DNA of 52,656 bases, from NCBI GenBank assembly GCA_017474385.1, contig JAFVHU010000009.1:1-52656 (forward strand), given 5' to 3'. Origin of the DNA: Afipia sp. (GTDB lineage: Bacteria > Pseudomonadota > Alphaproteobacteria > Rhizobiales > Xanthobacteraceae). This document shows positions 1-52,656 of the stretch, piece by piece. How positions within the stretch are numbered: position 1 is the stretch's first letter; the number at the start of each line of letters is the position of its first letter. The notes beneath the pieces were generated by a model that saw nothing but the letters and a program-made list of their open reading frames with translations, searched no databases and was not told the origin of the DNA. Position numbers and translations under genes: made by a program.

Positions 1-112
1 CGAACTTAAGCGTGGTCCGGAGCACGGGGATTGCTATCCCCATCACGAAATGTTGCAGGAGGCGCGGTCCGGATGAAGTTGCTCCATCCCCACGACGCGC
101 AAATTTTCCGCC

Positions 113-217
113 GTCATTCCGGGGCGCGCGTCTTCGCGCGAGCCCGGAATCCATATCTGCGATTGCAAGCCAGTCATGGATTCCGGGCCTGCGCCGAGCG
201 GCGCATCCCGGAATGAC
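113..217. repeat. Paired REP-like hairpins (nested inverted repeat)
   Basis: Two hairpins, about 113-154 and 176-217, are mirror images of one another. The outer arms GTCATTCCGGG (113-123) and CCCGGAATGAC (207-217) match exactly, and the inner arms around 143-154 and 176-187 match each other. Each half also folds on itself. Repeats of this design are common between genes in Bradyrhizobium and its relatives. It lies just past the 3' end of the hydrolase gene, so it may end or stabilise that transcript; this role is inferred. Confidence 0.7.
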
Positions 218-223
218 ATCCCG

Positions 224-895
224 CTATTTCAAACTCTTGCTGAAGAACGCCAGGCTGCGCTGCCAGGCGAGATCCGAGCTCGGCTTGTCATAGCTGGCGC
301 GCTCGTCGCAGCCGAAACCGTGCTGCGCGCCGGGATAAACGAACACCTCGACCTCAGGCCGTTTCGTCTTGATGGTCTCGACATCGCTCAAGGGAATGCC
401 GGTGTCCTTTTCGCCGAAGTGCAACTGGGTCGGCACGGTGGGTTTGTCGTCGGCGAAGCGCACCACGGCGCCGCCGTAATAGCCGACCGCAGCGGTTAGT
501 CCCTTCAGCTTGGTCGCGGCGGCATAGGCCACGCTGCCGCCGAGACAGAAGCCGATGATGCCGACCGGGCCGATGTCTTTTGCCGCGTCGATGGCGGCCT
601 GCGTGTCGCGCAGCATCGCCGGCCAATCGGGGGCCGCGACAAACTTCCGCGCCACCGCGACTTCATCCGGCGAATATCCCGACTGAAAATTCGGCTCGAT
701 GCGATCGAAGATCGCAGGTGCGACGGCGACATAGCCTTCGTTCGCCAGCCGGTTGCAGATGCTGCGGATGTGCGAGTTGACCCCGAAGATTTCCTGGATC
801 ACGACAACCGCGGCCTTCGGCGCAATAGCCGGATCGGCGCGATAGGCCCCGAGCTTGAATCCATCCGAGGCGGTCAACGTGATCGTCTGTCCCAT
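224..895 (-). CDS. Dienelactone hydrolase family protein
   Basis: A 223-residue cytoplasmic alpha/beta hydrolase of the dienelactone hydrolase family. In that family a Cys-Asp-His triad opens lactone or ester substrates. Visible features are the nucleophile elbow G-F-C-L-G-G with Cys117, Glu35 in the Q-E-I-F-G motif that contacts the nucleophile in this family, an acid candidate Asp164 and His192 in A-Q-H-G-F. Length is normal. The ATG at 895 has an AAAGGA ribosome site about 10 bases upstream. The substrate cannot be read from sequence; many homologues are not true dienelactone hydrolases. It is co-directional with the small exported protein gene upstream. Confidence 0.9.
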   Translation of the reverse strand: MGQTITLTASDGFKLGAYRADPAIAPKAAVVVIQEIFGVNSHIRSICNRLANEGYVAVAPAIFDRIEPNFQSGYSPDEVAVARKFVAAPDWPAMLRDTQAAIDAAKDIGPVGIIGFCLGGSVAYAAATKLKGLTAAVGYYGGAVVRFADDKPTVPTQLHFGEKDTGIPLSDVETIKTKRPEVEVFVYPGAQHGFGCDERASYDKPSSDLAWQRSLAFFSKSLK

Positions 896-949
896 GCGGG
901 CGTCCTTTCATCAGATATCGGGAATGCCAGGGGCGAAGAGGATGCCGGC

Positions 950-1285
950 TTATCGCCACATCCAGTTGCGGCTCCAGTCGGCCTTCCAGCCGGTGAGGCG
1001 GCCGCCGCGGAATTGAAGGTAAAGCGGGTCGTCGCGGAACGACCAGCGGCTGCCGCCGACATTGCGGATCACCAGAAAAATCTCGTCGCCGGGCCGCCCG
1101 CTCACATAACTCAGCGGCTGTCCCAGCGCGTCGGTTGCGTCCTCCACGCTCATGCCGAACACCAGCGGCGTGTGGTTGGACAGCGTTGTGGTGAAGGGGG
1201 AGGGCGGCAGACGCTCCGCGCGCGCAGCCGCCGGGGTATGCGCAAGAGCAATGGCGACAAGGGGCGCGAAGACAACTAGTTTCAT
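950..1285 (-). CDS. Small exported protein of unknown function
   Basis: A 111-residue product starting at the ATG at 1285. The N-terminus has one lysine, a hydrophobic run and an A-A-R-A-type cleavage site, so Sec export to the periplasm is likely. The mature part has the look of a small lipoprotein-assembly-like or SmpA-like beta domain (G-M-S-V-E-D-A-T-D-A-L-G-Q-P, then several short strands), but I do not recognise a named family. A longer frame to 1429 has no better start and would run into the divergent AtuA gene. It sits about 55 bases upstream of the hydrolase gene on the same strand. Confidence 0.6.
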   Translation of the reverse strand: MKLVVFAPLVAIALAHTPAAARAERLPPSPFTTTLSNHTPLVFGMSVEDATDALGQPLSYVSGRPGDEIFLVIRNVGGSRWSFRDDPLYLQFRGGRLTGWKADWSRNWMWR

Positions 1286-1361
1286 GGTCAAAGTGTTCTT
1301 CGGTTTGCTGCCCAAGGCAAGCCGAAAGACCAATGAAAATCTCCGGGGAAGGATCAACTTT

Positions 1362-2714
1362 TTGTCGGGTTTGCGAATAGGTGCGGGATCGGCGTGGTGG
1401 GGTGACCGCATCGAGCCGGCAAAACTCAACGCCGAGCAGGGCGATCTCGATTATCTCTGTTTCGAGACCATGGCGGAAGCGACCGTCTCCGCCGCGCAGG
1501 TGCGCAAGCGGCGCGATCCCTCGTTCCCCGGATATGACACCTATCTCGACGACCGCACGAAGGCGGTGCTGCCGGGCTGTCTGAAGCGCGGCACAAAAAT
1601 CATCAGCAACCAGGGCTGGATCAATCCGGACGGCGCGGCACAGCGCATTGTCGAGCTGCTGCGCGAGCATGGTGCCAAGGGCAAGAAAGTCGCCGCCGTC
1701 TCCGGCAGCCTCATCACCGACCGCATCGCAAAGCTTGGCGGCACCATTCTGGAAAACGGCGCGCCGGTCGGCTCCATTGCATCCGAGATCATTTCGGCGG
1801 AAGCGTATCTCGGCGCGGAGCCTATCGCCGAAGCCCTGCGCCATGGCGCGGACATTGTCATTACCGGCCGCGTCGCCGATCCATCGCTGTTTCTCGCGCC
1901 GATGATGCACGAATTCGGCTGGCGCGCGGATGACTTCGCTAAGCTCGGTGCGGGCAGCGGTCTCGGCCATTTGCTGGAATGCGGGGCGCAGGTCACCGGC
2001 GGCTATTTCGCCGATCCCGGCTTCAAGGATGTGCCAAACCCATGGGATCTGGCGTTTCCGATTGCCGAGGTCGAGAGCGACGGCTCTGCGGTGATTGCGA
2101 AAGTCGCGGGCACCGGCGGCGCGATCAACGCCATGACGGTGAAAGAGCAGATGCTCTACGAGGTGCATGATCCGGCGAACTACATAACACCGGACGTGGT
2201 GGTCGATTTCACTACGGCATCACTTGAGCAGGTGGGCCCGAACCGTATGCGCGTCAGCAATATCGGCGGCAAGCCGCGCACCTCGACATTGAAAGTGTCG
2301 ATGGGCTGCATGGAAGGCTTCATCGGCGAGGACATGTTTTTCTATGCCGGTCCGGGCGCGCTGCGCCGTGCGAAGCTCGCAAAGCAAATCCTCGAGGAGC
2401 GGTTTCGCATCGTGAATCTCAAGGCGGATGACCTGCGCATCGACTTCCTCGGCCTCAACGCGATCCATGGCGAGGCCAGTCCCCCGGATGCGCCGGAACC
2501 TTATGAAGTCGCGGTGCGTGTCGCTGCGCGTTGCAAGACGCGCGAGGAAGCCCTGAAGGTGGGCCGCGAGATCGACGGGATGGCGGTGTCGGGCGTGGGC
2601 ATGACCGGCAAGCGCGTGCCGCATCAGGACCGCGCCCGCGAGATCATCGGTGTGTGGTCGACATTGGTGCCGCGCGAAAAAGTCGCCCCCGTCATTACCT
2701 GGTATGAGAGCTGA
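1362..2714 (+). CDS. AtuA family protein (acyclic terpene utilisation type)
   Basis: About 450 residues matching the main domain of AtuA, a protein first linked to citronellol and geraniol breakdown in Pseudomonas; its reaction is not settled. The conserved N-terminal I-G-A-G-S-A-W-W-G-D segment, the G-D-L-D-Y-L-C-F-E-T-M-A-E block and the I-T-G-R-V-A-D-P-S motif are all visible. The frame is open back to 1152, but that part is antisense to the neighbouring exported-protein gene. A GGGGAAGGA ribosome site sits 8-9 bases before the TTG at 1362, so I place the start there (another TTG at 1371 is possible). The companion small domain is encoded separately 4 bases downstream. Confidence 0.85.
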   Translation: MSGLRIGAGSAWWGDRIEPAKLNAEQGDLDYLCFETMAEATVSAAQVRKRRDPSFPGYDTYLDDRTKAVLPGCLKRGTKIISNQGWINPDGAAQRIVELLREHGAKGKKVAAVSGSLITDRIAKLGGTILENGAPVGSIASEIISAEAYLGAEPIAEALRHGADIVITGRVADPSLFLAPMMHEFGWRADDFAKLGAGSGLGHLLECGAQVTGGYFADPGFKDVPNPWDLAFPIAEVESDGSAVIAKVAGTGGAINAMTVKEQMLYEVHDPANYITPDVVVDFTTASLEQVGPNRMRVSNIGGKPRTSTLKVSMGCMEGFIGEDMFFYAGPGALRRAKLAKQILEERFRIVNLKADDLRIDFLGLNAIHGEASPPDAPEPYEVAVRVAARCKTREEALKVGREIDGMAVSGVGMTGKRVPHQDRAREIIGVWSTLVPREKVAPVITWYES

Positions 2715-2717
2715 CAC

Positions 2718-3062
2718 ATGCTGATCAAACTTGAGCGGGTTGCGCATGTGCGGTCCGGCGACAAGGGTAACACCTCGAACATCGCGGTGATCGCCTATCG
2801 CGACGAATTTTACCCGCTGCTGAAAGCGCAACTGACCGCCGAACGATTCAAGGCGTTCTATCGCGGCGCGATCAAGGGCGATGTCACGCGCTATGAGGCC
2901 GACAATCTGGCAGCGCTGAATTTCGTGGCGGAAGGGGCGCTCGGTGGCGGCGTGTCGCGCAGCCTTAGTCTCGATAACTACGGCAAGGCGCTGTCGGCGG
3001 CGATTCTCGGCTTCGAGATCGAGGTGCCTGAGCAATACTCCAATCTGCTGCGCGGCGGATAA
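2718..3062 (+). CDS. AtuA-associated small ferredoxin-fold-like protein
   Basis: A 114-residue protein with the signature A-H-V-R-S-G-D-K-G-N-T-S-N-I near its N-terminus. This is the hallmark of the small domain that accompanies AtuA, either fused to its C-terminus or as the next gene. It starts four bases after the AtuA stop, so the two are almost certainly translated together and probably act as a complex. The reaction is unknown. No membrane segment or signal peptide is seen. Identity of the family is firm; role is inferred from the pairing. Confidence 0.88.
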   Translation: MLIKLERVAHVRSGDKGNTSNIAVIAYRDEFYPLLKAQLTAERFKAFYRGAIKGDVTRYEADNLAALNFVAEGALGGGVSRSLSLDNYGKALSAAILGFEIEVPEQYSNLLRGG

Positions 3063-3137
3063 ACTTCGACCTGTATCGAAACAACGGACTGCGCCGGCGT
3101 GGCAACGTCGCCGCCAACAGGAATCTGACGGCACAGT

Positions 3138-4058
3138 ATGACCCTTGCAGTCGAGACGCCACGATCGCGCACGGCGATCAATCTTGCCTTGCTGGTGCTG
3201 CTGGCGACGCTGTGGGGTGCGGCCTACACCCTGGTCAAGATCGGCGTGGAAACCATTCCGCCGCTCACCCTGATCTCCGCGCGCACGCTGATCGCAGGCG
3301 GCATTCTGCTGGCGATCATGCGCCTGCGCGGCATCACCATGCCGCGCGATCCGGCGGTGTGGAAGCGTTTCATGATTCAGGCCTGCCTTAACAGTGTGAT
3401 CCCCTTCACGCTGATCGCCTATGCGGAGCGCCATGTCGGCGCGGGCCTCGCCACCATCCTGGGCTCGAATGCGCCGATCTTCGCCTTCCTGCTGGCGCTG
3501 CTGTTGGTGCGTCACGAGCGTCCGACCCTGCGCCAGTCGTTCGGTGTCGCGGCAGGTCTCACCGGAATTTGCCTCGTGGTAGGCGTCGATGCACTGAACG
3601 GATTGGGACAGGACGTCATCGCACAGCTTGCACTGGTGCTCTCCGCGGTCCTGTTCGGCGCGGCCGCGCTGTTTGGGCGCAACTTCAACGGGCTCGATCC
3701 GATGGTGCCAGCTGCCGGATCGATGATCTGCGGGGCGATCATCCTGACGCCGCTCGGTCTCATCGTCGACCAGCCATGGACGCTGACGCCATCAGCGGCA
3801 TCCGTTACAGCCCTGATTGCGCTCGCGGTGTTCTCGACCGCGCTCGCCTTCGTGATCTATTTCCGGCTGATCCAGACGCTGGGATCGGTCGGCACCACCG
3901 CGCAGGCTTACCTGCGCGTGCCGCTCGGCGTCGGCCTCGGCGTCGTGTTTCTGGGCGAAACACTCTCGCCGACGGTGTGGATCGGACTGGTTTGTGTCGT
4001 TGTCGGGATTGCCGCGATGACAATCCCTTCGCGTACAGCACCGCCGCACATCGAATGA
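3138..4058 (+). CDS. EamA / DMT family transporter
   Basis: A 306-residue inner-membrane protein with about ten hydrophobic segments arranged as two similar halves, the EamA duplication of the drug/metabolite transporter superfamily. The first half has the typical L-L-A-T-L-W-G-A-A-Y-T-L-V-K-I-G pattern and the second contains L-G-S-V-G-T-T-A-Q-A-Y-L-R-V-P. These carriers usually export metabolites or amino acids; the substrate cannot be named. It follows the AtuA pair by 75 bases on the same strand and may be co-transcribed. The start is the ATG at 3138. Confidence 0.9.
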   Translation: MTLAVETPRSRTAINLALLVLLATLWGAAYTLVKIGVETIPPLTLISARTLIAGGILLAIMRLRGITMPRDPAVWKRFMIQACLNSVIPFTLIAYAERHVGAGLATILGSNAPIFAFLLALLLVRHERPTLRQSFGVAAGLTGICLVVGVDALNGLGQDVIAQLALVLSAVLFGAAALFGRNFNGLDPMVPAAGSMICGAIILTPLGLIVDQPWTLTPSAASVTALIALAVFSTALAFVIYFRLIQTLGSVGTTAQAYLRVPLGVGLGVVFLGETLSPTVWIGLVCVVVGIAAMTIPSRTAPPHIE

Positions 4059-4261
4059 TATGCATGCCGCGCCGCACAACGGCGTCGCTGCGCTGCGTGT
4101 GGATGTCAGATTATTTTGATCGATTCTAATTTCGTTGCCAGCGGTTGAAAACCCGATCATGCTCCCGCTCGCTCGCTACCGACCGGTGCGTGGCGAGCGG
4201 ACGACCACGATGTGAGTCATCGCCGTAAGCGATGTCGTGCACCGGCGGGGAAACGCAAAAA

Positions 4262-4753
4262 ATGCCGACGATAAGCATTAACGGACGGAACGTGTCCGTC
4301 GAAGCGGCGAACGATACGCCGCTGCTCTGGGTCATCCGCGAACAACTTCAAATGACCGGTACGAAATTCGGCTGCGGCGCAGGTCTTTGCGGCGCATGCA
4401 CTGTTCATGTCAACGGCGAAGCCGTGCGCTCATGCCAGACCGCACTCAGCGAAGTCGCCGGCAAGAAGATCACCACCATCGAAGGCTTGAGCGCCGAGGG
4501 CGATCATCCGTTGCAGAAGGCCTGGATCCTCGAACAAGTGCCGCAATGCGGCTACTGCCAGTCCGGCCAGATCATGCAAGCGGCGTCGCTGCTCGCCAAG
4601 AACACCAATCCCACCAGGGATGAAGTGGTCGCGCATATGGACGGCAATCTGTGCCGCTGCATGACCTACTCGCGCATCCAGAAGGCCATCATGCGGGCCG
4701 CCAACGATATGCGAACCGCGTCGAACGCGCCTAGCGATCGGAGGGCAACATGA
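4262..4753 (+). CDS. (2Fe-2S)-binding subunit of a molybdenum hydroxylase
   Basis: A 163-residue small subunit of the xanthine-oxidase family, closest in layout to isoquinoline 1-oxidoreductase alpha (IorA type). The N-terminal plant-ferredoxin-like cluster is seen in [10 protein letters not shown] and the later R-S-C. The C-terminal helical domain supplies C-G-Y-C-Q-S-G and N-L-C-R-C, so both [2Fe-2S] sites are complete. It passes electrons from the Mo centre in the partner subunit. I use the ATG at 4262 because the product then begins directly with the ferredoxin strand; an in-frame GTG lies 30 bases upstream. Its TGA overlaps the start of the large subunit by four bases. Confidence 0.9.
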
Positions 4754-7026
4754 ATAAGCACCTCAAGGTCAATTCATCGACCGATCTCAGCCGCCGCTCA
4801 TTCATCGTCGGCACATCCGCCGCAGGTCTTGCGCTCGGCTTCGCGTCCGTTCCGGGAAGCAGCGCATTGGCCGCGCCCGCCGCTTTCGATCCCAGTGTGT
4901 GGTACGCGATCGCGCCGGATGGTCTCGTCACCGTAACCTGCGGCAAGGCCGACATGGGTCAGCACATCGCGTCGACCATGGCGCAGCTCGTCGCCGAAGA
5001 ACTCGGCGCGAACTGGAAGGACATGCGGGTTCAGCTCGCCTCCAACGATCCGAAGTACAACGATCCGGTGCTCGGCGCGCAGATCACGGGCGGCTCCTGG
5101 AGCACCATGATGAACTTCGAGACGATGAGCCGCGCGGGCGCAGCGGGGCGCATCGCGTTGACCGAAGCCGCTGCCGCCATGATGGGCGTGCCGGCCGGTG
5201 AACTGGTGGTGCGCGATTCCACGATCTCGCATCCGAAGTCGAAGAAGTCGGTATCGTTTGCCGATGTGGTGAAAAGCGGCAAGGCCACCAAGAAGTTTTC
5301 GGCGGATGAGCTGAAAGCGCTCAAGCTGAAGACCCCGGATCAGTACACATTGGTCGGCCAGTCGATCCCGCAGATCGACATTCCGTCGAAAACCAACGGC
5401 ACCGCAAAGTACGGCATCGATACGTTCCTGCCCGGCATGGTCTACGGCAAGATCGTGATGCCGCCGGTGCGCTACGGCGCGACGGTGAAATCGGTCGATG
5501 ACTCAGGCGCGAAGAAAGTGCCGGGCTTCATCAAGGCGGTGACGCTGGAGGACAAGACCGGCACCACCACGGGCTGGGTCGTCGCAGTGGCCAACACCTA
5601 CGCCAACGCCAAGAAGGCGGCGGAAGCGCTCAGGGTCACCTATGACAACGGGCCGAATGCGAAAGTCTCCAGCGAATCCCTGCTGGCGGAAGCCAAGCGG
5701 TTGCAGGCCGACAACGCGTCGGGGCTGTTCTTCGTCAAGAACGGCGACACGGCGGAAGCGCTCGGCAAGGCATCGAAGGTGATGGAGGCGGAATACATCA
5801 CCAACATCAACATCCATGCGCCGATGGAACCGATGAATGCCACGGCGCAACTGCAGGGCGACATCTGGCACGTCTATACCGGCAATCAGTTCGCTACCCG
5901 TTCGGGCGCGATCGCGGCCGGTGCGCTGGGCATCGATCCGAAGTTCATCGTGATGCATCAGGCATGGCTGGGCGGCGGCTTCGGCCGGCGTCTCGACGGT
6001 GACATGCTGATTCCGGCGGTGCTTGCGGCGAAGGCTGTCGGCAAGCCGGTGAAGGTCATCTACTCGCGCGAGGACGACACCACCATGGACTTCTCGCGTC
6101 CATTGACCTTCCAGAAGATCAAGGCCGGTCTTGACGACAGCGGCAAGCTGATTGCGTTCAATCACGACGTGGTCAGCGCCTGGCCGACCAAGCGCTGGGG
6201 TATCCCGGCGTTCCTGTCGCCGGATGTTGAGAAGAAGGGCGCGCTCGATGCCTTCACGGTGAACGGCGCGGACTTCTTCTACACGGTGCCCAACCACAAC
6301 GTCCGCGCCATCATCAACGAACTGGCGCAGTCGGCCACGCCCTCGGGCCAGTTGCGCTCGGTGGCTCCCGGCTGGACCTTCTGGGCGGTGGAAAGCATGC
6401 TCGATGAGCTTGCGGTGGCGGCGGGGAAAGACCCGGCGCAGTTCCGCATCGACATGCTTGACGGCGCCGGCGCCAATGCCGGCGGCGCGCAGCGGCTGCG
6501 TAACACGCTGCTCGCGGCGATGGGCCTTGCCGGCTACGGCACCAAGAAGCTGCCCAAGGGTGAAGGCATGGGCGTCGCCTGCGTGTCATCGCAGGAACGC
6601 GCGACGGCGAGCTGGACGGCGTGCGTCGCCCATGTCGCAGTGAACGACAGCGGCGAGGTCAAGGTGAAGAAACTCACCGTGGCCACCGACGTCGGCACGC
6701 AGGTGAATCCGGACGGCATCCGCGCCCAGGTCGAGGGTGCGGCGCTATGGGGCATGTCGCTGGCGCTGTTCGAGAAGGCCACCATGAAGGATGGCGCGAT
6801 CGAACAGACCAACTTCGACACCTACACCCCCATGCGGATGAGCCAGATTCCGGAGGTGGCGATCGCCGTCATCGCCAATGGCGAATCTCCGACAGGTGCC
6901 GGAGAACCCGCGGTGACCGTGGTGGCGCCGGCTCTCGCCAACGCCATTCACAATGCGGTCGGCGCACGCGTGCGTTCGCTGCCGATTACGGCGGATGCGG
7001 TGAAGGCCGGCATGAAGAAGGCGTAG
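4750..7026 (+). CDS. Molybdopterin-binding large subunit of a xanthine-oxidase-family hydroxylase
   Basis: A 758-residue catalytic subunit that holds the molybdenum cofactor. The N-terminus contains S-R-R-S-F-I followed by a hydrophobic stretch ending A-L-A, a twin-arginine signal, so the folded enzyme goes to the periplasm with its iron-sulfur partner. Family motifs include G-G-G-F-G-R-R near residue 410 and the C-terminal G-A-G-E-P with the catalytic glutamate. There is no FAD subunit, which fits the IorAB-type two-subunit enzymes that hand electrons to a membrane or cytochrome acceptor. The substrate (N-heterocycle, aldehyde or other) is unknown. No XdhC/MobA-like chaperone is present beside it. 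Confidence 0.9.
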
Positions 7027-7051
7027 GGACCGACGAATTGTGACAAAACAG

Positions 7052-7077
7052 CCGGAGGCATCGCGAGATGCCTCCGG
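7052..7077 (+). terminator. Rho-independent terminator after the Mo-hydroxylase pair
   Basis: Perfect 11-bp stem CCGGAGGCATC / GATGCCTCCGG with a four-base loop, followed at once by TTTTGTTTTG. It starts 26 bases past the large-subunit stop. Confidence 0.92.
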
Positions 7078-7155
7078 TTTTGTTTTGGCGTTATGCCGCG
7101 CTTTGCATTGCGTTCGGTCATTGACCGGTCGGCATGCCTTCCGCAATCTGTGGCG

Positions 7156-7392
7156 ATGACCGGAGCACCTCAGAGCAAGCGCCCGCGTGTACGGCAGAGC
7201 CTTGAAAAGGCGCTGCTGCCGATCCTGATCTTCGCACCGTCGGTCACGGTGCTGTGCTGGACAGCGGCCTGGATCTTCCGCGATGAATTTATCTTCAAGG
7301 CAACGCTGATCGGGCTCGGCTGCTTCGCTATCGTTCTCGGCGCGGTGGCCTGTCTTCTGGTGTTGCTGAAGCGAATCGATCGCGGCGGTTGA
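7156..7392 (+). CDS. Small two-helix membrane protein, unknown
   Basis: A 78-residue product from the ATG at 7156, or 99 residues from an ATG at 7093; neither has a strong ribosome site. After a basic N-terminus it has two hydrophobic segments joined by a short charged loop (I-F-R-D-E-F), so it should span the inner membrane twice and end in K-R-I-D-R-G-G. I do not recognise a family. It lies between a terminator and a convergent SDR gene, so it is probably a single-gene unit. Confidence 0.5.
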   Translation: MTGAPQSKRPRVRQSLEKALLPILIFAPSVTVLCWTAAWIFRDEFIFKATLIGLGCFAIVLGAVACLLVLLKRIDRGG

Positions 7393-7398
7393 TTGGTC

Positions 7399-8259
7399 CT
7401 AAGGCTTCCCGACCGGCACCTTTCGCCGTGTCATGAAGTCCACGACGCGGTCAGGCGTCAGGGCGCGGCCGATCGGGCCGAGATGCGCAATGAAGCCTAC
7501 GCTGTAACGCGTTCTTGGCCGATTTGCTGTTGCAGCCTTGAAGACGATACGCGCCACGGTCTCCGCCGACATCACGCCGAACCCATCGGGATCAAGGAAG
7601 CTGTGCATGCGCTGGGCTAGGCGCTGCTTGAAATACGCATAGGGACTTTGCGGTCCAGTGTCGGGAATTGTTTTCAGCAGCGTTGCCTCGAAGTGCGTGG
7701 CGATGGGACCCGGCAGCACGTTGACCACGTCGATGCCGAACGGTTCGACCTCAGGACGCAGGGCGTCAGTCAGCGCTTCGATGGCGAATTTCGAAGCGTG
7801 ATATGCGCCGCCGCCGATCGAACTGACACGGCCCGCCACCGAACTGACATTGACGATTCGCCCATGCCCGGCACGGCGCATCGCCGGCAGCACCAGTTGC
7901 GACAGCCGCAAGCCGCCGAAGACATTGGTTTCGAATTGCAGCCGCAGCGCGTCGAGCGAAATCTCTTCCAGTGGACCGTATTGGCCGTAGCCGGCATTGT
8001 TGACCAGAATTCCAACCGCGCCGAATTCACGTTCGATGGAATCCACGGCTGCGCGCCGCGCGGTCTCGTCGGTGACATCGAGCACGAGCGTGCGGCAGCC
8101 GAGCGCACGCAGGTCATCGAGCGTGGAAACATCCCGTGCCGTGGCGAACGTCTCATAACCTGCTTTGCGGAAGATTTGCGCGGCGGCTCGGCCGACGCCG
8201 CTCGAGCATCCGGTGATCAGCACCGGACCGGCAGCATTTTTGTCGCGGGCCAGCGTCAT
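7399..8259 (-). CDS. SDR family NAD(P)-dependent oxidoreductase
   Basis: A 286-residue classical short-chain dehydrogenase. The Rossmann dinucleotide motif T-G-C-S-S-G-V-G is at residues 16-23, the N-N-A-G motif at 87-90, the catalytic serine about 140 and the Y-H-A-S-K active site at 153-157, so all catalytic positions are present. It reduces or oxidises an alcohol/ketone pair; the substrate is unknown. The upstream 72-residue gene overlaps its start by four bases (ATGA), so the two are translationally coupled. It converges with the small membrane protein gene. Confidence 0.9.
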   Translation of the reverse strand: MTLARDKNAAGPVLITGCSSGVGRAAAQIFRKAGYETFATARDVSTLDDLRALGCRTLVLDVTDETARRAAVDSIEREFGAVGILVNNAGYGQYGPLEEISLDALRLQFETNVFGGLRLSQLVLPAMRRAGHGRIVNVSSVAGRVSSIGGGAYHASKFAIEALTDALRPEVEPFGIDVVNVLPGPIATHFEATLLKTIPDTGPQSPYAYFKQRLAQRMHSFLDPDGFGVMSAETVARIVFKAATANRPRTRYSVGFIAHLGPIGRALTPDRVVDFMTRRKVPVGKP

Positions 8260-8474
8260 TTGCGGCGCGCGGTCTTCTTCTTGCGTTTCGCGATGGGCGC
8301 GGAGGCCTTGGCGCTTCTGCGCAATGCCTCCCGCAAGTCTTTCGGCACGCCGTGTTTTTTCAGAAGGTCGGCAAAGGATTCATCGGCAAGTTCCTGAAGC
8401 GTTGCCATCCGGTCGCGGCCGAGCTGCACCAGCGCCTGATAGGTCCCGTCGTCGAATTCGATAACCTTGCGCAT
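8256..8474 (-). CDS. Small basic protein, possible ribbon-helix-helix type
   Basis: A 72-residue protein opening with M-R-K-V-I-E-F-D-D-G-T-Y, a short strand, followed by two predicted helices and a very basic tail (K-R-K-K-K-T-A-R-R-K). This layout resembles ribbon-helix-helix DNA-binding proteins, but no diagnostic motif settles it. Its stop overlaps the SDR start by four bases, so it is the first gene of a two-gene unit and could be its regulator. Confidence 0.55.
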   Translation of the reverse strand: MRKVIEFDDGTYQALVQLGRDRMATLQELADESFADLLKKHGVPKDLREALRRSAKASAPIAKRKKKTARRK

Positions 8475-8545
8475 GCCAACCCCTCGTATGACCGGGCATT
8501 CAAGCCGTCATCATACAGGGGTTCCATTGGTCGCGGTCAACGCTT

Positions 8546-9031
8546 TCAGCGTGCGACAAGAGCGACCACAAACAATGCGCTGGCTGCGGCAGAAGCAACC
8601 GTCCGCAGATGGTTCCAGAAGGTCCAGTCCTTCAGATAGCGCGCCCACACCGCGGCGGCATCGGCGCCGGACGGATCGACAGCGTCGAGTGCGTTGTTGA
8701 GCGGCACGTTGAAGATCACTGTGCAGACGAACATTCCCACCACATAAAGAATGCCCGCGACGAGCATGGCCGTGGCGGCGGTCTCGCCGAGACGAAACAG
8801 CGCCAACCCGGCGAGCGCGAGTGCCGCCAGCGTCGTCCCCCAGAACAGCGGCATGAACAACGATTGCAGGATCGTGGTGTTGATCGACTGCATGGCGGAC
8901 ATGCCATGGGCCTGGGGGATCCGGCCCAGCGCAGTCATGATGAAGGTGGAGAAAGCAAAATACAGCCCCGCCATCATGCCGCAGCCGATCGCCGCGAACC
9001 ACAGAAGCACAGTGGAAACAGACTGTGTCAT
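8546..9031 (-). CDS. DUF1772 (anthrone-oxygenase-like) membrane protein
   Basis: A 161-residue protein with four hydrophobic segments. It has the family's I-F-N-V-P-L-N-N-A-L motif in the middle and W-T-F-W-N-H-L-R-T before the last helix. Members of this family include fungal anthrone oxygenases; bacterial members are uncharacterised. The ATG at 9031 is preceded by GGAGGGCCTGAC, a strong ribosome site, and lies one base after the stop of the NmrA-like gene, so the pair is an operon. It is likely controlled by the divergent TetR gene. Confidence 0.85.
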   Translation of the reverse strand: MTQSVSTVLLWFAAIGCGMMAGLYFAFSTFIMTALGRIPQAHGMSAMQSINTTILQSLFMPLFWGTTLAALALAGLALFRLGETAATAMLVAGILYVVGMFVCTVIFNVPLNNALDAVDPSGADAAAVWARYLKDWTFWNHLRTVASAAASALFVVALVAR

Positions 9032-9032
9032 G

Positions 9033-9857
9033 TCAGGCCCTCCATATGCCGGTTGCCGCGGTCCTGCGGACATAGTCGGAGAAATCGCGCGCCGGTCGCC
9101 CCAGTGCCTGTTCGACGCCGGGCATCACCTTTGAATTGCGCCCGTCGAGAACCACGGTGAACAGCTCGTGCAGCAGATTGATCACGTCATCCGGAGCGCT
9201 GCCGCGCATGCCGTTCACGAATGCCTCGGGCGTCACCTGACGATAGCGGATCGGGCGGCCGACCGCCTGCGCGATTTCCCCGACAGCTTCGGCAAAGGTC
9301 AGCAGTCGCGGTCCGGTGACTTCATAAAGGCGATTGGTGTGACCATCTTCGGTGAGTGCGGCGGTCACCACGTCAGCGATATCGTCGATGTCGATGAAAG
9401 GCTCCGGCACTGGACCGGCGGGCAGCGCGATCTCGCCGGCCAGCACGCCGTCGATCAGATAGCCTTCGCTGAAATTCTGATCGAACCAGCTTGCACGCAC
9501 GATGGTCCAGTCGATGCCGCACGATTGCAGCACGGCTTCCGCCCGCTGCGCGCCGGGCTCGCCGCGGCCTGACAGCAGCACGATCCGTTCCAGTCCCTTG
9601 TCGCGGGCGAGGCGGCACAATTCGGCGATCGCTTCGGTGGCTCCGTCCACCGCCAGATCCGGTTGATAGGTCACATAGGCCGCGGAGATGCCGCCGAGTG
9701 CGGCGGCCCAGCCATCGGGTTTCGTCCAGTCGAATGCCGGCGCAGTGCTTCGCGACACCGGGCGGGTCGGAAAACCGCGTGCTTTCAGCAGGTTATTGAC
9801 GCGGCCGCCGGTCTTGCCGGTGCCGCCGATGATCAAAATCGGGTTCCGATGAGCCAT
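9033..9857 (-). CDS. NAD(P)H-binding NmrA-like protein
   Basis: A 274-residue atypical SDR with the N-terminal nucleotide motif G-G-T-G-K-T-G and no classical Y-x-x-x-K active site visible. This is the NmrA / NAD(P)-binding type that often senses redox state or acts as an oxidoreductase. The frame is open to a TTG at 9875, but the ATG at 9857 has an AAGGGA ribosome site and begins the fold directly. It is the first gene of a unit with the DUF1772 protein and faces away from the TetR gene, with the operator 18 bases upstream of its start. Confidence 0.85.
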   Translation of the reverse strand: MAHRNPILIIGGTGKTGGRVNNLLKARGFPTRPVSRSTAPAFDWTKPDGWAAALGGISAAYVTYQPDLAVDGATEAIAELCRLARDKGLERIVLLSGRGEPGAQRAEAVLQSCGIDWTIVRASWFDQNFSEGYLIDGVLAGEIALPAGPVPEPFIDIDDIADVVTAALTEDGHTNRLYEVTGPRLLTFAEAVGEIAQAVGRPIRYRQVTPEAFVNGMRGSAPDDVINLLHELFTVVLDGRNSKVMPGVEQALGRPARDFSDYVRRTAATGIWRA

Positions 9858-9875
9858 GAGAAACGTCCCTTCCAA

Positions 9876-9924
9876 AAATACGAGGATATCTCGTATTTGT
9901 AAAAAGCGATAAACTCTCGTATTA
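9876..9924. promoter_or_regulatory. Palindromic operator in the TetR / NmrA divergent region
   Basis: AAATACGAG-GATAT-CTCGTATTT (9876-9898) has perfect 9-bp arms. A further half-site, CTCGTATTA, lies at 9916-9924. The palindrome sits just before the NmrA-like gene and the half-site nearer the TetR gene, the expected place for a TetR dimer to repress both directions. No -35/-10 elements could be assigned with confidence. Confidence 0.75.
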
Positions 9925-9958
9925 ATCCCGTCAAGCGATTTTCGGCAGCGGGTGCGCG

Positions 9959-10609
9959 ATGGCGACGAAGAAAATGAAACCGGCGAGTGCCGAGGTTGAG
10001 CCGGCGGGGCTCGCGCGTCTTGTGCCCACGCAGAAGCGCAGCCGCGAGCGCTATGAAAAGATTCTCGAATGCGCCGCCGAGATGATCGCGGAGCGAGGCA
10101 GCGAAGCCTTTCGCATGAGCGACATCGTCGAGCGCAGCGGCGTGCCGTTCGGCTCGCTCTACCAGTACTTTCCTGACAAGACGGCGATCATCGGCACACT
10201 GGCGGAGCGCTACAACGCGGTCGGGCGCGCCTGCGTCCGGCAGGAATTGGCAGGTGTCACCGACGCCGCGGGCCTGCGTCCGGCGCTGTGGCGGATCGTC
10301 GATGGCTACTACCGGATGTTCATGAATGAGCCGGTGATGCGCGACATCTGGCAGGCCACCCAGGCCGACCGCGCATTGCAGAAACTGGACGAGGACGACA
10401 GCGAGTTTCTTGCGGGGCTTTTGCTCGAGACTTTCAAACGCGTCGCGCCGCGACGTGATGTCGCAACGCTGGCCGCGACCGCCCGCCTGACCATGACGCT
10501 GATTGCCGCGGCGGTCCGGCACGCCATCACCCTCAAGCCGAAAGAGGCCGAGCGGATGATCGCACTGTTCAAGCGGATGCTGCCGGACAACCCGGCTGTA
10601 CTCGCTTGA
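9959..10609 (+). CDS. TetR/AcrR family transcriptional regulator
   Basis: A 216-residue regulator. The N-terminal helix-turn-helix occupies about residues 30-75 and contains A-A-E-M-I-A-E-R-G, then the recognition helix region S-G-V-P-F-G-S-L-Y-Q-Y-F-P-D-K, which is classic TetR. The C-terminal part is an all-helical ligand domain of normal size. It is divergent from the NmrA-like/DUF1772 operon, and the palindrome at 9876-9898 lies between them, so it probably represses that operon and itself until an unknown ligand binds. Confidence 0.92.
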   Translation: MATKKMKPASAEVEPAGLARLVPTQKRSRERYEKILECAAEMIAERGSEAFRMSDIVERSGVPFGSLYQYFPDKTAIIGTLAERYNAVGRACVRQELAGVTDAAGLRPALWRIVDGYYRMFMNEPVMRDIWQATQADRALQKLDEDDSEFLAGLLLETFKRVAPRRDVATLAATARLTMTLIAAAVRHAITLKPKEAERMIALFKRMLPDNPAVLA

Positions 10610-10777
10610 AATTCTTGATCAAAGGACTCTGACAGCCTCGTTGGCTTCCGCATCTCCTGGTGTCCGCTGCAACGGATGCCTGTCCTGCACGCATGGTCAC
10701 ACTTTCGTTTCTTGACGGGCCGAAAACGCCGGAAGAACGCTTGATCCAGACAGATTTACCTTTGGAGATTGCGAACG

Positions 10778-11035
10778 ATGAATAGACAGAAAATCATTCT
10801 GGCTGCGGCGGCGATCGCGGCGTTCTCGATTCTCGGCACGGGGATTTCCGTTGCGTATGATTATCCGTTCTGCAGGAAGGGTGAGGGGGAACCGGGCGAT
10901 TGCCGATACGATACCTACGAGCAATGTCTGGCTGCGGTCTCGGGCACGGCAGGTTGGTGCCAGCCGAACACCTGGCTTAAGCCGGCAGATCAGAGCATTC
11001 AGCCGCGGCGCGCGCGCCGTGCGCCTCGTTACTAA
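10778..11035 (+). CDS. DUF3551-type exported protein
   Basis: An 85-residue exported protein. The ATG at 10778 is preceded by GGAG at 10 bases; a TTG three codons earlier is less likely. A signal peptide (basic start, hydrophobic core, cleavage near S-V-A-Y) is followed by Y-P-F-C-R-K, a C-R-Y-D-T-Y-E-Q-C-L-A motif, W-C-Q-P-N and a basic tail. The spaced cysteines are the mark of the DUF3551 proteins found in many copies in Bradyrhizobium. The function is unknown. Confidence 0.8.
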   Translation: MNRQKIILAAAAIAAFSILGTGISVAYDYPFCRKGEGEPGDCRYDTYEQCLAAVSGTAGWCQPNTWLKPADQSIQPRRARRAPRY

Positions 11036-11351
11036 AACGACAGAGGATACGCTCGCCGTCGCCAAGAAGATCGCGAGTGCGTGCGCAAACGACACGCATG
11101 GATGATGATCTCGCTCTTTATACACGGCGCGAGGCGTTAGGCTGAATTTTCCCCTAACGCACTCGAAGCAGGCTCGCAGACGTGACGCTATTGCCGGTGC
11201 TTGCGCGGCTTTCTCCATGCGAACAACCGGCGTTCCGGGCGCTGCCGGTTTTGGACGCAATCTTAACCGTGTCATTTTACTCAAATGAAATTCCCACATG
11301 CGCCTATGGCGGCGAACGCAGAAGCGTCGTTGTGAAGGACCAGCAATAACG
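11036..11351. other. Gene-free stretch with one inverted repeat
   Basis: No convincing gene. It contains GCGTTAGG (11134-11141) and its complement CCTAACGC (11153-11160) separated by 11 bases, a possible hairpin after the DUF3551 gene or an operator for the GGDEF gene. It lacks a good T-run on either side. Confidence 0.4.
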
Positions 11352-13244
11352 ATGACCCCACGGTCCATCAGCCATCTCGGAGCAGCTCTGCAACGGGTCA
11401 AAAGCCAACTCATGCGCAGCATGGCGTGCGGCGGCGATCACAGTCTGCGCCGCAAGTTGCTGATCGGCACCGGGATCGCACTCGTCTGCACGGCGATCCT
11501 TGCCATCAGCGTGATCGGCCAATCGCTCGACGACTATCGCCACGCCCGGCAGAATCTTCGCGGGCTGGAGAGCTTCCGGCTGATCCTCGATACAGCCAAT
11601 CTTCTTTCGGCCGAGCGCGGGCCGTCGAACAGCGTGCTGGGCGCGACCGCCGCGCAACACGGTGCGCTACGCGAACGGCTCACGGCATTCCGCGCCCGGT
11701 CTGACGCCATTCTCGATCAATTGTCCACGAACGCCGGCGTCCCGCCGGAACTGCTCGCCCCCGCGAAGGCACAGCTTCAGAAAGGCCGGCAGGAGGTGGA
11801 TCGCGTTGCGGCCATCCCGCGGGATCGCCGCGGCCTCGAAGACGTGCAGTCCGTCATCGAGAACATGTTCGAAGTGGTCGATATCTTTCAGTCGGTCATC
11901 GTATGGAAAGCGGGCGCCCTGACGGCGCAGAATCCCGAACTGGCGGCGCCGGTGATGATCGGGCGAATATTCGGAGAGTTGCGTGAGTTCGGCGGCAGGA
12001 TCGCGTCGCAGATCATGGCGCCGATCGCCGTCAGTCAGCCATTGCAGCTCAAGCATCTTGTCGACAGCAACCGGACGCGTGGGCGCATTTTGGAATTGTG
12101 GCGGCTGGCCGGCAATCAGAAGGTCATCGGCATCCAAGATCCGCGTCTTGCAGCAGATCTGGGCGATGCCGAGTTGATGTTTTTCGGTGAGGGCCTCGGC
12201 ATTCTCGACGGTCTGGTCGCGGAGGGCCGCAAATCGGGCAATTACTCCATGACGGCCGACGAATTCACTGTCCGCTTCGTCAGCACCCTGAAACCGCTCG
12301 AACGTCTGCGCGGAGATTTCCTCGACGTCACCATTGAGCGGTTGACCGAGCTTCGCAACGGCGCGCTTGCGATTCTTGCGGTGACGATCGCTATCACGAC
12401 GGTCATTCTCGCCATTCTGGCCGGCCTGCTGGTTGCAGCCCAGCGCTTTGTGTTCGGCCCGCTGATGCGGGCGCGGGAAGCGGTGATCGTGCTGGCGGAA
12501 GACCGGCCTACCGTGCCTCATCAAGAGCCGCATCATCACGCCACCGAGATGCGCCGGCTGTTCGACGCCATCGCGATCCTGCGCGACAGCCTCGCCGAGC
12601 GCGCATCGCTGACGAAGAAGCTCAAGCAGCAGGCGGAGACCGACGGCCTGACCGGTCTGATGAATCGCCGCGCGCTCGACATGATCGGCGAAAGTCATAC
12701 CAGCAGTCAGGTGATGGCCGACGGCGCCTGCCTGATTCTCATGGACATCGATCATTTCAAGTCGATCAACGACCGCTACGGCCATCTCGAAGGCGATCAC
12801 GTCTTGAGAGAAAGCGTGCGGCTGATGCGGCCGATGCTGGGCCAGAACGACATCTTCGCCCGCTTCGGCGGCGAGGAATTCGTCATCCTGGTTCCGGGAC
12901 ACGATCTCAGCGAAGCGAATGCGCTGGCAAAGCGAATTCGCGCCGCGCTGGAAACGCACGAGATCGTTTTGTCCAACGGCGCTAAGCTAACCGTCACGGC
13001 AAGCTTCGGCGTCGCGAGGGGCAATCTCGGCCAGTTCGCGTGGCGGCGGCTGGTCGAAGCCGCCGATGCCGCGCTTTACCGCGCAAAATCCGATGGCCGC
13101 AATTGCGTCCGTCATTCGCTGACGCCGCAGCCGACGCTGGTGCCGGACCTGCCGGAAGATAATGATCTGAATGCTTCGCGTGAAACTCCGCCGCAGACGC
13201 TGACGATTGTCGGAGGAGCGTCGGCGGCGAAGCGTTCGTCGTGA
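11352..13244 (+). CDS. Membrane-bound GGDEF diguanylate cyclase
   Basis: About 630 residues. A first membrane helix near residues 35-55 and a second around 340-365 enclose a roughly 280-residue periplasmic, mostly helical sensor region; a short linker leads to a C-terminal GGDEF domain. The active-site signature is G-G-E-E-F at about 506-510, an accepted active variant, with the upstream M-D-I-D-H-F-K-S-I-N-D metal/GTP motif intact. The usual RxxD inhibitory site is not conserved (G-Q-N-D instead), so product inhibition may be absent. It should make cyclic di-GMP in response to an unknown signal. I choose the ATG at 11352 with GAAGGA upstream; the frame is open to 11298. Confidence 0.88.
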   Translation: MTPRSISHLGAALQRVKSQLMRSMACGGDHSLRRKLLIGTGIALVCTAILAISVIGQSLDDYRHARQNLRGLESFRLILDTANLLSAERGPSNSVLGATAAQHGALRERLTAFRARSDAILDQLSTNAGVPPELLAPAKAQLQKGRQEVDRVAAIPRDRRGLEDVQSVIENMFEVVDIFQSVIVWKAGALTAQNPELAAPVMIGRIFGELREFGGRIASQIMAPIAVSQPLQLKHLVDSNRTRGRILELWRLAGNQKVIGIQDPRLAADLGDAELMFFGEGLGILDGLVAEGRKSGNYSMTADEFTVRFVSTLKPLERLRGDFLDVTIERLTELRNGALAILAVTIAITTVILAILAGLLVAAQRFVFGPLMRAREAVIVLAEDRPTVPHQEPHHHATEMRRLFDAIAILRDSLAERASLTKKLKQQAETDGLTGLMNRRALDMIGESHTSSQVMADGACLILMDIDHFKSINDRYGHLEGDHVLRESVRLMRPMLGQNDIFARFGGEEFVILVPGHDLSEANALAKRIRAALETHEIVLSNGAKLTVTASFGVARGNLGQFAWRRLVEAADAALYRAKSDGRNCVRHSLTPQPTLVPDLPEDNDLNASRETPPQTLTIVGGASAAKRSS

Positions 13245-13256
13245 ACCGTCAGGACA

Positions 13257-14228
13257 TCACGGCGCTTGTGGCGTCCAGATCTTGACAGCGGCGGTATCCA
13301 GTTTTTTCGGGATCAGGCTCTCGCCGAGGAACGCATCGGCGATCTTCTGCTGCTCGGTGAGGCCAGCGGGGGTGACCGCGCCGACGCCGTAGCTGCGGTG
13401 GCTGTTGGCCTCTTCGACGGTCGCAGCGTCGATGCCCCACAGTCCGGCCAGCAGCACGGCGGCTTCCTTCGGATTGGCCTTTACCCACTTGCCGGTGTCG
13501 CGCAGCTTGGCGAACACGATGTTCAGCACGTCGCTGCGGCGACCCGCAAAGGTTTCCGAGGCAAGATAGTAACGCTTGTAGCTTGCGAGGCCGCCGCTGC
13601 CGTCGCTGAGAACGGTTGCGCCGGACTGCCGCTGCGCGCTGGTCAGGAACGGATCCCACGCCACCCAGGCGTCGACATTGTTGCTGACGAATGCCGCGCG
13701 TCCGTCGGCAGGTGCCAGATAAGCGGGCGAGATGTCCTTGAAAGTCAGCCCGGCCTTGGCAAGAGCGGCGAGCAGCAGATAGTGGCTGCCGGCGCCTTTG
13801 GTCACCGCGATCTTCTTGCCCTTGAGGTCCGCCAGCGTCTTGATCGGCGAGTCCTTGGCCACGAGAATCGCCTGTGCCGCCGGCGACGCGCTTTCCTCTG
13901 CCACGTAAGCGAGCTTCGATCCGGCCGCCTGCGCGAAAATCGGGACGGTGTCGGCAACGTCCGCGCCGAAATCGAGATTGCCGACGCCGAGCGATTCCAG
14001 CAGCGGAAGACCGCTGGAGAACTCATGCCACGAGACCTTCACGCCGAGCGGTGCGAGGGCCTTGTCCAGTTCACCGTTGGCGCGGAGGACCGCGATCAGC
14101 GTCGACGATTTCTGCAAGCCGATCCGGATTTGATCGTCGGGCTTGTCCTGCGCGAACGATGCCGTCGCTGCGAGCATCAGTGAAGCCGCGGCGAAAAGCC
14201 CGGCGAATGTTCTGAAAGGTTGCGTCAT
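13257..14228 (-). CDS. Sulfonate-type ABC transporter substrate-binding protein (copy 1, divergent)
   Basis: A 323-residue periplasmic binding protein of the SsuA/TauA type. It has a signal peptide ending A-S-F-A-Q, then R-I-G-L-Q-K-S-S, the ligand-domain motif F-S-S-G-L-P-L-L-E-S-L-G-V-G-N-L-D-F-G, and D-L-K-G-K-K-I-A-V-T-K-G. The two downstream paralogues have [10 protein letters not shown] at the same place. It points away from the rest of the ssu cluster across a 443-base gap and ends 12 bases from the end of the GGDEF gene. The ATG at 14228 starts the signal peptide; a longer frame to 14324 is unlikely. Confidence 0.88.
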   Translation of the reverse strand: MTQPFRTFAGLFAAASLMLAATASFAQDKPDDQIRIGLQKSSTLIAVLRANGELDKALAPLGVKVSWHEFSSGLPLLESLGVGNLDFGADVADTVPIFAQAAGSKLAYVAEESASPAAQAILVAKDSPIKTLADLKGKKIAVTKGAGSHYLLLAALAKAGLTFKDISPAYLAPADGRAAFVSNNVDAWVAWDPFLTSAQRQSGATVLSDGSGGLASYKRYYLASETFAGRRSDVLNIVFAKLRDTGKWVKANPKEAAVLLAGLWGIDAATVEEANSHRSYGVGAVTPAGLTEQQKIADAFLGESLIPKKLDTAAVKIWTPQAP

Positions 14229-14671
14229 TGTTCCATGTCCCTGAAGCGGCGATGAACAGCCGCTGACAATTGTCGTCGTGAAAGCGGTGATCGCCTGATC
14301 TGCAGCGCGAAGTGTAGAAAACAAGCTTGATAATGAGTGTCCAAAGTTCCGCTGTCCGGCGCGGGCTTCGTTCTCATTTCATCTGTTTGCGTGAAATGAA
14401 TGCGCGGTCGGAGTTTTCGCCCCATACGTCCGCAGACGCTTTTGAAATCTCGTGACGATGTGTTGCATCGTTAACGCCGGCGTGAACAAAATTCGTGCAG
14501 AAAAATCAGTCTGCGTTCAGCGCGCTTTCCGAAACTTTTTCATTGAGTGCGTGCACCCGGACAGTGCGGGCATCGCTATTTTCGCGGAGCACTCGACACC
14601 CCCAATCCGCATGATCATCATTCCAGACCACGAACGCAGCCATGTGCGCGTTCATGTGCTGGAGATTTGGA
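14229..14671. other. Divergent intergenic region of the ssu locus
   Basis: No gene is seen. It must hold promoters for the divergent substrate-binding protein genes. It is less GC-rich than its flanks, but I could not assign a CysB/Cbl-like or sigma site with confidence. Confidence 0.5.
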
Positions 14672-15622
14672 ATGAAGCGACGGGAATTTCTAAAACTGTC
14701 TACGGCAGCAATTGCCGTTGCGGCGTCGTCTGGAGCGGCGCGTGCGCAGACGGCCGCGAAGGAAGTCCGCATCGGCTATCAGAAGACTGGCGTTCTGGTG
14801 ATCGCGCGTCAGCAGGGAACTCTTGAGACGCGATTTGCCGCAAGCGGCGTGTCGGTCAAATGGATCGAGTTCACATCGGGGCCGCCATTGCTGGAGGCGA
14901 TCAGCAACGGCGCCGCGGATTTCGGCGCGGTCGGGGATTCGCCGCCGATTTTCGCGCAGGCTGCGAATGCCAATATTGTTTATGCGGCGGCATCGCCTAT
15001 CAGCAACGGACAGGGGATTCTGGTTCCCCCTAGCTCATCCATCCGAACCATCGCGGATCTCAAGGGCAAGCGTGTCGGCTTCACCAAGGGTTCAAGCGCA
15101 CACAACATTGTCGTGCAGACGCTTGAGAAAGTAGGACTCACCTATGGAGACATCACGCCGGTTTATCTGACGCCGCCGGATGCCGGACCCGCCTTCGCCA
15201 ATGGCAGCATCGATGCATGGGCGGTGTGGGATCCTTATTTTGCGATCGGCGAAAAGAAGCAGAGCGCGCGCATTCTCATCAATGCCTATGAGGTGGCGAA
15301 AACCAACGCCTTCTTCATTGCCAATCGCGATTTTGCCAACAAGCAGCCGGGGCCGCTGCGCGACGTGATCGCGGGTCTGGCAGTGGCGGCGAACTGGGCG
15401 GAGAACAATCGCGATGCGGTCGCAAAGTCCCTGCACGAAATCACCGGCGTGCCGCTCGACATTCAGACGCTGGCCGCGAGCCGCGCGTCGTTCGCGATCG
15501 GCCCCGTGACCGACGGCATCATCGAAACCCAGCAGGGCGTCGCCGATCGCTTCCACAAGCTCGGACTGATCCCGAAGCGGATCGCCGTCCGGGACATTGT
15601 CTGGAAGCCGGCACAGACCTGA
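14672..15622 (+). CDS. Sulfonate-type ABC transporter substrate-binding protein (copy 2)
   Basis: A 316-residue SsuA-like binding protein. It starts M-K-R-R-E-F-L-K-L-S, a twin-arginine-like signal, with GGAG about 10 bases before the ATG at 14672. The mature part opens E-V-R-I-G-Y-Q-K-T-G and includes [11 protein letters not shown] and D-L-K-G-K-R-V-G-F-T-K-G-S-S-A-H-N. It delivers an organosulfonate to the SsuBC channel encoded downstream. It is the first gene of the rightward cluster and a clear paralogue of the next gene. Confidence 0.9.
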   Translation: MKRREFLKLSTAAIAVAASSGAARAQTAAKEVRIGYQKTGVLVIARQQGTLETRFAASGVSVKWIEFTSGPPLLEAISNGAADFGAVGDSPPIFAQAANANIVYAAASPISNGQGILVPPSSSIRTIADLKGKRVGFTKGSSAHNIVVQTLEKVGLTYGDITPVYLTPPDAGPAFANGSIDAWAVWDPYFAIGEKKQSARILINAYEVAKTNAFFIANRDFANKQPGPLRDVIAGLAVAANWAENNRDAVAKSLHEITGVPLDIQTLAASRASFAIGPVTDGIIETQQGVADRFHKLGLIPKRIAVRDIVWKPAQT

Positions 15623-15664
15623 CGCCTCAGTATCCCCAATCGCTCTCCTTCAAAGGATATCTCC

Positions 15665-16633
15665 ATGCACACCCGTCGCGCATTTACGAAGCTTACCCTG
15701 GCGGCCTCTGCCGCCGCAGCGCTGGCGCTCACGGCGATCCTGCCGGTGACGTCGGCGCAGGCTCAAGAGAAAGTCGTCCGCATCGGTTTCCAGAAGTACG
15801 GCAAGCTGGTGCTGCTGAAGAGCAAGGGCTCGCTCGAGCCGAAGCTGAAGGCACTGGGTTACAATGTCGTCTGGACCGAGTTTCCATCCGGCCCGCCGCT
15901 GCTGGAAGCGCTCAACGTCGGCGCAATCGACTTCGGCAACACCGGCGAAGCGCCGCCGATCTTCGCGCAGGCCGCTGGCGCGCCGATTCAGTATGTGGCC
16001 TATGAGCCGCCCGCGCCGCAAGGCGAGGCGATTCTTGTTCCAAAAGACAGTCCGCTGAAGACGGTTGCCGACCTGAAAGGCAAGAAGGTCGCGCTCAACA
16101 AAGGCTCGAACGTTCACTATCTTCTCGTGAAGGCACTCGAAAAGGCCGGTGTCAAATACAGCGAGATCACGCCGGTGTTCCTCGCGCCCGCCGATGCCCG
16201 CGCGGCCTTTGAGAAGGGCGCGGTCGATGCCTGGGTGATCTGGGATCCGTTCCAGGCCGCGGCCGAAGTGGCGACGCAGGCGCGCACGCTGGCGGACGGC
16301 ACCGGCATCGTCTCCAACTACCAGTTTTATTTTTCCTCGCAGAAGTTTCTCAGCGCCGATCCGAAGATCGTCGATCTGGTGCTGGCGCAACTGAGCGAAG
16401 TCGACGACTGGGCGAAGGGTGACATCAAGGCGGTCGCCGAGCAGCTTAGCCCCTCGGTGGGCCTGCCCGTGCCGGTGATTGAACTGGCCTTGAAGCGCCA
16501 GTCCTACGGCATCAAGCCGATCAACGATCAGGTCATCGCCGAGCAGCAACAGGTCGCCGACACGTTCTTCAGTCTTGGCCTGATTCCGAAGGCCATCAAG
16601 ATTTCCGATGTAGCAAGGAAGTCCGGATCATGA
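15665..16633 (+). CDS. ssuA: Aliphatic sulfonate ABC transporter substrate-binding protein (copy 3)
   Basis: A 322-residue periplasmic binding protein with a signal peptide ending S-A-Q-A-Q and the mature start R-I-G-F-Q-K-Y-G. Motifs [19 protein letters not shown] and [17 protein letters not shown] match SsuA. AAGGATATCTCC precedes the ATG. Its stop overlaps the ssuD start by four bases, so of the three binding proteins this is the one coupled to the operon, and I give it the ssuA symbol. Confidence 0.9.
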
Positions 16634-17796
16634 GCGCGAATACAACACCAGCCAACGTCCTCTGGTTCCTGCCGACCCACGGCGACAGCCGCTATCTCGG
16701 CACCACCACCGGCGGGCGCGAGGTGAACTTCAACTACCTGCGCCAGATCGCGCAGGCCGCCGACCAGCTCGGCTATTTCGGGGTGCTGCTGCCGACCGGG
16801 CGCAGTTGCGAAGATTCGTGGGTGGTGGCGTCGGCGGTGGCGCCATGGACAGAGCGGCTGCGTTATCTCGTCGCCGTGCGTCCCGGTTTGCAGTCGCCGA
16901 GCGTCGCGGCGCGCATGACCGCGACGCTGGATCGCGTGTCGAACGGCCGGCTGCTGATCAATGTCGTGACCGGCGGCGATCCGGTCGAGAACAAGGGCGA
17001 CGGCATTTTCCTCGATCACGATGAACGCTACGCCGTGACGCGCGAGTTTCTGAACGTCTACAGCGATCTGCTCGCGGGCAAGACCGTCAACGTGCAGGGC
17101 AAGCATATCTCGATCGAGGATGGGCGGCTGCTGTTTGAGCCGGTGCAGTCGCCGCGCCCGCCGCTGTACTTCGGCGGTTCGTCGGATGCCGGTATCGACG
17201 TCGCGGTGGACACCGTGGACAAGTATCTCACCTGGGGCGAGCCTCCGGCGCAGGTCGCCGAGAAGATCGCGCGCGTGAAGGCCGCCGCCGACAAAAAGGG
17301 CCGCAAGCTTTCCTTCGGCATTCGCCTGCATGTGATTGTGCGCGAGACCAATGAAGCCGCGTGGCGCGCGGCGGACGAACTCATTCAGTACGTCACCGAC
17401 GACACCATCGCGGCGGCGCAGAAGATCTTCTCACGGATGGATTCCGTCGGCCAGCAGCGTATGGCGCAGCTTCATGGCGGCCGCCGCGACAAGCTCGAGA
17501 TCAGCCCGAACCTGTGGGCCGGTGTCGGTCTGGTGCGCGGCGGCGCGGGAACGGCGCTGGTCGGTGACGCGCAGACGGTGGCGGCGCGCATCAAGGAGTA
17601 TCAGGACGTCGGCGTCGATACCTTCATCATGTCCGGCTACCCGCACCTCGAAGAGGCCTATCGCTTCGCCGAGCTGGTGTTCCCGCTGCTCAACCTGAAC
17701 CAGTCCAATGTTGCGCATCTGCGCGTTAACACCGGACCGTTCGGCGAGACCATCGGCAACGATTTCCGTCCCCAGAAGCAGGCCTCGTCGTCATGA
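16630..17796 (+). CDS. ssuD: FMNH2-dependent alkanesulfonate monooxygenase
   Basis: A 388-residue flavin-dependent monooxygenase of the luciferase-like fold. It uses reduced FMN and oxygen to split alkanesulfonates into aldehyde and sulfite, freeing sulfur for assimilation. The sequence follows SsuD from end to end: [32 protein letters not shown] and the C-terminal [10 protein letters not shown]. The length matches the family. It overlaps ssuA and ssuC by four bases each, giving tight coupling. Reduced flavin would come from the flavin reductase at 19478-20065. Confidence 0.96.
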
Positions 17797-18605
17797 GCCT
17801 CGCGGAGTCCCTATCACAGGCGCGTTCGCGCAGTTTTCGCATTCCGCGCGCCGACGGCCTGACGCAGTGGATCGTCCCGCTGGCGATCCTGCTGATCTGG
17901 CAGGTGGCATGCGTCACCGGCTTCGTGTCGGCGCGGGTGCTTCCGGCTCCCTCGGACGTGGCGGTAGCGGGATGGAAATTGCTGCTGTCGGGTGAACTGA
18001 TCCGCAACATCTGGGTCAGTTTCTGGCGCGCCAGCGTCGGTTTCATCATCGGCGGAGGCATCGGATTTCTCTTCGGTCTTGCCAATGGCCTGTCGCAGCT
18101 CAGCAACAAGCTGACCGACACCACGTTGCAGATGGTGCGCAACGTGCCGCATCTCGCACTGATCCCGCTGGTGATCCTGTGGTTCGGCATCGACGAGTCG
18201 GCGAAACTGTTCCTGGTTGCGCTCGGCGTGTTCTTCCCGATCTATCTCAACACGCTGCACGGCATTCGCACCGTCGATCCGCATCTGATCGAGATGGGCC
18301 GCATCTACGGCATGACCAACAGCGAACTGTTTCGCCGTGTGATCTTCCCCGGCGCGCTGCCGTCGATCTTCGTGGGCCTGCGTTTTGCACTCGGCATCAT
18401 GTGGCTGACACTGATCGTGGCGGAAACCATCGCGGCATCGTCCGGACTTGGCTACATGGCGATGCAGGCGCGAGAGTTCATGCTGATCGATGTTGTCGTT
18501 CTCAGCATCCTGATCTACGCCTTGCTCGGCAAGGTAGCGGATTCCACCGCACGCGTGCTGGAGCGATTCACGCTGTCCTGGCACCCGGCATTCCAGAAAC
18601 ACTGA
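17793..18605 (+). CDS. ssuC: Aliphatic sulfonate ABC transporter permease
   Basis: A 270-residue inner-membrane permease with about six membrane helices. The cytoplasmic E-M-G-R-I-Y-G-M-T loop followed by [18 protein letters not shown] is the EAA-type motif that docks with the ATPase. It forms the channel for sulfonates with SsuB. The ATG overlaps the ssuD stop (ATGA) and the next gene begins seven bases after its end. Confidence 0.93.
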
Positions 18606-18612
18606 GGCTCTC

Positions 18613-19455
18613 ATGCAGCAACTGGTTCGACTTGTGCCCTCGAGTGCCGAAAGTTTGCAGGCTGCTGAATTAATCCGCCGTGCGGCCTTCGTTCGGGAGG
18701 ATAAACGCGAGCCGGTCGCGTCCCGGGCGCTGTCGCTGACGATCAGGGGCCTTCGCAAGTCCTTCGGCGACAACGAGGTGCTGCGCGGTATCGATCTGCA
18801 TATCCCGGCAGGACAGTTCGTTGCCATCGTTGGCAAGTCGGGTTGCGGCAAGAGCACGCTGCTGCGCCTGATCGCAGGTCTCGACAAGCCGAGCGCGGGC
18901 ACGATCGAATTCGGCAATCATGAAGGCAGCCCCAGCGATCATGTCCGCGTGATGTTTCAGGAGCCGCGGTTACTGCCGTGGGCGCGGGTGCTGTCGAATG
19001 TCGAGGTCGGGCTGGGTCGCGATCGCGACACAACCGACGCGAAGACCCGCGCCGAGGACGCGCTGGTAGAGGTCGGTCTTGAAGACAAGCGGGACCAGTG
19101 GCCGGCAGTTCTCTCCGGCGGACAGAAGCAGCGGGTCGCGCTGGCGCGTGCGCTGGTCAGTCATCCGCGCGTTCTCGCCTTCGACGAACCGCTCGGGGCG
19201 CTCGACGCGCTGACACGGATTTCCATGCAGCGGCTGCTCGAGCGTGTCTGGCACGATCAGGGGTTCACCGCGATTCTGGTAACACATGATGTGTCGGAAG
19301 CGGTCGCGCTGGCGGATCGCGTTCTGGTTATCGACGACGGCCGTATTGCGCACGATATCGATGTCGATCAGGTGCGTCCGCGCCAGCGCGGTTCGGCGGA
19401 ACTTGCCGCACTTGAAGGAAGCATTCTTCGCGAGTTGCTCAAGGAGACCGGCTAG
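18613..19455 (+). CDS. ssuB: Aliphatic sulfonate ABC transporter ATP-binding protein
   Basis: A 280-residue ATPase. Walker A is G-K-S-G-C-G-K-S-T, the signature L-S-G-G-Q-K-Q-R and Walker B V-L-A-F-D-E-P, followed by the H-loop T-H-D-V-S-E-A. About 35 residues before the ABC domain have no clear match, a common N-terminal extension in SsuB. It powers SsuC. The ATG at 18613 has GAGG nearby. Confidence 0.93.
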
Positions 19456-19477
19456 CTAGCCGGCGCATGAGGCAGTC

Positions 19478-20065
19478 ATGAATTCGGTCGTCCGGAATAT
19501 TCGCGAAAGCAGGATCGAAACGTCGGCCGATAATTTTCGGAACGCGATGCGCTCGCTCGCGGGCGGTGTCAGCGTCATTACGGCAGGGCGGGGCAACGAT
19601 CTGTCCGGCATGACCGTGACGTCGGTGGCGTCGCTGTCGGTTGAACCCGCGACGCTGATCGTGAGCATCAATCGCAAGACATCGTCGTGGCCGCTGCTTC
19701 AGCGGCATGGCGTGTTCGGTGTCAACATCCTCAGCTCCGATCACATCGATATCGCGGAGCGGTTTTCCGGGATCGGCGGGTTGAAGGGCGTGGAGCGCTT
19801 TGCCGGTGCCGAGTGGATCAGCCTCGTCTCCGGCGTGCCGTTGCTGGCCGGCGCGCTCGCCGCGTTCGATTGCGAGGTCGAGCATGTGGTGGAGCGCCAT
19901 TCGCATGCCATCGTGATCGGGCGCGTGCTCGATTTGCGGGTCTCGCAGGGCAAGCCGGCGCTGACCTACTGGCAGGGCCAGTATGTCGCTCTCGATCAGA
20001 ACGAGGACGCCGTCCGCCTTGCGGAGGTGAGTTTCCCCACATCGCGAGCGCTCTGGCAGATCTGA
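19478..20065 (+). CDS. Flavin reductase family protein (likely SsuD partner)
   Basis: A 195-residue flavin reductase of the HpaC/FMN-binding split-barrel type, not the flavodoxin-like SsuE fold of E. coli. It has F-R-N-A-M-R-S-L-A-G-G-V-S-V-I-T-A near the start, then M-T-V-T-S-V-A-S-L-S-V-E-P-A, F-G-V-N-I-L and H-A-I-V-I-G-R-V. It should supply reduced FMN to SsuD. It begins 22 bases after ssuB with GAGG before its ATG and is the last gene of the ssu operon. Confidence 0.9.
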   Translation: MNSVVRNIRESRIETSADNFRNAMRSLAGGVSVITAGRGNDLSGMTVTSVASLSVEPATLIVSINRKTSSWPLLQRHGVFGVNILSSDHIDIAERFSGIGGLKGVERFAGAEWISLVSGVPLLAGALAAFDCEVEHVVERHSHAIVIGRVLDLRVSQGKPALTYWQGQYVALDQNEDAVRLAEVSFPTSRALWQI

Positions 20066-20253
20066 TGGTTCTGCCCGATGCGATGCGAGCCCCGGCTCGC
20101 TACAAGCCCGCATTAATGGCCCGCCTATATCGAGCGCCTGCAAATCCTATGAGATTGCTATATTCGCGGCGGCGTTCCTCTCTCGAATTCCAATGAGGTT
20201 TGGCTCATCTGGATGGCGTGGCCATGCGTGGTCGCGATCGAGAGGAGCCCGCC

Positions 20254-20727
20254 ATGCTATTCCATCCCCCACTCGCCGAACGGCTGGGCAGAATCGCGGA
20301 TCGCTTGCAGTCGACCGATGTGATGACGGCCGGTCTGGTGTCGGAGATTGTCTCGGAATGCTGCGATCGCCTTCCGGTATCGGGTCAGGGCCGCGCGGCG
20401 GCGCATCTCCGCGAGCTGATATTGGCGGGTGCCTGGACCGACGCGGTCGTGATGCTCATGGAAACAGAGCTGCCGCGATGGAGGCTGCGCCGCCTTGTGT
20501 ACGACGAGGGTGAATGGCACTGCGCACTCTCTCTCCAGCGCGATCTTCCTGAATGGCTGGACCAGGCGGCTGAAGCCAGCCACTCCGAGCTGTCGCTGGC
20601 CTTGCTGAAGACATTCGTCGAAGCGAAGCGACGCGACGGCGGAATTCTCGAAAACACGCGACATGCCGCCACAGGTCCCGGTGTCTCTTCACAGCAGCCT
20701 CCGGTTTGCTGCGAGAATTTCTCCTAA
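20254..20727 (+). CDS. Conserved-looking cytoplasmic protein, unknown
   Basis: A 157-residue protein from the ATG at 20254, which has a strong GAGAGGAG site; an in-frame upstream codon at 20200 has none. It is mostly helical, with R-L-G-R-I-A-D-R-L, G-R-A-A-A-H-L-R-E-L-I-L-A-G-A-W-T-D-A and W-R-L-R-R-L-V-Y-D-E-G-E-W-H-C blocks. I do not recognise a family. It follows the ssu operon after a 188-base gap. Confidence 0.6.
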   Translation: MLFHPPLAERLGRIADRLQSTDVMTAGLVSEIVSECCDRLPVSGQGRAAAHLRELILAGAWTDAVVMLMETELPRWRLRRLVYDEGEWHCALSLQRDLPEWLDQAAEASHSELSLALLKTFVEAKRRDGGILENTRHAATGPGVSSQQPPVCCENFS

Positions 20728-20783
20728 ATCGCGGTGGCCGCCTGAGGCAGTTCAGGCCGGATCCAAAGAAACGCTTTCAAGAC

Positions 20784-21068
20784 ATGGCGCAGTCATCCAA
20801 CACGCCGAACGGCGCGATATCTGCACAGGTGTTCGTCCGGTTCTGTTTGCGGATCGTCATTCTGTGCCTCCTCGCGACGCTGGGAAGCGTCGGTTTCGGC
20901 GCGAGTCTTGCGGCGCTGTTGTGGTTTGCGACGATCCTCTGCGCTCTCGCCGCGATGCTGCGCAGAGAAGTGCCGCTAGGCTCCACGCTGACGCATTGGG
21001 ACGAGGGCGCCGCCTACGGCGCGTTGTACTGTCTGACGTTAACCATCAATCAGGCGAGCGGATCCTGA
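20784..21068 (+). CDS. Small membrane protein, unknown
   Basis: A 94-residue product from the ATG at 20784; the frame is open back to 20706, overlapping the preceding gene. Two hydrophobic segments, about residues 20-60, are followed by R-R-E-V-P-L-G and a more polar tail. The ribosome site is weak, so the start is uncertain. No family is recognised. Confidence 0.45.
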   Translation: MAQSSNTPNGAISAQVFVRFCLRIVILCLLATLGSVGFGASLAALLWFATILCALAAMLRREVPLGSTLTHWDEGAAYGALYCLTLTINQASGS

Positions 21069-21236
21069 CATGCAACTCGCAATCCCTCAGCCTCCTTCAC
21101 TTTACTTTCCCTATGAGACGGCCACGGCTTCGCTCTCGAATTCATATGACGGTGAGCGGATATTGGCGGAGTGCACATGGGATCCTCAACTTGAACTTGA
21201 TCCTTCCAACAGAGTGTCCTCATCAGGAGACGAATC

Positions 21237-21530
21237 GTGAAGCAGACTGAGCAGACTGAACCTCCGTCGTGTCGTTCTGGACTTGTGTTTATCGGTAAAA
21301 ACAGTCGCGGCAACTGGGTTGCCCAGGAGGAGAACGGCCTTTTCGGCGGCCTGTTCATTAACCGCGCCGAGGCGATTCGATATGCGCTGTTCGAGAATGG
21401 CCACCGGCCCGAGGCCGTTGTGACCGCACCCAACGGACTCGAGATCGACATGGGCCGGACGCCTCATTCCTCCGATCTCATGCTGGCACGCGCCAACGAC
21501 GAAAACGCCGCTCAGCGGCGAGCCGCATGA
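21237..21530 (+). CDS. Small soluble protein, unknown
   Basis: A 97-residue protein with a GTG start at 21237 and AGGAG seven bases upstream. The core reads K-N-S-R-G-N-W-V-A-Q-E-E-N-G-L-F-G-G-L-F then N-R-A-E-A-I-R-Y-A-L-F-E, a short beta hairpin followed by a helix, similar in outline to small DUF2188-like domains. I cannot assign a function. Confidence 0.6.
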   Translation: MKQTEQTEPPSCRSGLVFIGKNSRGNWVAQEENGLFGGLFINRAEAIRYALFENGHRPEAVVTAPNGLEIDMGRTPHSSDLMLARANDENAAQRRAA

Positions 21531-21560
21531 GGCATCGTTTCACCCCCTGCCAGTACGGAC

Positions 21561-22007
21561 ATGACAATGCTTAAGCCAGTACCAGATCCCGCGCGCGAGC
21601 AGATCATCCGAACCATGATCGAACTCACGCGCCCGTCCAGCCTTCATCGGATTGCCGTCGCCGGCAGCGAGAGTGCAGAAATTGATCTTGAGCTGCGGCG
21701 AAGGGGTTACTTCAGGGTTGCGACGACGGTCACCTGTAAGCCGCGGGCGCAGCATTCGATTGGTTTCATCGTCGGACAACATTCGCTTCTCGCCCTTGAA
21801 ACCGCGTTGACCCAGATTTCTCATTTTCTGAGTGCGAACGCGACGATCGCCGTCGTGATCGATTCCTGTGAGAAGGGCCTCGGCCTGAAGGTTCGGGACA
21901 GGCTGGAACAGCTCGGCTTTCGGATCCAGGCCGGCGTGAAATGCCATCAGCAATTCGTGCTCGCGGCCCACCGGCACGGTTTCAGCCACATGGCCAAAGC
22001 GGCGTAA
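21561..22007 (+). CDS. Hypothetical protein with possible Rossmann-like core
   Basis: A 148-residue protein. Alternating strand/helix segments (I-A-V-A-G-S-E-S-A-E, G-F-I-V-G, A-T-I-A-V-V-I-D-S) suggest a small alpha/beta fold, possibly related to SAM-dependent-methyltransferase-like regions, but no binding motif is complete. The next gene begins three bases after its stop, so the two may be co-translated. Confidence 0.55.
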   Translation: MTMLKPVPDPAREQIIRTMIELTRPSSLHRIAVAGSESAEIDLELRRRGYFRVATTVTCKPRAQHSIGFIVGQHSLLALETALTQISHFLSANATIAVVIDSCEKGLGLKVRDRLEQLGFRIQAGVKCHQQFVLAAHRHGFSHMAKAA

Positions 22008-22010
22008 AAA

Positions 22011-22937
22011 ATGCCTTCGACGATGAACCATCCGGCTCCCTGGTTAGCTGGATACATCCCAGATCTGCCGACACCTTTCGACGACAACGACGAAATCGAT
22101 TCGGCGGTGTTCAGGCAATTGTGCGAGCGCCAGATCGCGGCGGGCGCAAAAGCGCTTGTGGTCGGAGAAACGACTGGCGAAGACTCCACGCTGTCGCTGC
22201 CGGAGCACTCGGCCCTTGTTCGGATCGCCGTCCGGGCTTCACGCGGCCGTGCGGCGGTTATTGCCGGCGCGGGCTCCAATTCAACGAGCCAGGCCATTGA
22301 GTTGTCAAAGCGGGCCGAGGCCGACGGCGCCGACGCGGTGCTGTCCGTGGTGCCTTACTACAACAAGCCGACGCAGGCCGGCATCTATGCCCACTTCCGG
22401 GCCATCGCGGATTCGACGCGCCTGCCGATCATTCTGCACGATGTTCCGTCCCGAACGGTTCGCGAACTGGCGGATGTTACCCTCGTGCGGCTTGCTGAAT
22501 CGGATCAGTTCATTGGCGTGAGAGATGCAACCGGCGATGTCGCACGCCCGCTGCGTTTACGGCCGCTGGTTCGGCCGGATTTCCGGCTGCTGTCGGGAGA
22601 CGACAAGACCGCGCCGGCCTTCCTGGTTCACGGAGGAGACGGATGCATATCGGTCACATCGAACGTGGTGCCGGATCTTTGCCGCCAACTGTATGAGAGC
22701 TGCAAGCAGGGCGAGTTGCAGGTTGCGCGAAATTTCGCATTCCGGATTGGACACCTCACGGACTCGTTGCTGCGGGAAGCCACTCCCGCTCCGCTCAAGT
22801 ATGCGCTGAGCGTGCTTGGCCTGATGTCGCCTAGTCTCCGGCTGCCGCTCGTTGAACTGACGGCGCCGTCGAAAGCGGAGGTCGCCAGCGCTGTGGAGGT
22901 TGTTAGCGACGGGGTGACGTGTGCGTTGCCCAACTGA
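22011..22937 (+). CDS. DapA-family aldolase homologue lacking the Schiff-base lysine
   Basis: A 308-residue protein of the dihydrodipicolinate synthase / N-acetylneuraminate lyase family. Conserved positions include G-E-T-T-G-E at about 52-57, V-P-Y-Y-N-K-P-T-Q with the catalytic tyrosine, D-V-P-S-R-T and S-G-D-D. At the place of the catalytic lysine (E. coli DapA I-I-G-I-K-E-A-T-G) this protein has I-G-V-R-D-A-T-G, Arg171, codon AGA at 22521. Without the lysine the usual Schiff base cannot form, so it is unlikely to be a normal DapA. It starts three bases after the preceding gene. The start could also be the ATG at 22023. Confidence 0.85.
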   Translation: MPSTMNHPAPWLAGYIPDLPTPFDDNDEIDSAVFRQLCERQIAAGAKALVVGETTGEDSTLSLPEHSALVRIAVRASRGRAAVIAGAGSNSTSQAIELSKRAEADGADAVLSVVPYYNKPTQAGIYAHFRAIADSTRLPIILHDVPSRTVRELADVTLVRLAESDQFIGVRDATGDVARPLRLRPLVRPDFRLLSGDDKTAPAFLVHGGDGCISVTSNVVPDLCRQLYESCKQGELQVARNFAFRIGHLTDSLLREATPAPLKYALSVLGLMSPSLRLPLVELTAPSKAEVASAVEVVSDGVTCALPN

Positions 22938-23373
22938 TACTGGTCCATATGTGAGGCCCAACAACGGTGAGGACCGCGTCAGGATCGTTCAGCCCTGGCT
23001 GCTGGCGCTGTTGCGATTTGCGGTCACGCTGGACAACAACGAGAGGCTGGCGGTTTACGCAATCGCGGCCGAGATCGACGGGCGGGACACGCGATCAACC
23101 GGCTTCAGTTTTTTCCGCAAGACCAGCGTGGAGCTGTGCAACGCAATCGCCAATCCGCATCATGCCGTCAGCCCCGCCATCCTGCACCGCCATCTTGATC
23201 GGATGGATGACGGCCGCCTGAAGCAGGCCTTCGCCGCGGCTCTTGAGCTCTCTCGCCCGGCGCCGCGATCAAGCCTCAAGTCCGCCAGATCAAAAGGGCG
23301 GCGTGATTTGTGGAAAGGACTTCCGGCGCGGCCCCGGTCACCACGACGGGTAATGGTCCCGACAAAGTCCTAG
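22921..23373 (+). CDS. Hypothetical protein, basic C-terminus
   Basis: A 150-residue frame with a GTG start at 22921 that overlaps the DapA-like gene by 17 bases; a second GTG at 22951, past that gene's stop, is an equal candidate. The middle is helical (A-L-L-R-F-A-V-T-L-D-N-N-E-R-L-A-V-Y-A-I-A) and the last 35 residues are rich in Arg, Lys, Pro and Ser. No family is recognised. Confidence 0.45.
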   Translation: MRCPTDTGPYVRPNNGEDRVRIVQPWLLALLRFAVTLDNNERLAVYAIAAEIDGRDTRSTGFSFFRKTSVELCNAIANPHHAVSPAILHRHLDRMDDGRLKQAFAAALELSRPAPRSSLKSARSKGRRDLWKGLPARPRSPRRVMVPTKS

Positions 23374-23756
23374 AATAAGCTTGGGAATCCCGTTTGTTGC
23401 CGGCGCGGATCATATAGGGCTTTTCCGGTTGCGACCGGCCTGACGACGGCAGTTATGGCCGTTGCGATCAGCGGGCTGGATTTTTGATCAACAATATCAA
23501 TGGTATCGCTGCTGTGATGCCGTGCGGGCACGCCGGCTTCCCTGTGCCCTGTCGGCAAGCGGCGGGTCGGAACCCGGGCGTCTTTATAAGATTCCTATAA
23601 CGTCGCGGTCCCGCCCATCTCGAAACCCTATGGCCCAGATGCCATTCCATCCCGGCACGGAAGCTGCGGGATTTCCTCGCGCTTCGGACATGCGCTGAGA
23701 CACGCCCGAGAGAGCGTCGGCATCGATGATGCCGTCGCGCCGCCAAGGAGCAATCA
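23374..23756. other. Gene-free region upstream of the kdp operon
   Basis: No gene is seen. It should carry the kdp promoter and a KdpE site. The AT-rich dyad TTATA-agattcc-TATAA near 23583-23599 is the best candidate element; assigning it to KdpE is a guess. Confidence 0.4.
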
Positions 23757-23840
23757 ATGTTGGACGTCATCATGCTGGCCCTCGGACTGGGCTTTTTCGT
23801 GTTGTCGGTAGGTTATGCCTACGCCTGCGACAGGCTCTGA
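23757..23840 (+). CDS. 27-residue membrane microprotein leading the kdp operon
   Basis: ATG at 23757 with AAGGAG eight bases upstream opens a 27-codon frame. The product is one hydrophobic helix with a G-Y-A-Y-A-C-D-R-L end, so it should cross the inner membrane once. Its stop is 12 bases before kdpF. Similar one-helix proteins ending in a Y-x-x-x-C-D/E-R-L pattern precede kdpF in other alphaproteobacteria, as I recall. It may be an extra accessory subunit of the Kdp complex. Confidence 0.7.
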   Translation: MLDVIMLALGLGFFVLSVGYAYACDRL

Positions 23841-23852
23841 GGGAGAACGATC

Positions 23853-23942
23853 ATGATCTTCGATTACGCACTCGCCGCCGTCGTTTCCGCCGGGCTGCTG
23901 TTTTACCTGACCTACGCCCTGCTGCGGCCTGAACGATTCTAG
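23853..23942 (+). CDS. kdpF: K+-transporting ATPase subunit KdpF
   Basis: A 29-residue single-helix protein (M-I-F-D-Y-A-L then a hydrophobic run ending Y-A-L-L-R-P-E-R-F). The R-P-E-R-F end is typical of KdpF, which stabilises the KdpABC complex in the inner membrane. GGGAGAAC precedes the ATG. It lies between the 27-residue microprotein and kdpA. Confidence 0.9.
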
Positions 23943-24009
23943 ACGCCGGTATCTCAAAGCGGGCGCAGGTCTCCACGGGATCATGCGCCAATCACGAAAG
24001 CACACGACC

Positions 24010-25713
24010 ATGACTGTCATTGGCTGGATTCAAATTCTGCTGTTTTGCGCGATCATTGTCGCGCTGATTAAGCCGCTCGGCGGCTACATGACGCGCGTCT
24101 TCAATGGCGAGCGTACGTTTCTGTCGCCGATCCTGCGCCCGGTCGAAGCGGGGCTCTACTGGATCGGCGGCGTCGATGAAAAGCGCGAGCAGCATTGGCT
24201 GACCTACACGGTCGCGATGCTGTTCTTTCACGTCGGCGGTTTCGTGATTCTTTATGCGCTGATGCGTTTTCAGGATGTTCTGCCCTTCAATCCGATGGAG
24301 CAATCGGCCGTCGCGCCGGATCTGTCGTTCAACACCGCCGTCAGCTTTATCACCAACACCAACTGGCAGAACTACGGCGGCGAGAGCACGCTGTCGTATC
24401 TGACCCAGATGCTCGGTTTGACCCACCAGAATTTCCTGTCGGCTGCGACCGGCATCGCGCTCGCGGTGGCGCTGATCCGCGGCTTCGCCCGCTCATCCGT
24501 CCGGACCATCGGTAATTTCTGGGTCGATGTCACACGCACCACGCTTTATGTGCTGCTGCCGATCTGCGTTGTCTACGCATTGTTTCTCGTCTCGCAGGGC
24601 ATTCCGCAGACGCTCGGCGCCTATGTCGATGCGACCACGCTGGAAGGCGCAAAGCAGACCATCGCGGTTGGCCCGGTCGCATCGCAAATCGCGATCAAGA
24701 TGCTCGGCACCAATGGCGGCGGCTTCTTCAACGTCAACGCCGCACATCCGTTCGAGAACCCGACGGCACTGTCGAACTTCGTGCAGATGCTCTCGATCTT
24801 CGCGATCGGCGCGGCGCTCACCAACGTGTTCGGCCGCATGGTCGGTAACCAGCGTCAGGGCTGGGCGATCTTCGCGGTGATGGGTGTGCTCTTCATTGCC
24901 GGCGTCACCGTCACCTACTGGGCGGAAGCCTCGGGCACCTCGATCATGCAAACGCTCGGCCTGACCGGCGGCAACATGGAAGGCAAGGAAGTCCGCTTCG
25001 GCATCGTAGCGTCCTCATTGTTCGCGGTCGTCACCACGGCGGCTTCGTGTGGCGCGGTCAATGCCATGCATGACTCGTTTACCGCACTCGGCGGCATGAT
25101 CCCGCTGATCAACATGCAGCTCGGCGAACTGATCATCGGCGGCGTCGGCGCTGGTCTCTACGGCATGCTGCTGTTCGTCGTGCTCGCGATCTTCGTCGCC
25201 GGTCTGATGGTCGGCCGCACGCCGGAATATGTCGGCAAGAAGATCGAGGCGCGTGAGGTGAAGGTGGCGATGCTCGCCATTCTGATCCTGCCGCTGATGT
25301 ACCTTGGCTGGACCGCGGTCGCGGTCGTTCTGCCGTCGGCCGTCGCTTCGATGGCCAATGCGGGGCCGCACGGCTTTACCGAAGTGCTTTACGCCTTCAC
25401 GTCCGCGACCGGCAACAACGGTTCGGCCTTCGGCGGGCTCACCGGTAACACGCTGTTCTACAATCTGACGCTGGCGTGTTCGATGCTGGTCGGCCGCTTC
25501 TTCATGATCGTACCTGCAATGGCGCTGGCGGGCTCGCTTGCTCAAAAGAAATCTCATCCGGCGTCGGTAGGCACGTTTCCGACGACGGGAGGGCTGTTCG
25601 TTGGCTTGGTTGTCGGCGTGATTCTCATCATCGGCGGCCTCACGTTCTTCCCCGCGCTCGCGCTGGGGCCGATCGTCGAGCATCTCGCGATGAATGCGAA
25701 CACCCTGTTCTGA
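24010..25713 (+). CDS. kdpA: K+-transporting ATPase subunit KdpA
   Basis: A 567-residue channel-like subunit of the high-affinity potassium pump, with about ten membrane helices. The four selectivity-filter loops are all visible: [29 protein letters not shown] and [12 protein letters not shown]. Length fits the family. I use the ATG at 24010, which begins the first helix; an ATG at 23983 would add nine residues. It is followed by kdpB after 25 bases. Confidence 0.96.
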
Positions 25714-25738
25714 TCGATCTCATTTCGGAGTTACGTCT

Positions 25739-27859
25739 ATGGAAACGTTAAAGCTGCAAAAGCGGGTGCCGGTATCGGCCATGCTTGACCCCAAGATTGT
25801 CGTTCCGGCGATCGGCTCTGCCTTTGTGAAGCTCGATCCGAGAGTGATGGTCAAGAATCCGGTGATGTTCGTGGTGGAAGTCGTCGCCGCGTTGACGACC
25901 GTCATCTTCATCCGCAACGTCTTGACCGGCGGCCCGGATCTGGGATTCACCTTCCAGATCATCCTCTGGCTGTGGTTCACGGTGCTGTTCGCCAACTTCG
26001 CTGAAGCGGTCGCGGAAGGCCGCGGCAAGGCTCAGGCCGAGTCGCTCAAGAAGACCCGCACCGAAAGCCAGGCGAAGCTGCTGACGGGCTCGGGATCGGA
26101 CAGGACCTATCGTCTGGTGTCCGGCACCAGCCTGAAGGTCGGCGATGTGGTGCTGGTGGAGGCGGGCGACAACATCCCCTCCGACGGCGAAGTCATCGAA
26201 GGCGTTGCTTCGGTCAACGAGGCGGCAATCACTGGTGAATCGGCCCCGGTCATCCGCGAGTCAGGCGGCGATCGTTCGGCGGTGACCGGCGGTACGCAGG
26301 TTCTGTCCGACTGGATCCGCGTCCGCATCACCGCGGCGCAGGGTTCGACGTTCATCGACCGCATGATCAAGCTGGTCGAAGGCGCCGAGCGCCAGAAGAC
26401 ACCGAACGAGATCGCGCTCAACATCCTGCTTGCGGGTCTGACCATCATCTTCGTGTTCGCGACGGTCACGATTCCGAGCTATGCCGCCTATGCCGGTGGA
26501 TCGGTGTCGGTTGTCGTCCTGGTGGCGTTGTTCGTTACTTTGATCCCGACCACCATCGGCGCGCTTCTGTCGGCCATCGGCATTGCCGGCATGGATCGCC
26601 TGGTGCGCTTCAACGTGCTGGCCATGTCGGGCCGTGCGGTTGAGGCCGCGGGCGACGTCGACACGCTGCTGCTGGACAAGACCGGAACCATCACCCTCGG
26701 CAATCGCCAGGCGACGGCGTTCCGTCCCGTGCATGGTGTCACTGAGCAGGAGCTTGCGGACGCTGCACAGTTGGCGTCACTCGCCGACGAAACGCCGGAA
26801 GGCCGCTCCATCGTGGTTCTTGCCAAGGACAAGTATGGCATCCGTGGCCGCGACATGGGCGAGCTTGGAGCTACCTTCGTTCCGTTCACAGCGCAGACCC
26901 GGATGAGCGGCGTCGATGCCGGCGGCTCGTCGGTTCGCAAGGGCGCGGTCGATGCGATCCTGAACTATGTCAACGGCGGCTCGCGCGCGGCGGTTGCCTC
27001 AGGCGGCGCGGTTCGTGCGATTTCTCCCGCGATCGGCACCGACACCGTCCGTGAAATCCAGACGATTGCCGATGAGATCGCGAAATCGGGCGGTACGCCG
27101 CTCGCTGTCGCGCGCGACGGCAGGCTGCTTGGCGTGATTCACCTCAAGGATATCGTCAAGGGCGGCATCCGCGAGCGTTTTGCCGAACTGCGCCGCATGG
27201 GCATCCGCACGGTGATGATCACCGGCGACAATCCGATGACCGCCGCGGCGATCGCCGCCGAAGCGGGCGTGGATGATTTCCTCGCCCAGGCGACACCCGA
27301 GGACAAGCTGAAGCTCATTCGCGACGAGCAGGCCAAGGGCAAGCTGGTGGCGATGTGCGGCGACGGCACCAACGACGCGCCGGCTCTGGCGCAGGCCGAC
27401 GTCGGCGTGGCGATGAACACCGGTACGCAGGCGGCCCGCGAGGCCGGCAACATGGTCGACCTCGATTCAAATCCGACCAAGCTGATCGAGGTCGTCGAGA
27501 TCGGCAAGCAGTTGCTGATGACGCGCGGCGCGCTGACCACGTTCTCGATTGCCAACGACGTGGCGAAGTACTTCGCCATCATCCCGGCGATCTTCCTCGC
27601 GTTCTATCCGCAGTTGCAGGCTCTCAACATCATGAATCTGTCGAGCCCGCAAAGCGCGATCCTGTCGGCGATCATCTTCAACGCGATCATCATCATCGCG
27701 CTGATTCCGCTCGCGCTGAAAGGCGTTGCCTACAAGCCGATCGGAGCTGGCGCGCTGCTGAGCCGCAACCTGCTGATCTATGGCGTCGGCGGCATCATCA
27801 TTCCGTTCATCGGCATCAAGGCGATCGACCTGATCGTGACCGCCCTGCATCTCGCCTAG
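25739..27859 (+). CDS. kdpB: K+-transporting P-type ATPase subunit KdpB
   Basis: A 706-residue P-type ATPase subunit that couples ATP hydrolysis to K+ uptake through KdpA. The phosphorylated aspartate is Asp313 in [12 protein letters not shown] in the actuator domain, G-D-N-P-M-T and the hinge G-D-G-T-N-D-A-P-A are present, so it should be active. The ATG at 25739 has CGGAG eight bases upstream; a longer frame from 25694 overlaps kdpA and is rejected. Confidence 0.97.
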
Positions 27860-27868
27860 CGCGTGATC

Positions 27869-27894
27869 CCGAAAGCCGGACCACCGGCTTTCGG
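27869..27894. repeat. REP-like hairpin between kdpB and kdpC
   Basis: Perfect 11-bp inverted repeat CCGAAAGCCGG / CCGGCTTTCGG with a four-base loop, ten bases after the kdpB stop. The surrounding GATCC...CGGAAGCATC resembles a REP family common in Bradyrhizobium. With no T-run, it may stabilise mRNA or cause partial read-through rather than termination. Confidence 0.75.
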
Positions 27895-27930
27895 AAGCAT
27901 CCTGCGCAAGAATCTCGAAGGAGAGACACT

Positions 27931-28533
27931 ATGTTAAAAGAAATCCGTCCGGCGCTCATCATTCTCGTCGGTCTCACGCTCATCACCGGCCTGGCCTATC
28001 CGCTCGCCATCACCGGCATTGCCGGTACGATCTTCCCGTATCAGGCACAGGGCAGCCTGATCGAGAAGGACGGCAAGACGATCGGCTCGGCCCTGATCGG
28101 GCAGGAGTTCAAGGACGACAAGTATTTCCATGGCCGTCCGTCGGTGACGACGACGGCGGACCCTGCGGATTCGACCAAGACCGTTCCTGCGCCGTACAAC
28201 GCGGCGAATTCTTCAGGCTCGAATCTTGGTCCGACCAGCAAGGCGCTCAGCGACCGCATGAGCGAGGATGTCGCCAAGCTGAAAGCCGAGAACCCGTCGA
28301 TGCCGGTCCCGGCCGATCTGGTCACGACCACGGGCAGCGGCCTCGATCCCCACATCTCGCCGGAAGCCGCGCTGTTTCAGGTCCCCCGGGTCGCGACCGC
28401 GCGCAAACTGCCGGAAGATGCGGTCCGCAAACTGGTTAACGATAACGTGGAAGGCCGTTTTGCAGGGCTGCTCGGCGAACCGCGCGTGAATGTGCTGGCG
28501 CTCAATCTGGCGCTGGATCGCGCGACGAAGTAA
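27931..28533 (+). CDS. kdpC: K+-transporting ATPase subunit KdpC
   Basis: A 200-residue subunit with one N-terminal membrane helix and a periplasmic domain, which helps assemble and activate KdpABC. Typical blocks are L-T-G-L-A-Y-P-L, F-H-G-R-P-S, N-L-G-P-T-S, G-S-G-L-D-P-H-I-S-P-E-A-A and G-R-F-A-G-L-L-G-E-P-R-V-N-V-L-A-L-N. AAGGAGAG before the ATG at 27931 fixes the start; the frame itself is open further upstream but there it is antisense-like shadow of kdpB. Confidence 0.95.
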   Translation: MLKEIRPALIILVGLTLITGLAYPLAITGIAGTIFPYQAQGSLIEKDGKTIGSALIGQEFKDDKYFHGRPSVTTTADPADSTKTVPAPYNAANSSGSNLGPTSKALSDRMSEDVAKLKAENPSMPVPADLVTTTGSGLDPHISPEAALFQVPRVATARKLPEDAVRKLVNDNVEGRFAGLLGEPRVNVLALNLALDRATK

Positions 28534-28536
28534 CGT

Positions 28537-28611
28537 CCAGTGTCCTGAATCCGAAGTTCGCTTCCTTCTGCAGCACGCGCCGAGCGAACTTCGGATTCAA
28601 AAGGACACTGG
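28537..28611. repeat. Long imperfect palindrome 1, kdpC-kdpD gap
   Basis: CCAGTGTCC (28537-28545) pairs with GGACACTGG (28603-28611). Inside it, TGAATCCGAAGTTCGCT pairs with AGCGAACTTCGGATTCA, leaving a loop of about 20 bases. The stem of about 26 bp, with one three-base internal bulge on one side, begins four bases after the kdpC stop. It looks like a REP/MITE-type element and could act as a terminator or attenuator. Confidence 0.85.
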
Positions 28612-28624
28612 AAACCTATATTTT

Positions 28625-28700
28625 CTGGTGGTCCTTTGATCCTGACATTCGCAAGATTGCATGTAGAAACGGGATGCGAATGTCAGGATCGGACCACCAG
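28625..28700. repeat. Long imperfect palindrome 2, kdpC-kdpD gap
   Basis: CTGGTGGTCC (28625-28634) pairs with GGACCACCAG (28691-28700), and GATCCTGACATTCGCA with the complement near 28675-28690. It has the same two-part design as the preceding palindrome and lies 14 bases after it, but with a different sequence. It ends 28 bases before the kdpD start. Confidence 0.85.
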
Positions 28701-28728
28701 ATATTATCCGTGAGGACCTGAATGCCTG

Positions 28729-31446
28729 ATGGTAATCATCCGCGATTCTGAACAACGGCCCTCGCCGGAAGCGCTGCTAGAGGCGGCCCGCCGTGAAAAC
28801 GGCAGCGGCCGCCTCAAGATTTTTCTTGGTGCGGCCCCCGGCGTCGGCAAGACCTATGAGATGCTGCAAAGCGCGCACGCCAAGCTGAAGGCTGGCGTGG
28901 ATGTGGTGGTCGGCGTGGTCGAGACCCACGGGCGGCTGGAAACGCAGGCGCTGCTGCACGGTCTTGAAATCCTTCCCCGCAAACCGCTTGCCTACAAGGG
29001 CCAGACCCTCGAGGAGATGGATCTCGACGGGCTGCTGGCGCGGCGGCCGAAGCTCGCCATCGTCGACGAACTTGCGCACACCAATGCGCCGGGCAGCCGC
29101 CATCCGAAGCGCTACATGGATGTCGAGGAACTTCTGGACAACGGCATCGATGTCTACACCGCCGTCAACATCCAGCACATCGAGAGCCTGAACGACGTTG
29201 TCGCACAGATCACGCGCGTACGCGTGCGCGAGACCGTGCCGGATTCCATCATCGACCGTGCCGACGACATCGAACTGGTCGATCTGACGCCGGGCGATCT
29301 GATTCAGCGGCTCAAGGAAGGCAAGGTCTACGTTCCCAAGCAGGCCGAGCGCGCGCTTGAGCATTATTTTTCGCCGGGCAATCTGACTGCGCTGCGCGAA
29401 CTGGCGCTGCGGCGGACCGCCGAGCGTGTCGACGAGCAATTGCTCAATCACATGCAGGCCAACGCCATTCCGGGTCCGTGGGCTGCGGGTGAGCGGATTC
29501 TGGTTTGCGTCAGTGAGGACCCGCGCGCCGCCGGTCTGATCCGTTACACCAAGCGCCTCGCGGACCGGCTGCATGCGCCCTGGACGGCGATCTGCATCGA
29601 AACCCGGCGGAGTTTGCAGTTGAGCGACGCCGAGCGCGACCGGATTGCGACCACGTTGCGGCTTGCGGAGGCGCTGGGAGCCGACGCCCTGACGATCCCT
29701 GCCGTCGAACGCCGCATTGCCGACGATGTCCTTACCTTCGCGCGCGCCAACAACGTCACCCAGATCGTGATCGGGAAGGCGACGCGTTCCTGGTGGTTTG
29801 AACTGGTGCGCGGCTCGGTGGTCCACGATCTGGTGCGGCGCGCCGGCAATATCAGCATCCATGTCATCGCCGGCGACAAGCTCGATCCGGAGACCTTCGC
29901 CGCCAAGGGCGTGCGGACCGCGGAGCGCGCGGAAGCCGCCGATCCGCTGCCATATGTCTGGTCCCTGGCGCTTGTCGCCGTTGCCCTCGGCATCAGCAAA
30001 CTGATCTTTCCGTTTCTCGGCATCGAGAACGTCGACCTCGTGTTCCTGACCGTCGTTGTCACCGTGGCGGTCCGGTTCGGTCTGTTCCCGTCGCTGGTCG
30101 CCAGTATCGCGGCGTCGCTGTGTTACAATTTCTTCTTTCTCCCACCGGTCTATACGTTCACCATTACCGACCCGACCAACGTCGCGGCGTTCTTCTTCTT
30201 CATGCTGATCGCCATGATCGTTTCCAACGTCGCGGCGCGGGTCCGGACCCAGGCCGTGATGGCGACGGGTCGGGCGCGCACGACCGAGTATCTCTATTCG
30301 TTCAGCCGCAAGCTCGCCGGAACGGCGACGCTGGACGATGTGCTCTGGGCGACGGCGTACCAGACGGCGCTGATGCTGAAGGTGCGCGTTGTGCTGCTGC
30401 TGCCCGAGCACGGTCTCATCGCCGTCAAGGCGGGGTATCCGCCCGAAGATGAACTCGATCAGGCCGACCTCGCGGCCGCCAACTGGGCGTGGAGCAATGA
30501 TCGTCCGGCCGGGCGCGGCTCGGATACCTTGCCCGGCGCGAAGCGGCTGTTCCTCCCGATGCGCACCGGCCGCGGGCCGATCGGCGTCATCGGCATCGAC
30601 GATGACCGCTCGGGTCCGATCCTCACGCCGGATCAGACCCGTCTGCTGGACGCACTGATGGATCAGGGCGCGCTTGCGATCGAGCGGGTGCGGCTCGTGG
30701 AAGACATCGATCATGTCAAGCGCGTGGTGGAGACCGACCGGCTGCGGTCCGCGCTGCTGACGTCGATCTCGCACGATCTGAAGACGCCGCTGTCCTCCGT
30801 GCTCGGCTCCGCGAGCACGATGCGCGATCTGTCGGGTCAGTTGACCGACGCGGAGAAGGGCGATCTGCTTGCGACGATCATCGATGAATCCGAACGCCTC
30901 AACCGGTTCATCGCCAATCTGCTCGACATGACCAAGCTTGAGTCCGGCGCGATCGTGCCGAATGCGGCGCCGCACGATCTCGGCGAGGTTGTCGGCAGCG
31001 CACTGCGGCGGGCCAGCAAGATCCTGATCCGGCACCGCGTCGATCTGGAATTGCAGGCCGATCTGCCGATGCTCGATCTCGACGCGGTGCTGTTCGAGCA
31101 GGTGCTGTTCAACCTTCTGGACAACGCGGCAAAGTATGCGCCTGCCGGCAGCCTGATCCGGATTCAAAGCTGGCGCGAAACCGGTTCCGTTTGCCTTCAG
31201 ATCCTGGACGAGGGCGACGGTATTCCGCCGGACGAGCTGGAGACCATCTTCGACAAGTTCTACCGCGTGCAGAAGGGCGATCATGTCCGGCCGGGCACCG
31301 GGCTCGGACTTGCCATCTCGCGCGGGTTCGTGGAGGCCATGCACGGCACCATCTCGGCCGCGAACCGGTCAGACCGCACCGGCGCTGTTCTGACGATCCG
31401 GCTGCCGATTCCGAAAATCACCGAAACACTGGATACCGCCGCATGA
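28729..31446 (+). CDS. kdpD: Sensor histidine kinase KdpD
   Basis: A 905-residue inner-membrane sensor that controls kdp expression through KdpE. The N-terminal KdpD domain has the Walker-like G-A-A-P-G-V-G-K-T near residue 35 and D-E-L-A-H-T-N. A universal-stress-protein-like domain follows (about 250-370), then four close membrane helices (about 405-500), a GAF-like region, the dimerisation helix with S-I-S-H-D-L-K-T-P-L (His682) and an ATPase domain with N-L-L-D-N-A-A-K-Y-A and G-T-G-L-G-L. All parts are present. The ATG at 28729 is slightly far from AGGA; an overlapping ten-codon frame starts at 28722. Its stop overlaps kdpE by four bases. Confidence 0.95.
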   Translation: MVIIRDSEQRPSPEALLEAARRENGSGRLKIFLGAAPGVGKTYEMLQSAHAKLKAGVDVVVGVVETHGRLETQALLHGLEILPRKPLAYKGQTLEEMDLDGLLARRPKLAIVDELAHTNAPGSRHPKRYMDVEELLDNGIDVYTAVNIQHIESLNDVVAQITRVRVRETVPDSIIDRADDIELVDLTPGDLIQRLKEGKVYVPKQAERALEHYFSPGNLTALRELALRRTAERVDEQLLNHMQANAIPGPWAAGERILVCVSEDPRAAGLIRYTKRLADRLHAPWTAICIETRRSLQLSDAERDRIATTLRLAEALGADALTIPAVERRIADDVLTFARANNVTQIVIGKATRSWWFELVRGSVVHDLVRRAGNISIHVIAGDKLDPETFAAKGVRTAERAEAADPLPYVWSLALVAVALGISKLIFPFLGIENVDLVFLTVVVTVAVRFGLFPSLVASIAASLCYNFFFLPPVYTFTITDPTNVAAFFFFMLIAMIVSNVAARVRTQAVMATGRARTTEYLYSFSRKLAGTATLDDVLWATAYQTALMLKVRVVLLLPEHGLIAVKAGYPPEDELDQADLAAANWAWSNDRPAGRGSDTLPGAKRLFLPMRTGRGPIGVIGIDDDRSGPILTPDQTRLLDALMDQGALAIERVRLVEDIDHVKRVVETDRLRSALLTSISHDLKTPLSSVLGSASTMRDLSGQLTDAEKGDLLATIIDESERLNRFIANLLDMTKLESGAIVPNAAPHDLGEVVGSALRRASKILIRHRVDLELQADLPMLDLDAVLFEQVLFNLLDNAAKYAPAGSLIRIQSWRETGSVCLQILDEGDGIPPDELETIFDKFYRVQKGDHVRPGTGLGLAISRGFVEAMHGTISAANRSDRTGAVLTIRLPIPKITETLDTAA

Positions 31447-32132
31447 GCCCCGCTCCGCTCAGGATTCTGGTCATCGACGACGAGCCGCCGATCCGCAAGC
31501 TGTTGCGGATGGGTCTGAGCACGCAGGGCTATGACATTCTCGATGCCCCCAACGGCAAGACCGCGCTTGAGCTATTGGACAACAAGCCGGACCTCGTGAT
31601 CCTCGATCTCGGCCTGCCCGACATTCAGGGCCATGATCTCCTGCGCATGATCCGTGCGCGCAACGAAAGCGTGCCGATTGTCGTCTTGTCCAGCCGGGGC
31701 GACGAAGCCGGCAAGGTTCAGGCGCTCGATCTCGGCGCCGACGATTATGTCACCAAGCCGTTCGGCATGGATGAACTGCTCGCGCGCATCAGGGCGGCGC
31801 TGCGTCATCAATTGCAAGTTCATGGCGAGCGTCCGGTCTTTCGCACCGGCGATCTGTCGGTCGATCTGGTCCGGCGCATCGTCAAGGTCGGCGACAAGGA
31901 CATCAAGCTGTCACCGAAGGAGTATGATCTGTTGCGCGTGCTGGTTCAGCATGCCGGCAAGGTGCTCACCCACAAGTTTCTTCTGCACGAATTGTGGGAC
32001 GAGCTGACCGACGCGCAGTATCTGCGCGTGTATGTACGGCAGCTCAGGCAGAAGATAGAAGGCGATGCGGAACGGCCGCAATACGTTCTGACCGAGACGG
32101 GCATTGGCTACCGGCTGCGTGCACCGGACTGA
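31443..32132 (+). CDS. kdpE: Response regulator KdpE
   Basis: A 229-residue OmpR-type regulator. The receiver has D-D-E at residues 11-13, the phosphorylated Asp55 in I-L-D-L-G-L-P-D and the P-F-G lysine motif K-P-F-G. The C-terminal winged helix includes K-L-S-P-K-E-Y-D-L-L-R-V-L and the R-V-Y-V-R-Q-L-R-Q-K recognition helix, ending G-I-G-Y-R-L. Phosphorylated by KdpD, it should activate the kdp promoter upstream of 23757. The ATG overlaps the kdpD stop. Confidence 0.95.
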   Translation: MSPAPLRILVIDDEPPIRKLLRMGLSTQGYDILDAPNGKTALELLDNKPDLVILDLGLPDIQGHDLLRMIRARNESVPIVVLSSRGDEAGKVQALDLGADDYVTKPFGMDELLARIRAALRHQLQVHGERPVFRTGDLSVDLVRRIVKVGDKDIKLSPKEYDLLRVLVQHAGKVLTHKFLLHELWDELTDAQYLRVYVRQLRQKIEGDAERPQYVLTETGIGYRLRAPD

Positions 32133-32177
32133 ATCGGCGTCACGTCCCGGCGCGCGTTGCACCATCCTGGATCACTC

Positions 32178-32621
32178 ATGAAGATTTCCGACTTTCTTGC
32201 TCCAACCGATATCGTCATCGATCTGCGGGCGCCAAACAAGCAGCAGCTCTTGCAGGAGCTGGCGCGCAAGGCGGCCGCAAGCCTCGGCCTGCAGGCGGAT
32301 TATGTCGCGTCCGAACTTCTGAAGCGCGAACAGCTCGGCTCGACCGGGATGGGCAATGGCGTTGCCATTCCGCATGCGCGGCTGCCGGTGGTGAAGCGGC
32401 CCTATGGCCTCGTGGCGCGGCTGAAGCCGCCGGTCGATTTCGATGCGATCGACGGTCAGCCGGTCGATCTTGTCTTCCTGCTGCTGCTTCCGGCTCCGCC
32501 GGAGGCCGATCAACTGACCGCGCTGGCGCTTGTCGCCCGGACATTGAAGACAGCCGGCATGCTTGACCGCATGCGGCGTGCCAAAAGCGCGTCCGATTTT
32601 TTCGCGGTCATGACCGGGTAG
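32178..32621 (+). CDS. PtsN-like EIIA(Ntr) protein
   Basis: A 147-residue PTS EIIA domain of the nitrogen-related type. The phosphorylated histidine is His66 in A-I-P-H-A-R, with the preceding T-G-M-G-N-G-V typical of PtsN. It starts at the ATG at 32178, 45 bases after kdpE on the same strand. In E. coli and Rhizobium, PtsN binds KdpD and tunes potassium uptake; a copy directly behind kdpDE suggests a dedicated partner here. The usual ptsN location beside rpoN is not in this window, so a second copy elsewhere is likely. Confidence 0.9.
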   Translation: MKISDFLAPTDIVIDLRAPNKQQLLQELARKAAASLGLQADYVASELLKREQLGSTGMGNGVAIPHARLPVVKRPYGLVARLKPPVDFDAIDGQPVDLVFLLLLPAPPEADQLTALALVARTLKTAGMLDRMRRAKSASDFFAVMTG

Positions 32622-32701
32622 GTCTATCAATCGGGACTCGTACTCCTGGTCATGTTCACTTCCCCAGTCTGACGATGTGAAGGGAGCAGTTGCCTGGCTG
32701 C

Positions 32702-33178
32702 TCAGGCTGCGAGGCTGGAGTTAACCGAGCGCTTGGCGTTGTTCCTGCCTTCGATTGCCTTGACGGAGTTTTCAAATGCCGTTTTCAAGACTCGCCTGCC
32801 GATGGTTCCGAGCACAAAGCCGAGCAAGTGCCCCTTCAGGTTCTTGCCTTCGCGGATGACGACCACGTCAATATCGGTCGTGCCGTCGGGCCGGCGCGTG
32901 AAGGTGTAGGTGTGACCTGACGCGCCTCCCCACAGGTTGGAGTCGGTGGTTGTGAGGACGACGTGGTTGGGATCGGACCAGTTGTAGTGCAAACGTTCCC
33001 AGATACCCCCTGAGCCTTCCGTGACGTCGGCCTGCGCGGGGCCATGGTGATGCACTTTGAGGTATTCGTCGGCGCTGTTGCCAAAGAGCTTCGAACGGCC
33101 AGGTCCGAAATCGGTGAGCCCGGCTATGTACTGCTCGGGCGTCAAGCTGGTGGTCCGGTGGAGGTGGATCGTCGACAT
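32702..33178 (-). CDS. SRPBCC (START-like) family protein
   Basis: A 158-residue protein with the layout of a polyketide-cyclase/START-type hydrophobic pocket: T-S-L-T-P-E-Q-Y-I-A-G-L early, a run of strands with H-T-Y-T-F-T-R-R-P-D-G-T-T-D-I-D-V-V-V, and a long C-terminal helix. It probably binds a lipid or aromatic ligand. The ATG at 33178 has GAGGGA eight bases upstream. It converges with the ptsN-like gene and is not part of a clear operon. Confidence 0.75.
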   Translation of the reverse strand: MSTIHLHRTTSLTPEQYIAGLTDFGPGRSKLFGNSADEYLKVHHHGPAQADVTEGSGGIWERLHYNWSDPNHVVLTTTDSNLWGGASGHTYTFTRRPDGTTDIDVVVIREGKNLKGHLLGFVLGTIGRRVLKTAFENSVKAIEGRNNAKRSVNSSLAA

Positions 33179-33403
33179 TGCGTAATCCCTCATGCATGCG
33201 TTTGGATTTGGTCGGCTTGGTTTGGACCTAAACTGGTCGCGGAGCTTCGCCGATCAATAGAATGATCATCATCATATTATAACTTTATCGAGAGCGGCAT
33301 CGGCTGCGGGTCGGATTGCGCGCTCAGGGGCAAGCGGATCTGGGTAGATGCGAGCGGCTCGCGCGCCCATGCAAGAACGGGGCAAACTGATTGGAGAAAT
33401 GCA

Positions 33404-33649
33404 ATGCGTTCCGGCTTAGCATTATGCCTTTTGATCGCTCTCTGTGCTTCTGGCAACGCTGCCACAAGAACGGATCATGCCAAATCGCGACATGTCATCG
33501 TTCGTTCCAGCCAGGCTGCAATGCCAGCCTATGTCACCCAACGCGGTGTGCGGGTCTATCGCGACGACACCGCTCCGGGTGGTTTTCGGACCGACCACGA
33601 CGAACCTGTTTCCTACGATGATCGATCCAAGTATGGCGGAACTCCGTAA
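33404..33649 (+). CDS. Small exported protein, unknown
   Basis: An 81-residue product with a signal peptide (M-R-S-G then a hydrophobic run ending S-G-N-A-A). The mature part of about 60 residues is polar, with R-G-V-R-V-Y-R-D-D and a D-D-R-S-K-Y-G-G-T-P end. GGAG lies 10 bases before the ATG. No family is recognised, though short exported proteins like this are frequent in Bradyrhizobium relatives. The preceding 220 bases include an AT-rich patch (33262-33290). Confidence 0.6.
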   Translation: MRSGLALCLLIALCASGNAATRTDHAKSRHVIVRSSQAAMPAYVTQRGVRVYRDDTAPGGFRTDHDEPVSYDDRSKYGGTP

Positions 33650-33742
33650 CAGGGCAGCAGAGGGCGATGCCGCAGGGCCGGTGCTGGGCCGATCTGTGCT
33701 AAGCTTTCAACACATGATTGGTTCGGTTTCGCGGAGGGGATT

Positions 33743-34498
33743 GTGAAGCGACGTGAGTTCATCGCGCTCCTCGGTGGCGCGGCGGCAATCGGGCCACTCA
33801 GCGCACATGCGGAGCGCGCGCCACAACGCATCCTTTATTTCACACACTCGGCCGGATACCGGCATGATGTCATACCGCTCTCCAAGGCAATCCTGACCCA
33901 GCTTGGAAGTCATTCGGGTGCCTTTGAAGTCGCTGCAACGGAAGACACCTCTGAATTCTCCGCCGAGAATCTCGAGCGCTACGCCGCGGTGATGTTCTAC
34001 ACAACCGGAGAACTTCCGATGAGCGACGCGCAAAAGACAGCGCTTCTCAACTTTGTGCGCTCGGGCCGCGGGTTTCTCGGCGTTCATTCGGCGACGGATA
34101 CATTCTACACTTGGCCGGACTATCTCGATCTGATCGGCGGTTACTTTAATGGTCATCCCTGGCATCAGGCCGTGACAATCAAGGTGGTTGATCCTGGCGA
34201 TCCCCTGGTGGCTTTTCTCGGCAACTCGTTGCAAATCGAGGACGAGATCTACCAGATCAGCGACTTCGACTATCGTGGATCACGCGTGCTGCTGCGTCTT
34301 GACCCAAGCTCGGTGGACCTTGGCAGGACCGGCGTGCATCAACGATTCTATGGTTGGCCTCTCGCATGGACGCGATTCTATGGCGAGGGCCGGGTATTCT
34401 ATACAGCGCTCGGCCACGAGCCGTCGGTTTGGCAAGATGCCCGCTACCAGCGAATCCTCACGAACGCCATCCTCTGGTCTATGCGAAGGTCGCCCTAG
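33743..34498 (+). CDS. ThuA-like domain protein with twin-arginine-like signal
   Basis: A 251-residue protein. The N-terminus M-K-R-R-E-F-I-A-L-L-G-G-A-A is a Tat-like signal with cleavage near A-H-A. The mature protein is a ThuA / glutamine-amidotransferase-like fold, with I-L-Y-F-T-H-S-A-G-Y-R-H, F-Y-T-T-G-E-L, G-R-G-F-L-G-V-H-S-A-T-D and a closing G-R-V-F-Y-T-A-L-G-H. ThuA domains are linked to trehalose and other sugar use, but exported ones are often uncharacterised. The start is a GTG. It stands alone. Confidence 0.85.
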   Translation: MKRREFIALLGGAAAIGPLSAHAERAPQRILYFTHSAGYRHDVIPLSKAILTQLGSHSGAFEVAATEDTSEFSAENLERYAAVMFYTTGELPMSDAQKTALLNFVRSGRGFLGVHSATDTFYTWPDYLDLIGGYFNGHPWHQAVTIKVVDPGDPLVAFLGNSLQIEDEIYQISDFDYRGSRVLLRLDPSSVDLGRTGVHQRFYGWPLAWTRFYGEGRVFYTALGHEPSVWQDARYQRILTNAILWSMRRSP

Positions 34499-34781
34499 GA
34501 ACGGCGTAGGTTATTGATAACTGGCGTGCCACGGCCGATGGAAATGGGTACTACTCGTTCGCCGTGGCGCTATGACGGACTATCCGGATCGGCTCTAAAA
34601 CCATCCAAGCCCGTTCGCCCTTCTTTGGAACAACACGCCTCCTCCGCGGCCAAGTTGCCGCTCGTTTAGTCGTTCGCGGGGCCGACGCTCTCTTGGTCGA
34701 CGGCAGCACCCGATCGGGCCGGCATGCGGGTCGTGTAGCTCTGATCTTCTTCTGGAAGGAGTACAGAGCTACAGAGAACAT

Positions 34782-35963
34782 TCAACCGGGCCACATACCC
34801 AGGGGTGGAGCGCTTGCATGGGAATGGTTTGCCGCTTGCGCCGAGTCGGGTGGAAGCCGTTCTATTAGATCCAAGACAACATCCACCGAGCGCTTGAAGG
34901 TGCGGCAATGTACCGTTTCAGTTGTCGCTGCGGAACCATTCTCAAAAATCTTGTTTGATGGCGCGCCTCCGCCACAAAGACCGTAGTAGGCGCACGTGTC
35001 GGCACATTGACGCACCCCCGCCTTGATGTCCGCATAGAGGCGGCTTTCGTGCACCCGGGCGGCAATTTCCTCGAAACTGTCACGGGCCAGGTTGCCAAAG
35101 CAGAACGATCCATACGCTTCGTGCTCAACGCCCAAAAGTTCCGGCGAGAAGGTGGAGAGATTGCCGTCGCAATCCAACGAGATGATGCGGAATGGCTCGT
35201 TCTGCTCGTTGCGGACTGGGGTGCCGTGTACCTCGATCATCCCCATGCATTGCTCGACCTCTCGAACCAGAACGGGCCGTTGCCGTTGAACGGCGAGATC
35301 TAGGAAGCGCTGCAAGAACGAGCGATACATCGCGTCCGCAGTTTCGCAGTTCACGAGTTTCGACCTGGCATTTGCTCCTTCCTGCTCTTCAACATTGAAG
35401 CAGATGTACCCGATCTGGTTCTCGACATAGAAATCGAGCATCTTCTCCGGCTGCGCCATGCTTTCGACCGTCAGCACGCTGATGACATGAAAGGAAATGC
35501 CCGCGCGCTGTAACATCCGCAAACCTTCATACGCACGGTCGAACGACCCGGCACCGTTCCTTTGTTTTCGGTAAAGGTCGTGCAGTTCACGCGGCCCGTC
35601 GATGCTAACGCCGATGTTGACGTTCCATTTCTTAATGAGTTCGCACCAGGCTTCAGAAACCAGCGTTCCGTTGGTCTGAAATGAATGTCGGATATTCAAA
35701 TGAGGTGCGGCGATAGCCCGGATCAGTTCAAACATCCGTTCGTAGTAACTAACCGACAGAACCATCGGTTCGCCAGCATGCCATACGATGGTTACGGACT
35801 CCCCGATCGTAGGAAACGCAAGGAGTTTCTTGAAGATGATTTCGGCTAACTCAAACGTCAGCCGCTTCTTCGAGGATCGATGGGGCAGATAGCAATAAGT
35901 ACAATCGATGTTGCAAAAGGGCGTTGGCTGAAGAACCAAAAGGCTGGTTTGGCAATACTCCAT
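34782..35963 (-). CDS. Radical SAM/SPASM maturase (GrrM-like, cyclophane-type RiPP)
   Basis: A 393-residue radical SAM enzyme. The 4Fe-4S/SAM motif is P-F-C-N-I-D-C-T-Y-C-Y with Cys17, Cys21 and Cys24. The C-terminal SPASM domain has scattered cysteines, including C-A-D-T-C-A-Y-Y-G-L-C-G-G-G and a final V-H-C, that hold auxiliary clusters. The L-L-V-L-Q-P-T-P-F-C-N-I-D opening is, to my recollection, typical of the GrrM group that acts on rSAM-modified peptides. The ATG at 35963 follows GAGG and lies 68 bases after the stop of the precursor at 36032-36286, on the same strand. Likely reaction: carbon-carbon crosslinks on the Trp-x-Asn triplets. The reaction is inferred. Confidence 0.9.
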   Translation of the reverse strand: MEYCQTSLLVLQPTPFCNIDCTYCYLPHRSSKKRLTFELAEIIFKKLLAFPTIGESVTIVWHAGEPMVLSVSYYERMFELIRAIAAPHLNIRHSFQTNGTLVSEAWCELIKKWNVNIGVSIDGPRELHDLYRKQRNGAGSFDRAYEGLRMLQRAGISFHVISVLTVESMAQPEKMLDFYVENQIGYICFNVEEQEGANARSKLVNCETADAMYRSFLQRFLDLAVQRQRPVLVREVEQCMGMIEVHGTPVRNEQNEPFRIISLDCDGNLSTFSPELLGVEHEAYGSFCFGNLARDSFEEIAARVHESRLYADIKAGVRQCADTCAYYGLCGGGAPSNKIFENGSAATTETVHCRTFKRSVDVVLDLIERLPPDSAQAANHSHASAPPLGMWPG

Positions 35964-36031
35964 TTACCGCAACCTCGCGGGGCACGCGACCCGTTCCTTG
36001 ACTTGCCGCTCAGATGGCGAAGCCGGATGGG

Positions 36032-36286
36032 TCAGTGGTGGTGATTGCCCCAATGATGGTTGTGCCAATTATTCCAATTTGGCCAGTGCTGCGCGAGCTT
36101 TTCGCCCTTCGATTCGGTGCTGGCCTTCGCTTCGCCTGATACCGCAAGCTTGCCCAATTCCGCGATCTTGGCCTGCGCATTGGCGATCCGCTGGTCGAGA
36201 GGAACATCAGTCGGGCTGGACGCGGCGGGAGCCCCGCTGGTCGTTAGAATCAGGGCCGCAAGAGCACCGAAAATACCGCGGAACAT
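36032..36286 (-). CDS. Candidate three-residue cyclophane RiPP precursor (W-x-N repeats)
   Basis: An 84-residue peptide with a very strong ribosome site (GGAGGGGGG) before the ATG at 36286. Residues 1-22 look like a signal peptide (F-R-G-I-F-G then a hydrophobic core, A-P-A-A). Residues 25-66 are a helical, charged leader. The last 17 residues start at Trp68 and read W-P-N, W-N-N, W-H-N, then H-H, then W-G-N and H-H-H. Trp-x-Asn is the motif crosslinked in triceptide RiPPs such as XncA-like peptides. It lies directly upstream of the radical SAM/SPASM gene on the same strand. A transport or protease gene is not seen nearby. The coding call is firm; the modification is inferred. Confidence 0.82.
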   Translation of the reverse strand: MFRGIFGALAALILTTSGAPAASSPTDVPLDQRIANAQAKIAELGKLAVSGEAKASTESKGEKLAQHWPNWNNWHNHHWGNHHH

Positions 36287-36317
36287 AGAATCCCCCCTCC
36301 AGTTAACGACAGCGATC

Positions 36318-36659
36318 ATGTCAGAGCAGCTTACTTCCCTCAAGCCGTATTGGCTGACCTGTCCCTCATGGCTTCGCGGAAATTATTCCGTGGGAATGGT
36401 GCCGATAGAGCGCGAGGCCCGCAGGCGAGTGCGGACCGAGTCAGGCGGCTACCGCCGCGACGACCTCCGCGCACTGGCCCAGCGCGTTGAAGTGGACGCG
36501 AAAGAGGTTCGCATCATGGTGAAAAGCTTGCTCCTGCGCACGCTTGTCGCCGCATCGAGCGCAAAAACAGCAGGCTTTGGAGTGCCCAGTTTTGTACCGT
36601 ACTGGCGCGCCATTCAGAATAAAACTGCGAACTCTTATGTAATTGAAATTACTATATAA
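36318..36659 (+). pseudogene. C-terminal fragment of a site-specific recombinase
   Basis: A 113-codon frame from 36318 whose end (V-K-S-L-L-L-R-T-L-V-A-A-S-S then K-T-A-G-F-G-V-P-S-F-V-P) resembles the C-terminus of large serine recombinases in Bradyrhizobium relatives, as I recall it. A helix-turn-helix-like part (D-D-L-R-A-L-A-Q-R-V-E-V) precedes it. No catalytic domain is present, so this is a remnant. It borders an AT-rich 80-base tract (36600-36680) next to the RiPP locus and marks an old integration. Confidence 0.5.
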
Positions 36660-36813
36660 TTTTATAAACTTCCAGAAATGAAATCCTGAAGGGACCTCCT
36701 CCTCGGCGCCTACCGTTCACGACAGGACTATGACGCCGAGCGATTCTTAATTGGTTGCCAAAATAGCCGTGTCGTGCGCCTTTTCAGGCCAAGGAGCTTG
36801 AAAGTTCGGGGCG

Positions 36814-38805
36814 ATGAAGCGAGTCATTTTTGGCGTGTTCCTTGCGTCAGGGTGCATCTGCGATGGCATTGCGGCGGATGCGGGTCGGCCCCGCCTCGCG
36901 GAGACTTTCGATTGGACCGGAGCATTCATCGGCGCTCATTTCGGCTATTCGGCCGGAAGTTCCGGGTTCTCCAAGCGGCCAGGGTACGCCGCCGATGGGG
37001 GATCGTTCGGTCTGTTCGAAGTCTTCGATCCCTTCAAAGGAACGGGCAGCTACGCCATCGGACTGAGCGCCGGGTACAACTACATGCTGCCGTCGCGTGT
37101 CGTTCTTGGCGTCGAGGCCGACGTGTCCATTCCCAACACGATCGCGGGCTCCACCGCCGTCCCCGGTGCGCAAGGCCCCTCGACGCTCAAGGAAGCGGTG
37201 CAAAACTCCGGATCGGTTCGCGCGCGCCTTGGTTACGCGCCGGGTGCCTGGCTTTTCTACGCAACGGGCGGTCTGGCGTGGACTTACAACCGGTCGACGC
37301 TCGCATCGGTCGCGGCAACCGACGGCGAGAGGCACGATCTCACCCGGCTCGGCCTCGCATGGGGCGCGGGGGCCGAACTCGGATTGTCGCCCAATTGGTC
37401 GGCCAAGCTCGAATACCTCGGCACAGGTTTCGGATCGCAAGGCGTGACATTTTCGGGAGCGGCGCAGCGGGTCTCGTCGGATTGGACGGTCCACACGGCA
37501 CGCTTGGGCTTCAACTATCGGTTTGGCCGGGATGACCGGCAAGGGCTCGACGAGGGCCTGAAGCCGCTGGAGACCGACTGGTTCAATCTGCGGACTCAGA
37601 CCACCTACCTGCAGCAGTACGCGGCGCCATTTCGCGCACCGTACCGCGGCACGAACAGCCTCATCCCCAACCAAACCCGCGAGACCTGGGACGTCACCTT
37701 CTATGCCGGCATCCGGCCTTGGAAGGGCGGAGAATTCTGGATCAATCCGGAGATCGACCAGGGGTTCGGCTTGAGCTCGACGCTCGGGGTCGCGGGGTTT
37801 CCGAGCGGTGCAGCCTACAAGGTCGGCTCTGCCAGTCCCTACGCCCGGATTTCGCGGGCCTTCTTCCGCCAGACGTTCGACCTCGGCGGCGAAACGAAGA
37901 AGGTCGACGGCGACATCAATCAGTTCGCCGGCACCCAGACGAACGATCGGATCGTCCTGACGGTCGGAAAGTTCGCCGTGGCCGACGTCTTCGACACCAA
38001 CAAATACGCGCACGACCCGCGCAAGGACTTCTTGAACTGGTCGCTCATAGACACGGGTACCTTCGATTATGCGGCGGACGCCTGGGGCTACACCTATGGC
38101 GCCGCGATCGAATGGTACAAGGGCTCCTGGACGATACGCGGCGGCCTCTTCGATCTGTCCAGGGTGCCCAACAGCTCGGAACTCGATCCGCGCTTCGAGC
38201 AATTCCAGTGGGTCGGGGAAGTCGAACACCGGCATGAGATATGGGGCAAGCCCGGCAAGGTCGCGGTGACCGGCTTTCTATCGCGGGGACGCATGGGACG
38301 CTTCGACGACGCCGTGGCGCTGGCCCACGCGACCGGCGGGCCTGCCGACACGGCGTCCGTCCGGTCGTATCGCAGTCGCGCGGGCGTCAGCGTCAATCTC
38401 GAACAGGAGGTAACCCGCGATCTGGGTATCTTTGCACGCGCGGGCGTCGCGGACGGCTCCGTGGAGGCGTATGAGTTCACGGACATCGACAGGACGGCGG
38501 CGGCCGGGCTCTCGCTCTCGGGTGCATCGTGGAATAGACCGAACGACACTTTCGGTTTGGCAGGCGTCATCAACGGCATTTCAAGTGCGCGGCGGGCCTA
38601 TCTCGATGCCGGAGGGCTCGGCATTCTGGTCGGCGACGGCCGGCTCCCTAATTCAGGTCCGGAGAAGATTGTTGAATGCTATTACAGCTTTCCGATATCG
38701 GTCTGGCGCGCGACCTTGAACTATCAGTTGATCACGAACCCCGCCTTCAATCGGGACCGCGGCCCGGTCTCGGTTTTCGGCGCCCGCCTGCGCGCGCAGT
38801 TCTAG
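36814..38805 (+). CDS. Two-part outer-membrane porin (Omp25-like barrel + OprB-like domain)
   Basis: A 663-residue exported outer-membrane protein. After a signal peptide (cleavage near I-A-A-D) residues about 25-240 form an Omp25/RopB-type eight-strand barrel: F-D-W-T-G-A-F-I-G-A-H-F-G-Y, L-G-V-E-A-D and a terminal L-G-F-N-Y-R-F-G. From about 250 to the end it is an OprB-like carbohydrate-selective porin (T-W-D-V-T-F-Y-A-G-I-R-P, F-D-L-G-G-E, V-G-K-F-A-V-A-D-V-F-D, final A-R-L-R-A-Q-F). The joined arrangement is seen in some Rhizobiales. Its last 150 bases overlap the convergent TPR frame. Confidence 0.85.
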   Translation: MKRVIFGVFLASGCICDGIAADAGRPRLAETFDWTGAFIGAHFGYSAGSSGFSKRPGYAADGGSFGLFEVFDPFKGTGSYAIGLSAGYNYMLPSRVVLGVEADVSIPNTIAGSTAVPGAQGPSTLKEAVQNSGSVRARLGYAPGAWLFYATGGLAWTYNRSTLASVAATDGERHDLTRLGLAWGAGAELGLSPNWSAKLEYLGTGFGSQGVTFSGAAQRVSSDWTVHTARLGFNYRFGRDDRQGLDEGLKPLETDWFNLRTQTTYLQQYAAPFRAPYRGTNSLIPNQTRETWDVTFYAGIRPWKGGEFWINPEIDQGFGLSSTLGVAGFPSGAAYKVGSASPYARISRAFFRQTFDLGGETKKVDGDINQFAGTQTNDRIVLTVGKFAVADVFDTNKYAHDPRKDFLNWSLIDTGTFDYAADAWGYTYGAAIEWYKGSWTIRGGLFDLSRVPNSSELDPRFEQFQWVGEVEHRHEIWGKPGKVAVTGFLSRGRMGRFDDAVALAHATGGPADTASVRSYRSRAGVSVNLEQEVTRDLGIFARAGVADGSVEAYEFTDIDRTAAAGLSLSGASWNRPNDTFGLAGVINGISSARRAYLDAGGLGILVGDGRLPNSGPEKIVECYYSFPISVWRATLNYQLITNPAFNRDRGPVSVFGARLRAQF

Positions 38806-40041
38806 CGACAAAGTGAAGGCAGCTTGCAGGATTTGGCGGCCATCCGGCGTTTTGCCGTTGTGCGTGAGGAACTCCCCGATGTAGAAATCCGCCTCGCAAA
38901 GGCGCCTGGCCGCCTGGTGTGCGTTGCCTTCTTCGGCAAGCTGACGTACCCGACCGGTGTCCATATTTCCAAGATAGAGATCGAGGGCCGCGCCCGGCCA
39001 CCGGTCGCGCTTCACCTTGGCCGTGTTCGCCTCGAGTTCTTCGCGGTCAGCGTATCGCTGATGAACGCGCGCTATGTGCAGCCAGATCGCGGAATTCGGG
39101 TTTGACGGCCTGAGACGAACGGCGGTCTGAAGGTCCTCGACCGCTGCTGGAATCGCTCCCGAGTATATGCGTGCGCGTCCTCGTCCTAGATAGACGCTGG
39201 CATTGCCGGGATCGATCTTAAGGGCTTGATCGAAATCGCTGATCGCTTCTTTGTATCGGCCAAGCGTCAAATAGCCGTTTGCCCTGTTGGCCCAAAAGGT
39301 TGGGTCGCTGTCTCGCAGCCGAATCGCCTCGCTGAAATCCGCGATGGCCTTTTCGGCGCCTCCTTGCATAAGGTAGAGGCCGCCGCGATTGCTGTAGGCA
39401 TCGGCAAAGTCCTTCTGCATGGCAATCGCACGGTCGTAATCGACGATCGCGGCCTGGTAATCCTGCTTCGCGAAGAAGGCATGGGCGCGATTGTAGAAGG
39501 CCTCCGCGTACGCCGGATCGAGACGTATTGCGGCTCCGTAATTCTTGATGGCAAGGTCCAATTCCGCCTTATGTTCGTAGACCGAACCGAGATTATTATG
39601 GATCAGCGCGCTGTTGGGGTTGAGGCGAAGCGCCTGCATCAGGTCGTCGCGGGCCCGGTCGAATTCGCGACGATGCGTCCAGATGAGCGCCCTATAGACG
39701 TAGAAGTTCGGAAACTGCGGGAGGAGTGCGATCGCCGCATCGAGATCGCCAAGCGCACGGTCGCGCAAACCGAGCGCTTCGTAGGAGACGCCGCGGCTGT
39801 AAAGTAGAAATCCTCGCTGGTCCGGCGCGAACTCTCCGCGCCGGAGGGCCTCGTCGAACAACTGAATGGCATACGGATATTGCCGTCGTTCCTTTGCAGC
39901 AAGCCCTTCCCGGACGAGCTCCCGAGCAGTCTGCGCTGCCGAAGGCGCTGCAAAGGGGACAGGCCGGAATGCGCTCGGCCTCCTTGTAGTCGGCGAGCAC
40001 GCTCGAGAGCAGGAATCCAATGATGAAGATGGCACCGCCAA
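38653..40041 (-). CDS. TPR-repeat protein, apparently altered at both ends
   Basis: A 462-residue frame with about eight tetratricopeptide repeats between residues 40 and 330, many with A-x-x-x-F-x-x-A-I-x-L-x-P signatures, so it should bind other proteins. The start is weak: only a TTG at 40041 or GTG nearby, and residues 1-30 are simply another frame of the membrane-protein remnant upstream. The last 50 residues are antisense to the porin gene's 3' end. I suspect a repeat protein that lost its own start and end in rearrangements. The TPR core itself is clear. Confidence 0.6.
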   Translation of the reverse strand: MAVPSSSLDSCSRACSPTTRRPSAFRPVPFAAPSAAQTARELVREGLAAKERRQYPYAIQLFDEALRRGEFAPDQRGFLLYSRGVSYEALGLRDRALGDLDAAIALLPQFPNFYVYRALIWTHRREFDRARDDLMQALRLNPNSALIHNNLGSVYEHKAELDLAIKNYGAAIRLDPAYAEAFYNRAHAFFAKQDYQAAIVDYDRAIAMQKDFADAYSNRGGLYLMQGGAEKAIADFSEAIRLRDSDPTFWANRANGYLTLGRYKEAISDFDQALKIDPGNASVYLGRGRARIYSGAIPAAVEDLQTAVRLRPSNPNSAIWLHIARVHQRYADREELEANTAKVKRDRWPGAALDLYLGNMDTGRVRQLAEEGNAHQAARRLCEADFYIGEFLTHNGKTPDGRQILQAAFTLSLELRAQAGAENRDRAAVPIEGGVRDQLIVQGRAPDRYRKAVIAFNNLLRT

Positions 40042-40219
40042 TACCGCTGGTCAGCAGGCTATTGACCTCCAGGATTTCGAGGCCGTAATAGTGCACGGCT
40101 ACCTTGACGCAGCCGAGCGCCCGCACGACCACGGCAACCGTGAAGAACAACCGGAATTTCTTGCGAAAACTGAGGTCCGCGCCCCCGAAGTGCAGGTGCG
40201 CGATTATCGATGACGTCAT
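39965..40219 (-). pseudogene. N-terminal fragment of a membrane protein (bestrophin/DUF4239-like?)
   Basis: From the ATG at 40219, about 85 codons encode a soluble start (L-H-F-G-G-A-D-L-S-F-R-K-K-F), then helices V-A-V-V-V-R-A-L-G and I-G-G-A-I-F-I-I-G-F-L-L, and D-Y-K-E-A-E-R-I-P. The last motif recalls bestrophin-like DUF4239 proteins. Similarity then stops abruptly and the TPR frame takes over. The fragment is intact up to that junction. Confidence 0.45.
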
Positions 40220-40249
40220 TGCTCTACGATCCAATCTTCCATTGGGGAT

Positions 40250-40723
40250 TCAACGAAACCGACTTCCGTTCCAGATCAATCGTCTGCAGCAGCTATGGTC
40301 GTATCCGCCGCAATGCACTTCGATGGAAGGGACGCCGGATACGATCGACATGTCGATTTCGAAAACGTTTCCCCGCCAGACCTCCCGCTGCAACCCCGCC
40401 TTGGAAACGAAAACGCGGTGGAGACATCCGCTGGACGTACAGACTTCCGCTCTGTTCCCGCAGCCGATCTGGTCAAAGTGTACTGCTGTAAATTCTTCTC
40501 CCACCGGTCCCTGCAGGTACCGTAGAAAGCCGTTGCGCACGGTGATGTATTCATCCCCGCACGCGCGCTTCGCCAGCTCCAGTGCGGAGCGAATGGCCGG
40601 CGACAGCCGGCTGTACTGGCCGGAAGACAAAGGGACGAGACGGCCCTGGGCCTGGCCTGAAGCACGCGCCATCGCATCAGAGGTCGTAAGGCAAATCACC
40701 AACGATATGACGAAACGCGACAT
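40250..40723 (-). CDS. Exported Cys-containing protein, unknown
   Basis: A 157-residue product from the ATG at 40723, which follows GGGAGGATCTC. The signal peptide is M-S-R-F-V-I-S-L-V-I-C-L, cleaved near A-M-A-R. The mature part has seven cysteines in the second half (G-C-G-N-R-A-E-V-C-T-S-S-G-C, H-C-G-G, C-C), suggesting disulfides in the periplasm. No family is recognised. The reading frame is open upstream to 40840, across the PilZ remnant. Confidence 0.6.
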   Translation of the reverse strand: MSRFVISLVICLTTSDAMARASGQAQGRLVPLSSGQYSRLSPAIRSALELAKRACGDEYITVRNGFLRYLQGPVGEEFTAVHFDQIGCGNRAEVCTSSGCLHRVFVSKAGLQREVWRGNVFEIDMSIVSGVPSIEVHCGGYDHSCCRRLIWNGSRFR

Positions 40724-40757
40724 GAGATCCTCCCTGCAACCGGGGTCGACCGCACCC

Positions 40758-41011
40758 TCAAGATTCCCGATCCGATTTGAACGAGACGCCGATACGTTTT
40801 TCCTTGATCCAAACGATCCGGCATTCGTGACGGACATCATCGGACGAGATCACCAGCGTGAATTCCTTGGGGACGCCGAGAGGGCTTGCGACGTCCAGCA
40901 TGGCGCCCGACTTCGTCAGGTTGCGCACCGCGCACGATATCGCCGCCCCCCGAACGAGATCATTCCGGCTTTTAAAACGCGTGTTTGCCGCAGTCTGCGC
41001 TTGTCTTCCAT
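40758..41011 (-). pseudogene. PilZ-domain protein with a frameshift
   Basis: From the ATG at 41011 the frame reads M-E-D-K-R-R-L-R-Q-T-R-V-L-K-A-G, a PilZ-like start, but stops early. One extra base in the C6 run (40946-40951) restores a frame giving C-A-V-R-N-L-T-K-S-G-A-M-L-D-V, then V-W-I-K-E-K-R-I-G-V-S-F, ending at 40758: a complete 84-residue PilZ domain that would bind cyclic di-GMP. The D/N-x-S-x-x-G site is N-L-T-K-S-G-A. Either it is truly broken or the run is miscounted in the assembly. Confidence 0.75.
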
Positions 41012-41033
41012 GAGGCCTCCCACCGGGACATGC

Positions 41034-41369
41034 CTAGTCGACTTTCTTTTCGGCCGCCTCGCCCTGCTTGACGATGTCACCCTTCGTGAACAGGATGCCA
41101 TGGAGCTCGATCCGCCAGTCCGCCTTCTTGCGCAGCAGAAACTCGAGGTTCATGCCGAAGTGCTTGAACTCCTCCCTCTGCGCGTTCGCCATGATCGCCT
41201 TGGCGTCCTTGTGCTTCTCGACGGACATGCGCTGTTCGTACCAACTGATCGCCTCCGCCTCCTCGATGAGCGACGTGATCATGCGAGCGAAGGTGCGGAT
41301 GTCCTGGGAGAGTTCCTCCGGCGGTTCGCGGTATTGATCGAAGCCCATCTTGTTGTCCTTCTGTTTCAT
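41034..41369 (-). CDS. Encapsulin-type ferritin-like protein (EncFtn family)
   Basis: A 111-residue helical protein matching the small ferritin that is loaded into encapsulin shells. The iron-site residues are visible: E-E-A-E-A-I-S-W-Y (Glu36, Glu37, Glu39, Trp43, Tyr44) and R-E-E-F-K-H-F-G-M with the later Glu and His. In the family, two chains form the ferroxidase site between them. GGAG lies six bases before the ATG at 41369. The tail G-D-I-V-K-Q-G-E-A is short and no encapsulin gene is in the window, which is odd for this family. Confidence 0.85.
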   Translation of the reverse strand: MKQKDNKMGFDQYREPPEELSQDIRTFARMITSLIEEAEAISWYEQRMSVEKHKDAKAIMANAQREEFKHFGMNLEFLLRKKADWRIELHGILFTKGDIVKQGEAAEKKVD

Positions 41370-41421
41370 CTTCGCTCCTTGCGGCTACGATGAACCAGAA
41401 ATCCTCCCTTCGTGAAGACCT

Positions 41422-41715
41422 TCAATTTGTCTCATAGGCGCTGACGGGGAACAAGTCGGACTGGCTGACCCACGCTGCGGAGATTTGGCAGCTGAGCTCG
41501 CGATCCGGACTCGCCACGATGGCCAAGGGATCAATCCCGTAGCGCTGCCGGAATGCCGCGATCGCGCTCTCCTGCCGCGCGAGCTTGCGGCTCAAAGCAT
41601 CGATTTGAGCGCGACGCGTGAGGGCGAGAGCCGCGATGTTTTCGCGGAATGTACGCGCATCCGCGCGTGTCCCTGTCGAGGTGCCATGTCTGGATTGTCG
41701 GCGCTTGGTGTTCTA
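41422..41715 (-). pseudogene. Startless remnant of an unknown gene
   Basis: A frame ending at 41422 encodes E-N-I-A-A-L-A-L-T-R-R-A-Q-I-D-A-L-S-R-K-L and then A-A-F-R-Q-R-Y-G-I-D-P, with normal amino acid composition. It is closed by a stop just upstream and has no ATG or GTG. It looks like the tail of a helical protein whose start has been lost. Low confidence; it could be chance. Confidence 0.3.
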
Positions 41716-41871
41716 TCAGATTTGTGAACAAACCTCACAGCGAATTTTTCCGACGCGGTCGCAGCACTTTATAAGCGGTTGCGCGAACAGGAAAAAATTT
41801 AAGAATCACGGCTTCAATGCCGGTCGCTTGGTAGATCGGCTCTCCCCGAACCAATTCCCCAATTTGCCTTC

Positions 41872-42300
41872 TCAATTCTCCCGCTTGCCCGGTCTGTTGA
41901 TCCGTTTTTTCAGCGGGTGTAGCAGCCGAAGGGTTGCGAAATTGACCACGCTGAGGACTGCAGCAATATCGTATAGTCCGAAACCCGCGGCGGCCCCGAT
42001 TACGCCGACATTCCACACACTGGCGGCGGTTGCTGTGCCGTGGACGCTCTGCTCGCTTCGCAGGATCGCCCCTCCGCCAATAAAACCGATGCCGGTAATC
42101 AGGCCCGCCAGAATGCGCGACTGAGCCCCTATATCATCCCCCAGCATCTCTTTTGCCAGGAGAATAAGCCCGCAGCTCGCGATCGCCACCAGAGGAAAGG
42201 TGCGAAGACCAGCACTGCTGCCTTCGCGCTCTTGACTCCAGCCAATCGGTAACGCGAGCACGTAAGCAACGGAGAGATCCATAAGGTGGGAGAAGACCAT
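41872..42300 (-). CDS. MgtC/SapB family membrane protein
   Basis: A 142-residue protein of the MgtC N-terminal type with about four hydrophobic helices. Family motifs include I-G-W-S-Q-E-R, A-G-L-R-T-F-P-L-V, G-L-I-T-G-I-G-F-I-G-G-G-A-I-L and A-A-S-V-W-N-V-G-V-I-G-A-A. MgtC proteins act in magnesium homeostasis and ATP-synthase control; this short form has no C-terminal ACT-like domain. The start could be the ATG at 42300 or at 42282; ribosome sites are weak. Confidence 0.85.
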   Translation of the reverse strand: MVFSHLMDLSVAYVLALPIGWSQEREGSSAGLRTFPLVAIASCGLILLAKEMLGDDIGAQSRILAGLITGIGFIGGGAILRSEQSVHGTATAASVWNVGVIGAAAGFGLYDIAAVLSVVNFATLRLLHPLKKRINRPGKREN

Positions 42301-42544
42301 GGACCAAGATAGGAGTTGGAATCTCGTCACCTGGAGACCCCGCATCCCTGACTGCGATAGACCGCTATCCCAAGCCCACAATGGGATAGCGGAGGGGCTC
42401 GTCTGCGTGATGAAGGCCCGCGACCGCTCGAGCGGAGCGTGGCCCCGTGATGGGAATGTTCAACAACGACAGCAAACGTTATCTTGGTTTCACAAACCGT
42501 CCGCCAGAACGGGTGAGTTTCGTCCATGTTCTGCGCGGCGATGA

Positions 42545-43336
42545 TCATGGCCCCACTACCCGGCGATAGAGATGCCAGGTGGCGTGGCCCAGCACTGGCA
42601 TCACGACGGCAAGTCCTACAAAAAACGGTAGGGATCCGATGACAAGCGCGGCGACGACAATAGAGCCCCAAAGGGTCATCGTGACCGGATTGGCGAGAAC
42701 CGCTCGGATCGATGTCGCGACTGCCGTCGCCGCACCGACATTCCTGTCAAGCAGTAAAGGGAAAGCCACCACAGAGGTGGTCAGCACGACAATGCCGAAC
42801 AGCAAGCCAATGGCGCTGCCCACGAGAAGCAGTTTGTGACCGGATGAAGTCGTGAGCAAGTTGCGTATGAAAATGGTCGGTGATTCCGGCGCGCCGAAAC
42901 CGACAAAGTGGTACAGCCAGTGCGCCACCGCGAGCCAGCAGACGAAAATCACGATCAGGAGGAAGGCAAGGACGGCGACGGCCCGGATTGACGGAGTTCC
43001 CAGCACATCGAAAGCGTGCTTCCAGGAGGTGTTGAGCCCGGCTTCGCGTCGCCGACTCATCTCATAAAGCCCGATCGCGGCGAACGGCCCGATCAATGCA
43101 AAGCCGGCCGTGAGCGGGAAGAGCAGGTGTATCAGGTCATTGCCAAATGTCATGCGAGCGAGAAGAACGCCCACGATCGGATAAATCAGACTCAAAAATA
43201 CAACGTGGCTCGGCATCGCCACGAAATCCTCGATACCTTTGGCGAGCACGTTTTTGAGATCGGCCGGTCCGATCCTACGGACGATCAGAGGTGCCGGGCG
43301 GTTGCCCGCGCCGACAAGGATACGGAAGTTCGCCAT
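42545..43336 (-). CDS. DUF2189 membrane protein
   Basis: A 263-residue protein with about six membrane helices and a conserved-looking start (R-I-G-P-A-D-L-K-N-V-L-A-K-G-I-E-D-F). L-F-P-L-T-A-G-F-A-L-I-G-P-F-A-A-I-G-L-Y-E-M-S-R-R-R-E is the DUF2189 core. Function is unknown. It is co-directional with the MgtC-like gene, after a 245-base gap that holds nothing I can name. Confidence 0.85.
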   Translation of the reverse strand: MANFRILVGAGNRPAPLIVRRIGPADLKNVLAKGIEDFVAMPSHVVFLSLIYPIVGVLLARMTFGNDLIHLLFPLTAGFALIGPFAAIGLYEMSRRREAGLNTSWKHAFDVLGTPSIRAVAVLAFLLIVIFVCWLAVAHWLYHFVGFGAPESPTIFIRNLLTTSSGHKLLLVGSAIGLLFGIVVLTTSVVAFPLLLDRNVGAATAVATSIRAVLANPVTMTLWGSIVVAALVIGSLPFFVGLAVVMPVLGHATWHLYRRVVGP

Positions 43337-43498
43337 CGTTTCTCCTGAACTGTTGCCCGAGCGCTCAACGCCTCGACATGCAGGCCTGATCTTTGCCGGT
43401 CATGACGAATGACGCAATGGGCTGGCATCGACGTCGGCATCAAGGCGACTATCCCAAGGCACTAACGGTTCAATCGATTCATCGCGTCGGCAACGGCC

Positions 43499-43604
43499 TC
43501 CTTCCCGGCCGCCGGCAACCAAGCTTCCAGTAGGCACCGGCGCAGCTGCGCGTTGGTCTACTGATGTGCTGCGGTTCGGCCCGGGCTCGCCGTCCAGGCG
43601 CGTT
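43499..43604 (-). repeat. Decayed copy of the 44.6-kb exported-protein gene
   Basis: About 105 bases closely resemble 44571-44676, which lies inside the pseudogene at 44445-44787. In the same frame it contains a stop, so it is a degraded duplicate sitting next to the 3' end of the Gly/His-rich gene. Confidence 0.7.
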
Positions 43605-43612
43605 GAGGGTGG

Positions 43613-44056
43613 CTAAAGGTAGCCGTAAAGGTCGGCCGGGTGAAACCCGCCATAAAAGCCGTGATGATGATGATGATGATGATAGGAATAGCTTGGGTAC
43701 ATGCAGCCAGAGAACCCGTGATGGTGAGAATGATAAGAACAGCTCGGATCCACGAAGCCGTAGTAACCATGACCGCGATAATCTCGGCCATGGTGACCGT
43801 AGCCAAAACCATGGCCAAAGCTATGACCAAGATGGCCGCCGAAATGGCCGAACCCACCGTGGCCCATCCCTAACCCATGACCTCCGCCGAAGTGACCGCC
43901 ACCTCCTCCATAATGGCCTCCGCCGAAGTGGCCGCCGCCTCCGAAATGTCCACCCCCTCCGTGACCTCCGCCATGAGGTTCCGCCATTACTGCCTGAGGC
44001 GCAAAAAGAATGCCCGCCAGCAGGCCGGCGATCATCAGGGTAAGTTTCGTCGCCAT
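43613..44056 (-). CDS. Exported Gly/His-rich protein
   Basis: A 147-residue exported protein. A signal peptide (M-A-T-K-L-T then a hydrophobic run, A-V-M-A) is followed by about 55 residues of G-G-G-H-F repeats, then more His- and Tyr-rich sequence including H-H-H-H-H-H-H near residue 130 and two cysteines. About a quarter of the mature chain is histidine, so metal binding (Ni, Cu, Zn) in the periplasm is plausible. Not matched to a known chaperone. Confidence 0.7.
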   Translation of the reverse strand: MATKLTLMIAGLLAGILFAPQAVMAEPHGGGHGGGGHFGGGGHFGGGHYGGGGGHFGGGHGLGMGHGGFGHFGGHLGHSFGHGFGYGHHGRDYRGHGYYGFVDPSCSYHSHHHGFSGCMYPSYSYHHHHHHHGFYGGFHPADLYGYL

Positions 44057-44444
44057 GACCTTTCTCCTTAAATGCTCTCAATCCTCACGGAGAAGCTCTT
44101 TGACGCTTCACCAAGAGAAACCGCGACCGGCGCTCACATGCAATGAAATCAAACACCTGGTCTGGAGAAAGGTTCCCTAGGGGCGCCGAGGTCTTTTACC
44201 TTGCGAGATGCGCGGGCATGTCAAGTTCGATTGAGCCGAGCCCAGCGGCAAAGAGCCGACTTCACGCTCCCAAGGAGTCCGGGATCAGCTCCACTGGTGG
44301 ATTCGTAAACGGGTCGCGGAGCGATGCCTTCGTGCTGTTGGCAGCAGGCTGCGACTTGGTTGCACACGGCCATTTGCTGCGGTGCATGCTGTTTTTCAAT
44401 TGGACGCAACTACCGAGAACTAAAACCGGGCTCGGCGAAGATCA
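44057..44444. other. Gene-free stretch
   Basis: No reading frame, RNA or repeat with support. It holds the upstream region of the Gly/His-rich gene (minus strand). Confidence 0.5.
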
Positions 44445-44787
44445 TCAGCGTGGAGAGATGCCAATGCGTGCTTCGGAGAGCGCCTTGACGCAGGCCGTGT
44501 GATCACCCCGGTTGTCCGCGGCACGTGCCCGCTCCAGCGCGGCGCGATCATGACGCTCGTCGGCTATGGCCTCCTCCCGGCCGCGGGCAACCGAGCTTCG
44601 AGTAGGCTGGCGGTGCAGTTGCGCGTCGGTCGACTGATGTGCTGCGCCTCGGCCCGGGCTCGCCGCCGTCAAGGCGTCGCGCGGCTTCCACCTGGGCGAT
44701 GTCATTTGCACATGTTCCTGCCCGGACAGCGCCTGCACTCCAGGCAAGTGCCCCGATTACAACAGCGGTCAAAACGCCATAGGGCAT
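44445..44787 (-). pseudogene. Frameshifted exported Ala/Arg-rich protein
   Basis: The ATG at 44787 starts a signal peptide (M-P-Y-G-V-L-T then G-A-L-A-W-S, A-V-R-A) followed by C-A-N-D-I-A-Q-V-E-A-A. Near 44675-44690 the matching sequence moves to another frame, which continues D-A-L-T-A-A-S-P, then L-H-R-Q-P-T-R-S-S-V-A-R and a helical end with a cysteine, stopping at 44445. A one-base change restores a single protein of about 113 residues, similar in outline to small exported proteins repeated in Bradyrhizobium. Confidence 0.7.
44571..44676 (-). repeat. Partner of the 43.5-kb duplication
   Basis: Segment of the exported-protein pseudogene that is duplicated, in decayed form, at 43499-43604. 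Both copies have the same orientation and are about 1.07 kb apart. Confidence 0.7.
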
Positions 44788-45076
44788 CTGATACAATCTC
44801 TTCTGTTCGTTGGATCGCGCCCCGGAGTTCGGCCTGTTGGCGGCAATCCCTGGCAGTGAGCCCATCTGTATTGCGGTTTACTCAAATAACGGATAACGGA
44901 TCATTCCCTCCTGCCTCGGCAGATCGGGTCATGATCTTCACCTTTTCTCGGCTCTCGGCGATCCGCCAAGAGCGAGCAGCAATGATTCTCCGAAACAGCT
45001 GCAACCTGCGGGCAGTTCGTCACCCCTCTTGCTCACCCGCACACTTGGACGCGCCGGAAGATGCTGGTGGCGGGAT

Positions 45077-45307
45077 TTACATCCCTTTCATCCCCTTCAT
45101 GCCTCCGCCTTTCATTCCGTCCATCCCCTTCGTTTCATTATGACCCTTCATGTGTTTTCCCGACATGTGGCGCATCTTTTTCTTGGCCTTGACCTGCGTC
45201 ACTCCAGTCTCACTCATGCCACTAACCATTGGAATCCCGGGCATCGCCGCAGCCGTAATGACGGACGCAAAGAAAGCGACGGCCGTCGCAAGTGCAATCT
45301 TTTTCAT
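45077..45307 (-). CDS. Exported Met/Lys/Gly-rich small protein
   Basis: A 76-residue protein. I use the ATG at 45307 (M-K-K-I-A-L), nine bases after CAGGAG; another ATG two codons upstream is too close. A signal peptide ends near I-T-A-A-A-M. The tail alternates Met, Lys, His and Gly (K-K-K-M-R-H-M, G-M-K-G-G-G-M-K-G-M-K-G-M). Methionine/histidine tails of this sort fit copper or other soft-metal binding; this is inferred. Longer frames to 45484 have no signal peptide at their start. Confidence 0.6.
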   Translation of the reverse strand: MKKIALATAVAFFASVITAAAMPGIPMVSGMSETGVTQVKAKKKMRHMSGKHMKGHNETKGMDGMKGGGMKGMKGM

Positions 45308-46107
45308 AACCATGATCTCCTGTTTAAATACTGCGATGTGCTTAAATCTCGCAAGCAGCGAAAGTTCCATCATAATCCCGTTTTGAGTGTTTTTATATCG
45401 CCGGTAGCAAGTGCACGTGCCTCCTGCAGAACCGCCAACATTGATCCCGCCCTTTCTGTCGGCTGGCGAATGTGCATGATCCAAATGTCATCCGTTGCAC
45501 AATCCCGGCGACAGCAGTGGCCGCTTTTATGTTAAAGAACAAAAGGCCGGGGAAACCGACGCCTGTGGAGATGCCCCATTGCACAAAAATGCGCGTTCCA
45601 ATTCTCGGGGATAGGGCCGGCCGCGAAATGGCAGATGACCACATTGCGGTGCGGCAGACCTATCTTCTTTTGACCACGGCCATCATCGTGCGGTCTTCAA
45701 ACCGATTGGCTGGAGATGTCGCCCAGGGCCTTAATCAGATCAGTGTCGCTATGGGGCATAGCCGTCGTCGCGGCAACCGCCATCCACAACCTACTGCGTG
45801 AATGATTCGAAGTCTTTACAACCTCCTCGGCTCGGACGCTCGATAGTAGGCCTGCAAACCCAAACGCTCGGCGAGAAAGGTCGAAGCAGCCTGCACCCCC
45901 GACGCAAATCCATCTCACCGGCTCGAATTCCGACCGCAAAACGATGCGCTCTTTATCATCTGGCACATTCATTCAGGTTCGGGAGACTGCGTTTGCTCGA
46001 GACGTATTCACCATGTGCATTAAAGTCTTCTTTCTTATAGATTCAAAACGCGAACCTGCGGATATAGAGGGAATGCAGGCGGTGATCGCGAAGGCTGTCA
46101 GTGACCG
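45308..46107. other. 800-base gene-free stretch
   Basis: Several short frames occur on both strands but none has a start, ribosome site and composition that convinces me. It precedes the IS remnants and is probably degraded sequence. Confidence 0.5.
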
Positions 46108-46143
46108 GCCCCCATGGAGCTGCCCCGTTTTGTGGTCCAGGTT

Positions 46144-46440
46144 CTAGGCAATTTCTCGGGCTGTTTGAGTTTGTCGTGCGAACTCGTTCGGGGTCAAGTT
46201 GCCGAGCGAGGTATGGGGTCTGTCGTTGTTGTAATGGCACCTCCATTCGTCGAGTCGATCGATGGCGTCAGCCATCGACAGGAACCATGATGCGTTGAGA
46301 CATTCTGCGCGTAGCCGCCCATTGAAGGCCTCGCAAAATGCGTTGTCCGTTGGCTTTCCGGGTCTGGAGAAGTCGATCTCCACGCCGCTAAGATGCGCCC
46401 ATTGATCCAGCATTCTGCCGGCAAACTCCGGGCCATAGCA
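46144..46440 (-). pseudogene. IS3 family transposase, C-terminal fragment
   Basis: About 98 codons match the end of an IS3 OrfB integrase: G-P-E-F-A-G, then D-F-S-R-P-G-K-P-T-D-N-A-F-C-E-A-F-N-G-R-L-R, L-N-A-S-W-F-L, W-R-C-H-Y-N-N-D-R-P-H and L-G-N-L-T-P-N-E-F. The catalytic glutamate is in the A-F-C-E-A-F-N motif; the two aspartates are lost. The frame continues upstream as unrelated sequence into the IS110 copy. Confidence 0.9.
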
Positions 46441-46475
46441 CCTACGGAAGGAATGAGGAGAGGTCACTGAGCAGC

Positions 46476-46508
46476 GGTGCGCGCAGCCTTTCGCTGCAAG
46501 CGCGCACC
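46476..46508. repeat. Inverted repeat at the left side of the IS110 element
   Basis: GGTGCGCGC (46476-46484) and GCGCGCACC (46500-46508) form a 9-bp hairpin about 75 bases before the IS110 transposase start. IS110 elements express a bridge RNA from non-coding ends, so this may be part of one. Confidence 0.5.
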
Positions 46509-46582
46509 GGCTGAGGTGGCCATGGCCGATCAAGGTTTCTCTAGAATGCGAATGTTCACAACCCATTCGGGAGAGACCGACC

Positions 46583-47844
46583 ATGACCAGCCCAAATGTT
46601 ATACTCGCCGATGCCGTGTTGGTAGCCATCGATATTGCCAAGGTTTGCAATGAAGTTCTGATCGAGGCTCCGAGCCATAAACGCCGGCGCCGGCTGCCGG
46701 TCCTCAACACCCGTGCGGAGCATGATCGGCTGATTGAGATTCTGCAGACGTATGGCCGACCGGTGGTCTGCGGCTTTGAAGCCACCGGGAACTATCATCG
46801 TCCCATTGCATGGCGCCTGGCTGAAGCCGGCTTCGAGGTGCGGCTGGTGTCGTCGCTGGCGCTCGCTCGAACTCGGGAGGCCCTGCACAACAGTTGGGAC
46901 AAGAATGACCCCAAGGATGCGCAGGTGATCCTTCACATGCTCAGGATCCAAGCGACGCAGGCCTACCATGATCCGCTGCGCGCTGGCATCAACGATGTGC
47001 AGGAACTGTCGAAGACGCATGAAGCAGTCGCCAGGGCCAAGACCGAGATCCAGCATCGTATCCTGACGCACTACCTGCCGCTGTATTTTCCAGAGATCGA
47101 TCGCTTCCGGGGCAACAGCCGCAGCGATTGGTTCTTCGCTTTCCTCGATGCGTTTCCAACGCCGGCAAGTATCACGACGCTAACGAAGGAGGCGTTTGTG
47201 GCCGGAGCCTGGGACGTCGTCGGCCGCAAAGTCAGCAAGACGCAGATTCTAATGGATATTTACGAGACGGCGCGCACATCAATCGGATTGCCGTTGCCGC
47301 TGGATGCCCCTGCTATTCGCATGTTCCGGATGGTCGTCGCCGAAGCACGCAGCCTGATCCGACAACGTAATGAGATCGAGACGCAGGCTGACGAACTGCT
47401 GCGATATAGCCAAGATTATCATCTCCTGCGGCAGATCCCGGGTATCGGGCCGATCAATGCGCTGACGATCATTGCCGAGGCTGGAGATCTTCGCCGCTTC
47501 CATCATCATCGCCAGTTTCTTAAATTCTGCGGACTGGATCTTTCGACACAGCAGTCAGGCCAGTATCGAGGCCAGACCCGCCTTTCCAAGTTCGGCAATG
47601 CCGACTGCGCCGCACCCTGTGGATCGCCGGACAGGTCGCCATCCGCCAGCGCGAGAACGGATTCCGGCACAAGTTCGAACGCTACATCGCGAGAGATCGC
47701 GACAATCCCGATCTGCGCCGCAAGGCGATGACCGCTATTACCGCCAAGATGGCGCGTGTCGTCCACGCCGTCGTCAAAGGCGGTTCCGACTACCGGCCCT
47801 TCGTTGAGGGGCGGGTGCCAGGTGGAAGAACCTCTGTCAGTTAG
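46583..47844 (+). pseudogene. IS110 family transposase with a frameshift
   Basis: The first about 340 codons encode a DEDD-type N-terminal domain (A-V-L-V-A-I-D-I-A-K, C-G-F-E-A-T-G-N-Y, N-D-P-K-D-A) and the C-terminal Transposase_20 domain with I-P-G-I-G-P-I-N-A-L-T. At about 47601 the frame is lost: one missing C after G-N-A moves the true end (L-R-R-T-L-W-I-A-G-Q-V-A-I-R-Q-R, later K-F-E-R-Y-I, ending T-S-V-S) to another frame that stops at 47844. The frame as read ends at 47731 with a nonsense tail. Confidence 0.85.
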
Positions 47845-48095
47845 GGCCGTGAGGGCATCGCTTCGATGACCCTGTAGATAATGTTCGGGTCTTCCACCTG
47901 GATCAGAAGCTCGTGTTGAGGACGGTGAGGGCCGCAATCGGCGTACCCTGTGTTTGCTATGGACGAGATCTTTTCCTTTACTCGTGGAAGCCGCCTGGTT
48001 CGACCATGCAACTTGACGAGCGTCATGCTGCGAGAGCATGCTGGCGTACAGAGAGACTTTTGACTGTCCTCTCTATTTCCTTCCGCTCTTAGGAC

Positions 48096-48809
48096 GTTGT
48101 CGAAGGTGATGGTCTGACGCAACTCGGGCGGCAGAGGCGCCAGCAGGCGGGCGATGATTTGAGCGACAGGACGGGCGGCCTTGCCGGGCAAGCGGACAGC
48201 GATCAGCAGGCGTGAGGACCGCTCGTGCAATGTGAGGATGGCCTGTCCGTAGCGCGAGAACATCATCAGGTCGGCTTCCCAGTGGCCTGCGACGGAGCGG
48301 TCTTCGACCTGCGCCGGCCGCAGCGCGATCGGGACCCGCGCCTCGATGTGAAGGGCGGACGAGCCACCCTTGCGGCCACGGAAGCCGCGTTTGCTTTTGC
48401 CGCGCGGCAGATAACGCCGCCAGCTGTAATCATTGGTGCGTGCGAGCTGGGCGTGAATGAAGCGGTAGATGCTTTCCGGCGCGATCACCGGGCCGCCATG
48501 CTGCCGGGCTAGAAAGCCGCAGACCTGTTCCGGCGACCAGCCCCGGCGAAGACCTTCCAGCACCTGCTCGCGCAGCGTGGCATCTCGCTCCAGCCGCGCG
48601 CCTTTCCAGCGCCGCGCCCGGGTCTGGGCCTGTGCATAGGCGGGTTTGTAACCCACTTGCCGTCCACTGTTGCGCTTCAGCTCCCGGGATACAGTCGATG
48701 GCGAGCGATCCAGAGTTGATGCGATTTGCCGGATCGAGCGCCCCTCGGCGTGAAGTGCGGCAATCGCACAGCGGTCTTCCAGCGATAGCTGGGCATATCG
48801 TCGGTCCAT
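48096..48809 (-). pseudogene. IS30 family transposase, 5' fragment
   Basis: The ATG at 48809 starts a helix-turn-helix protein (L-S-L-E-D-R-C-A-I-A, R-S-I-R-Q-I-A-S-T-L-D-R-S-P-S-T-V-S-R-E-L) with the catalytic G-H-W-E-A-D-L aspartate and Q-T-I-T-F-D-N. Just past D-N (48096) the match ends, so the catalytic glutamate region is missing. The open frame goes on to 47841 as non-homologous sequence. Confidence 0.88.
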
Positions 48810-48868
48810 CGCAACACCCTAATCTGGTGTTGCACTTCGTTTGAAAACTCAGGAAGATCAGAAAATGC

Positions 48869-49215
48869 GTGCAATGGGCCGCCGTTGCGGCTCTTTTGGT
48901 GAGCGTCGGCATGTTGAGCGACGTCCGGCCGGCGACAGCGCAACACGGCGGGGGTGGTGGGCACGGCGGCGGCTTCGGAGGTCACGGCGGAGGTCACGGC
49001 GGCTTCGGAGGCCATGGCGGTTTCGGCGGTCATGGCGGCCACCTCGGTCACGGGGTTTTGGCTTTGGCCCATATGGCTTGGGCTATGGTGGCTACGACTA
49101 CCCCTATTATGGTGGTTACGCCTACTATGGAGGTGGCGACTGTTATCTCGTGCGGCGGCGCGTTGTGGGACCACATGGACGGGTCTATTTCCGGCGCATC
49201 GAGGTGTGCCATTGA
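48869..49215 (+). pseudogene. Frameshifted exported Gly/His-rich protein
   Basis: A GTG at 48869 opens a signal peptide (A-A-V-A-A-L-L-V-S-V-G-M-L, A-T-A-Q-H) followed by G-G-H-G-G repeats. At the G4 run (49052-49055) one missing G shifts the frame. The restored end reads F-G-F-G-P-Y-G-L-G-Y-G-G-Y-D-Y-P-Y-Y-G-G, then D-C-Y-L-V-R-R-R-V-V-G-P-H-G-R-V, ending R-I-E-V-C-H at 49215. It resembles the exported protein at 43613. The IS30 edge lies about 35 bases upstream, so its promoter may also be lost. Confidence 0.75.
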
Positions 49216-49504
49216 GATGAGGCGTTGCGCAGTTGCCAAAATTCATTCTCGGTGACGTTCACCGACCGGATTGAAGTCCGCGGGAACCGTCAGCCCAAAT
49301 TGCCGCCTCCTGACCGGCCCAGCCCTCACCAAAATTTGGCGATAAATCAGAGAAAGGAAAGACAACTCGGAAAAGGCGATCACCGGCACCGATAGAGCAG
49401 AAGCAAGACCAAGCGACTCTTGCTGCCGGCCCATCGGCATCGGTTCGTTATGCAAGATAGCGACGCCGATGGCACACCTGCCAACTCGCGGACGAGGCCA
49501 CTCC

Positions 49505-49729
49505 TTACATCTTGTGGCCGGGCGGCATGCCTTTCATATCTCCCATATTCCCGGACGATGCCTTACTTTTTTTGGCTTTCTTGCCTTTCTTTTGCGCGAC
49601 GGAGGTCACCAAGGGTTCCCCTCGGCTGAGCCATGGGTCGGCTGAAGCGGGGGTCGCCGGGGCGGCGGAAGCAAAGTTGCCGCCCGTAAGCATCAGACCG
49701 GTCGCAACAAGAAGGGCTAATTTGCGCAT
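49505..49729 (-). CDS. Exported small Lys/Met/Gly-tailed protein
   Basis: A 74-residue protein from the ATG at 49729, with GGAGAGGATCTC directly upstream. A signal peptide ends A-S-A-A-P. The middle is A/P/S-rich, then K-K-G-K-K-A-K-K-S-K, and the end is M-G-D-M-K-G-M-P-P-G-H-K-M. The Met/His end resembles the 45077-45307 protein, so a shared metal-related role is possible. Confidence 0.65.
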   Translation of the reverse strand: MRKLALLVATGLMLTGGNFASAAPATPASADPWLSRGEPLVTSVAQKKGKKAKKSKASSGNMGDMKGMPPGHKM

Positions 49730-49861
49730 GAGATCCTCTCCATGTTATCGTAAGGTAGTCCGACTAAAATAAGTTGCGGCACTTCAGCAAGTTCCCGCGC
49801 CGGTAATCCGAACTCCGAAACGCGGGTCAGGGATCGGAGACTCGCTCCCGAGATCCCTTCG

Positions 49862-50207
49862 TTAATCGAACGTATGAATGATGCGTCGGCTGGACGGATC
49901 GACGATGACATATCGGTCATTCACAACTGAATAATGATGGCTTCCCGCAGACGGCACCTGGGTTACCAGGCCGTGAGGCAAAGGATGATGCGGAGCGGAA
50001 GGGGGCAATGTCGCGCCGACTTGCGCGTGGAAGCCCGGTTCTTGGTGCGAGTTGGCGGATCACCGCGCCGTGCTCAGCCGAGAAAGCAACTCCTCCATGA
50101 ACGCCAACCGTACCGTGAGGACGCGTCGATTCATGGGTTGGCGATTGGGCGAAGGCAACGGTCATGCCGGCTAGCAGCGCAATCGCAGCCAAGGTTAGCG
50201 TCTTCAT
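49862..50207 (-). pseudogene. Frameshifted exported DUF1236-like protein
   Basis: The ATG at 50207 opens a signal peptide (M-K-T-L-T-L-A-A-I-A-L-L-A-G-M-T, A-F-A-Q). The expected end is in another frame: L-P-P-S-A-P-H-H-P-L-P-H-G-L-V-T, then S-H-H-Y-S-V-V-N-D-R-Y-V-I-V-D-P-S-S-R-R-I-I, the closing motif of DUF1236-type proteins, ending at 49862. Removing one C near 50057 joins the two. As read, the first frame ends at 49917. Confidence 0.75.
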
Positions 50208-50279
50208 GTCGGATTCCCTTCTGTTCACATGTACCATCTCAGTCAATCCCTTCGTCTGCGCTTTGTTCCCAAGCGTGCC

Positions 50280-50530
50280 AGGTCCCAATCCAAAACTCTC
50301 GGCGGAGCAGCAGGCCGAACTGGCCAAGCTGGTTGAGATGGCCCGGATCCGGTCTGTCATGGGTGGTGCGCAGGCGGCGCGTGGATTTGCGTGACAAGCT
50401 GGAACGCCGCTTCGGTGTCGTGCTGCACGAACGCTTGGCTGGCAAGGTACTGGCAAAGCTCGGACCGTCAGCTCTCGGGCGTCCGCGCCATCCACAGGCC
50501 GACGAGTCAGTTAGTTTGATTCGACGACCT
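50280..50530 (+). pseudogene. IS630 family transposase remnant
   Basis: Pieces in two frames match the N-terminal part of IS630-type transposases: L-S-A-E-Q-Q-A-E-L-A-K-L-V-E, then W-R/R-R-V-D-L-R-D-K-L-E-R-R-F-G-V-V-L-H-E-R and R-P-R-H-P-Q-A-D-E. The frame changes near 50375 and there is no catalytic domain. Confidence 0.7.
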
Positions 50531-50689
50531 TGAAGGTAACAGCAGAATGCGAACATTCCCGGTTTCACTTCCTAGCTCCAAGTCACGCCATGCGAACCAT
50601 CGCTACGACTGTACTGTGCTAGGCGATGACCCTGCATACCTGCGCCATCTTGGGAGCACCGATACATCTTTCCATCATCTGTCGTCGTG

Positions 50690-50875
50690 TCGAATGCCTC
50701 AACCAGCATTGGTTCTTGGACCTTGACGACGCCCGAACGAAGATCGAATCTTGGCGCCAAGACATACAACTATGTGAGACCACATAGTGCAATCGGCGAC
50801 AGGACGCCGATGACCATATTTACCGCCCGCAGGAATAGCCCTGCGGGCTCCTTATGGCCGGAAGCTCTCAGTTAA
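50690..50875 (+). pseudogene. IS3 family transposase, C-terminal remnant
   Basis: E-C-L-N-Q-H-W-F-L-D-L-D-D-A-R-T-K-I-E-S-W-R-Q-D in one frame continues as Y-N-Y-V-R-P-H-S-A-I-G-D-R-T-P in the next, the standard end of an IS3 OrfB. It differs from the fragment at 46144, so a second IS3 group was once present. Confidence 0.75.
50825..50848 (+). repeat. Hairpin in the IS3 remnant
   Basis: GCCCGCAGG (50825-50833) pairs with CCTGCGGGC (50840-50848), loop of six. No T-run follows. It may be part of the old IS end or a weak terminator for the copB operon's opposite strand. Confidence 0.45.
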
Positions 50876-50920
50876 ACTGGCCCAAATCTCCAAAGCGGAA
50901 CAGAAGCCGTACAGCAGCTC

Positions 50921-51343
50921 TCAGCCTTTCTTCTCCTCCTTCTTGAGTTTGGCCTGGAGCTCCTGGAGATCCCTCTCATTCTGCTCCTTGGTCTTCCGGG
51001 CTTCCTTGATCACATCCGAGTCCTTGCTGTGCTTGAGCACAACCTCGGACATATCGACCGCGCCCTGGTGATGCGCAATCATCTGCTTCATCCAGGATGT
51101 TCCGGGATCCGGGTCCATCATCCCCTGCATCATGTCCCGGTTCATCTTCTGCATCGCGGCGTGGTATTCCTTCTGGGCGGCACTCATGTTGTCCATGTTC
51201 ATGGGCCGCATACCCGGCATCTGCATTCCCGGCATGGTTTCCCCCTGCCCGGTCTGGGCCTGCTGCGCGAAGGCTGGGGCGGAGAGCGCGACGGCCACAA
51301 GGACCGCCATCATAGGCGAGAATTTCACGGGCGAGAATTTCAC
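50921..51343 (-). CDS. DUF305 exported protein (copper-associated)
   Basis: A 140-residue exported protein. I place the start at the GTG at 51343, eight bases after AGGAG; it is followed by a short repeat (V-K-F-S-P twice) and a hydrophobic signal ending A-P-A-F-A-Q. A Met-rich tract (M-P-G-M-Q-M-P-G-M-R-P-M-N-M) precedes a DUF305 / ferritin-like helical domain with M-I-A-H-H-Q-G-A-V-D-M. These proteins often accompany copper and silver resistance genes and probably bind metal in the periplasm. It lies downstream of copB, same strand. Confidence 0.88.
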   Translation of the reverse strand: MKFSPVKFSPMMAVLVAVALSAPAFAQQAQTGQGETMPGMQMPGMRPMNMDNMSAAQKEYHAAMQKMNRDMMQGMMDPDPGTSWMKQMIAHHQGAVDMSEVVLKHSKDSDVIKEARKTKEQNERDLQELQAKLKKEEKKG

Positions 51344-51574
51344 GATGAGGTCTCCTGTTTGAGAACGGCCGATGCTCGTCAACAAACAAAAAACCAAATG
51401 GTTCAGGGCTGCGGCAGCATACCAACCGCCACAACCGCAGCCACGACAAGCCTCAGGTTCGCAACGCCCGCGCCCGACCTGTAGGCACCCTTCGCCAAGC
51501 TCTCCAGATGCTGCCCAGCTCTCCAGCTACATCTCTCAGCCGGGCCGTGTCGAGCAGGCGCTGCCCGTCCTCTG

Positions 51575-52645
51575 CTAGAACCAGGACCGCAGACCGACGA
51601 GGTAGCGAAAGCTGCCGACACCCTCCCCATTGTCACGGGCATAGCCAGCGGTATTACCGAGTTTTCGCTCGTACTCGATTCCGATGTAGGGCGCGAATTC
51701 GGGGATGAACTGATACCGCAGGCGAAGCCCAGCTTCGACGGTGGACAAACCGGCGCCGATGTTGAGTTCTGGGATGTCCTGCGCGGACAGGTTCGCTTCC
51801 ACCCGGGGTTGAAGGATCAGCCTCTGAGTTAAGAAAAGATCGTATTCGGCTTCAAACCGGGCGGTGACTTCGCCCCTGTTCGATATGAAGAGGGCAGCCT
51901 CCACATTGTACATGAAAGGCCTGAGGCTCTGCAGCCCGAGAACGGCATGCGTCCGCCGGGCTGCAAAATCCTGGCGTACGCCCATTTGGAGATCCGTCCA
52001 GGGCGTGATGGCCCGGCTCCAGAGCGCCTGGACTTCCGCCTCTTCGAGCTTGCCGCGGTAAGCGCCGCTGCCTTCTGTCTTGATCCAGAGCTTGTCGAAG
52101 TCGCCTCCGTACCAAGCCTGCGCGTCCCAGCGATACCCGGGTTCGCTTTTCTGAAATTGCGTTTCGAATCGGTCGAGCAGAACCCGATATGCTTTCGTGT
52201 CGCCTGACTCCATCCGGAGACCCTCGCGGGCCTGCGCCATGTCGGACGGGGTATAGACCAGGTCTGCCGCATGCGCCGGCCCTGAAAGGGCGGCACCCGG
52301 CGGGGGCGGATTTGGCGGTTCGGGCTTCGCGCCACCCATTCCGCCCATCTGGCCGGTTTCGCCCATCGCCCCCATTTTGTGCCCCGCGGGGGAGGCCGCG
52401 GAGGACGTTTGCTTGCGCTTAGCTCCGGCAGGACGCGCCGCGGGAGCGCCGCCGGTTGCCTGCCGGCCGTGTCCCGAGTGTGCGCCTGATTGCCCGCTCG
52501 GAGCCGCGGGTGTGGGCGGTGCCACTTCCTTTTTTGGCGCAGCCTCCATCCCGGGCATCGGCATGGAGTGATCCATCTGCTGGGCCGCTGCGGAGACGGG
52601 CAGCGCCGTGGCCACTGCCAGCAATGCGACTCGGAGCGTGGTCAT
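51575..52645 (-). CDS. copB: Copper resistance protein B, outer membrane
   Basis: A 356-residue CopB/PcoB protein. A signal peptide (cleavage near A-A-A-Q-Q) is followed by a low-complexity metal-binding N-terminal part with M-D-H-S-M-P-M-P-G-M and further Met/His/Gly clusters. From about residue 125 it is the CopB barrel: R-W-D-A-Q-A-W-Y-G-G-D-F-D-K-L-W-I-K-T-E-G, A-L-W-S-R-A-I-T-P-W-T-D, L-Q-P-R-V-E-A-N and a final aromatic S-W-F. It moves or holds copper at the outer membrane. copA would normally precede it, so the operon probably extends past the right edge; only 11 bases remain. Confidence 0.93.
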   Translation of the reverse strand: MTTLRVALLAVATALPVSAAAQQMDHSMPMPGMEAAPKKEVAPPTPAAPSGQSGAHSGHGRQATGGAPAARPAGAKRKQTSSAASPAGHKMGAMGETGQMGGMGGAKPEPPNPPPPGAALSGPAHAADLVYTPSDMAQAREGLRMESGDTKAYRVLLDRFETQFQKSEPGYRWDAQAWYGGDFDKLWIKTEGSGAYRGKLEEAEVQALWSRAITPWTDLQMGVRQDFAARRTHAVLGLQSLRPFMYNVEAALFISNRGEVTARFEAEYDLFLTQRLILQPRVEANLSAQDIPELNIGAGLSTVEAGLRLRYQFIPEFAPYIGIEYERKLGNTAGYARDNGEGVGSFRYLVGLRSWF

Positions 52646-52656
52646 GCGGGCCGCCG

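Follow-up and report, generated by a model that had tools for sequence, protein, structure and literature searches.

The original triceptide papers are reportedly those of Nguyen in 2020 and Sugiyama in 2022. Passages of PMC11002830 describe OscB (IPR026357) as linking Trp C7 with the beta carbon of either Asn or Asp, and XncB or OscB as linking Phe C4 with the beta carbon of Asn. Part of PMC10304443 has triceptide enzymes installing single or multiple cyclophanes, and a section of a mapping paper (PMC9062424) mentions Aro-Xaa-Asn motifs in further clusters. The excerpt of a leader-protease review (PMC10885120) holds nothing on the GrrM/OscB family. The open literature searched, which omits the main subscription papers, contained no report on the clade described below and nothing useful on GrrM itself.

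Within the window, the whole 52,656-nucleotide stretch of DNA that was analysed, a precursor peptide gene and a radical SAM/SPASM maturase gene stand next to each other (Table 1). Both are read from the minus strand, the precursor (ATG at 36286, stop at 36032) being followed after a gap of 68 bases by the maturase (ATG at 35963, stop at 34782). The coordinates, lengths, strand, gap and motifs claimed in a first-pass annotation of this DNA all agree with the sequence. By eye, a GGAGG-type ribosome-binding sequence is located immediately 5' of the precursor ATG. A longer precursor frame of 103 residues can be read from a TTG, yet this form is less likely than the 84-residue one, because a good ribosome-binding sequence precedes the ATG and the Met-Phe start is common to four aligned relatives. 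A promoter and terminator scan gave nothing informative.

Table 1. Positions of the locus features within the window
Feature	Position	Strand	Supporting observation
Precursor peptide gene, 84 aa	36032..36286, stop included	-	homologues adjoin maturase in L034, L035, L036, L005
Signal-peptide-like start, residues 1-22: MFR, hydrophobic stretch, A-x-A	36221..36286	-	hydropathy peak of 2.26 (12-residue stretch)
Leader motif LDQRIANAQAKI, residues 30-41	36164..36199	-	R33, I34, A37 and Q38 invariant in clade
Core WPN-WNN-WHN-HH-WGN-HHH, residues 68-84	36035..36085	-	triplets at 36085-36077, 36076-36068, 36067-36059, 36052-36044
GrrM/OscB-type radical SAM/SPASM maturase gene, 393 aa	34782..35963, stop included	-	TIGR04261 score, fold model
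Radical SAM cysteines C17-x3-C21-x2-C24	35892..35915	-	kept in 89/89 rows
Auxiliary-cluster cysteines C320-x3-C324-x5-C330 and C353	34905..35006	-	89, 89, 89 and 88 of 89 rows
Block common to window and L034, 1.9 kb, 91% identity	34524..36415	.	DNA comparison

Searched against NCBIfam, the maturase scored 427.4 bits with TIGR04261, the model of the cyclophane-forming GrrM/OscB enzymes, over model positions 1-362 of 363 and against a cut-off of 310. Among the best 25 of 73 matching models this was the only one above its own cut-off; lower-scoring models under their cut-offs were led by AmcB, sulfatase maturase, YhhB and DynA, and DarW also scored. On these scores the enzyme can clearly be placed in the cyclophane-forming GrrM/OscB family, and not in a family with non-peptide substrates. 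It is the single GrrM above cut-off in its own genome. An AlphaFold model of the maturase (pLDDT 90.9, pTM 0.88) matched SPASM peptide enzymes in the PDB, namely a sulfatase-maturating enzyme, ChlB, a sactipeptide thioether enzyme, which we take to be CteB, and SuiB. Some of these entries were solved with ligand, namely some of the sulfatase-maturating enzyme with peptides and ChlB with leader. The structure-model alignment comprised 40 of the 89 maturases.

The nearest solved relative by sequence is the sulfatase-maturating enzyme, and TIGR03942 gave 174.2 bits, both of which would fit an enzyme of the anaerobic sulfatase-maturase type, or a different radical SAM enzyme, that neighbours a small His-rich secreted protein only by coincidence. 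However, the TIGR03942 cut-off is 349.45, on which ground identity as a sulfatase maturase was rejected, and the pair stays together across lineages while the flanks differ, which argues against chance neighbours. We regard this explanation as extremely improbable. A viperin defence role was rejected as well, since the 44.1 and 27.4 bits obtained with the PADLOC viperin models were taken to reflect the shared radical SAM core.

The SPASM cysteines had been described as intact. This holds for the four auxiliary-cluster cysteines of Table 1, but not for C265 and C288, found in 24 and 3 of 89 rows, respectively; the aligned maturases have no second auxiliary set in common. Because C320, C324, C330 and C353 are near-universal and C265 and C288 rare in these 89 rows, one auxiliary cluster is likely the rule. 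In the window maturase itself C265 and C288 might complete a second cluster.

The C-terminus of the 84-residue precursor reads ...HWPNWNNWHNHHWGNHHH. Three of its triplets abut directly and the fourth comes after two His; when the last 20 residues were shuffled, four W-x-N occurred in 164 of 200,000 shuffles. Cys is absent from the precursor, and seven of the last 18 residues are His. The signal sequence was assessed by hydropathy and by eye. No meaningful curated family was found for the precursor in NCBIfam or Pfam, the one NCBIfam match being at chance level (E 0.099), and the GrrA model TIGR04260 (cut-off 31 bits) gave no match at E up to 10. The best TIGR04260 match in the same genome, of 16.8 bits, is located at another place. 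A search for a second precursor in this genome returned none better than E 0.17, and viral contigs gave no useful match.

The maturases of the window, L034, L035, L036 and L005 form one clade (support 100/98). Invariant in all five aligned precursors of this clade are M1, F2, A19, A21, L30, R33, I34, A37, Q38 and Q66, together with W68, N70, W71, N73, W74, N76, W79 and N81 of the core, which are the Trp and Asn of the four triplets. The middle residue of the triplets varies within this five-member alignment. From its conservation, the leader motif of residues 30-41 is the probable recognition helix of the maturase. The core His are not invariant and the His tail is missing in L005, and the idea of His-rich metal-binding ends, put forward in the first-pass annotation, thus finds no support.

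The same core bears on the possibility that the maturase acts on the precursor by another reaction (thioether formation, epimerisation or His crosslinks like those of HaaB/YhhB), or on some of the triplets only. Several SPASM peptide enzymes have the same fold, the precursor tail is rich in His, and AmcB, YhhB, DarW and further models also score, though lower. Against this, GrrM/OscB was the sole model above cut-off among those best matches, Trp and Asn rather than His are the core invariants, and the precursor offers no Cys. We consider this possibility unlikely. The TIGR04261 score, the invariant Trp and Asn and the pairs found in relatives bear out the initial proposal of a precursor-maturase pair of the three-residue-cyclophane (triceptide) kind, and a triceptide gene pair at this locus is well supported by sequence comparison.

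Named genomes were scanned with the clade maturases, which returned 220 relatives, and the best 80, from Pseudomonadota, Acidobacteriota, Cyanobacteriota, Planctomycetota, Myxococcota and Nitrospinota, were kept. An Aro-x-Asn precursor is present upstream at 76 of these best 80 loci, so that the precursor is indeed conserved beside its maturase. Of these, 74 were picked by an automatic rule, applied without a chance control, that asked for an upstream frame ending within ~230 bases of the match and carrying one or more Aro-x-Asn among its 60 C-terminal residues; 70 of the 74 contain three or more triplets. The other two (L061 and L083) were recognised later by eye and are labelled 'none' in the tree. 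Among the four remaining loci, L075 and L087 have less than 100 bases upstream, L040 has ~540, and at L068 no precursor was found. In L061, upstream of 8001, a cyanobacterial precursor rich in W-Q-D triplets ends a longer stop-free frame.

The 74 automatically picked precursors, that of the window and eight from further genomes make up a set of 83, which excludes L061 and L083 and holds 82 distinct sequences, L003 and L081 being the same. The set contains 658 triplets, with Trp (520), Phe (134) or Tyr (4) in the first position and Asn (644) or Asp (14) in the third. Trp is followed by Asn at +2 in 510 of 643 cases, versus 5-30% at six other offsets tested. Triplet spacing is zero in 151 of 575 spacings, and at least three triplets abut in 27 of the 83 precursors, the longest run being seven. 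At the other extreme, three members (L006, L092 and L110) have only a single W-R-N. The leader motif R-[LIVM]-x-x-[IVLMA]-[RKQTS] occurs in 64 of 83 precursors versus 3.9% of shuffles (19 are without the motif as written), and a strongly hydrophobic stretch in 71 versus 20% of shuffled copies (12 are without it), both the pattern and the hydropathy threshold having been picked after inspecting the sequences. In some of the 83 rows the most hydrophobic stretch lies away from the start. When TIGR04260 was run on ten relatives' precursors, two passed (131.1 and 49.3 bits), both Gly-spaced, while eight with tandem, mixed or single forms failed, L035 reaching 19.2 bits. A second GrrM pair in G035 (L148:1097-1390) and one in a Bradyrhizobium MAG (L113:7612-7902) have cores that alternate F-N-Q and F-S/T-N triplets.

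The dense tandem triplets, the signal-like leader and the lack of a transporter had each been thought unusual. For the first two, the frequencies among the 83 precursors speak otherwise. On the maturase tree the tandem-array label changes 11 times, at least eight of these changes being forced by supported branches, with long-branch warnings for several rows; row L099 is a matched stretch in which a single stop, close to the end, was read as X. Since tandem arrays are scattered over the tree, tandem packing is a recurrent state and no peculiarity of the window locus. As to transporters, none was seen by eye among the recurrent neighbours of the 80 loci, of which five groups were scanned for families, a weak indication that their absence is ordinary.

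GrrP-like genes lie ~1 kb upstream of the maturase in 7 of the 80 loci, and the one of these seven that was scanned gave 246.6 bits with TIGR04262. Because so few loci have such a gene near the enzyme, GrrP seems optional. The best TIGR04262 match in the window's own genome, of which the assembly is 84% complete, was 45.7 bits against a cut-off of 190. Directly after the maturase and on its strand, 19 of the 80 loci have a gene of unknown family (e.g. L046:6401-7141), which starts 2-198 bases past the match in 16 of them; in L060, L064 and L078 it forms a single frame of 628-632 residues that overlaps the maturase and may be a fusion with it. One member was scanned and had no Pfam or NCBIfam match. 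Neither this follower nor a GrrP-like gene adjoins the window pair. Additionally, six of the 80 loci (L047, L077, L095, L102, L103 and L109) have a gene of ~900-1,090 residues 14-772 bases after the maturase; again the one member scanned had no match in Pfam or NCBIfam. The neighbours of the window pair are ThuA-like, OprB porin and TPR genes, which look unrelated to it, and none of the genes adjoining it was recognisable as a protease or immunity gene. Elsewhere in the window, 41034-41369 (-) encodes an EncFtn-like protein of 111 aa.

The closest comparison is with L034, a MAG named Bradyrhizobium sp., whose maturase is 96% identical to that of the window. The DNA block shared by the two has sharp edges, at 36415 and 34524, and the rest of the 11-kb L034 stretch has no DNA match to the window and one protein-level match (34%), to an unlinked window gene. 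This comparison suggests past movement of the pair as a small unit of DNA. Within the block the L034 array is longer through a 10-residue in-frame change that is still W-x-N/D, giving seven such triplets, one of them W-H-D, versus four in the window. Near the sister pair, L034:9690-9992 (-) encodes a small protein that begins like a signal peptide and contains a long Gly-His repeat.

Just outside the block in the window, 36417-36610 (+) is a C-terminal recombinase-family fragment; its counterpart in G259 lies directly against tRNA-Arg (L131:5180-5256). At the other block end, 34522-34575 is 80% identical to L131:9369-9422 of G259, which lies 3.9 kb from the recombinase fragment there. The G259 arrangement prompted the idea of a tRNA-linked island, which was left as only a lead, the window having no tRNA and no repeat pair linking the block ends. 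A 60-base repeat at 36603-36663 has scattered copies, up to 97% identical and several in some genomes, in 14 of 29 same-genus genomes searched (own included). The OprB side of the locus is also present in G139, which belongs to the same genus. None of the genomes examined had both flanks joined, and no clean empty site was found among them.

The system is rare in the family of the window, where 11 of 296 genomes (own included) have the maturase above cut-off. Clade-precursor matches were obtained in 10 of the 296 (own included), four of them strong and all beside a maturase, the remaining six being weak (E 6e-5 to 8e-3). Across the order, a maturase was matched at E of 1e-60 or lower in 3 of 397 genomes (own included). 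This rarity, and the position of a lone two-gene block adjoining a recombinase fragment, could point to a decaying, non-working relic. However, both frames are intact, the conserved enzyme cysteines are retained, and dN is below dS versus L034 in both genes: 0.051 vs 0.192 over 83 codons of the precursor, figures that only 19 base differences underlie, and 0.018 vs 0.156 over 393 codons of the maturase. A relic is therefore very improbable.

We are confident, short of certainty, that the locus is a two-gene triceptide (RiPP) system of the GrrA-GrrM/OscB kind. As read from their sequences, the two genes would encode a small peptide, probably exported, and a radical enzyme that very probably staples each Trp-x-Asn triplet into a tiny ring. 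In such a system the maturase would bind the precursor leader, probably through the R-I-x-x-A-Q helix, and in the cytosol would link the indole of each Trp to C-beta of the Asn at +2. If the reaction goes to completion, as many as four three-residue rings could form, of which three would abut directly. After modification the peptide may be exported by means of its N-terminal signal sequence, to be cut off by signal peptidase; any further trimming would presumably fall to a protease encoded elsewhere. Our guess for the product is a peptide that works outside the cell, either secreted or periplasmic. A more specific picture, in which an exported rigid rod of abutting cyclophanes with a fast-changing ring count is encoded by a 1.9-kb two-gene block that travels independently from one genome to another, is rather doubtful.

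Among described systems, ChlB-ChlA (PDB 9gm3, 9gmc) offers a solved radical SAM peptide enzyme with bound leader, with a TM-score of 0.77-0.78 to our model; the window maturase is, however, only 19-20% identical to ChlB, and the papers searched from 2024 on gave nothing on ChlB chemistry. For the cyclophane enzymes, we presume that the XyeB model corresponds to XncB and the FxsB model to MscB. XncB/XyeB, MscB/FxsB and HaaB/YhhB are likewise described, in passages of PMC11002830, as making three-residue cyclophanes between residues i and i+2. The window maturase nevertheless falls short of the XyeB, FxsB and YhhB models, with 75.3 (cut-off 450), 115.5 (370) and 152.3 (445) bits.

GrrA-GrrM/OscB (TIGR04260/TIGR04261) is alike in maturase family, in Aro-x-Asn triplets, in the hydrophobic start and R-L/I leader motif of the precursor, and in the precursor gene being upstream on the same strand. 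In contrast, the window precursor lacks Gly spacers, is His-rich and falls under the GrrA model, and there is no GrrP gene above cut-off. The peptide family itself was already known; what is new, and well supported, is the clade of spacer-free Trp-triplet precursors. Because the curated GrrA model fails these precursors, annotation based on it would leave them unnamed beside their maturases. The window and L034, with nearly the same enzyme and arrays of different length, provide a natural test of how one maturase handles abutting triplets.
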